Positions 1-38,293 of a stretch of DNA of 38,293 nucleotides are shown one piece after another. Made by a program: the position numbers and the translations under genes. The DNA is from a virus. Below the pieces are notes generated by a model. The model was not told the DNA's origin. It did no database searches and saw only the letters and a list, made by a program, of their open reading frames with translations. The DNA lies in the IMG/VR virus record IMGVR_UViG_3300032093_000365, positions 1-38,293 of that record. The stretch is one strand, 5' to 3'. Within the stretch, counting starts at the first letter, position 1; each line of letters opens with the position of its first letter.

Positions 1-1
1 C

Positions 2-22
2 ATTCAGCTTGTGAGTGGCTAA
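2..22 (+). CDS. C-terminal end of an upstream gene (partial)
   Basis: The first bases read in frame as IQLVSG followed by TAA at 20-22, directly abutting the ATG at 23. Tight packing of this kind is the rule in the late operon, so this is probably the tail end of another structural gene, perhaps tail fibre related. Only six codons are visible, so no function can be assigned. Confidence 0.3.
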   Translation: MQLVSG

Positions 23-673
23 ATGTCGATCACGCCGATCAGAGTGGGTGCGGGAATTATGGAGCCGTTGGGTTTAGACCAGTGGCAGAATAAATATTAC
101 CCGAACCCGAATGACGCCACTTCGTTTCCGCTAATGCTAGACGGCGTTAACGGCACGTCGGTAAATGTTGGCGGGACGCAACGGCGTCTTGTCGGTGTTT
201 TCACAAAGGTATCCGGCAATTGGCGAAGAGTGCCTGACGCTTGGTCGCGTGTCTCCGGCGTCTATAGGCCGTTGTTCGGCGCAGAAAGCGTTGTGGCAGT
301 TTCTTTTTCCGCCCTAAACGTCTCTCAGTTTACGGTCGGCGGCGGCGCGAAGGGCGAGGTCGAGTTCCGCCCTAATGGTGAAATATGGGGCGACCAAAAC
401 GGCGTCTCGCCCTACTACATCGCGGACTGGGCCTCACCAAAATTCGACAATGTCGGCGCGCGGTATTGGATACGGGCGACTGCCACGGCGGGCGCTTTCG
501 ACAACGGTGTGCAAACTTGGCGACCCTTGAATGTGGCTAGGCTGTGGAACTGCCTTGCGTCTAACGGTTCATCCTCATGCACCTTCACGATTGAAATTGC
601 CCGAGACAGTAGCGGGTCAAACATTACCTTCACCCGAACCGGCAATGTCGTGGAAGCGGAAGACGCGCCTTAA
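23..673 (+). CDS. Putative tail or receptor-binding structural protein
   Basis: A 216-residue protein rich in Gly, Ser, Thr, Val and aromatic residues, with the beta-rich look of a tail-tip or fibre domain. The N-terminal third repeats short motifs of the form VSGxWRRV and VSGVYRPL, typical of tail proteins that carry small repeats before a C-terminal domain. It has no signal peptide, membrane segment or catalytic motif. It lies just upstream of terL and directly after the stop of another gene. I do not recognise a named family. It lacks obvious similarity to the Mtd protein of BPP-1, and no reverse transcriptase for a diversity-generating element is visible. The structural role is inferred from composition and position. 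Confidence 0.5.
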   Translation: MSITPIRVGAGIMEPLGLDQWQNKYYPNPNDATSFPLMLDGVNGTSVNVGGTQRRLVGVFTKVSGNWRRVPDAWSRVSGVYRPLFGAESVVAVSFSALNVSQFTVGGGAKGEVEFRPNGEIWGDQNGVSPYYIADWASPKFDNVGARYWIRATATAGAFDNGVQTWRPLNVARLWNCLASNGSSSCTFTIEIARDSSGSNITFTRTGNVVEAEDAP

Positions 674-742
674 TAGGCACATTCGCCCCTGGTTCACGGC
701 GCGGCGCGCATAAGCGTCGGGATAAAACGGACACTTAGGTAT

Positions 743-2365
743 ATGCGCTTCACCCCTCCCGGCCCAATCGCAGCGGAATTCCTACTCTCAACATCGCCGA
801 TCCGAATTATCCAAGGCCCTGTTGAAAGCGGAAAATCAACGACAAGCGCAATGGCTCTTTACAAAGCCATGTGCGAAATGCCGCGTCAGCAAGACGGCAA
901 GCGGCGTTCGCGATGGCTCGTCACGCGCAACACCTATCCCGACCTTCGCGGCTCGACCGTTGAAACGTGGCTCAACTGGTTTCCGCCGGAACACTACGGT
1001 CGCTTCTACGACACCGAACCGTACTTGCACGAAATGCGGTTTCTCGACGTCGAAGCCGACGTGGTCTTTGAAAGCTTCCTTGACGATAGCGACGATGTGA
1101 TCCGATCACTTCGATCGAAAGAATACACCGGCGCTTGGATCAACGAGACGCAATTCTATCCGCGCCGCCTCGCGTTTGAAATCGCAACCCGCACCGGGCG
1201 ATACCCGCGTCGCATCGACATTGCGCACGCGCTGCAACCCGGAGAAGGCTTGTCGCAATTCTTGGTCGCCGACTTGAACGCGCCGTTCACCGACGATCAT
1301 TGGATCAGGTACATGCGCGGCGACATTCCCCTTCCGCTCGACATGCCGCCAGAGGAGCGAATGCAGTATGTCAAGCCGGCAAACGTCCAATTCTTCATGC
1401 AACCCCCCGCGCTGCGAGAAATCTTCGCGCCGGACGGAAAGACTGTGCGCGGATACGAAGTCAATCCGAACGCCGAGAACTTGGCAAACATGGCCGATGG
1501 CGTGCGATCAACATTGGAAATGGAACGACTTTCGAGCGAAGTTCAAGAAAAGGGAACGCCGATCCCGCGCGCCGCTCGATACATCGAATTGATCGGCGGT
1601 AAGCCGAAAGACGAAATCGATCGCGACCTAATGGGCCGCGTTGTTCGCCAGAAACTAGGAGCGCCCGCCACGCCAAACTTTCGCCGGGAGCGCCACGTTA
1701 CGGCGCGCGACGTTGAGCCGATGCCCGGCATTGCGCCGATCCTTGGCGCTGACCACGGCCTAACGCCGGCGGTCATCTTCTTTCAAATCATCAACGGATG
1801 CTGGATCGCGTTCGATGAATTATGCGGAAACAACATCGGCACCGATGAATTCGCGCCGCTCGTGAAAGCGAAGATGATGGAGCGCTTTCCTTGGGTGGTC
1901 GAAAGCGGATACACGGCATGGGGCGATCCGCAAGGCGGCTGGCGCGGCTCGACTGACACGCGCACGCCGTTCAAGCTTTACGCCGCACACGGCCTAACGA
2001 TGCGCGCGCCGGCGGCGAAAGATAATCCCGAAAAGCGTCTCGAAGCGAACCGCAAGGTTCTCGCGACTGAATTTAATGGCGAGCCGCGTTTGCGCGTTCA
2101 CCCGCGATGCGAGCGTTACATCGCGGCGCTCGATGGCGGCGCGCAAGTGCGTCGCGTGAAAACCCCGGATGGGATGAAGCTTGTCGAAGAGATTGTGAAA
2201 AACTCACACTCTCACCCATTCGAGGCGGGGCAGTATGCGTTTTGGGGCGGCGGCGAAGTCAAAGAGATGCTTCAATCAGCAGGAGCACACGACAAGCCGC
2301 GAATTCAAAACGCAATCCCGAAGCAACGCCGGATCATTACACTTGGACGGAGAAAATTCCGATGA
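743..2365 (+). CDS. terL: Terminase large subunit
   Basis: ATPase-nuclease that packages DNA into the procapsid through the portal. The 540 residues match the usual length. Walker A is GPVESGKST at residues 25-33 (Lys31). The Walker B-like segment is AWINE near 131-135, with Glu135 as likely catalytic carboxylate. The nuclease half shows acidic positions at Asp337 (GADHG) and Asp395 (WGDPQGG), plus a late acidic motif near Glu494, as expected for an RNase H-fold nuclease. The start ATG follows an AGG-containing leader. The gene overlaps the next one by ATGA. No small terminase subunit is recognised beside it, so that gene may lie outside the window or be one of the unassigned small genes. Confidence 0.93.
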   Translation: MRFTPPGPIAAEFLLSTSPIRIIQGPVESGKSTTSAMALYKAMCEMPRQQDGKRRSRWLVTRNTYPDLRGSTVETWLNWFPPEHYGRFYDTEPYLHEMRFLDVEADVVFESFLDDSDDVIRSLRSKEYTGAWINETQFYPRRLAFEIATRTGRYPRRIDIAHALQPGEGLSQFLVADLNAPFTDDHWIRYMRGDIPLPLDMPPEERMQYVKPANVQFFMQPPALREIFAPDGKTVRGYEVNPNAENLANMADGVRSTLEMERLSSEVQEKGTPIPRAARYIELIGGKPKDEIDRDLMGRVVRQKLGAPATPNFRRERHVTARDVEPMPGIAPILGADHGLTPAVIFFQIINGCWIAFDELCGNNIGTDEFAPLVKAKMMERFPWVVESGYTAWGDPQGGWRGSTDTRTPFKLYAAHGLTMRAPAAKDNPEKRLEANRKVLATEFNGEPRLRVHPRCERYIAALDGGAQVRRVKTPDGMKLVEEIVKNSHSHPFEAGQYAFWGGGEVKEMLQSAGAHDKPRIQNAIPKQRRIITLGRRKFR

Positions 2366-2607
2366 GCGCTGATATTGTTCCGATCGTTCCCGGCAACGAA
2401 GAAATTACGCAACGCGCGCTGGAATTTCTCGATTGGCTTCGAGAGGAAACGGCGCGCGGCGCTATCACTGCCGTAAGCGTGCGCGGGATTTGCTCGGATG
2501 GCGAGACCTTCCAGTACGATCGTATTCCAATCGGCGGCGATACAATCCGATACGTGATGATCGGCCAAATCGAAGAGGCGAAATCCATGCTTTTGAGCGA
2601 GCCATGA
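2362..2607 (+). CDS. Small late-operon protein, unknown function
   Basis: An 81-residue acidic protein beginning MSADIVPIVPG. The start is fixed by the ATGA overlap with the terL stop; the longer in-frame extension upstream is only terL sequence read in another frame. It looks like one small alpha/beta domain with the pattern LDWLREETARGAITAVSVRG and then a beta hairpin. It has no membrane segment or recognised motif. It is translationally coupled between terL and the next gene by four-base overlaps, so it is presumably made with the packaging genes. Function unknown. Confidence 0.7.
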   Translation: MSADIVPIVPGNEEITQRALEFLDWLREETARGAITAVSVRGICSDGETFQYDRIPIGGDTIRYVMIGQIEEAKSMLLSEP

Positions 2608-3029
2608 GGGACGCGCTCGACGGAAGCGGACCAATCATGCCGGCATCGCATTGGTATGTGATGTTCAACGGCGAAGAGAAGCGCAAACACCTGATCGACT
2701 TCTTTTCGCCGAAGGCTTTTTTGCACTGTTCGGCATTCTTCTACGATGCGAGCGGCGAACGTTGGCTCGTCTATGACGTAAATCGTGGCGGTGTGGCGAT
2801 CGTCGCGCTTCGCTCGGCCGAATTCGATCAATGGCTGACGTACATGCGCAGCACCGGCGCGCGCGTTCTTTCCGTCGATTGGAAACCGACGCGCCGCTCC
2901 CCTATCCAAATCGGAATGTGGTGCGTCTCGGCGGTGCGTTACGCAATTGGCTCAAAGTCGCTAGCACTTAGGCCAGTAGGTTTGTGGCGCGATCTGCTTA
3001 AAGCCGGCGCGAAGGAAGTTTTCGTATGA
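2604..3029 (+). CDS. Conserved-looking late protein, unknown function
   Basis: A 141-residue protein whose start is set by an ATGA overlap with the preceding stop. The visible core has HWYVMF, then FLHCSAFFYD, then WLVYDVNRGG, which reads as a compact alpha/beta domain with a single conserved-looking Cys and two His. A papain-like or NlpC-like fold is possible but cannot be shown, because no clear Cys-His-Asp triad can be assigned by eye. It sits between terL and the lytic transglycosylase gene, and its stop overlaps the transglycosylase start, so it may help in cell-wall penetration or virion assembly. Confidence 0.65.
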   Translation: MRDALDGSGPIMPASHWYVMFNGEEKRKHLIDFFSPKAFLHCSAFFYDASGERWLVYDVNRGGVAIVALRSAEFDQWLTYMRSTGARVLSVDWKPTRRSPIQIGMWCVSAVRYAIGSKSLALRPVGLWRDLLKAGAKEVFV

Positions 3030-4129
3030 CGTTTTTGGACAGCACGCGAAGCAATCGATCGGGGCCGCAGCGCGCAACACCAGCGCGTCGCCGTCCCGAC
3101 CCCGCGCAACCGCAGGCCGGGGAAAGCTTCGCCGATTACTATCGACGCTCGCCAAACATGGCCCCGGTCGCGGACGCTGGGCGCGGTGCGCGCGCGGTTG
3201 AGAACGCCAGCACGAACCGCGTCGGCCGCATCGGCGAAGCGCGCCGCGACGTGGTTCGCTTTGGATTGCGTCACGAATTCGGCCGCGCCGTGCTTGCAGA
3301 GAACAATCGTCCGTCAGCGCGCTTGCTCGATATCCCGATGGGCCAGCACTTGATCCGAAAGAATGGCGTGCAGCTTGACCCCGGCCAAGAGCCGGCAGTC
3401 GGCTACACACTGGCGAACGATAGCATCGGTTTGGTCCGCTGGAACACCGACATGCGCCGAAGCATTCAGGATATCTTCGGTGACGTTGAACGCGTCAGTG
3501 GCGCTCCGGCCGGCTTTCTCGCGCGGCTGGCGAACAAAGAAAGCCGTGGCAACGTGAACGCCACACCCGGCACGTCCTCTGCGACCGGCTTCTTTCAAGT
3601 CATCGACGACACTTGGGCTTCATGGGCGGAAAATCCGCGCTTTCGTGAGACCTACGGCATTGCGTCGATGGATCAGGATGAACTTAACGAGTATCGCGGC
3701 GACGCGCGCATTGACGGCGCGATGGCGGTTGAGATCGCGCGCACAAACGCCGAATGGTTGCGTCGCAACAATATCCAACCGACCGAACGCAATCTTTACA
3801 TGGGTCACTTTGGCGGGCCGAACGGTCTCAACATGGCGCGAGATCATGCGCAAGGCGGGTTCAAGCGTCAAAACGGCTTCGAGTACTTCAACGAAGCTGA
3901 GCGCAATGCGAACTCTCCGATTTTTTGGGAGCCCCGGCGCGACGCAAACAACGCCGTGATGTATCGAACGGTCCAACGGAACGGCCAAACGGTTCGGATC
4001 GAAATCCCGAACTACTCTCGACCGCGAAGCTCGCAACAGGTTTGGGAGCGACTAACCGACCGCTTCCCTGATACTCCGGTCACGTTTGGTCAGCGCTCCA
4101 ACGGAACCGAAGACCCTCTCGCGCAATAG
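3026..4129 (+). CDS. Lytic transglycosylase (SLT-type) virion protein or endolysin
   Basis: A 367-residue protein with a soluble-lytic-transglycosylase-like domain from about residue 155 to 275. The signature is ARLANKESRGN with catalytic Glu172, followed by the GFFQVIDDTW segment and GHFGGPNGL, matching the ES/GxxQ/AYN-type pattern of family 1 transglycosylases. Such enzymes cleave the MurNAc-GlcNAc bond to form 1,6-anhydro-muramic ends. The first 150 residues are polar, Arg-rich and without a signal peptide. In T7-type phages this activity belongs to an internal virion protein; here it is a separate gene beside terL. It could be the lysis enzyme, since no other endolysin is recognised in the window. 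The start overlaps the previous stop by ATGA. Confidence 0.82.
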   Translation: MTFLDSTRSNRSGPQRATPARRRPDPAQPQAGESFADYYRRSPNMAPVADAGRGARAVENASTNRVGRIGEARRDVVRFGLRHEFGRAVLAENNRPSARLLDIPMGQHLIRKNGVQLDPGQEPAVGYTLANDSIGLVRWNTDMRRSIQDIFGDVERVSGAPAGFLARLANKESRGNVNATPGTSSATGFFQVIDDTWASWAENPRFRETYGIASMDQDELNEYRGDARIDGAMAVEIARTNAEWLRRNNIQPTERNLYMGHFGGPNGLNMARDHAQGGFKRQNGFEYFNEAERNANSPIFWEPRRDANNAVMYRTVQRNGQTVRIEIPNYSRPRSSQQVWERLTDRFPDTPVTFGQRSNGTEDPLAQ

Positions 4130-4365
4130 CCAATCTCGGCGCGCTCGTATGTCCAACGCGCATCGACGCCAAGCGGTTGATCGGTCGCGTCAGTGTCAAC
4201 CATGTCGCGACTGTACGTTGCCGGCGCATTGTTTTCCTCTCGCGCACGAAGGTACGCGCGGTGTGCAGCGCATCCCGCTTGCGTGGCGAATTCGATCCGA
4301 TGCTCGATACGATCGGGCGGCGCGCTAGCATCGCCAAGGATCAGAGGAATAATCAGGGTCCACAT
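4090..4365 (-). CDS. Reverse-oriented small gene, possible moron or exported protein
   Basis: A 91-residue frame on the opposite strand to the whole late operon. Its codon choice resembles that of the real phage genes (GCG, CGC and GAT rich), whereas plus-strand frames here look like noise. The N-terminus starts MWTLIIPLILG, a short hydrophobic stretch that could be a weak signal or membrane anchor; the rest is polar and includes two Cys residues. A GGGAGG Shine-Dalgarno sequence lies about eleven bases before the ATG. The 3' end overlaps the transglycosylase gene by 40 bases. It fills an otherwise empty 310-base gap, and such backward single genes in late operons are often lysogenic-conversion genes. 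Function unknown. Confidence 0.5.
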   Translation of the reverse strand: MWTLIIPLILGDASAPPDRIEHRIEFATQAGCAAHRAYLRAREENNAPATYSRDMVDTDATDQPLGVDARWTYERAEIGYCARGSSVPLER

Positions 4366-4433
4366 GGTGCGTTGAGCCTCCCTAGCCGTCGTCAGACCTT
4401 ACCGGGACGATTTAGGCGTATGTAGGGAATTTT

Positions 4434-4443
4434 CTCACGTGAG
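4434..4443. promoter_or_regulatory. Perfect 10-bp palindrome at a divergent gene boundary
   Basis: CTCACGTGAG overlaps the GTG start at 4439 and lies between the reverse gene ending its 5' side at 4365 and the plus-strand gene at 4439. The CTCACG and CGTGAG arms equal the arms of the repressor operators near 26.4-30.4 kb, but in inverted and overlapping order, so it is not a standard TGAG-N5-CTCA site. It may be a regulatory site or chance. Confidence 0.25.
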
Positions 4444-4783
4444 TAAGCCCAAGGCACCAAAAGAGAGTAAGTCTCAAGCTGACGCGCGAAAGGCGGAAGA
4501 GGAGCGTATTCGCATCGCTCAAGCCCGCGCCGACGCGGAAGAAGCCGCAGCCGGCCGCTCATTCCTGACCCGCCGCACACGCGCCGTCATGCGCCTCTTT
4601 GGTGCGCGCCGGGCAATGGCTGGCGTTTCAGGCGCGGGCATGGGAGCTCCGGCGCTTGGCGGGGCCACGTTATCCGCTCCGGTATCAGGCGGCGGCGGCG
4701 TTTACATCGGCGGCGGTTATAGCGGCGGTGGCGGCGGCGGTGGCGGTGGCTACGGCGGGCGCAACATGGTTCGGCAGGTGTAA
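4439..4783 (+). CDS. Glycine-rich small structural protein
   Basis: A 114-residue protein with a GTG start and an AGGGA sequence about ten bases upstream. Residues 1-45 are a charged Lys/Glu/Arg/Ala helix, 40-60 are basic, and the C-terminal 45 residues are almost only Gly, Ala, Ser and Tyr with a long poly-Gly run near residues 95-105. The layout, a helix followed by a flexible Gly tail, is common in small phage virion or head-completion proteins encoded just before the portal. It has no enzymatic motif. It is three bases upstream of the portal gene. Confidence 0.65.
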   Translation: MSKPKAPKESKSQADARKAEEERIRIAQARADAEEAAAGRSFLTRRTRAVMRLFGARRAMAGVSGAGMGAPALGGATLSAPVSGGGGVYIGGGYSGGGGGGGGGYGGRNMVRQV

Positions 4784-4786
4784 ACG

Positions 4787-6322
4787 ATGGCCGACGAAAA
4801 AGAGACCGAATTGAAGCGTCGCCTAGCAAAAGCTCGGCGCGATCGGGACATGCGAGCCCCGTTCATCAACGAAGTTTACAGGCTCGCGATGCCGCATCGC
4901 GATCGCGTCGGCGAGACCAAGACAACGCCGCTGACCGAGGACCAAATTCAAGACATTCTCGATTTGACGTTTGCCGAAACGGCCGACGACTTCGCATCCG
5001 ATATGATCGCGACGTTCACACCCCCGCATGAGCCTTGGGTGAAGCACACGCCAAGCAAGGCGATATCGGAGCCGGAGCGCAAGAAGATTGCGGTTCAAAT
5101 CAAAAGCGCCGTTGATTGGTTTTGGGAGGACGTCGAAGCGTCGAATTATTACGACGCGGCCGACGAATGCTTTCACGATCTAGTCGCCGGCACGATGGGA
5201 ATTCGCCGCCTTGAATACGGCGCGGCGCAACCGATCTGCTACGAACCACTTCCGACTGCGCAATTGCTTTTGGATATCGGTCCCGACCGCGCGCCGGATG
5301 GTCGCTTCACCGAGGGCAAGGTTGAGAAGCGTATAATCAAAGCCAACTACGGCCCGTACATCAAAGAAGATGCGCTCTCGCTCAATCTTCGCATGCGCTG
5401 GAAAGACGCCAAGCCGGATGCGATGTTTACGCTTGTCGATGGCGTGCATCGTGTTTGGGATAAGCCGGGCATGACGCAATGGCGACGCGTCGTCATGCTC
5501 GAAGGCGAGCTTATCTATGAAAAGCTTTTCAACGAAAACGGCGCGGAAACGATCTACATCGCGCGTTGGCGCACTGAAACAAATTCCGCTTACGGCATCG
5601 GCCCCGGATGGTGGCCGTGCGCGCCGGCTCGCGTCCTAAACGAATTGAACGCGCTCGTGCTGGCGCAAATGCACAACGTTGCTGATCCGGCGCACGCCTA
5701 CTCCGATCCAGACGGCGGCGCGAACTTGGAACAAGGAATTAGCGCCGGCGATTGGCTTCAACTCGGCGAAGGCTTCGAGGTGCAGAAGATTAGCGGCGAC
5801 GGCGAATTCAATGCGCCGTTCTACACGCGCGAAGATTTGCGCATGATGATCAAGCACGCGCTCTATCAGGATAAGCCGGAGCAACGCGGCGACACCCCGC
5901 CGTCAGCGACGCAATGGGCCGACGAAAGCGCCCGCGCCGCACAGCGCTGGGAAATTCCGCGCGGCAAGATTACGCGCGAATGGGTCGTCCCGATCGTCGC
6001 CGGCCACCAATGGCAGCGCACCAAGCACGGCATCTTTCCGAAGATTACCCTCGGATCAACGGCGATCACATTGCGGCCGCAATCGCCGCAAGCGAAAGCT
6101 CGCAGCTTCGAGAAGGTCGCGAAGGCAGAGCGCGTGCTTGCGTCAACCAATAGCCCGGCGCTGCAACAGACTTCGGTTATCGCGATCGACGGCCGCGCCA
6201 CGATTGAAAACATCAAGGCTGAGATCGGCGACGATTTGGTTGTGGTCCGCACCGAGGAACAAGTTCAACAGGTGTTGCAGCAAGCGCAAGAAATGCAGCA
6301 ACAGGAAGCCCCGCAACAATGA
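4787..6322 (+). CDS. Portal protein (T7-type head-tail connector)
   Basis: A 511-residue protein of the head-tail connecting family used by podoviruses. The N-terminus, with ELKRRLAKARRDRD and then FINEVYRLAMPHRD, followed by the TAETADDFASDM-like helix and PPHEPWVKHTP, is the usual start of this family. The long middle region ends in a Gln-rich C-terminal tail from about 490 to 511. Twelve copies form the DNA channel at the procapsid vertex and dock the terminase. It precedes the scaffold and capsid genes, the standard order. Its stop overlaps the next start by ATGA. Confidence 0.9.
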   Translation: MADEKETELKRRLAKARRDRDMRAPFINEVYRLAMPHRDRVGETKTTPLTEDQIQDILDLTFAETADDFASDMIATFTPPHEPWVKHTPSKAISEPERKKIAVQIKSAVDWFWEDVEASNYYDAADECFHDLVAGTMGIRRLEYGAAQPICYEPLPTAQLLLDIGPDRAPDGRFTEGKVEKRIIKANYGPYIKEDALSLNLRMRWKDAKPDAMFTLVDGVHRVWDKPGMTQWRRVVMLEGELIYEKLFNENGAETIYIARWRTETNSAYGIGPGWWPCAPARVLNELNALVLAQMHNVADPAHAYSDPDGGANLEQGISAGDWLQLGEGFEVQKISGDGEFNAPFYTREDLRMMIKHALYQDKPEQRGDTPPSATQWADESARAAQRWEIPRGKITREWVVPIVAGHQWQRTKHGIFPKITLGSTAITLRPQSPQAKARSFEKVAKAERVLASTNSPALQQTSVIAIDGRATIENIKAEIGDDLVVVRTEEQVQQVLQQAQEMQQQEAPQQ

Positions 6323-6657
6323 GACACGAGAGACTAAAGCGCATCGCCGGCGATCCGATCTCTCGCCTTCGCCGCCTTCGCGGCGACGTCGAACCGGACA
6401 TTAGCTCCGTTCGTTCGGCTATTACGCGGCTCTCAAAGGATCGCCCCGACGTCGGCGATTGGGCGATTTTCTTCGATTGGATGATCGCGCAGAGCTACGG
6501 CAAGACGCTAGCAGAAGACGCTAGCGATAGTGCGTTGAGGGCAAACGAGGTTCGAAAGAGGTTCCTTGACCAGATTTCAAGTCTGATCGAGGAACCAAGT
6601 GCGAAAGTTCAATCGCCTACACCAACTGATCCGCCGCGACGAAAACGCGGGCGGTGA
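6319..6657 (+). CDS. Small head-region protein, unknown function
   Basis: A 112-residue basic, mostly helical protein beginning MRHERLKRIAGDP, with the segment DWAIFFDWMIAQSYG in the middle and a Pro/Arg/Lys-rich C-terminus. It overlaps the portal stop by ATGA, and its 3' end overlaps the scaffold gene by 59 bases. The position between portal and scaffold suggests a role in head assembly. A small terminase subunit is a remote alternative because the protein is small, helical and basic, but no helix-turn-helix is evident. Confidence 0.6.
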   Translation: MRHERLKRIAGDPISRLRRLRGDVEPDISSVRSAITRLSKDRPDVGDWAIFFDWMIAQSYGKTLAEDASDSALRANEVRKRFLDQISSLIEEPSAKVQSPTPTDPPRRKRGR

Positions 6658-7300
6658 CGACAACGGCGGCGGTGGTGGCAACACCCCGCCGGTTGTCGAT
6701 CAGAACGCGCCCGTAAAGGCGACGCGTCCTGATGAATTGCCGGAAGACCTTTGGGACACCGAAGCCGGCTCCGTCAAAATGGATGCGCTGATCCCGCGCA
6801 TCAAAGAGCAAACCGAATTCCAAACGTCTCTGATCGGCAAGCCCGAGGATATCGATTGGACGCTTCCGGCCGACCTTGATCCGGATGCGAAGGACGTCGT
6901 TTTCGAGATCAACCAAGAAGACCCGATGGTTCAAGCGTTCGCGCCCGAACTTGTCGGCATTCCGAAAGCGCAAGCGTCCAAGCTGATTACGGCGATGGCG
7001 CGCTTCCAATTGACCGAAGCGAAAGCGATCAAAGAGGCGATTGTCGGCGAAGAAAAGAAGCTCGGCGAAAAGCACATGGAGCGCATCGCTGGCGCTCAAT
7101 CCTACATCGAAAGCGTCGTCGGCAAGGAAAAAGCCGAACGCTTCCGCAATACATGGGTCACTGCCGAACAGGTGGAGATCATCGAAGCTCTCGCGAAACA
7201 CGCGAGCGGCCCGCGTCCCGCACCCCTCAACGGTGGCGGCGAAGAGGGTTCAAACAAAGGCCGCGTGTTTTACAGCGGCATGGGCGGTGGAGCTAGTTAA
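6599..7300 (+). CDS. Capsid scaffold / assembly protein
   Basis: A 233-residue, strongly acidic, helix-rich protein immediately before the major capsid gene, the usual place for the scaffold. The N-terminus is Gly/Asn-rich and disordered to about residue 40. The region from 40 to 110 contains PEDLWDTEAG and DIDWTLP motifs typical of phage assembly proteins, and 120-195 is a charged helical bundle. The C-terminus is Gly-rich. The GTG start at 6599 was chosen because GAGGAA sits five bases upstream. The protein would fill the procapsid interior and be lost on maturation. Confidence 0.78.
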   Translation: MRKFNRLHQLIRRDENAGGDDNGGGGGNTPPVVDQNAPVKATRPDELPEDLWDTEAGSVKMDALIPRIKEQTEFQTSLIGKPEDIDWTLPADLDPDAKDVVFEINQEDPMVQAFAPELVGIPKAQASKLITAMARFQLTEAKAIKEAIVGEEKKLGEKHMERIAGAQSYIESVVGKEKAERFRNTWVTAEQVEIIEALAKHASGPRPAPLNGGGEEGSNKGRVFYSGMGGGAS

Positions 7301-7302
7301 CA

Positions 7303-8286
7303 ATGGCAACAGTGGGTTCTTCTTACGCGACGCTTGTCGATATGGCTTCTTCGGCCACCGACAAGATGCTTGTCGAAATTCTCAACCAGAAGAATGAAAT
7401 TCTGGATGATATGCCGTGGGTCGCGTGCAACGACGGCACCGGCCACAAGTCGAAAATTCGCACCGGCCTTCCGACGCCGACGTGGCGCGCGCTTTACCAA
7501 GGCGTGCAACCGACCAAAGGCACCGTTGCTTCGGTGCGCGATAGCGTCGGCCTGTTGGAAGACTTCGGCGAAGTGGACGAGGAAGAATACAACCTCGCCG
7601 GCGACGACAAAGATACGTGGCGTATGCAAGAAGACGCCGCGCACATCGAAGGCATGTCGCAAGCAGCCGCTTCCACGCTCTTTTACGGCAACGTCACCAC
7701 TGCGCCGGAAAAGTTCCACGGTCTCGCGCCGCGCTTCAACGCCCTTTCGGGTGTGAACACGTCTGAGAACGTCGTGAGCGCCGGCGGTGCGTCTTCGGAT
7801 AACACGTCGATCTGGCTTTGCGGCTGGGGTCCGACCACGATGCACGGCATCTACCCGAAGGGTACGATGGCTGGCCTCTCGGCGGAAAACCTGGGCCGTC
7901 AAGTTCGCCAAGAAAGCGACGGCTCGCGCTTCACCGTGCTCATGTCCAAGTATTCTTGGAAGCTGGGCTTGACGCTTCGCGATTGGCGTTCGTGCGGCCG
8001 TATCTGCAACATCGACGTGAGCGATGTTCGCGGTACGGTGAACAACCAAAAGGCGCTGATCACGTACTTGATCCAATTGATCGAGCGCGTCGAAACTCCG
8101 GCCGGCGGTCGTCAAGTGCTTTATTGCAACAAGACGATTTTCACGGCCTTGCGTCTTGGCATTCTTGAACGCGTCAGCACCAATCTGACCTTCGAGACGG
8201 TCGCCGGAAAGCGCGTGATGATGTTCGACGGCATTCAAGTGAAGCGTTGCGATGCAATTCTGAACTCGGAAGCCACGATCTCCTAA
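7303..8286 (+). CDS. Major capsid protein
   Basis: A 327-residue protein that forms the icosahedral shell. Its position between scaffold and cement genes and its length fit. It opens MATVGSSYATLVDMASSATD and continues with NQKNEILDDMPWV and the YNLAGDDKDTWRMQED segment, resembling capsid proteins of the SU10/P22-like group annotated near Bbp16-type cement genes. Codon usage is the most biased in the window (few rare codons, many GGC, CGC, GTC and AAG), as expected for the most abundant virion protein. A 375-codon frame on the opposite strand here is a consequence of that bias. Confidence 0.85.
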   Translation: MATVGSSYATLVDMASSATDKMLVEILNQKNEILDDMPWVACNDGTGHKSKIRTGLPTPTWRALYQGVQPTKGTVASVRDSVGLLEDFGEVDEEEYNLAGDDKDTWRMQEDAAHIEGMSQAAASTLFYGNVTTAPEKFHGLAPRFNALSGVNTSENVVSAGGASSDNTSIWLCGWGPTTMHGIYPKGTMAGLSAENLGRQVRQESDGSRFTVLMSKYSWKLGLTLRDWRSCGRICNIDVSDVRGTVNNQKALITYLIQLIERVETPAGGRQVLYCNKTIFTALRLGILERVSTNLTFETVAGKRVMMFDGIQVKRCDAILNSEATIS

Positions 8287-8303
8287 TCCTGAACCGGGAT
8301 TAG
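8283..8303 (+). other. Hairpin at the end of the capsid gene
   Basis: Seven-base perfect arms CTAATCC and GGATTAG flank a seven-base loop and overlap the capsid stop codon. There is no U-tract, so it is more likely an mRNA-stabilising element than a terminator. Confidence 0.4.
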
Positions 8304-8332
8304 ACAACGCTGAAACAGGAAGGACAGCGAGA

Positions 8333-8773
8333 ATGATTATCGATAAACAAGCCCGGTTCGATTGGGATGACGCAATCACTGCGACGCGCGTCTCAACGGA
8401 CAAGATTGATTTGGGAGCCAACAACCGCGATCTCGGTTTGCTGGACGATCTCTATCTGATCGTCATGGCAACCGAAGCGTTCACGGCGGCGGGCGCGGCA
8501 ACGTTGACGGTCGATCTGGTTGACGACGACAACGCGTCGCTTTCGTCTCCGGCCACGCTGCAAACGTTGGCGAGCGTGGTTGGCAAGGCGACGCTTGTTG
8601 CCGGCTACACGATCTTCAAGGGGCGCTTGCCGATCGAAAAGATCACGCAACGCTACTTGGGTCTCAACTTCACGGTTGCGACCGGCCCGATGACGGCCGG
8701 TAAGGTTCGCGCGTTCCTGACGCCGAACATTGACCGTCAGTTCGCCTTCCCGCGTGGGTATGTGAACTACTAA
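8333..8773 (+). CDS. Capsid cement/decoration protein, Bbp16-like
   Basis: A 146-residue protein starting MIIDKQARFDWDDAITATRVS with a following DLGANNRDLG and LYLIVMATEAF. This is the pattern of the Bbp16 family first seen in Bordetella phage BPP-1, a capsid cement protein that binds the outer shell. It follows the major capsid gene as in other members and has a strong AGGAAGGA ribosome site upstream. The C-terminal part ends in the FLTPNIDRQ...YPRGYVNY-like form expected of the family. The family call rests on recognition by eye. Confidence 0.78.
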   Translation: MIIDKQARFDWDDAITATRVSTDKIDLGANNRDLGLLDDLYLIVMATEAFTAAGAATLTVDLVDDDNASLSSPATLQTLASVVGKATLVAGYTIFKGRLPIEKITQRYLGLNFTVATGPMTAGKVRAFLTPNIDRQFAFPRGYVNY

Positions 8774-8775
8774 TC

Positions 8776-8804
8776 GGGCGGCGGCGGGCTTCGGCTCGCC
8801 GCCC
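8776..8804 (+). terminator. Possible weak terminator hairpin with UUCG loop
   Basis: Arms GGGCGGCG (8776-8783) and CGCCGCCC (8797-8804) pair perfectly and enclose a smaller GC/GC stem capped by TTCG. The first T-rich stretch is about ten bases downstream, so termination would be weak. It could instead protect the upstream cement mRNA. Confidence 0.4.
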
Positions 8805-8840
8805 TTCGATCTGGATTTTCTTCTAGCAGGCAGGTGCAAA

Positions 8841-9350
8841 ATGGCCGCTGAGTACAAAACGAAAAGCCCGGCATTCATCAACGACACGATGGTTCCAGCC
8901 GGCACTACGATCAACTTCGAGGGCGAGCCGGGCGACAATCTGGAACCGCTCAACGATGAAGCGCACGCGGCCTTCGCCACGGCGGCGGCGCGGCGCGCGG
9001 AGAAGGCGCAAGCTATCAAGTCGGCGATCGCCGGCACGATCGACCCCGCCACGGCCGATAGCGTTGCGGCGCTGATCGACCAAGTTCGCGACTTCGCAGT
9101 TCGCTTGGCGGCGGCTGAAGCTCGCGTGGCGACGGTTGAAGCTAAGTCGGCTCCCGACCTTAGCGCGTATGCGACTAAGGCCGACGTTGACGCGGTTAAG
9201 GCTGACGCGGCAGAGCTTGATCAGGGCTTGACCCTTGTCTCCTCGCGCGTGTCGGAAGTCGAAGGCGTTCTCGGTTCGCTCGCTGCGCAACCGGCTCCGG
9301 CCCCGGCTCCCGCTCCGGCCCCTGAACAGCCGGCCCCGCCGGCGGAATAA
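8841..9350 (+). CDS. Structural protein with coiled coil and Pro-Ala tail
   Basis: A 169-residue, acidic protein. Residues 1-45 form a small domain with the pattern PAFINDTMVPAGTTINFEG, resembling the N-terminus of phage head proteins that carry a beta-rich entry domain. Residues 45-145 are Ala/Asp/Glu/Val helical and should form coiled coils. The last 25 residues are a PAPA-type repeat. A GCAGG-type ribosome site lies just before the ATG. It sits between the cement gene and a terminator, at the end of the head module. The function is probably head decoration or head completion, but this is inference. Confidence 0.6.
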   Translation: MAAEYKTKSPAFINDTMVPAGTTINFEGEPGDNLEPLNDEAHAAFATAAARRAEKAQAIKSAIAGTIDPATADSVAALIDQVRDFAVRLAAAEARVATVEAKSAPDLSAYATKADVDAVKADAAELDQGLTLVSSRVSEVEGVLGSLAAQPAPAPAPAPAPEQPAPPAE

Positions 9351-9379
9351 TAGTCCCTACCCTCCCTGGGACCAACTTG

Positions 9380-9416
9380 GCCGGTGCGTTGAGAAATCAG
9401 CGCACCGGCTCTTTTT
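9380..9416 (+). terminator. Intrinsic terminator after the head genes
   Basis: Nine-base perfect arms GCCGGTGCG (9380-9388) and CGCACCGGC (9401-9409) enclose a twelve-base loop and are followed by TCTTTTTA. It separates the head module from the tail module and would lower expression of the tail genes relative to capsid. Confidence 0.85.
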
Positions 9417-9425
9417 ATATGCGTC

Positions 9426-10022
9426 ATGGCTGACAAACTTGGCATCATCAAAGCGGCAGTTATTCGAGCGGGCGGGGAGCCTCCTCAATCCCTGACCGAC
9501 GATAGCGACGACGTGATCGCGGCGGTCGCGCTCTACGATAGTCTCGTGACGGAAGCGCTATGCGCGCACGCTTGGAGCTTCGCGACGCGTTGGGAGACGG
9601 TGACGCGCGAGGTCGATACGCCACCGGCCCCGTACAAAACGCAGTACGCAATCCCGGCCGAGTGCATCAATGTCCGCGATTTGATCGACACCTACGGCAA
9701 GGCGGTCGCCTACGAAATTGTTGAGAACAAAATCTACACGTACCGCGAAGACGCGGCCGACGAAGACTTGACGCTTATCTACAATTGGTGGCCGAGCGAG
9801 ACCCGTTGGCCCCCTGACTTCGCCGGCGCGGTCCAAGAGTTTATGGTCGCTCGCGTGCTCGAAGCATTCGAGGAACGCATTCGCGCCTTGGAGCGCGAAG
9901 ATATCGCTATGCGCAAGATGACGCGAGCGATGAACCGGGACAAGCGTCAGTCGCCGCCGAAGAAGAACAACCGGAGCCCGATGCTTCGCGCGTGGCGCAA
10001 TCGAGCGGTTGATCGCACATGA
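9426..10022 (+). CDS. Tail tubular protein A-like adaptor
   Basis: A 198-residue protein matching the T7 gp11 adaptor type: MADKLGIIKAAVIRAGG at the start, a VALYDSLVTEALCAHAWSFA helix, then PAPYKTQYAIPAECI and the IYNWWPSE strand. These adaptors form a ring beneath the portal and carry the nozzle. The length is typical. The next gene, the nozzle, overlaps its stop by ATGA, giving the usual A-B pair. Confidence 0.85.
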   Translation: MADKLGIIKAAVIRAGGEPPQSLTDDSDDVIAAVALYDSLVTEALCAHAWSFATRWETVTREVDTPPAPYKTQYAIPAECINVRDLIDTYGKAVAYEIVENKIYTYREDAADEDLTLIYNWWPSETRWPPDFAGAVQEFMVARVLEAFEERIRALEREDIAMRKMTRAMNRDKRQSPPKKNNRSPMLRAWRNRAVDRT

Positions 10023-12169
10023 GGCGTCCTCGCAACGTTGTCCAATATAGCTTCGAGGGCGGCGAAGCCGATCCGCAATTCGAGCGGCGCGCGGACGCCG
10101 ACCTATGGGGCTTGACCGCAAAGCGCATGCGCAACGTGCGCCTGACCTACGGCGGCGGCTTTGCGCGCCGGCCGGGCTTGGCGCGCGTGCTGGCGCTTTC
10201 GGGTAATTCCCGCGTAGTGCCGTTTCTCTCGCGCGCTGGAACGGAGCGATTACTTGCGTTCCGCGACGGGCAAATCGACGTCATCAACGCGGCCGGCACG
10301 ATCCTTTCAACGATCAACCCTTCCGGCATCGCGGCGGCGTATCTGCACACAATGCAGATTACGCAATACGACGATCGACTAATCATCGCGAGCCGTGGTT
10401 TTGCCCCGCGCGAATTGACTTGGAGCGAAGCCGGCTCTTCGTTCTCAATCGCCGCGTTCGCATTCGAGACGCGAACGGATAGCTCGCGCGGCTGGCCTTA
10501 TTATCGCTTCCGCGAAACGCGCGGCGAGACGATCACACCAAGCGGCGTGACGGGTAGCATTACGCTGCAAGCGAGTGGCGCGGTTTTCAACGCGTCGCAC
10601 GTTGGCGTTCGCTTCACCCTGCTTGACCGGGAGGTTGAGGTAACGGCGTTCACTGACGCTGACACAGTAACGGCGACGGTCATTCAAGAGCTATACCCGA
10701 CGCGGCTCTTGACCGTTGGGAGCACGAAGGGGTTCGCGGCCGGGCAAGTCGTGCAAGACAGTGTTGGCGATATCGAAATGGAAGTCGCAAGCATTGTCTC
10801 TGCGACGCAACTGAACGTGATCCTTATGGACACGTTCACCGACCCCAGCACGTCTTCGAACAATCTACTCGGCCCCGCCGGAGCAACGCCGCTGACGGCC
10901 GTTGGCGCGGCGGGTTCAAACGGCGGCACCGTGCAATGGAAAGAGCAATTGCTTTCCGCCTATCGAGGCTATCCGTCAGCGGTGTTGTCGCACAAGGATC
11001 GCTTGATTTTCGCCGACTTCGCCGGAGCGCCAGAGCTTCACGCAATGTCGCTGATCGGCATACCGGAAGACTTTGACACTGGCTCCGGCCTAGATGATGA
11101 GGCGATCATCGACGGCCCCGGCGATGCTAAGGGCAAGCGCGTCATTCAACTTGTGTCGATGGAACAGCTAATCACGCTGACCGACAACGGGTGTTATTAC
11201 GTCGGCGAAGGCCCCGGCTCTCCGTTGACGCCGGCCAACGTCGAATTCCTTCCAATCGGCCCCGAGAAGGCGACGGCTTGCAACACCGTCAAGACGGCCG
11301 AAGGCGTTGTGTTTGCCGAAGCCGAAGCCGATCGCCTTATGCTCTTGACGGCGACGGGGCAATTGCGCCGCGCGTGGTCCGGCACTGAATTGCTTGGCGC
11401 ATCGAGTACCCTCTTCAATTCACCCTCGCGTATGTTGCTTGTCGATGGCTCCGACCTTGGGCCGGAGCGCTATATCTTTGCGGTCAATAACGACGGCGCG
11501 CTTTGCGTCGTCCACTATCGCCGAGACAGTGAGCTAGCCGGCGCGTCGCTTTGGAGCACGGTCAACGGTTCGTTTGTTGACCTATGCTATTGGCAAGGGA
11601 GCGTTCACGCCGTCGTCAACCGCTCCGGCTCATACACGCTGGAACGGTTCGATAACGATCGACTGCTTGATAATTCGATCCTGATCTCGCACGCGGGCGG
11701 GACGACGCCAACAAGCGCCACGCTCGCGAGCCGCCAAGATATTGCGCTCGTTTGGCGCAAGACGGTTGACGGTGAAGCGCGCCGCGCCGATCTCGGCTCA
11801 CTTTACGACTGCACTGCCGGCGGCGTGATCACTGGATCGCCGACAACCGGCCCGCGTGATTATGAGGCTGGCGATCGCTTCCCCGTCACGGTGCAGCCGT
11901 GGCCCCCAATCGATCCGGAATTCGGTCCTAGCGAATATCAACGCGTCGCCGGTGCGTCGATTGATATCCTAGATAGCGGCATCTTCTACGCGATGGGGCA
12001 AGTTCTTTCGCCGTACCGCGCCGCCGATGATATCTCCGAACCGCCCCCATTGCGCACCGGGTGGCGCAAGAAGAAATACATGGGCCGAAAGCGCGATTGG
12101 GATTTTGCGCTGACACAAGTAGAAGCCGCGCCATTTACCGTGCGCGTGCTGACGTTAGAGGTGCGATAA
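10019..12169 (+). CDS. Tail tubular protein B / nozzle protein
   Basis: A 716-residue beta-rich protein of the T7 gp12 type, forming the tail nozzle through which DNA leaves. The N-terminus NVVQYSFEGGEADPQ and GLTAKRMRNVRLTYGGGFARRPG is characteristic of this family, where early Gly/Arg-rich strands contact the adaptor. The body contains repeated propeller-like strands such as LLAFRDGQIDVINAAGT and DRLIFADFAGAPELH. The length is close to T7 gp12 (about 790). Its stop overlaps the next start as TAATG. Confidence 0.87.
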   Translation: MRRPRNVVQYSFEGGEADPQFERRADADLWGLTAKRMRNVRLTYGGGFARRPGLARVLALSGNSRVVPFLSRAGTERLLAFRDGQIDVINAAGTILSTINPSGIAAAYLHTMQITQYDDRLIIASRGFAPRELTWSEAGSSFSIAAFAFETRTDSSRGWPYYRFRETRGETITPSGVTGSITLQASGAVFNASHVGVRFTLLDREVEVTAFTDADTVTATVIQELYPTRLLTVGSTKGFAAGQVVQDSVGDIEMEVASIVSATQLNVILMDTFTDPSTSSNNLLGPAGATPLTAVGAAGSNGGTVQWKEQLLSAYRGYPSAVLSHKDRLIFADFAGAPELHAMSLIGIPEDFDTGSGLDDEAIIDGPGDAKGKRVIQLVSMEQLITLTDNGCYYVGEGPGSPLTPANVEFLPIGPEKATACNTVKTAEGVVFAEAEADRLMLLTATGQLRRAWSGTELLGASSTLFNSPSRMLLVDGSDLGPERYIFAVNNDGALCVVHYRRDSELAGASLWSTVNGSFVDLCYWQGSVHAVVNRSGSYTLERFDNDRLLDNSILISHAGGTTPTSATLASRQDIALVWRKTVDGEARRADLGSLYDCTAGGVITGSPTTGPRDYEAGDRFPVTVQPWPPIDPEFGPSEYQRVAGASIDILDSGIFYAMGQVLSPYRAADDISEPPPLRTGWRKKKYMGRKRDWDFALTQVEAAPFTVRVLTLEVR

Positions 12170-12720
12170 TGGCCGAACCGCTTACTTGGGCTATGCTAGC
12201 CGCGACGGCCGTCGGCACCGGTACGCAAGTCTATGGCGCAATGGCGCAGAGCGCCGCCGCGCAAGGGCAGTTCAATGCCGAAGCCCGGATGCGCGAGCTT
12301 GAAAGCAAGCAAGCGGATTTGCAGGCGAAGCAAATCTCGGCGCAGCGCATGTCCGAATTGAACGCGAACCTCGGTGCAATCATGGCTATGCGCGCCGGCA
12401 AGAATTTGCTTGGCGATAGCCCGACCGGAAACGCGATTATTCGCAGCTTCACGCGCGAAAGTCTTGGCTCGCGTGCGAACGAAGTTCTCGACGCGCGCTT
12501 GCGAAGCCTTAGCGCAAAGAATGCGATGTGGGCGGCGCAACAGAGTTCGAAGGCAGCAAAAACCGAAGGCACGATCAATGCAATCGGCGCGCTCGCCGAA
12601 GGCATCGGCGGCGTTATCGGGCAAATGCCGACGCGCACGAGCCCAACAACGGCGCGCACTGGCGTTCTAAAGAAGCGCCAGCCGACCACACGTTCCGGAA
12701 CCAAAGTAACAGGCGGTTAA
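12169..12720 (+). CDS. Internal virion protein (T7 gp14-like)
   Basis: A 183-residue Ala/Arg/Gln-rich helical protein directly after the nozzle gene and before two giant internal proteins. The N-terminus AEPLTWAMLAATAVGTGTQ is a hydrophobic, possibly membrane-inserting segment, followed by a coiled coil (residues 30-70), like T7 gp14, which forms an outer-membrane pore during ejection. The TAATG overlap with the previous gene fixes the start. The assignment rests on position, size and composition. Confidence 0.72.
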   Translation: MAEPLTWAMLAATAVGTGTQVYGAMAQSAAAQGQFNAEARMRELESKQADLQAKQISAQRMSELNANLGAIMAMRAGKNLLGDSPTGNAIIRSFTRESLGSRANEVLDARLRSLSAKNAMWAAQQSSKAAKTEGTINAIGALAEGIGGVIGQMPTRTSPTTARTGVLKKRQPTTRSGTKVTGG

Positions 12721-12721
12721 C

Positions 12722-14989
12722 ATGGCAGTTCGTCGCACAGGTATGTTCGATGCGCCGTCAAGCGTCGTGTCGGTTCAAACGATTAACTCCCCCGTTGGCG
12801 ACACGGCTGGCGTTTGGCAAGCGTTGAGCCAAACCGCCGGCGTCATCATGGACAAATTGCAGCCGCTTCGAAATCAAGCGGCGCAAAACGCGGCACTACA
12901 AGACGCGAGCGAGGGTCGCTATGGCTTGCGCGCGCCGCTATCCGATGAGGCGGAAATCTACAACAACGCAATGACGCAGAGCTATTTGCTCGCGACGGAG
13001 CGCGACATTGATCAACGGCTGATCGAGATTGAAAGCGAGCACGCAGACAGTCCGGAAGCGTTCACTTCTGCATTCGATGGCGTTCGCGCCGGGTTCATGG
13101 AGAACGCGCCCGACGATCTCGCACCACACCTTGACGCCCTTCTCACACAGCGCGAGACGGAAGCGACGCGCCGCATCGGGGAGCGGCTTCGCAATCGCGC
13201 AATCGAAGCTTACGCGTCGAACGCAGCCGCGCGCCTCGCGCAAATGGAAGCGCGACTGACGGGCTACGAGGATATCAATTCAGAGGAATTCCAAACCGCG
13301 TTTTCCGAATACGAGCAAACCGGCCTTGCGATTATGAAAAATCCATTGTCCGGCGTGACGGGCGATGAATGGGAATTCCGGCGCGGAAACTTCTTCTCTC
13401 GACTGACTGCCAATCAGGTCGCGAACCAAGCGATCACGATGTATCAGGACGAAGGCGGCAACGCTGAAAGCGCAGCGCGAGCGATTGCCTTTGTCGAAGA
13501 ACAGATGCGCAATCCAGAGCTTGTATTGACGGAAGCGCAGCGCGACGCGTCGTTCAATGAAGCGCGCCGGCGCATCAATGCAATGGAGGTCGAACGTCGC
13601 CGCTCCGAGCGTGAGCTTGCGACGCAAATCCGCCTTGCGCGCTCCGAAGCGAACAACGAAGCGCGCGACCTTCTCTCCGGCGCGAATGCGATGGCGCAAT
13701 CATTCGTCGTCATCCCCGACGACGAGATCGCAGAACTAAGCCAAGCTGTGCAAGCGAGCGGCAGTGCAGCGCGCGCGCGAGAATTCAACGAGCTTGTTAT
13801 CGAGAACAACGTTCGCGGCCGGCTCCAAGGCGCTACGCTTCCGCAAATCGATGGCGTCATCGGCCAATTCCGCGAGCTTGCGCAGCAAGGCGATGGCGAC
13901 GCGGCGGTCGCCTTGTTGGAGGCGCAACGCTATCGCGACAATCTCCTTCGCGCCGACACCGTGACGGGCATGCAATTGCACCAAGGGCAAGCGCCGGCCC
14001 CGCTCTATGAGGGGCTTGGTCCGCGCATTCGCCAAGTCGAAAGCTTCGGGCGCGACGTTGGGCGCAATGATCTGACGTACCTATCGCCCGGCGAACGCGA
14101 AGCCCTTGCGGCCGAAGTCAGTCGTGGCGGTGAAGGCGCGCTTTCGATCATTCGCGGCATTGTCAGTGAAGCGGCGTCAGAGCCGGGCGGTGGTCGCTTG
14201 CGTGCGCAGCGCATTCTATCGGAGATCGCCGGCGCGGCCGGCCCTGAATACGCGGCGATCGGGAACGTTTACCTTCGCGGCGGCGAAGCATCGTCCGGCA
14301 CGGCTCGCGTAATGACGAACGCAATTCAGGCGCGGCAGCAAGAGGGTTACAACCGATCGACCTACCTCCCCACTAATCGACCGGCCGGCGTTGAGAACAC
14401 GATAATCGCCGAAGTTCTCGGCGAACAAAACATGCGCGGCATGTCGCCCGAGGAATTGAATGAAATTCAGGTCGCGGCGGATTTGTATTATGAGGGTCGC
14501 GCGATCGGAGACCCCGCCATTTACGAGAGTTCGTCGCGATACGAGAACGCATATCGCAGCGCGGTTCAATCCGTACTTGGTGGCGTCTCCCGCAATATCG
14601 GTGGCCGCGAATTCGCATTCGGCGGCGTAGCGGACACCGGACGCCGCTTGAACGCAGGGACGCGCTACGGCGGTGTCACGGTGAACAATGAGGTCGTGAT
14701 CCCGAATTGGATCAGGCGCGATCAATTCTCCCAAGTGTACCGCAGCCTTTCGCTTGGCGATTTCAGCGAGGCGGGAAACGGCCGCATTCCAATGGGCGGC
14801 GCGGTAAGCGATTGGCGCGAGGCGCGTCTTGTCCCGACCGGGCGCGAGCTTGGCGAATACTTCCTGATCGATGAGAACGGCGCGCGCTATATGGTTGGAA
14901 CCGGCGCTGATCGTCAGCCCTACGCTTTCAACATCAACCGTTTGCGTGCGTCGCTAGCAGAGAGGAGACGTGATGCAGTAGTTCCATGA
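12722..14989 (+). CDS. Internal virion protein (T7 gp15-like)
   Basis: A 755-residue, mostly alpha-helical, Arg/Glu/Ala-rich protein with no catalytic motif that I recognise. It occupies the slot of T7 gp15, whose helical repeats build the periplasmic tube of the ejection machine. Long charged helices run from about residue 90 to 340, followed by a Gly/Ala-rich segment near 480-520. It starts two bases after the preceding stop, and its own stop overlaps the 2076-residue gene by ATGA. The family call is by context. Confidence 0.7.
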   Translation: MAVRRTGMFDAPSSVVSVQTINSPVGDTAGVWQALSQTAGVIMDKLQPLRNQAAQNAALQDASEGRYGLRAPLSDEAEIYNNAMTQSYLLATERDIDQRLIEIESEHADSPEAFTSAFDGVRAGFMENAPDDLAPHLDALLTQRETEATRRIGERLRNRAIEAYASNAAARLAQMEARLTGYEDINSEEFQTAFSEYEQTGLAIMKNPLSGVTGDEWEFRRGNFFSRLTANQVANQAITMYQDEGGNAESAARAIAFVEEQMRNPELVLTEAQRDASFNEARRRINAMEVERRRSERELATQIRLARSEANNEARDLLSGANAMAQSFVVIPDDEIAELSQAVQASGSAARAREFNELVIENNVRGRLQGATLPQIDGVIGQFRELAQQGDGDAAVALLEAQRYRDNLLRADTVTGMQLHQGQAPAPLYEGLGPRIRQVESFGRDVGRNDLTYLSPGEREALAAEVSRGGEGALSIIRGIVSEAASEPGGGRLRAQRILSEIAGAAGPEYAAIGNVYLRGGEASSGTARVMTNAIQARQQEGYNRSTYLPTNRPAGVENTIIAEVLGEQNMRGMSPEELNEIQVAADLYYEGRAIGDPAIYESSSRYENAYRSAVQSVLGGVSRNIGGREFAFGGVADTGRRLNAGTRYGGVTVNNEVVIPNWIRRDQFSQVYRSLSLGDFSEAGNGRIPMGGAVSDWREARLVPTGRELGEYFLIDENGARYMVGTGADRQPYAFNINRLRASLAERRRDAVVP

Positions 14990-17900
14990 ATGGGCTACAA
15001 TTCACCGACCGCACCGAGGACGAAGACGTAGAGCAAGGGAGCCCGCCAGAGGCGGCGCTTTCCGTCAATCCCCGGCAAATCGTCACAGACGCGTTGCTTC
15101 GATCGAGCGGCAACCCGGCGCTCATGGTGGCGGGCAATCCGCAGCTTGCCTACGATCAAGTCACGAACTTTCGCTATGGTCGATATCGCGACAACACGCG
15201 CAGCAATATCACTGCGCTTGGCGACGTTTACGATGATGCTGACGACGAAGTGTTCCGGATTACGGGGCAACGTCTCGGCAATCCGCTAGTCGCTGACGGC
15301 ATCGGCGATTACTTCAATCGAGAAATTCTCAACACGAGCGGCACCGGAACGGATCGATATGCGTCGGCCGTCAACGATCCGCGTATGCAGTGGCACGCGG
15401 AGCTTGCGCGTCTCGCCGCATCCGACCCGCGCCTTGCTGCAATTCAGGAGCGCTACGGAGACCGCGCGCGCGTCGATGCGTTAGCCGCTCAATTGCGCCG
15501 GGACGTCACCGACGACTATCACCGATACCTTGGCGACGACAACTCGGTTAATCAGCTAGTGCGCGGCGTGCTCGGCGCTCCGGGTATGATCGTTGGCGGC
15601 TTGTCTTCTGGATCGCCGGAGCAAATTGCACAGCTTGCGTCCGGTGGCGCAGCGCGCGGCATGACGCTGGCGGAGCGAGCTATCTCCGGCGCTTTGTCGA
15701 ACATTGTTGGTCAAGCGGTGATCGAACCTGTTTTGATCGAAGACGCTCGACGCATGGGCGAGGAATATTCTGGCGAACAAATCGCGCTGGACTTCATCAT
15801 CGCCGCCGGCTTTGGCGCAGCGATCGACGTTGCTGGCGGTGTTCTCGACGCGCCGGGCGATGCCCCGCCGATTGAAATGGATACCCCGCCGCTCCGCGCG
15901 CGGGTGGCGTCGCTTCAAGAAAATATCCGCAGGCTTAACGATGGAGGCGACAGCGCCCCGGTGACGGTCGAAGGCCAAACGCTCACGGTTGTTGATCAGG
16001 CGGAAATCGACCGACTAGCCGACCAAATCTTTCGCCTTCGCCAAGGCGAGACGTTGCCTGACGTTACCCCCAATGATGTGACAGAGGGGCGAAATTCAGC
16101 GCGCGATGCCGACAATACTGGTGGCGTGCAATTGCCGCCGTCGCGGCCGATGACGCTTTATCATGGGTCAAGTAGTGGGCCGTTTGGGGAATTCAACAAT
16201 GTGCCGACATTCTTTGCACGCGATCGTGAAAGGTCTCAGAGGTACGCCGAGGCTGGCGGGAGCGACTACGTTCGCGAAGTAACAGCTAACTTGCGGATTG
16301 CTAATAGAGAGGACGCGCGGCCATTCTTTAAAAACGGCAGATACAATCAAGAGGCGATGCGAGCCGCTGGTTTCGATGGGTTTTCCGTGGGCGAGGATGT
16401 TATTATCTTTCGCCCCAGAGAAGTGTTTCCTCTCACTCCAAAAGCTCTTGATGATGTGCCGGGCGGCGACATTCAGCGCGCGCTTACCGGCCAAGCGGAA
16501 AGCCTTGTTGTCTCTGCATATAGCCGAGACGCGGCGACGGCGCGCACGTTCCCCGATCCGGACGTCGCCGATCCGATCGCATTGGCCGACTACATCAACG
16601 CGGCCGATCGTTTCATCAACGGCGAAAGCGATCAGTTCCCGGTTGAGGCGCGGCCGGTTCGCGTTGCCGAAGAGGGTGAGGTCTCGGCCGCGCGAGCCGC
16701 AGCGGACGACACTCCCGCCCCCGATCCCGGTACGGTCGAAACAATCCGCTTCAACGGTCAAGAGCGCCAGCGAACGTTTATGCGCTTCGATCCGCGTGAG
16801 ATCGAAGCCGACGCTGAAACGTTCCAATACAAGCGATCACAAGGCGCGGACGGATTGACCGGCGTGCTTGAAGGCGTTGAGACGTTCGATCCCGCAAGCG
16901 CCGGCAAGGTCAAGGTGTTTGAGTACGCCGATGGTCGCCGCGTCATTGCGGACGGACACCAGCGCCGCGCACTCGCACGATCGGCCGCGCAAGCCGGGCA
17001 AGCGAACGTTTGGCTCGACGGCTACCTTTATCGAGAAGCGGACGGATGGACGACGCGCGAGGTTCGCAATCTCGCAGCGCAGAAGAACTTGCGCGAGACG
17101 CCCGGCGATCCAATCGACACGGCGCAATTGCTCCGCGAAGCGCCGGAGCTAATCGATAGTTCGGTTCCGCAGCGCAGTCGCGGTTTCCGCGTCGCCGCCG
17201 GCATCTCGAAGCTTAGCGATGCAGCCTTCGCAGCGGTGCGCGCCGGCGTTGTTGATCCGAACTTTGCGGCCGCAATTGGCGAGATCGCCGGATCACGCCC
17301 TGAAATCCATGAACCGCTGATCACGATGTTCCAGCAACAGCCGCCGCGCTCTGTGCGCGAGGCTTCGTTTATCGTGCATGAGGCGATGCAAGCCGAAGTG
17401 TTCCGTTCGGAAGCGGCGCAATTGTCCATGTTCGGCGACGCTCCGGAACTTTCCGGAATGCGCGAGCGCGCCGAAATTCTGCGCATTGCCGGAAACACGC
17501 TGCGAAACGACAAGCGCTTGTTTGACGTCGCGGCTCGCAACGCTGACGTGCTCGAAAGCGCCGGCAATATCATTCGCAAGGAAGAGAGTGCGCGCCGCGC
17601 CGACCTAGCCGAAGCCCTGCTTCGCAATCTCGATATGCTCGCAACGCGGCCTAGTGCGGTGTCGCGCTTGCTTCGAGAGATCGCCGACACAGCGGCACGC
17701 GAGAAGATTAAGCCGGAGATTGCGTCCGATCGCTTTGTCGCTGGGCTTGTCGATTTGCTGAATGAGCGCGGTTTGATCGGTCTCATGCAAGAGCGCCCGC
17801 CAGAGGTAAACCCGCCGCGACCGATCAATGATCCGCCGCAACAGCGTATGCAAGAGCACGAGCGCGCCGCAGACTTGGCTAACGCGCACGACGCGGACGG

Positions 17901-20900
17901 CGAAGCGTTCCGCCAAGCGCTCGCAGAGATCGCCATTGAGCGCGCCATGCGTGGCGATATGGCCGACATGCCGGAGCCGGATGCGATCGGCCACGTTCCG
18001 GAAGCCGACATGATCCGCATCGAAGCGGCGCTCGACGCGCTTGGCATTGATGATCCTACGGTTCCGGACGTCGCACTTGCAATTTACGCGCGCCCTACTC
18101 CGGATATGGAGACGGAAGCGCGCGCACGTTTGCGCGGCGACACGACGGGCGACGCTCCGGCCACGCACGCCGAAGCGGTTGAACAGAACGCCAAGATTGA
18201 GATTTGGAACCCGCTCGACTTCGAGGATGAAGCCAAGCTGATCGCCGCAATCGAAAGCGCGACGATCCCGCAGCTTGATAAAATCCAGCGCATGTTTCCG
18301 GTGGGCGACGGCAATGCCCGCACGCGCGCCGAATTCCTTTCGCAGTTCACGCAAGAGTGGCGCGACACGAACGGCGTTCAACCGCCGCCGCCCGTCGTTC
18401 CGGTGAAGCGCCCCGCTCCGTCAACGTCAGAGGTGAATGAGTTCATCAAGCGCGCGGCTCGCTTCGTTGATCGCGAAGATGCAGTGCAGCGCTACGCCGA
18501 CGCGCGCGCCGATCTGATCGATGCAATCGATCGCATGGGCGACAAGGGTAAGAAGTGGTTGGAGCGCGCGATTGAAGACGCGCCGTTCGGCTCGCGCAAG
18601 AAGGTGCTTCGAGAGGTTGAGCGTGCGCGCTCCGGGCAGTTTGCTATCGGTGACGGTGCGTCGAAGCGCATATCCGATGCCGACCCGTCAAGTGTTGGAT
18701 ATGCATTCGATAGCTTTGATGCGCCTTGGGGTGTGTTCCAAGAGGCAATTGAAAAATTGCAGCGCGAGACGAATAGCCTCCCGGTTGGTGTTACCGAACC
18801 AATCGAAGCGATCCGCAAAATTCGCAGCGAAGAACTTGAAAACATCTCCACACTATCAGACGTCGTTGTTGCAAAGAAAGGCGAATGGCGCGCGCTACTC
18901 GAAGAGATCATTAATTCTGACCCCGATTGGTTCAAAGACAATTGGGATGAAGACTTAGACGCCATTCTCTCAAACTTCGATGATATGTTCGTCGGAGAAG
19001 ACGTCTCACTAGCGCTCAATGAACTCGGCGAAAACGCGTCGATGTGGTACGAAGATTTTCACGATCTTCTTAACCACATCGACAGCGAACGCGACACGCC
19101 CAACGAAAGCCTAGAGTGGCCCGAAGTCTCGGAGGAAATACGCGACCGCGCCGGCGCGCTTTGGAGTGACCTTCCGGATGAGGGGTCGAAATACCGCGAC
19201 CCTTACAGCGTCGTCGATGAGGTCGTTCCCCTTATCGCCAAGCTTCGCCGCAACATGGATGAGCTTTGGGATGAGTGGCAAAGCGAGCTAGGCGCTGACG
19301 TCGATGCGTCTAATCAGGAAGCGTTGAAGACGGCTGACGCCGCACTTGCCGATCTTATGGCGGCGTTCGACGGTGGCGAAGGCGAAGAGGGACTTCGCGC
19401 CTACTCACGCCCGCGCAACGTGCGCTTTGCGTCGGCCGATGCAGCGCCACGCGCGCCGAAGAACAGCGTCGCAAACGTCATGCGCCAATTGCAGCGCGAC
19501 TTCCCGCGCTACGGCAAGAAGTTATTGGAGCGCGGGCGTCTTACCGTTGTGCAGTCCGTCAGCGAATTGCCGGACAGCGGTCGCGGTTTCTATGCTCGCT
19601 TGTTCGATGCGGTGAAGGGGCCGGCAGAGCGTAGGCCCTTGGCCGATGCGCTCGAAAGCATTCGCATTTCAGAAGGCGAAGGGCTCGGGTTCACTGATAT
19701 CTATGCGTGGCGTTCGTCCACCGGTCGCGCAATGGCAGCGGAGATCGTGGCAATCGATCCGCGCGCGTCGGCCGTCGTGAACTTCGGCATCCTTAAACCG
19801 GGCGGCGTTCAAGTCATCGACGCGAAGGTCGGCGAAGGTCTGTCAAGTGCGATCGAAACTCTCTCGATGGCAACCGCCGCGATAGACCGCGACGCCGCGC
19901 AATTCTCGCGCCCGGTCTATCGCTTCGTTGGGCTGACGGAGAAGCATCGCTCCCTGTATTCACGCATGTTCGATGCAATCGATCCGCCAGCCGGCTACGT
20001 GAAAGTTCGCGTCGTCAGCAAGAAAGGTATGAGCGACGGCATCGCCGTTATCCGTAGCGACATTGCCGAGAAGAACGGCTTCGAGAGCGGCGGCGGCTAC
20101 AATCAGCAACAGCTTAACGCGTTGGCTCCGCAGACACGCACGCCACGCACGGCGGCGCTCGCGGATAAGCAACGCGCGCTGAATGATGCGCGCTTCGATC
20201 TAATCGAGAACGTCGAAAGCAAACTGCAATCGCCGCCGCGTCGTGGTGCATTCGCGCGAGCGAACGGGACGGTTGGTTACTCCGAAGGCGGGCAATCGTG
20301 GCTTGTCGCCGACAATCTCCCCCCTGAATTGGTGCGCGGCATTACGCTTCACGAGGTGGGCGAGCACGTTGGTATGCCGGAGATGCTTGGCCCCGAAGGC
20401 TATGATCGCTTCTTGATGGACGCGCGTAAACTTTACGAAGCCGGCGACGCGGACATTGTGTCGGGCTACAATATCGCAGTGAAGCGCGGCACTCCGGAAA
20501 GCCAAGTGTGGAGCGAGGCGGTGGCGTATGCCTTGACCTACGCCGATCCGGACCAAATGAGCGACGGCTTCCGTGGCTTCGTTATGCGCGTGATCAATTC
20601 GGTTCGCGCGTGGGCGTGGCGCACTCTGCCTTGGACGCGACACCTTGACCGCGCGCTGACGTTTGAAGATATGCAATTCCTCGCGATGGGCGCGCTACGT
20701 CACGCGGCGAACACCGAACCGCGCACGATAGACGTTCGCTCGATCCCGGTTCGCTTGCGCGACATGCTTCGCGACAAGCCGCGCATCCTTGCCGAAGCGG
20801 TCACAGAGGCGGAAAGCGGCTGGCTTCAAACGCGCGTCTATCTTGGCAAGAGCAAGCGCGCGCAAGACGGGCTAATGTTCACCACGCCGAACGTAAAGAA

Positions 20901-21216
20901 CGCTGGCCTTGCCGGCGACATTGAGGCGTATGAAGTGCGCGGCCCAATCTACGACGCGAGCGATACCCCGGTGCGGACGAAGGCTGACTTCGATAGCATC
21001 ATCGCCGCAGCGCAGCGCGACGGCGCGAACGGTGTTTACATTCGCGCCGTCGATGCTGGCGAGTTCGGACCGCAAGAACAAATCGTTATGTTCAACGGTG
21101 AAGCGGTGCGGCCGGCCGGTTCCGATCGCATCGACCCAAACAATCCAGCGAGCGTTGCGCGCGCCGAAGCGGAACGGCTAGATCGCGTTGTCACGATGTT
21201 GGAGCACTGCCGCTAA
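14986..21216 (+). CDS. Giant polyvalent internal virion protein with ART-like and ParB-like domains
   Basis: A 2076-residue protein, the longest in the window, in the slot of T7 gp16 and so probably injected with the DNA. About residues 388-490 form an ADP-ribosyltransferase-like domain (LYHGSSSG, then FFARDRERSQRYA, then GEDVIIFRPREV), similar to the ART domain of phage polyvalent proteins. About 583-715 form a ParB/DdrB-like domain with IADGHQRRALA, followed by a helical segment like a ParB helix-turn-helix. Near residue 1788 lies LHEVGEHVG, a metallopeptidase-like His-Glu-His motif with one more residue than the standard HExxH. Residues about 1944-2050 may be another small enzymatic or toxin-like domain. 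The segment 1220-1480 is acidic and Trp-rich. The overall plan matches polyvalent proteins thought to protect incoming DNA or modify host targets. Confidence 0.75.
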   Translation: MNGLQFTDRTEDEDVEQGSPPEAALSVNPRQIVTDALLRSSGNPALMVAGNPQLAYDQVTNFRYGRYRDNTRSNITALGDVYDDADDEVFRITGQRLGNPLVADGIGDYFNREILNTSGTGTDRYASAVNDPRMQWHAELARLAASDPRLAAIQERYGDRARVDALAAQLRRDVTDDYHRYLGDDNSVNQLVRGVLGAPGMIVGGLSSGSPEQIAQLASGGAARGMTLAERAISGALSNIVGQAVIEPVLIEDARRMGEEYSGEQIALDFIIAAGFGAAIDVAGGVLDAPGDAPPIEMDTPPLRARVASLQENIRRLNDGGDSAPVTVEGQTLTVVDQAEIDRLADQIFRLRQGETLPDVTPNDVTEGRNSARDADNTGGVQLPPSRPMTLYHGSSSGPFGEFNNVPTFFARDRERSQRYAEAGGSDYVREVTANLRIANREDARPFFKNGRYNQEAMRAAGFDGFSVGEDVIIFRPREVFPLTPKALDDVPGGDIQRALTGQAESLVVSAYSRDAATARTFPDPDVADPIALADYINAADRFINGESDQFPVEARPVRVAEEGEVSAARAAADDTPAPDPGTVETIRFNGQERQRTFMRFDPREIEADAETFQYKRSQGADGLTGVLEGVETFDPASAGKVKVFEYADGRRVIADGHQRRALARSAAQAGQANVWLDGYLYREADGWTTREVRNLAAQKNLRETPGDPIDTAQLLREAPELIDSSVPQRSRGFRVAAGISKLSDAAFAAVRAGVVDPNFAAAIGEIAGSRPEIHEPLITMFQQQPPRSVREASFIVHEAMQAEVFRSEAAQLSMFGDAPELSGMRERAEILRIAGNTLRNDKRLFDVAARNADVLESAGNIIRKEESARRADLAEALLRNLDMLATRPSAVSRLLREIADTAAREKIKPEIASDRFVAGLVDLLNERGLIGLMQERPPEVNPPRPINDPPQQRMQEHERAADLANAHDADGEAFRQALAEIAIERAMRGDMADMPEPDAIGHVPEADMIRIEAALDALGIDDPTVPDVALAIYARPTPDMETEARARLRGDTTGDAPATHAEAVEQNAKIEIWNPLDFEDEAKLIAAIESATIPQLDKIQRMFPVGDGNARTRAEFLSQFTQEWRDTNGVQPPPPVVPVKRPAPSTSEVNEFIKRAARFVDREDAVQRYADARADLIDAIDRMGDKGKKWLERAIEDAPFGSRKKVLREVERARSGQFAIGDGASKRISDADPSSVGYAFDSFDAPWGVFQEAIEKLQRETNSLPVGVTEPIEAIRKIRSEELENISTLSDVVVAKKGEWRALLEEIINSDPDWFKDNWDEDLDAILSNFDDMFVGEDVSLALNELGENASMWYEDFHDLLNHIDSERDTPNESLEWPEVSEEIRDRAGALWSDLPDEGSKYRDPYSVVDEVVPLIAKLRRNMDELWDEWQSELGADVDASNQEALKTADAALADLMAAFDGGEGEEGLRAYSRPRNVRFASADAAPRAPKNSVANVMRQLQRDFPRYGKKLLERGRLTVVQSVSELPDSGRGFYARLFDAVKGPAERRPLADALESIRISEGEGLGFTDIYAWRSSTGRAMAAEIVAIDPRASAVVNFGILKPGGVQVIDAKVGEGLSSAIETLSMATAAIDRDAAQFSRPVYRFVGLTEKHRSLYSRMFDAIDPPAGYVKVRVVSKKGMSDGIAVIRSDIAEKNGFESGGGYNQQQLNALAPQTRTPRTAALADKQRALNDARFDLIENVESKLQSPPRRGAFARANGTVGYSEGGQSWLVADNLPPELVRGITLHEVGEHVGMPEMLGPEGYDRFLMDARKLYEAGDADIVSGYNIAVKRGTPESQVWSEAVAYALTYADPDQMSDGFRGFVMRVINSVRAWAWRTLPWTRHLDRALTFEDMQFLAMGALRHAANTEPRTIDVRSIPVRLRDMLRDKPRILAEAVTEAESGWLQTRVYLGKSKRAQDGLMFTTPNVKNAGLAGDIEAYEVRGPIYDASDTPVRTKADFDSIIAAAQRDGANGVYIRAVDAGEFGPQEQIVMFNGEAVRPAGSDRIDPNNPASVARAEAERLDRVVTMLEHCR

Positions 21217-23831
21217 TGGCTATCATCAAATGCACACGAACCGCCGCAGCCGTGGGGCGATTGCACCAACAGGACCGCAAAGCGATGGAACGGCTATGGG
21301 CGAGAGAGTACGCCGCAGCCGCAGCGGCCGGCGGTGGCACGCCGCACGGCAATCTATCAGCGGAGAGAACAGCGAACCAAGCCGTTTTGAATGGAATGAT
21401 CGCGCTTGCGCAGCATCGCAAGATCGTCGCGCGCTTGCAGCAAGAGGCAATCGACCGCATCGACGCGGATATGGCGCGCTTCCGTAATCGCAAGGGCGAA
21501 GTCGATGTGGGCGAGTACGCGCTTCAATTGATCAACCGCGTTCACTTTCGCGCGCAAGCTTTGGCGAAGCTCGATCTCGCAGAACTTAGCGCGATGATGC
21601 ATGAGTTCCGAAAAACGCCGATTAGCGGCGTGCGTCACAATCGCGCGCGCATGGACTTGGTTGTTCGCGAGCTATTCGGTGAGAACACCGGAGACGCTAC
21701 AGCTAAGGCATTCGCCGACGCGTGGCGTCGTATCTCTGCCCGCAAGATTGATCAGTTCAATCAAGCCGGCGGCAATGTTTCGTTTCGCGCTGATTGGCAC
21801 TTGGCACAGACGCACGATGCAATACGCGTTGCTCGCGCCGGCATTGACGAATGGAAGAATTACATTCGCGCCCGCGTTGACATGGCGAAGATGACGAACC
21901 CTGAAACCGGGATGCCGTTCTCGGCGGTGGAGTTCGAAGACTTTCTTGACGAAGCTTGGACGTCGATCACATCGCAGGCGAGCAAAGAGAAGCCGACGAT
22001 GCAAGGCACATACGGGACGGCGACATGGCGTCGTCACGCCGACCCTCGCATGATCGTGTTCAAAGATGCGTCGTCATGGATGGAATATAGCAGTCGCTTT
22101 GGCTCGGGCGTGAACCCGTTCGAAGCGATGACGAGCTATCTTCGCACGATCAATCACGATCTAGCGGCGATGCAATACCTCGGGCCGCATTCAAACGGCA
22201 CGATCCGCTACCTCGCTGGCGACGGCGAGAACGTGGGAGGCATGATCCTTTATGAAGCGCAGCAAGCGGAAATGGGGAAGCCTTCGCTATTCCCGACGAT
22301 GGATGATATCGGCCGTAAGCTGACAACCGAAAGCCGATTGCAGTACGCGACCGACAAGTCAGTCGCCACACAACGCGCCTGGAATTACTTCGTTGGCGAA
22401 GCGCGACGCCCTCTCAACAAAGGTTGGGCTCACGTCGAAGGCACGATCAACAATCTTATGTATGCGAAGATGCTCGCGTTCACGCCGTTCCTTATCGGGA
22501 GTGACGTCGTGAACCAAGCGGCGACGCGCGCGTTCCGCTCGCTATCCGTGCAAGGCATGATGCGCGATCTCGTAAACGCGGTGAAGCTTTCGACCGATCC
22601 ACAAACGCTGGTTGAGCTTGGCGTTGAAATCGACGCGGGCTTATCTGTGATGAACGCCGAGGCGCGCGATCACGCGACGGTTCTCGGCTCGCCAATCTCG
22701 CAATACGTCACCGACCGCGCCCTCACCTACACCGGCCTTAAACCGATGACGATGGGCTTGCGCGCTATGTGGACGATGGGCGTGCTTCATGAGGTGACGC
22801 GCCACGCTAACACTGCATTCGACAAACTGCCGCCAGCGTTTCGCACAATGCTTGAACGCTACGATATCGACGCCGATGCATGGGCCATAATTCAAGCCGC
22901 GCCGCGCGTGAACCGCCGGGGTGTGAACGTGATCGGCCCTGGTGAAATCGCTGGCGTCTCGATAGTGAATTCAAACGTTCGCGCGCGCCCCGGATTAACG
23001 GAAGGCGAAGAGGTTTCAATCCGGCTTTTAACGCTGATCCAAGAGGAAGGCGAAGCGGCGACGATTAGCGGCACGCCACGTTCGGCGCGCGTGATCCCTT
23101 TCAAGCCGGGCTCTATCACCGGCACGGTACTGGGGTCGATCGCCAAACTCAAAACCTATTCGATCTCACACTTCCAACACCACGCGTATCGCGCGGCGGA
23201 AATCTTTCACGCCAACGGCAAAGGAACGCGCGGCTTCGCGGCCGGCGCAGGCTACTACCTTCTCGGGATGGTTATGCCGAGTATGGTTCTCGTGGGGCTT
23301 GGCGTCATCATCTCGGACGTGTTGCAAGGCAAGGAAGCGCCGGACGTTTCCGATCCGGAGTTCGTCAATCGCGTGTTCTGGAAATCCGTGTCGCTCGGCT
23401 TCTTTCACGATTACATTCGAGGGATGACCGATGCTGACACGACGGTTCAAGCGGCCGGCCAAGCCGGCGGACCTACCGTGTCGGCATTGCTCGACGTCGC
23501 CACGCTGGTCAAAGACGTCGGCACCGAAGCCGGGACCGCGCTATCCGGCGGCGAAGATGAAACACACACCGGCCGGCAAGCAATCCGCACGGTGAAGAAC
23601 TTCGTCCCGCGCCATTGGGCAACGGACACGGCGATGGAACGTCTGGTTTGGGACAACATGCAGCGTATGGTTGACCCCGAAGCCGAAGCCGATTTTGCGC
23701 GCCGCGCGCGCCGCGTTGAACAGGGCTATTGGTGGGGGCCGGGCGACGGCGCGGACATGGGTTCGCCGGACCTGGGAACCTTGGATATGGAGGATCAGGA
23801 TCAGGAGCTTTGGGGCTCGTGGGGCCGTTGA
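21216..23831 (+). CDS. Large internal virion / polyvalent-associated protein
   Basis: An 871-residue protein starting by TAATG overlap with the giant gene. It is helical and basic at the N-terminus and has a clear hydrophobic region at about residues 672-705 (AAGAGYYLLGMVMPSMVLVG) that should insert into a membrane. The segment after it (DYIRGMTDADTTVQAAGQ) resembles the membrane-proximal end of large phage ejection proteins. No catalytic motif is recognised. With the two preceding genes it forms the third big component of the ejection set and may form the inner-membrane pore. Residues 800-871 are acidic and contain Gly/Asp-rich repeats. Confidence 0.65.
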   Translation: MAIIKCTRTAAAVGRLHQQDRKAMERLWAREYAAAAAAGGGTPHGNLSAERTANQAVLNGMIALAQHRKIVARLQQEAIDRIDADMARFRNRKGEVDVGEYALQLINRVHFRAQALAKLDLAELSAMMHEFRKTPISGVRHNRARMDLVVRELFGENTGDATAKAFADAWRRISARKIDQFNQAGGNVSFRADWHLAQTHDAIRVARAGIDEWKNYIRARVDMAKMTNPETGMPFSAVEFEDFLDEAWTSITSQASKEKPTMQGTYGTATWRRHADPRMIVFKDASSWMEYSSRFGSGVNPFEAMTSYLRTINHDLAAMQYLGPHSNGTIRYLAGDGENVGGMILYEAQQAEMGKPSLFPTMDDIGRKLTTESRLQYATDKSVATQRAWNYFVGEARRPLNKGWAHVEGTINNLMYAKMLAFTPFLIGSDVVNQAATRAFRSLSVQGMMRDLVNAVKLSTDPQTLVELGVEIDAGLSVMNAEARDHATVLGSPISQYVTDRALTYTGLKPMTMGLRAMWTMGVLHEVTRHANTAFDKLPPAFRTMLERYDIDADAWAIIQAAPRVNRRGVNVIGPGEIAGVSIVNSNVRARPGLTEGEEVSIRLLTLIQEEGEAATISGTPRSARVIPFKPGSITGTVLGSIAKLKTYSISHFQHHAYRAAEIFHANGKGTRGFAAGAGYYLLGMVMPSMVLVGLGVIISDVLQGKEAPDVSDPEFVNRVFWKSVSLGFFHDYIRGMTDADTTVQAAGQAGGPTVSALLDVATLVKDVGTEAGTALSGGEDETHTGRQAIRTVKNFVPRHWATDTAMERLVWDNMQRMVDPEAEADFARRARRVEQGYWWGPGDGADMGSPDLGTLDMEDQDQELWGSWGR

Positions 23832-23873
23832 GTGCGTAGTGATCCACAACCTTTGATGAGATCAGGATTGCCC

Positions 23874-24098
23874 ATGAGCACCGAAGAACGACTTGCAGTC
23901 TTGGAAACCCAAGTGAAGGCGCTCGAAGCTGATCAGCACGAGACGCTTACATTGGTCCGCGAAATGCATACCAAGATGACGGTATCAAAGGGCGCGGTCA
24001 TGGGTGCGACGGCCGTGCTCGGTGGCGTCGTCGGCTTGATCGGCTTCTTCTTCAAGAATATTATGGGCTTCATCATTGGCCCGACGCCACATCCGTGA
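23874..24098 (+). CDS. XhlA-like holin-associated membrane protein
   Basis: A 74-residue protein. Residues 1-40 form a coiled coil (EERLAVLETQVKALEADQHE), then a Lys-containing turn, then one hydrophobic segment at about 43-68 (AVMGATAVLGGVVGLIGFFF). This is the layout of the hemolysin XhlA family, phage proteins that work with a holin. The ATG at 23874 was preferred over the upstream GTG at 23832 because AGGA lies just before it and the coil begins there. It starts the lysis group after the ejection genes. Confidence 0.68.
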   Translation: MSTEERLAVLETQVKALEADQHETLTLVREMHTKMTVSKGAVMGATAVLGGVVGLIGFFFKNIMGFIIGPTPHP

Positions 24099-24161
24099 TG
24101 GTGCGTTGAGGCGCTAGCACACAAAGCGGACTTTCCGATCTCCTCTGATCGGAGACCCTAA

Positions 24162-24626
24162 ATGAAAATCTCGAAGCCTTACTTGTTCGCATACGTGGCG
24201 ATTGCGGTCGCCCTGATTGCGACCCCCGCCCTCGGCGCGGTTGCGCCGGCCGCAGCCGATGACACGACCGTCAACCTCCCCTGGGGCCAGTACGTCGCCG
24301 AAGCGATCGTCGCCCTTGGTGCAGTCGCCGCCGGCCTTGTCGGCCACCTCACCGGCCTTCTGCCCGGCCCGGCGCGCTGGGCCGTCCAACTGACGAAGCT
24401 TGATCAGGTCGCGGCGAAGGCGATCTCGGCCGCAGCGTTCGACCTTGCCGAAGACATTCGAGCGCAAGGCTATTCGGTTGACGTGCGCAACGCGATGCTG
24501 GCGAAAGCCCTTCGCGTCTTCGAGGCAAACGCCGCCAGCCTCTACGCAAAGTATCAAGCGACGATCGCGCTGAAACTGAAAGCGCGTATCGAGGATTACA
24601 TTGCGAAGAAATCCACTTCGCAATAA
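24162..24626 (+). CDS. Exported or membrane protein of the lysis region
   Basis: A 154-residue protein with an N-terminal hydrophobic signal-like segment (residues 6-26, ending near ALGAVAPAAA) and a second hydrophobic segment at about 47-70 (VAEAIVALGAVAAGLVGHL). The rest is an amphipathic Ala/Lys/Glu helix. It lies between the XhlA-like gene and another small membrane protein, so a holin or holin-modulating role is likely but unproven. The last codons lie in a perfect hairpin (24601-24623, arms TTGCGAAG and CTTCGCAA). Confidence 0.6.
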   Translation: MKISKPYLFAYVAIAVALIATPALGAVAPAAADDTTVNLPWGQYVAEAIVALGAVAAGLVGHLTGLLPGPARWAVQLTKLDQVAAKAISAAAFDLAEDIRAQGYSVDVRNAMLAKALRVFEANAASLYAKYQATIALKLKARIEDYIAKKSTSQ

Positions 24627-24651
24627 GGCGGGCGCTGGGGCTTACGGCGAA

Positions 24652-24678
24652 GGGGCGGGGTTGATCCCCGCCCCTTTT
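24652..24678 (+). terminator. Intrinsic terminator
   Basis: Nine-base arms GGGGCGGGG (24652-24660) and CCCCGCCCC (24666-24674) pair perfectly around the loop TTGAT and are followed by TTTT. It follows the stop at 24626 and precedes the 24711 gene, which must be reached by readthrough or its own promoter. Confidence 0.9.
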
Positions 24679-24710
24679 GCGTTCTAGCGTCAGCGGGGCA
24701 AGGAGCGCCC

Positions 24711-24932
24711 ATGCTGATAGGTTTAATAGCCGGACTGTTGGCCCCCGATTGGCGGGGCCTTTTCTTTATCTGCCTCGCCGCGCCGGCCGTGCGGTTCGGC
24801 TTCTTCATTGCGGGCGGCGGGCAAGGCTTGTGGAACGATTACGCGGCCATGTTCATCGTGTCGTATGCGACGGCCTTGGTGGTCGCGGCCCTCACGTTCG
24901 GGATTAAGCGAAACGTGCGACCGCGAGCGTAA
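24711..24932 (+). CDS. Small membrane protein of the lysis/lysogeny boundary
   Basis: A 73-residue protein with two hydrophobic segments (about residues 1-27 and 45-65) separated by a short loop, the size and layout of a small holin or an inner-membrane phage accessory protein. AAGGAG lies seven bases upstream of the ATG. It is the last plus-strand gene before the attachment region and sits behind a strong terminator, so it may be expressed separately. Function unknown. Confidence 0.6.
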   Translation: MLIGLIAGLLAPDWRGLFFICLAAPAVRFGFFIAGGGQGLWNDYAAMFIVSYATALVVAALTFGIKRNVRPRA

Positions 24933-25134
24933 CCCGTTGATATTGCGTGATGCTATTTGAGATAGCCAAGTCGCGCGAAGCCAAGCGAAAACAATAACTT
25001 ACGGCTCGACGTCGTGTGATTAAGAGTCAGCTGCTCTACCAACTGAGCTAATCACCCTTTTGCTTTAATTCCAAACACTTAGGCTTGGAACGGAAAGCGA
25101 CCGTGCGACCGTGTAAGTTATGACCGTGCGACCG
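24933..25134. other. Non-coding attachment region
   Basis: About 200 bases without a gene, between the last late gene and the integrase. It contains a small palindrome GCTATTTGAGATAGC near 24952-24966, the tRNA-derived core (25017-25057), inverted copies of TAACTTA/TAAGTTA on either side, and the GACCGT repeats. This is the composition of an attP site with a core flanked by arm sites. Confidence 0.65.
25017..25057 (-). other. attP: attP core candidate: 5' half of a tRNA-Lys gene
   Basis: Reading the minus strand from 25057, the acceptor 5' strand GGGTGAT, TA, the D arm (GCTC AGTTGGTA GAGC), and the anticodon stem-loop GCTGA-CTCTTAA-TCA (anticodon CTT) match a bacterial tRNA-Lys. Identity ends after about 41 bases; the variable and T arms are missing. 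Such a truncated tRNA beside an integrase gene is the normal sign of an attachment core. It is on the same strand as int, with its 5' end facing the integrase. Confidence 0.8.
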
Positions 25135-25135
25135 T
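25099..25135. repeat. Tandem GACCGTGCGACCGT repeats, probable integrase arm sites
   Basis: A 14-base sequence occurs twice, at 25099-25112 and 25122-25135, spaced 23 bases start to start, and each copy itself contains two GACCGT hexamers. They lie between the attP core and the integrase stop codon, where tyrosine integrases usually have arm-type binding sites. Confidence 0.55.
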
Positions 25136-26265
25136 CAATCGATAATCCCTCGGGCGATCTGGACAGCGCGCGCCTGCGCTTCCGTCATCTGTGAATAGAT
25201 AGCCTCAACCATTTGCTCGCCACGGTGCGCCGTCAGCGACGGCAAGTGTTCCAGCTTCGCGCCCTTCGTGAGCGCGTCCGTCACGGCGCTGTGTCGCAAG
25301 TGATCGAGCACACGCGACGGCCCGCCGGCGTCGATGATGCGCTTCCGCAGCACGCGGAAATGCCCGCCACGCTGGTTGTCGCTCTTGATGCACTCGGCCT
25401 TATAGGGACGGCCGGCCGGATCGGTGACGAGCATCAAGCCAAACTTGCGAAGGCGCGCGGCGAGCGCGGCGCTGATCGGGATAACGCAGCGCTCCCCCGT
25501 TTTCCCTCGCGTGTAATCGATAACGTCACGATCTGGCGGGAGGTTCGCACCATTGCGCCACGTCACGACGTCCGTCGCATCGGCCGACGTCTCCCACATG
25601 AGATGCAGCATGTTCGCCAGCCCGCGCCATCCAAGGCGGTCGGCTTCGTCGGCATAGGCTTGGGTTATCTTCGCGTCCCATAGATCGACGGCGCGCTTGC
25701 GCTGCATCCTGGCGCGCTTGATCCGCACCGGCACGCCGAGCGGGTGTGTGTCAATGATGCCGTGCGCGCGGGCAAAGGATAGCATCGCCGACAAGCAACG
25801 TCGCAGCGCCGCTTGCTGCGCTGGTCGATCCTTATAGCCGGCAAGGAACGTGAGGATTTGCGGCAACGTCAGCAGGGCGACGGGCGGGTGTCTCAATACA
25901 GACGACCACGCCAGAAGCGGACGTAGGCTTTTGCGATAGGCTTCCTGAGTTCGCGGCCGGATATCCCCCTCCCACGACGCTTGCCACGCGGCGGCGACGG
26001 CCGGCATGGTTCCGGCGTCCGGACGATCGCCCTTCTCACCGGCGCGCTCGCGTTCAAGGCGCTCCGTCAGCTTGGCCGCGTCGGCTAGAATGCGGGATAC
26101 TTCGGCCGGATCGGATAGGTTGCCGCGTCGCCGATCAAACGGGATCGGAATTGACGACGGCCAATCTCGGGGGCGATCCTTCCGGACGCGGAACATTACG
26201 TTGAACGTTCCGTCTTGGCGTGGTCCGCGCGCGACTACGTGTAAGGGCAGCTTCGATAGCAACAT
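25135..26265 (-). CDS. int: Tyrosine-type integrase
   Basis: A 376-residue site-specific recombinase that would join attP to a host tRNA-Lys. The N-terminal part (about 1-90) is a DNA-binding arm-type domain, followed by a SAM-like core-binding domain (100-175) and the catalytic domain from about 190. Recognisable catalytic residues are the beta-hairpin Lys in RGKTGERC, Arg in DHLRHS, His in TAHRGEQ, and the Tyr in EAIYSQM. The first catalytic Arg is replaced by Asp (ETSADATDV where TGxRxxDV is expected), and the His of the HxxR box reads Asp. The ATG start has GGGAGGTGG six bases upstream. It is overlapped at its 5' end by the excisionase-like gene. Confidence 0.85.
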   Translation of the reverse strand: MLLSKLPLHVVARGPRQDGTFNVMFRVRKDRPRDWPSSIPIPFDRRRGNLSDPAEVSRILADAAKLTERLERERAGEKGDRPDAGTMPAVAAAWQASWEGDIRPRTQEAYRKSLRPLLAWSSVLRHPPVALLTLPQILTFLAGYKDRPAQQAALRRCLSAMLSFARAHGIIDTHPLGVPVRIKRARMQRKRAVDLWDAKITQAYADEADRLGWRGLANMLHLMWETSADATDVVTWRNGANLPPDRDVIDYTRGKTGERCVIPISAALAARLRKFGLMLVTDPAGRPYKAECIKSDNQRGGHFRVLRKRIIDAGGPSRVLDHLRHSAVTDALTKGAKLEHLPSLTAHRGEQMVEAIYSQMTEAQARAVQIARGIID

Positions 26266-26449
26266 GATCCACCTCCCAAGCCGGTGACTGTGGCGCGCGT
26301 TTTTCTATGTGCGCGTCCACATCGCTTTCACGCCAACGCCCCGGCTCGAATGCAGCGGGGAAACTCCCTGCTTTAATTCGCCGGTAGAGCGTGGCGCGGC
26401 TTCTCTTCATACGTGAGCATACCTCACGGATAGTCAAGAGTTTGATCAC
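26135..26449 (-). CDS. AlpA/excisionase-like DNA-binding protein
   Basis: A 104-residue protein whose first 50 residues are a MerR/AlpA-type helix-turn-helix (LLTIREVCSRMKRSRATLYRRIKAGSFP, then a GRWRESDVDAHIEKR wing). Such proteins act as excisionases or transcription factors. GTG at 26449 is preferred because it follows the upstream stop by four bases and keeps the first helix intact; ATG at 26410 would remove it. The 3' end overlaps int by 131 bases, like lambda xis-int. An operator lies in the codons just after the start. The long overlap means its C-terminus (PRPEGSPPRLAV...) is read from the int 5' end. Confidence 0.72.
   Translation of the reverse strand: MIKLLTIREVCSRMKRSRATLYRRIKAGSFPAAFEPGRWRESDVDAHIEKRAPQSPAWEVDHVAIEAALTRSRARTTPRRNVQRNVPRPEGSPPRLAVVNSDPV
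26412..26428. promoter_or_regulatory. Repressor operator O1 with possible int promoter
   Basis: The sequence is CGTGAG-catac-CTCACG, a perfect six-base inverted repeat with five-base spacing. On the minus strand a TTGACT hexamer (26432-26437) lies six bases upstream, in the position of a -35 box; the -10 is not clear. Placement inside the excisionase-like gene would allow int to be transcribed without a full copy of that gene. Confidence 0.65.
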
Positions 26450-26453
26450 ACGA

Positions 26454-27032
26454 TCACCAATTAAATTTTGCGTTTGCGATTGCCTTCTTGTCGTCCGGCG
26501 CGCGCTTTGCTTTGCGTGACGTTCCTTCTTGGTAGCAAACGCGATGATGCCCCGCGCACCAAGGGCCGCGCTCCGATGACACCGGCCGTCCGCAGAATGA
26601 AAATTCAAACTTCGGATCGCCGAACATAAACAAGCATCGGCCGGGACGCATCGTGTCGTAGTTCATTGCCGAGCCGTCTTCTTGCGAGATGGGCGACAAC
26701 AAGTCTTCGCGAACAAGCGAAGGCTTTGGCGGCGGCGGCTCTTTCTTCTTTGTGTTCGTCTCCCCCTTCTTCGACTTGTGCCGGAGCCGCGCGTTGTTAT
26801 CTCGACGCACACGGCGTTGAGTGTCCTCCGGGCGCGTCCATTGCATGCGTCCCGATTGGCGCAACACGCGGATTTGTCCCGCGATTGCGCTAACCGAAAC
26901 CGGACGGCCCATTACCTCCGTCATCTTCTTTGCGCAGAAGGATTGCGACTGCCCGTCAACGTCAAAGAGTTTGATCAAGAGCGCCTTGTTCTCTGGCGTC
27001 CACGGCAATAGCTGAGCTTTGCTCGTACCCAT
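26454..27032 (-). CDS. GcrA-like cell-cycle regulator homologue
   Basis: A 192-residue protein. The N-terminal domain (LLPWTPENKALLIKLF, then a helix-turn-helix around residues 30-60) and the C-terminal GRCLFMFGDP...FCGRP...WCAGHH segment (about 131-163) match the two-part design of GcrA. In Alphaproteobacteria GcrA binds sigma-70 RNA polymerase and acts at CcrM-methylated GANTC promoters. The middle is Lys/Pro-rich and disordered. The ATG at 27032 overlaps the upstream stop as TAATG. It precedes the excisionase-like and int genes in the leftward operon. A phage version could retune host or phage promoters. Confidence 0.72.
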   Translation of the reverse strand: MGTSKAQLLPWTPENKALLIKLFDVDGQSQSFCAKKMTEVMGRPVSVSAIAGQIRVLRQSGRMQWTRPEDTQRRVRRDNNARLRHKSKKGETNTKKKEPPPPKPSLVREDLLSPISQEDGSAMNYDTMRPGRCLFMFGDPKFEFSFCGRPVSSERGPWCAGHHRVCYQEGTSRKAKRAPDDKKAIANAKFNW

Positions 27033-27697
27033 TAGATCGAAATCTCCGCGTCGTCGCGGCGATCCTGCCACGCCGCTTCAACGCGATCCGCTTCTTCCGG
27101 ATGCGTCGCGCGCGCCGCTTCGATGTACTCGGCGTTGTCTTCGTAGATCGACTTGGCGCGATCGAAGGGGAGCTTCGAGATTGCATCGACTAGCGCGCTT
27201 TGCCACTTGGCCGGCGCGACCTGGGTCGGACCATTCTTGCCGAGTAGCGTAAGCTTAGGCTCGCTCGACTTCTCCGCTGGCTTGGCGGCTTTGCGTTCGA
27301 CCAACGGAGCGACCGTGTATTGAACGCGCTTAGTCTTGGCGGTCGAAAGCGCCATCGACTTCTCGCCATCGATGCCGCTCATGTGACTGATGCGAATGCC
27401 GCCGACTGCGATGCCGCCGAACAACACATTCGGATCACGATAGAGCGTCATCGCCTTACCGATATATGCCTCTGAATTCACGCCCCAAACTGCGACCATG
27501 ACGCGGCGCATCGACTTGCAAGGCAGATAAGGCTTGCCGTTGTCGCCCTCAAAGAAGACGGCGATCGGTTGCTCCGGCGACGATACGCGCGCCGTTACCT
27601 TTGTGATCGTGATCGTGCGTGGGCCGGCGATTAGGTCGTCGGAATTCAATTGGTCAGACTTCGGCGCAATGGTCGCCGCCATATCAACGTTACTCAA
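27032..27697 (-). CDS. Early-operon protein, unknown function
   Basis: A 221-residue protein. The TTG start at 27697 is backed by GGAGG seven bases upstream and a TTGA overlap with the preceding gene. Residues 30-130 look beta-rich with patterns TITITKVTARVSSPEQP and MTLYRDPNVLFGGIAVGGIR, resembling a conserved phage protein that often sits near recombination genes. The C-terminal third is helical and charged. It could be a single-strand DNA-binding or recombination accessory protein, given the adjacent exonuclease, but no definite family is recognised. Confidence 0.6.
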   Translation of the reverse strand: MSNVDMAATIAPKSDQLNSDDLIAGPRTITITKVTARVSSPEQPIAVFFEGDNGKPYLPCKSMRRVMVAVWGVNSEAYIGKAMTLYRDPNVLFGGIAVGGIRISHMSGIDGEKSMALSTAKTKRVQYTVAPLVERKAAKPAEKSSEPKLTLLGKNGPTQVAPAKWQSALVDAISKLPFDRAKSIYEDNAEYIEAARATHPEEADRVEAAWQDRRDDAEISI

Positions 27698-28011
27698 CGT
27701 GCATCCTCCGGATCAACAATGTCCATGATCAGCGCCATTTCAGCGGCGCGCTTCTTCAAAATCTCGGCCGCAAGTAAGAGGCGAACCATCTTGCGCCCGC
27801 GTCGCCTTTTGATCGGCGTGAGCATGAGCGACTTGGCGTCGCTTAAATCCTTGTGAACGACTTCCGCCATCGCCGGCAGAACGCCATCCTTGAAGTGTTG
27901 CAACAGCGCGCCGACGCCCATGATCACATCGTGCGCGCCGGTGAAATCCTGGGCCGTGAAGCCGGTCGGATTATTTTTCAACACGCGCTGCATGTTCGGA
28001 TCGTTTTTCAA
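27694..28011 (-). CDS. Small early-operon protein, unknown
   Basis: A 105-residue helical protein with a TTG start overlapping the exonuclease stop (TTGA) and a G-rich ribosome site. It has a basic stretch KRRRGRK near residues 67-73 and a hydrophobic helix after it. It has no catalytic motif. It is coupled between the exonuclease and the 221-residue protein, so probably it is made for recombination or early control. Confidence 0.55.
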   Translation of the reverse strand: MKNDPNMQRVLKNNPTGFTAQDFTGAHDVIMGVGALLQHFKDGVLPAMAEVVHKDLSDAKSLMLTPIKRRRGRKMVRLLLAAEILKKRAAEMALIMDIVDPEDAR

Positions 28012-28916
28012 AGCACAGCCCCCTTCTTCATCGCTTCGACGTGCGCGGCCATCGCTTCGTCATGCGCGAGACCCATTTCTTCATCGACAATATATTGAGG
28101 GGGAACGGCCATGTGCGGCCCGCGATCGTATGCCGGCCATTCGTTCGTCCGGACGCAATGCGCCCAACGTCGGCGCGCGCGCTGCATCTGGCTTTGCGCG
28201 ATCTCCAACATGGTCGGATCAAGTTCGTGGTACGTGATAGCCTCGGGGCAATCGCGCTCTTGAACGACGAACACATATCGACGTTTGCCGACGCCCTCCG
28301 GATCAAGCAAATCAAGCGTCTGGAACGTGAACGCCACGGCCGTTGCGTAATCGTGCAACACCTTCTTCGAGTAATCTTCCGGGTGCGCCGTCAACGTAGT
28401 CTTGGCGTCGATGATCAGGCGAAAGTCTGCCGTCATGGCGTCCGGCTTGCAGCGCGACCACATGCCATCTTCGAGACCGAACACGGATATTTCCCGAAGC
28501 AAGTTATCAATCGACTTGCCCGCGACGTCTTCGATACCGGCGCGCAACAGCGGAGCCATTGCGAGGACCATGTTGTAATCGTCTTCAAGCAACGGCGTGA
28601 TGCCGTTTTGAAGCATCGCGTCGCGCGTTTCCTGCGCCGCCTTCGTGCGGAAATCTTTGAATTTCAGCGATCGAACCGGATTACCGACGCCAAGCGCCAT
28701 AGCGTGCGCGGCCGAACCAATATCCATGACGCGATTGGACTTATTTTTTTCTCCTCCAAGGCGAGGATGCGCGCGATAGGCGTGCATCGGCGAACGCTCG
28801 ATCAGAATTTTTGCGACCGTGTGGTTCAGCGATGGGATGGGGCAAGGGTCCGCGTGATATTCGTCGTGGCCTATGTCTGAAATGCATGATGCGTTGAAGT
28901 CGGAAGGCTTAAGCAT
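28008..28916 (-). CDS. PD-(D/E)XK exonuclease, RecE/exodeoxyribonuclease VIII-like
   Basis: A 302-residue nuclease-like protein. The core motif SRCKPDAMTADFRLIIDAKT (about residues 154-173) has the D-x-n-D-x-K arrangement of PD-(D/E)XK nucleases. The upstream SKSNRVMDIGSAAHAMALG helix and the N-terminal HTVAKILIERSPMHAY region fit the RecE-type (DUF3799) phage recombination nucleases, which resect double strands for homologous recombination. No RecT-like annealing protein is recognised in the window, though the 221-residue neighbour is a candidate. The 5' end overlaps the upstream membrane gene by eight bases. Confidence 0.72.
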   Translation of the reverse strand: MLKPSDFNASCISDIGHDEYHADPCPIPSLNHTVAKILIERSPMHAYRAHPRLGGEKNKSNRVMDIGSAAHAMALGVGNPVRSLKFKDFRTKAAQETRDAMLQNGITPLLEDDYNMVLAMAPLLRAGIEDVAGKSIDNLLREISVFGLEDGMWSRCKPDAMTADFRLIIDAKTTLTAHPEDYSKKVLHDYATAVAFTFQTLDLLDPEGVGKRRYVFVVQERDCPEAITYHELDPTMLEIAQSQMQRARRRWAHCVRTNEWPAYDRGPHMAVPPQYIVDEEMGLAHDEAMAAHVEAMKKGAVL

Positions 28917-29160
28917 TGTTGATCACCGTCAGCACTGTGGTTGAAACGAAAGCGATGGATGAGGCGAGCGCCAGCACGAGGCCGCTCAAGCCGAGAACTT
29001 CATCGAGATAGATCGTCGCTTGGTTGTCGCCCTCAAACAGCTTGACCACGCGTTCGCGCGTGGAGAACCAGAGACCAGCGAAAACCAAAGACCAGCCGAT
29101 TGCCGACATGACGGCGCTAGCAATGGTGACGTTCATTATCAGGGTATGAGTTGCGCTCAC
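28909..29160 (-). CDS. Small two-segment membrane protein, first gene of the leftward operon
   Basis: An 83-residue protein with hydrophobic segments at about 10-30 and 56-78 separated by a charged loop (RERVVKLFEGDNQ). The GTG start has GGAAG upstream. The start codon itself lies in operator O2, so expression should be blocked by the repressor. Membrane proteins at this place in temperate phages may act in exclusion or early takeover, but nothing here proves a role. Confidence 0.58.
   Translation of the reverse strand: MSATHTLIMNVTIASAVMSAIGWSLVFAGLWFSTRERVVKLFEGDNQATIYLDEVLGLSGLVLALASSIAFVSTTVLTVINNA
29146..29160. promoter_or_regulatory. Repressor operator O2
   Basis: ATGAG-ttgcg-CTCAC with five-base spacing. 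It overlaps the start codon of the 83-residue membrane gene and lies 51 bases before the plus-strand gene at 29211, so it could control either direction. I could not assign clear -35 and -10 boxes here. Confidence 0.55.
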
Positions 29161-29210
29161 GGTGTAACTTCCTTAGTCCACGCACTATTGAAGGTTTCAG
29201 GAGCGATCAC

Positions 29211-29573
29211 ATGCGACCGCCGCAAATCGTAAATCGACGCGCTCCGGTCATCGTGACCAGCGCAACGGACATTGCGACCACGCTTCGCGGAGACCGCGAG
29301 GCGCTGGGAATGTCGGGTGAAGAATTGGATGCGGTTATCGGCTGGCCCGACCGCTATGCGGCCAAGGTGGAGAACCCGCGTAAGAAATGGGGCCGGACAC
29401 TTTTCCGGATCGAGCCAATGGCGGACTATTGGCTTAAAGGTTTGAACCGCTCGCTTGTCCTTATGGACCGAGACCAAGCAGAACAATTGATGCGCGACCA
29501 CGCGGAAGCCTCCCAAGGACCGGAAAGCAAACGCCTCGCGCGTGTTCGCGTCGTTCGACTAGCTTTCGGGTGA
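29211..29573 (+). CDS. Small regulatory-like protein transcribed against its neighbours
   Basis: A 120-residue protein. The ATG at 29211 follows AGGAG with seven-base spacing. The middle (TTLRGDREALGMSGEELDAVIGW) looks like a degenerate helix-turn-helix of the XRE type, followed by a helix pair KGLNRSLVLMDRDQAEQL. It runs rightward between the leftward operon and the leftward repressor gene, so its transcript is antisense to a leftward transcript starting at the O3 promoter. It may be a lysogeny-maintenance or anti-repressor protein. The role is inferred only from location. Confidence 0.55.
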   Translation: MRPPQIVNRRAPVIVTSATDIATTLRGDREALGMSGEELDAVIGWPDRYAAKVENPRKKWGRTLFRIEPMADYWLKGLNRSLVLMDRDQAEQLMRDHAEASQGPESKRLARVRVVRLAFG

Positions 29574-29599
29574 CGCGCTCCTAAGCGACGTCTTCCCGA

Positions 29600-29628
29600 T
29601 ACATGAGCTAGCCTCACGCCTATGTCAA
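29600..29628 (-). promoter_or_regulatory. Leftward early promoter with operator O3
   Basis: ATGAG-ctagc-CTCACG (29603-29618) lies seven bases downstream of TTGACA (minus-strand -35, plus coordinates 29623-29628). A -10 with 17-base spacing reads CATGTA, a weak match. The geometry matches the rightward promoter. It would read leftward through the antisense of the 29211 gene into the 29160-26135 operon. Confidence 0.55.
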
Positions 29629-29635
29629 GGGATCC

Positions 29636-30238
29636 TCACGCATGACGTGAGAGTAAAGGCACGGCGACGACGCGACCAATAATGTCGCCGCAAAATTCTT
29701 CTTCCGTGATGCCGTCAACGCTTTCGGCCACGAGGTAAGGCTTGCGCCGCTGCACTCGATAGCGCCGCAGAACGCAATGATCAGCACTCGTGAATATGCC
29801 GACCTCGTAATTATGAATGTCTTTTTGCGAGTAATCGGCGACCACGATTGATCCTTCCGGAAATAAACCGTCCATCGACTTATCGCTTACCCTAACGGCG
29901 ATCAGCGTATCGCTATCGATTTGAACCGCTATTCTTTCGTATTTGGACGAAAGTTCTATGTGCGTCTTTGTCATCGAAAAAGCGCCAACGGAATGCCAAG
30001 GAATGATAGGCGCGCACGACAACGGCGGGAGGTTCAATTCCCCCGATCTCGATAAAAGCTCCGTCTCTGTAATCCCAAGTTTCTCCGATAGGATTGGCGT
30101 CATCCAAAGTTGCATCGGTTGATCGCCATTTAGAATGCGATGCACGACAGCGCGATCTCTCCCAACGGCGCGAGCAAGTGACGCAATGCTTTCGCCCCTC
30201 TCTTCGATCCGCTTTAGCAGCCAACGCGTGTCAATCAT
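29636..30238 (-). CDS. Phage repressor (CI/C2-like, S24 fold)
   Basis: A 200-residue protein. Residues 8-45 form a helix-turn-helix (SIASLARAVGRDRAVVHRILNGD), and about 80-195 form an S24/LexA-like domain (VSDKSMDGLFPEGSIVVADY, with nucleophile-like Ser121). The catalytic Lys that normally follows in a VKR motif reads VLR (Leu157), so self-cleavage is doubtful. ATG at 30238 was chosen over the upstream ATG at 30262 because GGGAGA lies just before it and the HTH begins there. It is divergent from the Cro-like gene and has operators on both sides, the normal place for the prophage repressor. Confidence 0.85.
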   Translation of the reverse strand: MIDTRWLLKRIEERGESIASLARAVGRDRAVVHRILNGDQPMQLWMTPILSEKLGITETELLSRSGELNLPPLSCAPIIPWHSVGAFSMTKTHIELSSKYERIAVQIDSDTLIAVRVSDKSMDGLFPEGSIVVADYSQKDIHNYEVGIFTSADHCVLRRYRVQRRKPYLVAESVDGITEEEFCGDIIGRVVAVPLLSRHA

Positions 30239-30293
30239 TTTGATCTCTCCCTGATCCCCCATATCGACTAGGGCAATTCGCCCTCACTCGTGC

Positions 30294-30326
30294 ATGAGAT
30301 TTACTCACGACTGGGGATAACGTCAA
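30294..30326 (-). promoter_or_regulatory. Repressor maintenance promoter with operator O4
   Basis: ATGAG-attta-CTCACG at 30294-30309 lies between a minus-strand -35 TTGACG (30321-30326) and -10 TAAATC (30298-30303) with 17-base spacing. Transcription would start near 30291 and run into the repressor gene. The operator overlaps the -10, so the repressor could limit its own synthesis. Confidence 0.62.
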
Positions 30327-30365
30327 GTATTACCGCAAAAACTTTACAACCCATTTCGGGTACTC

Positions 30366-30394
30366 TTGACGCCAGCGTGAGCTTGCCTCACATG
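30366..30394 (+). promoter_or_regulatory. Rightward early promoter with operator O5
   Basis: TTGACG at 30366-30371 is a clear -35. GTGAG-cttgc-CTCAC (30377-30391) fills the spacer and -10 region; a weak -10 CACATG lies at 17-base spacing. Transcription would start close to 30400, almost at the ATG of the Cro-like gene, so the mRNA may be leaderless. Confidence 0.62.
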
Positions 30395-30400
30395 GGCGTG

Positions 30401-30646
30401 ATGCAGAAACACGCTTGCGAGCCGGCTAACGGCATCATCGATAGGTTTGGCGGCGTCAGCGCCGTCGCGCGTCTTCTCGATAAAGACGAGAGCACGATTA
30501 GACGGTGGCGAATGCCGAAGCCTAGCGGCACCGGCGGGACAATCCCCGACGATGACAAGATGCGCCTGCTCGAAGCGGCCAAATCCGAAGGCGTTCGCCT
30601 CGCGTGGCGGGATTTCAAACCAATCGAGAAAGGTATCGGCGCATGA
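30401..30646 (+). CDS. Cro-like regulator
   Basis: An 81-residue protein with a YdaS/Cro-type helix-turn-helix (IIDRFGGVSAVARLLDKDES then TIRRWRMPKPSG) at about residues 11-50. It is the first gene of the rightward operon, divergent from the repressor, the standard Cro slot. Start choice: ATG at 30401 fits a transcript starting near 30400; the ATG at 30392 lies inside the promoter. No Shine-Dalgarno sequence is visible, which supports leaderless translation. The next gene overlaps by ATGA. Confidence 0.78.
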   Translation: MQKHACEPANGIIDRFGGVSAVARLLDKDESTIRRWRMPKPSGTGGTIPDDDKMRLLEAAKSEGVRLAWRDFKPIEKGIGA

Positions 30647-31119
30647 GCGATCCAAACACCATTGCGATCTACACCCATTTTCTTTTGAAGCGGCAGACGG
30701 CGGTCAAATCCGCACAAGCCCTACTCAAATCGATGGTGCAGCAAGCGAGCGGGGCCGGCGTGCGGTGGTCCGACGTCCGCGCTGCGATCAGCGAATATGA
30801 AGTGAGCGACGACGCGCGCCGCGAGCGAGCCGAGCGACAAGCCAACGTGTTGAACGCGCTTGGTGTGCCGGTGCAGTTTGAAATGTTCGACGCTTACGTT
30901 CCGCGCGACAATGACGAGACGGCCGACGCTCGTCGGCGCGGCTGGTTTGCTGCGATCAATGACGCGCCGCTTAATCCGCCATATCCGCCGGGCAGCGCCG
31001 AAGGGCAAGCATGGATGGACGGCTGGAATAATTTCCAATCCGTGTTGAGCGAATTCAATTTCGCGCAATCCGCGAAAGACAATGACGGCGTGTTGCCATT
31101 GGAGCCCGCCGAACAATGA
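30643..31119 (+). CDS. Early protein with ribosome-modulation-factor-like C-terminal motif
   Basis: A 158-residue protein. Residues 96-131 (RRRGWFAAINDAPLNPPYP then GQAWMDGWNNF) follow the pattern of ribosome modulation factor/CrpP proteins: G..A......NPYP......W..G. The first 75 residues are a helical basic-acidic segment (KSAQALLKSMVQQASGAGVR, then ERAERQANVLNALGVPV) that loosely resembles the alphaproteobacterial GapR/DUF2312 helical layout. It may bind nucleic acid or the ribosome to slow the host. This is a motif-level call and not certain. It overlaps both neighbours by ATGA. Confidence 0.55.
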   Translation: MSDPNTIAIYTHFLLKRQTAVKSAQALLKSMVQQASGAGVRWSDVRAAISEYEVSDDARRERAERQANVLNALGVPVQFEMFDAYVPRDNDETADARRRGWFAAINDAPLNPPYPPGSAEGQAWMDGWNNFQSVLSEFNFAQSAKDNDGVLPLEPAEQ

Positions 31120-31553
31120 GTGAGCGCGTCCGGCAATTCGTCATGGATTTAGCGATAAAGCCGAAGGGACAAGGCCGGCCGCGCTTTGCGGGCCATGCCT
31201 ACACCCCGAAGCCGACGCGAGACTATGCGGACGCACTGCGCAGTGAGGCGCGGCGCGTTTGGGCCGGGCGCGAACCCCTCTCGGGGCCGCTGGCGGCATC
31301 CATAACGGCGCGCTTTGCCCTCCCTAAGAGCGCGAAGGGTCGCGTCTATCACACGCAACGGCCGGACGCGGACAACGTAGCGAAGGCCGTGCTCGATGCG
31401 CTCATGCCGGAACACAAGAAGCGTCGCGGCGAACGCGTGATGACTTGGCCGGGCGTGATCATGGACGATGCGCAAATCGTTCACCTTCGCGCATCGAAAG
31501 AGTGGAGCATCGATGGCGATTGGCTTCACGTTTGTATTTGGAGCCTCGAATAA
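31116..31553 (+). CDS. RusA-like Holliday junction resolvase
   Basis: A 145-residue endonuclease that resolves branched DNA during replication and packaging. The signature is PDADNVAKAVLDALMP with paired Asp residues near 86-89, then GVIMDDAQIVHL with Asp-Asp near 122-123, and a Lys a few residues later (ASKEWS). This matches RusA, whose catalytic aspartates lie in these two segments. The N-terminal KPKGQGRPRF loop is also typical. The length is slightly above the usual 120. It is coupled by ATGA upstream and TAATG downstream. Confidence 0.87.
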   Translation: MSERVRQFVMDLAIKPKGQGRPRFAGHAYTPKPTRDYADALRSEARRVWAGREPLSGPLAASITARFALPKSAKGRVYHTQRPDADNVAKAVLDALMPEHKKRRGERVMTWPGVIMDDAQIVHLRASKEWSIDGDWLHVCIWSLE

Positions 31554-31888
31554 TGAGCGACGAACAGCTTCTATTGGACGTTACCGACAAGATGGCCGAC
31601 GTCCGCGCCAAAGCGTCCAAATTTATTTTTGCATTGGGCGTTGAAATGATTGTCGCGCAAGGGGTTAAGGAAGCGAGTGCTCGCGCCCTACTCGGCAAGA
31701 AGCTGAAAGAAATCGGCAAGCCTGGATTGCTGCGCGTGATCATAGCGGCGGCGCTGAATGAAGTCGCCGATCCGCGCACGTACATAGCAGCCGCAAAGCC
31801 TAGCCCCGGTGGTGGCGGTGGTGGCGCGCAACAGAGCGGCAATCAGGACGAAGACAATACCGCCGGCATCCAATCTTGGATGGTGTGA
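31553..31888 (+). CDS. Early-operon protein, unknown function
   Basis: A 111-residue protein with a helical N-terminal part (LLLDVTDKMADVRAKASKFIF) and a poly-Gly, Gln/Asn-rich C-terminal tail from about residue 85. The layout, a helical domain plus flexible tail, is seen in replication-accessory and ssDNA-binding-type phage proteins, but I cannot assign a family. The start overlaps the rusA stop (TAATG). Confidence 0.55.
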   Translation: MSDEQLLLDVTDKMADVRAKASKFIFALGVEMIVAQGVKEASARALLGKKLKEIGKPGLLRVIIAAALNEVADPRTYIAAAKPSPGGGGGGAQQSGNQDEDNTAGIQSWMV

Positions 31889-31953
31889 CAGACTTCCGCG
31901 CGCATTTTGCGTGCGGTTTAGAGCGGCATCGACCGCATAGTGAGAGTGAGAAA

Positions 31954-32178
31954 ATGGCGAAGAAAGTAAAGAAGCAACCGACGCTGGCCGAACGCGTGAT
32001 TAAGGCGCTTGCGGCGTACAAGAATGGCGCGACGACTGACAAGCTCGCGCAACGTGTCCGCGCCAAGGGCGCAAGCGTGTCGTCAGTTTGCAGCCGATTG
32101 AAGAAGGCCGGCAAGCTTGTGCGCAAGGATGCTGGCGGCGGTCGCGGGACCGAAGCCCTTTGGGCGCTGGCCGCGTGA
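31954..32178 (+). CDS. Winged-helix DNA-binding protein
   Basis: A 74-residue basic protein. After a Lys-rich N-terminus it has a winged-helix pattern (AERVIKALAAYKNGATTDKL then VSSVCSRLKKAGKLVRK) like small MarR/ArsR-type transcription factors. The ATG at 31954 follows a GAGAGTGAG purine run; the longer upstream reading has no ribosome site. Its stop overlaps the next start as TGATG. It probably regulates early phage transcription. Confidence 0.65.
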   Translation: MAKKVKKQPTLAERVIKALAAYKNGATTDKLAQRVRAKGASVSSVCSRLKKAGKLVRKDAGGGRGTEALWALAA

Positions 32179-32339
32179 TGCGTGACCGCGATAGCATTTT
32201 CGCGGTGAATAGTTTTGCACGCGGCGCGTATCAAGTCGCCGCGTGCATCTACTATTGCGTCGTGTGGTCTATCGCTTCCCTCTTTATCGTGTGGCTGATC
32301 AATGCGGCCATGCAAGTTTTCCAAGCGACAAACCCATGA
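32178..32339 (+). CDS. Single-pass small membrane protein
   Basis: A 53-residue protein with one hydrophobic segment at about residues 18-43 (AACIYYCVVWSIASLFIVWL). It is translationally coupled by TGATG to the winged-helix gene and by ATGA to the next HTH gene, so it is part of the early operon. Roles such as exclusion or membrane anchoring of early proteins are possible, without direct evidence. Confidence 0.5.
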   Translation: MRDRDSIFAVNSFARGAYQVAACIYYCVVWSIASLFIVWLINAAMQVFQATNP

Positions 32340-32683
32340 CCAAAGAAACAATCGAAAAAAACTACGTATTAGATATGTGGAGCGGCGGAGCACCAGCGAA
32401 GCACATCGCGTTTCGGTTAAATTGCTCCACCTCTTCCGTGTATCGGATCACGAGCAATGCCTATTTCAATGACGGAGACGAGCGCGGCGGGCCGCAATCG
32501 CAAGAGGCGCGCGATCTCTGGCGCTGCAATCAGATTTTAGAAAAGGTTGCGGAACTATCAGGCAAAGGCGTGGAAGTTTCCGCGATCGGAGCGAAGCTCG
32601 GCGTTAAAGACCACATCGTTCGCGCTTCAATTTATCTCGCGACGCAAGCGGGCTTAAACACCGGTTTCGTTCTCGGCGCTTGA
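32336..32683 (+). CDS. Helix-turn-helix early protein
   Basis: A 115-residue protein with two helix-turn-helix-like patterns: APAKHIAFRLNCSTSSVYRI at about 19-38 and VEVSAIGAKLGVKDHIVRAS at about 79-98. Such tandem patterns are common in small phage DNA-binding regulators. The start is fixed by ATGA overlap. Its stop overlaps the TTG start of the primase zinc-finger gene. Confidence 0.62.
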   Translation: MTKETIEKNYVLDMWSGGAPAKHIAFRLNCSTSSVYRITSNAYFNDGDERGGPQSQEARDLWRCNQILEKVAELSGKGVEVSAIGAKLGVKDHIVRASIYLATQAGLNTGFVLGA

Positions 32684-32988
32684 AGGCGGTCGAAGCTGCA
32701 CGCGCCGCCGGCGTGATGTGTAGTTCTACCCTTGGCCGGCAATATTCAACCTGTCCCAATTGCAGCGCAGAGCGCAAGCCGGAACACCGAAGGCAGAAAT
32801 GCTTAGGCGTTCAGGTGGACCCCGACGCGGTTCGTGTATTCTGCAATCACTGTAATTGGGCGCGAACCTTTAGGGATGGCGATGCTTACGAACGCGGCGA
32901 TAGATTTTCTGGAAGAGCGCGGGATCGACTTGGAGCTAGCTCTAAAGTTCGAACCAGAAAGCCGCCCACCTCCCGGTGGAAATTCTGA
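32680..32988 (+). CDS. Primase-type zinc-binding protein (N-terminal part of a split primase?)
   Basis: A 102-residue frame starting at TTG (TTGA overlap). Residues 24-58 form a zinc ribbon (STCPNCSAER then CLGVQV and VFCNHCNWA) like the N-terminal domain of T7 gp4 and other phage primases, which reads the template for priming. The part after about residue 62 looks like the out-of-frame shadow of the next gene. The following helicase is in the +1 frame, so the two halves are separate, or are joined by frameshift, or are split by a sequencing error. Confidence 0.65.
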   Translation: MKAVEAARAAGVMCSSTLGRQYSTCPNCSAERKPEHRRQKCLGVQVDPDAVRVFCNHCNWARTFRDGDAYERGDRFSGRARDRLGASSKVRTRKPPTSRWKF

Positions 32989-34405
32989 CGGCGAATGGCT
33001 CGCCTTCCCGTTCTTGCGCAATGATCGCCCGGTCAATCGGGAATACCGGCGCATCGATCAGAAGCAATTCCGCCGGGATACGGGCGGCGTCATGTGCTTT
33101 TGGAATGAAGTCGTGATCGATGATGTTGGCTTGCAAGATTATCCGTTGGTCATAACCGAAGGCATTCTCGACGCGATCTCCGTCATCCAAGCCGGCTATC
33201 CGCGCACCATGTCCATGCCGAACGGCTCGCAAAGCAGCGAGAACGCGTCGCCAGAACAGACGCAAGGGCGCTATCGGTTTATCGCCGACGTGCTGCAAAA
33301 GATGGATCGGGCGCGGCAAGTCATCATCTGCGCCGACGCTGACGCGAAGGGTTATGCGCTGATCGAAGACTTGGCGACGATGCTCGGGCCGGCGCGCTGC
33401 AAGTTCGTTCCCTTCCCCGATCACTGCAAAGACGCGAACGACGTGCTTGTTCGATTTGGCGCTGAGAGATTGCGCGAGTGCGTGAGCAAGGCGCGATGGG
33501 TGAATGTCGCCGGTGTGCGGCGCTTCTCCGATTACCCGCCCGGCTCCGATGCTGATCCGATTGTGTGGCGCTCCGGAATTTCGCCGGCCGTTGATAAGCG
33601 GATCGGCATCATGCCCGGCTATTCGAGCGTGTGGACCGGCGTCCCGAACAACGGCAAGTCAACACTGCTCAATCAAATCAAATGGTCGCTGTGTGAAAAC
33701 CAGCCGGATTTTCGTGTGGCTATGGCGATGCTGGAAATCATGCCGAACCGCGATTATCGCCGGCAAGCGCTGCAATACAGGATCGGACGACCGCGCGACG
33801 GTGGCCCCAATGGTCAGCCTTGGACGCGAGAAGAAATCGACGCCGCGAATAATTGGCTAGAGGATCACGTCATTCCGATCGATCCGAACGGATACGCCAG
33901 CGGCAACGGCGACTATGAACTTGAAGACGTTGAGCCGACGATCGATTGGTTCCTCGATGCGGCAACGACGGCGATCGTTCGGCATGGCGTTAAGTTCGTG
34001 GCGCTCGATCCGTGGGGCGAACTGATCCAAACGCGCGAGCGTGGCGAAAGCGAGCACGACTTCATTGGCCGCTCGCTCTCTCGCATCAATCGATTGGCGC
34101 GCACATTGAAGGCGCATATCGCGATTGTTGCGCACCCTCGTAAGATCGAACCCGGTCGCGGTGGCGCAATCCGCCCGCCCGGTCCGTATGAAATCGCGGG
34201 TTCCTCCTACTTCTTCAACAAGACAAGCCTAGGCGTCACCGTGCACCGTGATCCGGAGCGCGATGAAGACGGCGATCCGAAGCCGGGATGCACGCGCACG
34301 CTTTGCGCAGTCTGGAAAAGCAAGTTTCACGACGTGCAAGGTGCGCCCGGCCAAATCTATTTGCGCTATGCGCCCAACAAGATGAGGTTCGAATGCGCAA
34401 GTTAG
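32876..34405 (+). CDS. Toprim primase-helicase (DnaB/T7 gp4-like)
   Basis: A replicative protein of about 509 residues from ATG 32876 (32882 is an alternative, with TAGGG upstream). The N-terminal half has Toprim motifs: ITEGILDAISVI with catalytic Glu, then IICADADAKGY with the DxD. The C-terminal half is a RecA-like hexameric helicase with Walker A GVPNNGKST and a later FVALDPWGEL (Walker B-like). It unwinds the fork and makes primers. The zinc domain that belongs to such enzymes is in the overlapping upstream frame. It is the last gene of the rightward operon. Confidence 0.86.
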   Translation: MAMLTNAAIDFLEERGIDLELALKFEPESRPPPGGNSDGEWLAFPFLRNDRPVNREYRRIDQKQFRRDTGGVMCFWNEVVIDDVGLQDYPLVITEGILDAISVIQAGYPRTMSMPNGSQSSENASPEQTQGRYRFIADVLQKMDRARQVIICADADAKGYALIEDLATMLGPARCKFVPFPDHCKDANDVLVRFGAERLRECVSKARWVNVAGVRRFSDYPPGSDADPIVWRSGISPAVDKRIGIMPGYSSVWTGVPNNGKSTLLNQIKWSLCENQPDFRVAMAMLEIMPNRDYRRQALQYRIGRPRDGGPNGQPWTREEIDAANNWLEDHVIPIDPNGYASGNGDYELEDVEPTIDWFLDAATTAIVRHGVKFVALDPWGELIQTRERGESEHDFIGRSLSRINRLARTLKAHIAIVAHPRKIEPGRGGAIRPPGPYEIAGSSYFFNKTSLGVTVHRDPERDEDGDPKPGCTRTLCAVWKSKFHDVQGAPGQIYLRYAPNKMRFECAS

Positions 34406-34562
34406 CCTATCGGGGATAGGTCTCCTGCTAGTGTTCTCGGCCCCACTTAGGATTATCACGGCGACGCTGCGTAACTGGCCCCGGTAGGCTATGGGTTCGC
34501 CCCGGTTAAGCGTCGCAATGCCGAGACGTTCGCCGAATAATCACGGCGGCATGTTAAACGAA

Positions 34563-34598
34563 AACGGCCCCCGCTGCGGAAATCGCGCGGGGGCCGTT
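34563..34598. terminator. Bidirectional intrinsic terminator
   Basis: Twelve-base arms (AACGGCCCCCGC and GCGGGGGCCGTT) with an inner GCG/CGC stem. Plus-strand downstream has CCATTTT and minus-strand downstream has TTTTCGTTT, so it can stop both the rightward replication operon and any leftward readthrough from the accessory array. Confidence 0.8.
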
Positions 34599-34700
34599 CC
34601 ATTTTGGCGCGGTGGAGGGGTGTCCGCGCCGGGTGGTCGATCTCGTGGTGTGCGGGTTCCTCCCTAATCATGGTAACGTCAAGCAACGTCAGGCCAATAG

Positions 34701-34733
34701 CACCTTATCGCCTTTATCACCTTATCACCTTCC
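34701..34733. repeat. Three imperfect CCTTATCAC direct repeats
   Basis: CCTTATCGC, CCTTTATCAC and CCTTATCAC follow each other with 8-9 base periodicity. They resemble short iterons, just beside the helicase gene. They may be protein-binding sites of a replication origin, but could be chance. Confidence 0.35.
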
Positions 34734-34735
34734 AT

Positions 34736-34767
34736 AAAAAAGGGGCCGGCCCGAAGGCCGACCCCTT
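34736..34767 (-). terminator. Terminator of the leftward accessory operon, UUCG loop
   Basis: On the minus strand AAGGGGTCGGCC pairs with GGCCGGCCCCTT (one G-T pair) around a TTCG loop and is followed by six T. It lies just after the stop at 34771. Confidence 0.9.
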
Positions 34768-34770
34768 CCC

Positions 34771-35556
34771 TTATGCTGCGGCCTTCTTGCGACCGTTGAA
34801 TACGCCAGCAAGCCACCAGCCCTTGCCCTTGGCTTTCGCCTTTAGCTGGGCCAGCGCTAGATCGTGCTCGCGCTCCTGGCGGCGCTCTCGGCGCTCGCGC
34901 TCTTCTCGACGCTCGCGTGCGGTACGCTCGGCCGGGGTCTCCGGCTTGACGCGCCACAGCATCGAAGCGGCCAGCATGTTCGTCACGTAGAGAAACGCGG
35001 CGAACGCGAAGCACGCGAACCAAGTTCCGTCAATTTGCGCTCGCGTCGGGGTGATGCCTTGCGCCATCCTTGCCCGCGCTTGGTCGCGCTCCATGACGTC
35101 AGTGCTCTCACGAGCGACGCGGGCATATTCCCGCGCCTGATCGGACGCCGCGAAGGCTTCCGCCGCATCGACCTGTTGCGGAAAGGCGAACCCGTCCGCC
35201 GCTTTTAGGATCGGTGCGGCAAGCATGACGAACGCCAACGCTTGCGCGCGCCACGCCGTCGCTTGCACTTCCGGCCGTGGATCGGTGCGGCGTTCGCCGG
35301 CGACGTAAGCCGCCAACATGCCGACCAAACCCGACGCGGTAATGATAACGCCCTCAATAAACGCCATCGGGATTTGAACCCCTAGGATTGGCGCGCGCTC
35401 GTGGTTTGTTAGGAATAGGTAAGCCCATCCAAACGTTTCAAGCGCCACTGTGATTGCCAGCGTCATAACGACAAGCGGGGCATTCCGCAGTGACGCACCA
35501 CAAGCGCGGCCAAATCGGCGCAGCATTAGGCGCAATTCATGCCAGTTGATTTGCAT
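34771..35556 (-). CDS. Multi-span membrane protein with charged C-terminal tail
   Basis: A 261-residue protein with hydrophobic segments at about 27-48, 60-86, 103-120 and 185-212, then a Glu/Arg-rich coiled tail (residues 213-245). The ATG at 35556 was chosen because CCGGAGGAAGA sits just before it; the longer upstream frame has no ribosome site and would read through the hairpin. It is the last gene of the leftward array. A role in superinfection exclusion or membrane sensing is possible, without motif support. Confidence 0.65.
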   Translation of the reverse strand: MQINWHELRLMLRRFGRACGASLRNAPLVVMTLAITVALETFGWAYLFLTNHERAPILGVQIPMAFIEGVIITASGLVGMLAAYVAGERRTDPRPEVQATAWRAQALAFVMLAAPILKAADGFAFPQQVDAAEAFAASDQAREYARVARESTDVMERDQARARMAQGITPTRAQIDGTWFACFAFAAFLYVTNMLAASMLWRVKPETPAERTARERREERERRERRQEREHDLALAQLKAKAKGKGWWLAGVFNGRKKAAA

Positions 35557-35589
35557 AAATCTTCCTCCGGCGCGCGGAATTGCGCGCAC

Positions 35590-35624
35590 AAAAAAGCGCC
35601 GCACGCATTGCTGCGGCGGCGCTT
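35590..35624 (-). terminator. Junction hairpin H1
   Basis: On the minus strand a 12-bp stem with one bulge (AAGCGCCGC-CGC / GCG-TGCGGCGCTT) is followed by six T, four bases after the 35628 gene stop. Unlike the others, the next ribosome site lies further on, about 25 bases beyond the T-run. Confidence 0.8.
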
Positions 35625-35627
35625 CGT

Positions 35628-35828
35628 TTATGCAAGCTTTGAGATTGATCCGTTTAGCCGCTTCGCCATCGCGCGCGCCTCTCGGTTGGCTGCATCTGGC
35701 GTTGCGTGTAAGCGCTCTTCGAGCACGCGGCCGACTTCGTTCCAAGAATTCGCCGGCAAGAATGCGCGCACGCGAAACTTGCGCGCGCCATGTTTGAACA
35801 CTGCAACGTCAATCAATTGGTTGTCCAT
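35628..35828 (-). CDS. Small accessory protein (array gene 1)
   Basis: A 66-residue basic protein with an N-terminal beta-hairpin-like region (DVAVFKHGARKFRVRAF) and a C-terminal helix rich in Ala and Arg (DAANREARAMAKRL). The ATG at 35828 has GGAGGT seven bases upstream, directly after the T-run of H2. I recognise no family. Confidence 0.6.
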   Translation of the reverse strand: MDNQLIDVAVFKHGARKFRVRAFLPANSWNEVGRVLEERLHATPDAANREARAMAKRLNGSISKLA

Positions 35829-35843
35829 GTGTGCTACCTCCAC

Positions 35844-35877
35844 AAAAAAAAGCGCCCGCCGGTTAGGGCGGGCGCTT
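35844..35877 (-). terminator. Junction hairpin H2
   Basis: An 11-bp perfect stem (AAGCGCCCGCC/GGCGGGCGCTT, loop CTAACC on the minus strand) with eight T, two bases before GGAGGT of the next gene. Confidence 0.88.
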
Positions 35878-35879
35878 CG

Positions 35880-36146
35880 TTATTCGGAATAGGCGCTTTC
35901 GATGCGTTCGCCTGAGTGAGCGCAATAAAGGTCAGCGTCTTCCCAATTGATGTCAGCAACAGCAGGAAGCCAACAGCCGTATTCGCCATTGATGGCGGCG
36001 CGCATTAAGTCTGCGTGTTCCTCGGCGGATTTGAAGCTGATCGCCTCACCGTCCGCCATGATGAAATAAATCGGATATCCGCCGGGCCACGCATAAGGGC
36101 CGTTGCGTAGAGCCGAATTCAATTCATCGATTGACATATTCGTCAT
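35880..36146 (-). CDS. Small accessory protein (array gene 2)
   Basis: An 88-residue acidic protein. Recognisable pattern: YPIYFIMADGEAISF, then INWEDADLYCAHSGERIESAY at the C-terminus, a form I believe recurs in small phage and plasmid accessory proteins. Conserved-looking Cys, His and Arg near the end could bind metal, but the count is too low for a full site. The ATG has GGAGGT five bases upstream after H3. Confidence 0.62.
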   Translation of the reverse strand: MTNMSIDELNSALRNGPYAWPGGYPIYFIMADGEAISFKSAEEHADLMRAAINGEYGCWLPAVADINWEDADLYCAHSGERIESAYSE

Positions 36147-36159
36147 GTGTCACCTCCAC

Positions 36160-36193
36160 AAAAAAGGGGCGCGACCCTTGCGAGCCGCGCCCC
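36160..36193 (-). terminator. Junction hairpin H3
   Basis: Eight-base perfect arms GGGGCGCG and CGCGCCCC with a twelve-base loop, followed on the minus strand by six T, then GTGGAGGT of the next gene. Confidence 0.8.
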
Positions 36194-36197
36194 TGAT

Positions 36198-36293
36198 TTA
36201 CGTGATCTGCCCTAGCACCTGGCCGACGCGGCGAACGGCGCGATAAACGCCATAAGCGAACGCGAACACAAGACCGCCAATGATTAGCGACAT
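36198..36293 (-). CDS. 31-residue single-span membrane peptide
   Basis: The peptide begins MSLIIGGLVFAFAYGVYRAV, a single hydrophobic helix with a basic C-terminus. The ATG lies two bases after the stop of the 36296 gene, with GGGGATTGA inside the end of that gene as a ribosome site, so translation is coupled. This is the one junction in the array without a hairpin. Confidence 0.5.
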   Translation of the reverse strand: MSLIIGGLVFAFAYGVYRAVRRVGQVLGQIT

Positions 36294-36295
36294 AT

Positions 36296-36490
36296 TCAAT
36301 CCCCTACATTTTCCCATGTGTTCGCGAACGCGGCCGGCCCAAAGAAAATAGCGCCAGCTAAAACCGCAAACGGAATGCACGCAAATTCGTTCGACATGAG
36401 CGCGGCGAGAAAACCCCACGCGCCAAACAACGAAACGATGCCAAGCCACGAAATTGAAGCGCAGGCAAAGCGGTAAAGTGTGTGCAACAT
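36296..36490 (-). CDS. Two-span small membrane protein (array gene 3)
   Basis: A 64-residue protein with hydrophobic segments at about 10-32 and 38-57 (ISWLGIVSLFGAWGFLAAL and CIPFAVLAGAIFFGPAAF). The ATG has GGAGGT seven bases upstream after H4. It pairs with the following 31-residue peptide by translational coupling, so the two may form one membrane complex. Confidence 0.58.
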   Translation of the reverse strand: MLHTLYRFACASISWLGIVSLFGAWGFLAALMSNEFACIPFAVLAGAIFFGPAAFANTWENVGD

Positions 36491-36506
36491 TGTAGTACCT
36501 CCACAA

Positions 36507-36543
36507 GAAAAGAGCGCCGCACGCGGTTAGGCGTGGGCGCTCT
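36507..36543 (-). terminator. Junction hairpin H4
   Basis: A 13-bp stem with one bulge (AGAGCGCC + ACGC paired with GCGT + GGCGCTCT), loop CTAACC on the minus strand, followed by a broken T-tract TCTTTTCTT. The same CCTAACCG loop occurs in H2 and H7. Confidence 0.75.
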
Positions 36544-36546
36544 AAT

Positions 36547-36756
36547 TCAGTCGCTTAGGCTTGGCGTGTCGCCTTCGTCGGGGCCGTGAATTGTCATCGC
36601 CGACGAAAGCTTGACGCCATCGTCAAGGCGCAAATCCCGGCCTAGGTGGATGAATTCGTATTCTGTAGCGCGCGCCATTTCGAGCGCTTCCGCTTCGCTG
36701 TCCGCTTCAATGTAGAGTGTGCCATAGATTCGGACGTCAATTGTGTATTCTGCCAT
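36547..36756 (-). CDS. Small acidic accessory protein (array gene 4)
   Basis: A 69-residue acidic protein with an opening beta strand (MAEYTIDVRIYGTLYIEA), then a helix SEAEALEMARA, then DLRLDDGVKL. The DSEAEALEMAR form is common in small phage proteins of unknown role. The ATG has GGAGG eight bases upstream after H5. Confidence 0.6.
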   Translation of the reverse strand: MAEYTIDVRIYGTLYIEADSEAEALEMARATEYEFIHLGRDLRLDDGVKLSSAMTIHGPDEGDTPSLSD

Positions 36757-36772
36757 GTGTGTTGCCTCCAAC

Positions 36773-36806
36773 AAAAAGGGCGCGAAGCCGAAGCCTCGCG
36801 CCCTTT
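36773..36806 (-). terminator. Junction hairpin H5
   Basis: An 11-bp perfect stem AAAGGGCGCGA/TCGCGCCCTTT followed by T residues on the minus strand; the ribosome site GGAGG follows three bases later. Confidence 0.85.
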
Positions 36807-36811
36807 CCGTT

Positions 36812-37039
36812 TCAGTATTGATACGTGACGATCATGCACACGCACGCGCCGCTCAGGTCCAACCGGAATTGATCACCATAGTTTGACCACGCGCCGCGCC
36901 CATGTAGCCCTGCGACGCGACGCGCGCGGCGCATTGTTTTCTGTGCCGTCTCGCCTTCTTTCGCTGTCATTTCGAACCGGCGAAACCACGAATAATTGGC
37001 TTCGCCTCCGAATGTGTCTGTCACTTCGATTGACCACAT
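36812..37039 (-). CDS. Small basic accessory protein (array gene 5)
   Basis: A 75-residue protein with an opening strand pattern MWSIEVTDTFGGEANYSW, a basic helix (KTMRRARRVAGLHG) and a hydrophobic C-terminal strand ending VCMIVTYQY. Two Cys lie near the end. The ATG has GAGGT five bases upstream after H6. I do not recognise a family. Confidence 0.6.
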   Translation of the reverse strand: MWSIEVTDTFGGEANYSWFRRFEMTAKEGETAQKTMRRARRVAGLHGRGAWSNYGDQFRLDLSGACVCMIVTYQY

Positions 37040-37051
37040 TTTGCACCTCAC

Positions 37052-37082
37052 AAAAAAGGGCCGCGCCTTTCAGCGCGACCCT
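37052..37082 (-). terminator. Junction hairpin H6
   Basis: A 10-bp stem with one mismatch (AGGGCCGCGC against GCGCGACCCT) and six T, followed two bases later by GAGGT. Confidence 0.78.
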
Positions 37083-37090
37083 CTTCCGTT

Positions 37091-37279
37091 TCAATATCCG
37101 TCAATGCGCGCCGCGTGCAAAACGCCACGCGCCAGCGCCATCGCATCGCCGCCCTTGACGATCATGCGCAACGCTTCGAGCGCAATTAGGCCGGCGCGTT
37201 GTTTGTCGGTTAGCGCGTTCCAATCGGCCCGGTTTTCGTCCGATGCCTTTTTGACGCATTCGATCCATGATGCTTGCAT
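37091..37279 (-). CDS. Small helical accessory protein (array gene 6)
   Basis: A 62-residue helical protein (WIECVKKASDENRADWNALT, then LIALEALRMIVKGGDAMAL). The ATG has GGAGGT six bases upstream after H7. No motif identifies a function. Confidence 0.6.
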   Translation of the reverse strand: MQASWIECVKKASDENRADWNALTDKQRAGLIALEALRMIVKGGDAMALARGVLHAARIDGY

Positions 37280-37293
37280 GTGCTTACCTCCAC

Positions 37294-37325
37294 AAAAAAA
37301 AGCCCCGCCGGTTAGGGCGGGGCTT
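37294..37325 (-). terminator. Junction hairpin H7
   Basis: A 10-bp perfect stem AAGCCCCGCC/GGCGGGGCTT with loop CTAACC (minus strand) and eight T; a near copy of H2. GGAGGT follows. Confidence 0.88.
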
Positions 37326-37328
37326 CGT

Positions 37329-37505
37329 TCAATCGAGAAAGATCACAACCCACGGCAAGGGGTCGCCCTTGTATCGCGGCGCGTGCCGATATGTCGGCCG
37401 CTCAGCTTCGCAGACGATATCTTGCGCGATGTAATCATCTAGCGCCCATGAAGCGCGATCAGCCGACTTGTGGCGACTGTAAACGTATTCAATTTGCTCG
37501 ATCAT
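37329..37505 (-). CDS. Small accessory protein (array gene 7)
   Basis: A 58-residue protein (MIEQIEYVYSRHKSADRASW...WVVIFLD). It was found by following the hairpin-ribosome-site pattern: GAGGT lies five bases before the ATG after H8, and the stop at 37329 is four bases before H7. It has a helical N-terminus and a short hydrophobic end. Function unknown. Confidence 0.58.
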   Translation of the reverse strand: MIEQIEYVYSRHKSADRASWALDDYIAQDIVCEAERPTYRHAPRYKGDPLPWVVIFLD

Positions 37506-37517
37506 GGTTCACCTCAC

Positions 37518-37552
37518 AAAAAAAGGGCCGGAGCATCGCTGCCCCGGCCCTT
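37518..37552 (-). terminator. Junction hairpin H8
   Basis: A 9-bp perfect stem AAGGGCCGG/CCGGCCCTT with a twelve-base loop, then seven T and GAGGT two bases later. It follows the stop of the DUF932-like gene. Confidence 0.85.
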
Positions 37553-37558
37553 CGCGAC

Positions 37559-38293
37559 TTACGCCGCTTTGAGTTTTCTCATTTCCTCGGCAAGCGTCCA
37601 CAAGGCTTGATTAATCTTGCGGTCGCCATCGATGTTACGAACCGGACGCGATGCACGCGGGCGAACCCGGTTGTGCTCATCGCGCACTTGGTAGCCAACG
37701 CCACCACGGATCAAGTTTTCTTGGATCGCATTGAATGCGCCCCAAACGGTGCCGGTGTTGTCCGCCGCGCGACGCGGGCGAAGCAATTGCTCCGGTTCCG
37801 GTTGTGGGTCGCCCTCATCCCAACGCAAGCGACGTGCAGCGGCGGCAAGCGCCAATTGCTCGTTTCTGTTGAGATTCGCGGCGTCCATCTGGCCCGCGTG
37901 CTCGATTGCAAGGGGGCCGTCCGAGATCACGCGGTAAGCGCCTTCAATCACTTCGCCAATCACGTCGCCCTTGTGAGGGACACGAACTTGCGTCGTGACG
38001 CCTTCCGGTATCATCAAGCCATTGAGACACACGCAACGCATAAGCGCGGCGTCCATCACATAGGCTGACGTGCCATCGTGGGAATTCAGAAGCGAAACTT
38101 CTGGATAGAGCCCACCAAGTGTCAGAGCGTGTTGAACTTCGCCCGCTTTGCGCAGGCGAATTAGATGCTTGGTAAAGCCGCGCTTTTCTTCGTCGCGGCT
38201 CCCGCCCTGGCGCACCTCAACCGGCATCAAACCGGCTTGGCGCAACCCGCGAAGCATCTCGCGTGTCGGAATGTACGTATAGCGTTCACTCCG
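37559..38293 (-). CDS. DUF932-like phage/plasmid protein (5' end outside window)
   Basis: At least 244 residues of a protein of the DUF932 (phage/plasmid-like) family, first gene of the visible leftward array. The frame stays open to the right edge; the segment SERYTYIPTREML precedes the first internal Met and matches the opening of this family, and RQGGSRDEEKRGFTKHL and GGLYPEVSLLNSHDGTSAY are its core. The N-terminus lies beyond the window. DUF932 proteins are common on conjugative plasmids and some phages and are of uncertain function; links to anti-restriction or DNA transfer have been suggested. H8 follows its stop. Confidence 0.78.
   Translation of the reverse strand, partial: RSERYTYIPTREMLRGLRQAGLMPVEVRQGGSRDEEKRGFTKHLIRLRKAGEVQHALTLGGLYPEVSLLNSHDGTSAYVMDAALMRCVCLNGLMIPEGVTTQVRVPHKGDVIGEVIEGAYRVISDGPLAIEHAGQMDAANLNRNEQLALAAAARRLRWDEGDPQPEPEQLLRPRRAADNTGTVWGAFNAIQENLIRGGVGYQVRDEHNRVRPRASRPVRNIDGDRKINQALWTLAEEMRKLKAA

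Follow-up and report, generated by a model that had tools for sequence, protein, structure and literature searches.

How does a phage express a row of genes when a hairpin of the kind that stops transcription follows nearly every one of them? The question is raised by the minus strand of the IMG/VR contig IMGVR_UViG_3300032093_000365, analyzed here over its whole 38,293 nt (the window). The array there begins with a DUF932 gene, continues with eight tiny genes of 31–88 aa and ends with a membrane-protein-like gene of 261 aa. Between its genes lie eight GC-rich hairpins, each with a U-tract, and a ninth closes the array. With such a hairpin after each gene, the phage must somehow read through about eight in a row. 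The array is known from this one contig.

Genes and hairpins of the array

The phage is temperate and podo-like, and profile searches of its proteins found integrase and S24 repressor genes. It also encodes a GcrA homologue (PF07750, E = 1e-12). GcrA and CcrM are highly conserved across Alphaproteobacteria (PMC3667746), and the homologue suggests that the host is probably alphaproteobacterial. No DNA similarity to known phages or plasmids was found.

Coding-frame scoring ranked the annotated frame above the other five for 10/10 array genes. This result and the PHROG homologues of g3 (in phages of Caulobacter and Agrobacterium) and g7 suggest that the tiny ORFs are genes. The first gene, g0, matched PF06067 (E = 2.9e-32) and phrog_12094. 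The label "DNA ligase" attached to the g7 family is doubtful. Structure models of g3 and g7 had pLDDT values of 92 and 94, and neither predicted structure matched a PDB fold. A profile search with g9 gave no family match. The features are listed in Table 1.

Table 1. Genes and hairpins of the array, in the order of transcription
Feature	Position	Strand	Details
g0, DUF932 gene, first in array	37559..38293	-	frame open past contig end; listed ATG 38257; codons in frame to 38293
Hairpin J0, 11 bp GC core	37525..37550	-	T7 37518-37524, then GTGAGG, ATG 37505; stop-to-stem 8 nt
g1, 58 aa	37329..37505	-	open frame, top score of six frames
Hairpin J1, 8 bp core, loop CCTAAC	37302..37323	-	T8 37294-37301, GTGGAGG 37287-37293
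g2, 62 aa	37091..37279	-	open frame, top score of six frames
Hairpin J2, 10 bp core	37058..37081	-	T6 37052-37057, GTGAGG
g3, 75 aa, phrog_22729 family	36812..37039	-	E = 7.1e-9
Hairpin J3, 11 bp core, UUCG loop	36778..36803	-	T5 36773-36777, GGAGG
g4, 69 aa	36547..36756	-	weak PHROG matches, E = 0.003-0.005
Hairpin J4, loop CCTAAC, one bulge	36512..36542	-	interrupted T-tract TTTTCTT, GTGGAGG; weakest score, 24
g5, 64 aa, hydrophobic	36296..36490	-	open frame, top score of six frames
g6, 31 aa, hydrophobic	36198..36293	-	ATG 2 nt past g5 stop (TGA-AT-ATG)
Hairpin J6, 12 bp core, GCAA loop	36166..36193	-	T6 36160-36165, GTGGAGG
g7, 88 aa, phrog_18452 family	35880..36146	-	E = 1.6e-21
Hairpin J7, 9 bp core, loop CCTAAC	35852..35875	-	T8 35844-35851, GTGGAGG
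g8, 66 aa	35628..35828	-	open frame, top score of six frames
Hairpin J8	35596..35622	-	T6 35590-35595, then second small hairpin GCGCGC/GCGCGC, then CGGAGG (CGGAGGAAGATTTATG)
g9, 261 aa, membrane-protein-like, last gene	34771..35556	-	open frame
Hairpin J9, 10 bp core, UUCG loop, array end	34742..34765	-	T6 34736-34741
Second terminator-like hairpin, then GTTTTCGTTT	34566..34595	-	read from sequence; about 175 nt past last stop

An earlier note on this DNA had described eight junction hairpins with U-tracts and, behind seven of them, an SD and start codon, as a terminator fused to the next initiation site. Both observations were confirmed. All nine sites had the anatomy of an intrinsic terminator, a GC-rich hairpin directly before a U-tract, with d-scores of 24–63 (d'Aubenton-Carafa formula). 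The GC-core stems had 8–12 pairs and core dG values of -18 to -26 kcal/mol, and the first T-run was 4–8 nt long (interrupted in J4). At 7/8 junctions, J8 being the exception, an SD (GGAGG or GAGG) and an ATG stood directly behind the T-tract. The gap between U-tract and SD was 2–4 nt there, and in seven junctions the stem base lay 18–23 nt from the ATG. The g5–g6 junction was without a hairpin. From this anatomy, we infer that the hairpins may have real termination activity. The additional hairpin behind J9 is a possible backup terminator.

Stem and loop sequences varied across junctions while the hairpin itself was kept. J1 and J7 lie between non-homologous genes and shared 94% identity over 53 bp; their stems differed by a paired insertion, G in the 5' arm and C in the 3' arm. 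The hairpin structure therefore looks selected. Three hairpins do share the loop CCTAAC(CG), as the earlier note said, except that they are the second, fifth and seventh, not the second, fourth and seventh. We rejected this loop as a protein-binding site, since it occurs in 3/9 hairpins only and two of those are duplicates. Bidirectional termination was also rejected, as the T-run is absent on the plus-strand side. The motif ACG(G)AA, reported to follow the stop codons, was present in five of the nine junctions and not in all.

Chance, stop-codon spacing and relatives

A strict scan of positions 34700–37560 (minus strand, 2.86 kb) found 7 terminators and 6 terminator–SD–start composites. Three hundred dinucleotide shuffles gave means of 0.083 and 0.007, respectively, with maxima of 2 and 1. 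In the remaining ~35 kb of the window, the same scanner at a looser threshold returned 4 terminator-like matches and no composites.

The distance from stop codon to stem start was 4–9 nt at 9/9 hairpins. In other phage loci, 24% of the 220 terminators lay within 9 nt of a stop; the chance that nine would all be so close is 0.24^9 = 2.6e-6, with independence assumed. The two other terminators of this genome with a clear upstream stop were 25 and 28 nt away from it. The closeness to stop codons had been noticed before; what had been missed was that a coupled ribosome blocks terminators at such positions (PMC4824070).

In the loci, the viral contigs and the ~780 genomes covered by motif searches, no second array of this kind was found. 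The strict motif SSSSNNTTTTTTGTGGAGGT occurred 3 times in this phage stretch, in 12 single stretches in IMG/VR and in 0 of 398 genomes. The loose motif TTTTTTGTGGAGG..ATG gave, among the IMG/VR matches listed, no more than one or two composites in any locus. When a looser motif was run on 385 genomes from a single class, the matches were scattered, and the listed ones formed no cluster within a few kb. Relatives were also sought by protein. The primase search returned the same phage only, the g9 search returned nothing, and the terminase search returned the same phage and a locus at 38% (L320), which had no array within its 15.5 kb. The DUF932 homologue loci (L002–L008, L129–L139) had no arrays, and a terminator lay downstream of 2/79 g7 homologues and 18/79 g3 homologues (13–33 nt). 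The earlier proposal that related phages lacking the hairpins would speak against the idea had a mixed answer: distant g3, g7 and DUF932 homologues mostly lacked them, and no close array-bearing relative was found.

Readthrough and its possible mechanisms

If each serial site terminated 90% of transcripts, 1e-8 of them would reach g9, so readthrough or internal promoters would be required; at 12% each, the fraction would be 0.36. We infer that the array would be a single leftward operon, transcribed end to end through readthrough. Ribosome masking would be the most economical mechanism. The operon would have a genuine intrinsic terminator at every junction except g5–g6. Because each hairpin starts so near a stop codon, a ribosome finishing a gene close behind RNA polymerase would cover the 5' arm, and the terminator would fail. 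The polymerase would then pass to the next SD–ATG, right behind the U-tract. If a gene were not translated in step, the hairpin would form and transcription would stop. Translation of each gene would thereby license transcription of the next. The outcome would be a stepwise dose gradient and silencing of stray or untranslated transcription.

Published work is consistent with this mechanism. In E. coli, lambda tR2 was almost fully repressed at short distances from a stop codon (constructs from 8–9 nt) and reached an efficiency of ~0.9 once more than 30 nt away (Li et al., PMC4824070). Ribosomes prevent terminator hairpins (PMC5021804), ribosome-repressed, stop-proximal termination at the pyr attenuator is among the work cited in PMC4824070, and Proteobacteria fall outside the phyla classed as runaway-transcribing (PMC13323073). 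Some points count against masking. Most array genes are only 96–267 nt long, so coupling here may be weak; terminators lying within ~100 bp of the start of a coding region escaped repression, as the ribosome had not caught up (PMC4824070). J9 is also stop-proximal, though the end of an operon should terminate. Stop-proximal terminators might result from genome compactness or economy alone. We favor the whole reading, a readthrough operon with terminators masked while the preceding gene is translated, only tentatively, at somewhat less than an even chance. A translation-gated terminator ladder in the full sense, a tiny-gene operon in which transcription of each gene depends on in-step translation of the preceding one, with a built-in dose series and shut-off when ribosomes lag, is possible, with the chances against it.

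Processive antitermination is a serious rival, which we consider rather unlikely. A factor or RNA element of N, Q or put type would modify polymerase at the array promoter so that all terminators were ignored; unmodified polymerase would halt at the first one, which would keep the array silent in the lysogen, or until the factor was made. A series of eight strong terminators is where antitermination would classically be expected, and the phage is temperate. However, no known antiterminator family, N/Q-like ones included, was found in the ~20 non-structural proteins scanned, a scan that unfamiliar antiterminators would escape; the DNA on the promoter side of the array lies off the contig. The array had no Rfam match, and boxA/boxB-like signals were not above chance on the contig, which ends within g0. 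Antitermination also leaves the stop distance of every hairpin unexplained. Separate, unrecognised promoters for the individual genes, read by a phage RNA polymerase or a divergent host sigma, with the terminators as insulators, are very improbable. Sphingobium phage Lacusarx does have terminators followed by a repeated GTTAACCTTAAC element, but this motif is absent from the array. The earlier statement that promoters have no room between hairpin and SD held: the 2–4 nt gap at seven of the eight junctions leaves none. Sigma-70-like sites in the array numbered 0 against 2.0 expected, by a consensus from which alphaproteobacterial promoters diverge. The 200 nt upstream of each start had no excess over shuffles by the same consensus, which may not suit such a host. 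No phage RNA polymerase was matched in the proteins scanned, those of the structural region only in part.

The hairpins could instead protect message 3' ends, with RNase E-type cleavage in the U-tracts producing single-gene mRNAs and termination weak or incidental. With a hairpin at its end and an unobstructed SD following, each gene would become a stable unit of its own, and the distance from stem base to ATG leaves the SD open. We judge this unlikely, since U-tracts at 9/9 sites are a specific mark of intrinsic termination that a stability hairpin does not need. RNase III sites have stems of ~20 bp or more, and the GC-core stems of 8–12 bp are short for that enzyme. Equally improbable in our estimate is cassette accretion, in which gene, terminator and initiation site form a mobile cassette recombining at similar junctions, a moron-like residue with little regulatory role. 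The near-identity of J1 and J7 fits it, most array genes lack homologues in the collected loci, and g4–g6 stand here between g3 and g7, which many other phages have side by side. The remaining junctions have little sequence in common, however; morons also carry promoters, of which none was seen, and the terminators did not travel with the g3 and g7 genes, as the homologue counts indicate. Cassettes would still need readthrough, so accretion is compatible with the masking reading.

Known parallels and significance

A close likeness is to the lambda tR2 constructs (Li et al., PMC4824070), with a hairpin and U-tract within ~10 nt of a stop between two cistrons and low termination predicted while the upstream gene is translated. 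Those are engineered or single E. coli sites, whereas the array has nine natural serial sites, eight before another gene and seven fused to an SD. The SAS/ESAS of cluster K mycobacteriophages (PMC3203893) are likewise repeated elements found where translation of non-structural phage genes begins, some of them with inverted repeats. SAS is a conserved 13-bp sequence, and ESAS are 17-bp inverted repeats for which RNA hairpins are little supported (PMC3203893); in the array, sequences vary and the RNA hairpin and U-tract are kept. The earlier note was right that these elements differ: the 13-bp SAS GGGATAGGAGCCC had 0 matches beside start codons at up to 2 mismatches. In Lacusarx (L141) and a 102-kb IMG/VR contig (L234), both with a g7 homologue, intrinsic terminators likewise separate small phage genes or groups of them. 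In both, the next start follows the terminator only after a leader or promoter-like repeat of ~100 nt or more, in contrast to an SD at 2–4 nt in the array. The lambda N/Q operons also contain terminators to be passed, but these are few and spaced (the same scanner counted no more than 2 in any 3 kb), and no N, Q or nut was found for the array. Phage T4 has stable intercistronic CUUCGG hairpins between genes. UUCG loops occur in 2/9 array hairpins only (J3 and J9), and the first 50 kb of T4 gave a maximum of 3 terminators and 0 composites per 3 kb. The component parts are already known; the ladder of them in series is a new arrangement.

If the hairpins terminate and ribosomes permit passage, the array would be a compact natural test bed for transcription–translation coupling, with eight terminators of different strength at near-constant spacing in a single short operon. 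Should a phage factor be responsible instead, it would be a new antitermination system in a small alphaproteobacterial phage. Either way, the ~50 nt junction cassettes, each combining a terminator with an initiation site, would be useful building blocks for graded expression.

Array genes and junction hairpins

The tiny ORFs of the array behave as genes. Two of them, g3 and g7 (array genes are numbered g0 to g9 in order), are members of phage protein families. Their structure models had pLDDT values of 92 and 94, respectively, and a PDB search with both models gave no match. The g7 family, phrog_18452, carries a "DNA ligase" label in PHROGs and in some RefSeq phage records. The label is doubtful because the family protein has only about 88 aa, too small for a ligase, and it is probably a propagated error.

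Features of the window and ends of same-phage contigs
Feature	Position	Strand	Remarks
GANTC sites	25024, 36727, 37873		CcrM methylation site
GcrA homologue	26454-27071	-	PF07750, E=1.1e-12; near exonuclease and integrase genes
Array	right end of window	-	DUF932 gene running off the contig, eight tiny genes, 261-aa membrane-protein-like gene
g7	35880-36146	-	phrog_18452
Contig L128	stops at 34492		array end left uncovered
Contig L319	begins near 729		array end left uncovered

The earlier note had claimed eight junction hairpins, most of them followed by a ribosome-binding site (SD) and a start codon. Reading and folding the junctions confirmed all eight, and one further hairpin was found at the array end. 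The nine hairpins (J0 to J9, named by the preceding gene; there is no J5) have GC-core stems of 8-12 pairs with core folding energies of -18 to -26 kcal/mol. A T-tract lies behind each, that of J4 being interrupted. In seven of the eight junctions, (G)GAGG follows at 2-4 nt and then ATG; the stop-to-ATG spacing is 49-56 nt in these seven and 71 nt in J8. A strict scanner, which misses J4 and gives J8 a low score, found 7 terminators and 6 composites (terminator, SD and start codon fused), versus means of 0.083 and 0.007 in 300 dinucleotide shuffles. There are few terminator-like sites in the remainder of the genome.

Stems at all nine array sites start 4-9 nt past the stop codon. The same closeness was observed in 24% of the terminators behind ORFs in other loci (n=220). 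Under this background the chance of nine out of nine is 2.6e-6 if sites are independent, a condition broken by J1 and J7, which are copies. Two other terminators of the genome lie 25 and 28 nt from their stops.

The phage and its probable host

The virus record is 38,293 bp long. The plus strand carries the terminase, connector, tail and virion genes, the minus strand an integrase gene. The phage also encodes RusA, a primase/helicase and an S24-type repressor. The phage is temperate and podo-like. Known phages share only 20-27% identity with it in the portal protein comparison, indicating that it is without a close described relative. Two IMG/VR contigs are assigned by sequence identity to the same phage: L128 (99.99% DNA identity over 8.7 kb) and L319 (identical terminase). 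Neither covers the array, which is known from a single contig. Their ends could be chance or strain variation.

GANTC was by far the most avoided among the palindromes tested, with 3 sites seen and 189.5 expected (63-fold depletion; Markov-1, whole window). This depletion and the GcrA homologue point to an alphaproteobacterial host with a CcrM/GcrA system. The phage-encoded GcrA homologue may redirect host sigma-70 polymerase.

Comparison with other phages

Caulobacter, Brevundimonas, Agrobacterium and Sphingobium phages carry homologues of g3 and g7, which in some Caulobacter phages are inside the annotated terminal repeat. IMG/VR contained 367 stretches with g3 homologues and 198 with g7 homologues. 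The two homologues are neighbours in many of these phages and stretches. Of 79 loci with each homologue, 18 (g3) and 2 (g7) had a terminator behind it; most of these sites resembled one another and lay about 21 nt past the stop.

No comparable array was found in the collected loci; the next densest had 4 terminators within 3 kb and no SD fusion. Segments of T4, lambda, phiC31 and TM4 contained 1-3 terminators per 3 kb and at most one composite. The strict junction motif, present three times in the window, was absent from 398 genomes and occurred only singly in 12 IMG/VR stretches. Because single terminator-SD fusions are present elsewhere (L040, L057 and L151), the joint is not unique, but the series of joints is unique among the loci and genomes searched. 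Intrinsic terminators inside operons and ribosome-masked terminators are known parts. A ladder of this kind, serial, stop-proximal and SD-fused, turned up nowhere else in this search, and library searches of open-access papers gave no description of one.

Other arrangements were also observed. L234, a 102-kb IMG/VR contig, has a repeated leader: several genes are followed by a terminator, a long leader with TGTCGCGGGTGTGGG and GTACCATTA repeats, and the next gene. Sphingobium phage Lacusarx has 7 palindromic GTTAACCTTAAC-type elements in 12 kb, several right behind terminators, and Brevundimonas phage Marchewka has 14 in 12 kb. This promoter-like repeat is common to these unrelated alphaproteobacterial phages.

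Probable readthrough of the array

We infer both termination and readthrough in the array, as we do the host. The earlier note saw no room for separate promoters and proposed antitermination as one way past the hairpins. No promoter-like sequence was found within the array, which supports the former and implies that readthrough is needed. The note's interpretation is supported in part, with antitermination as a possible mechanism. By calculation, eight terminators would be passed by 1e-8 of transcripts at 90% termination each and by 36% at 12% each. When the stop codon is close, tR2 in E. coli is almost completely repressed because the ribosome blocks hairpin folding; beyond 30 nt its efficiency reaches ~0.9 (PMC4824070). 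Such ribosome masking would let polymerase past the array terminators and would need no extra factor. The phyla that PMC13323073 classes as runaway-transcribing do not include Proteobacteria. The short genes may leave too little time for the ribosome to catch the polymerase. Since the promoter side of the array is missing from the contig, the DNA immediately beyond the contig end could encode an antiterminator or contain a nut-like site.

J1 and J7 are 94% identical over 53 bp and lie between unrelated genes. What separates their stems is a paired insertion, G in one arm and C in the opposite arm, so pairing is kept. Such copying suggests that the junctions may in addition provide homology through which cassettes are exchanged, a role that would still leave readthrough of the array necessary.
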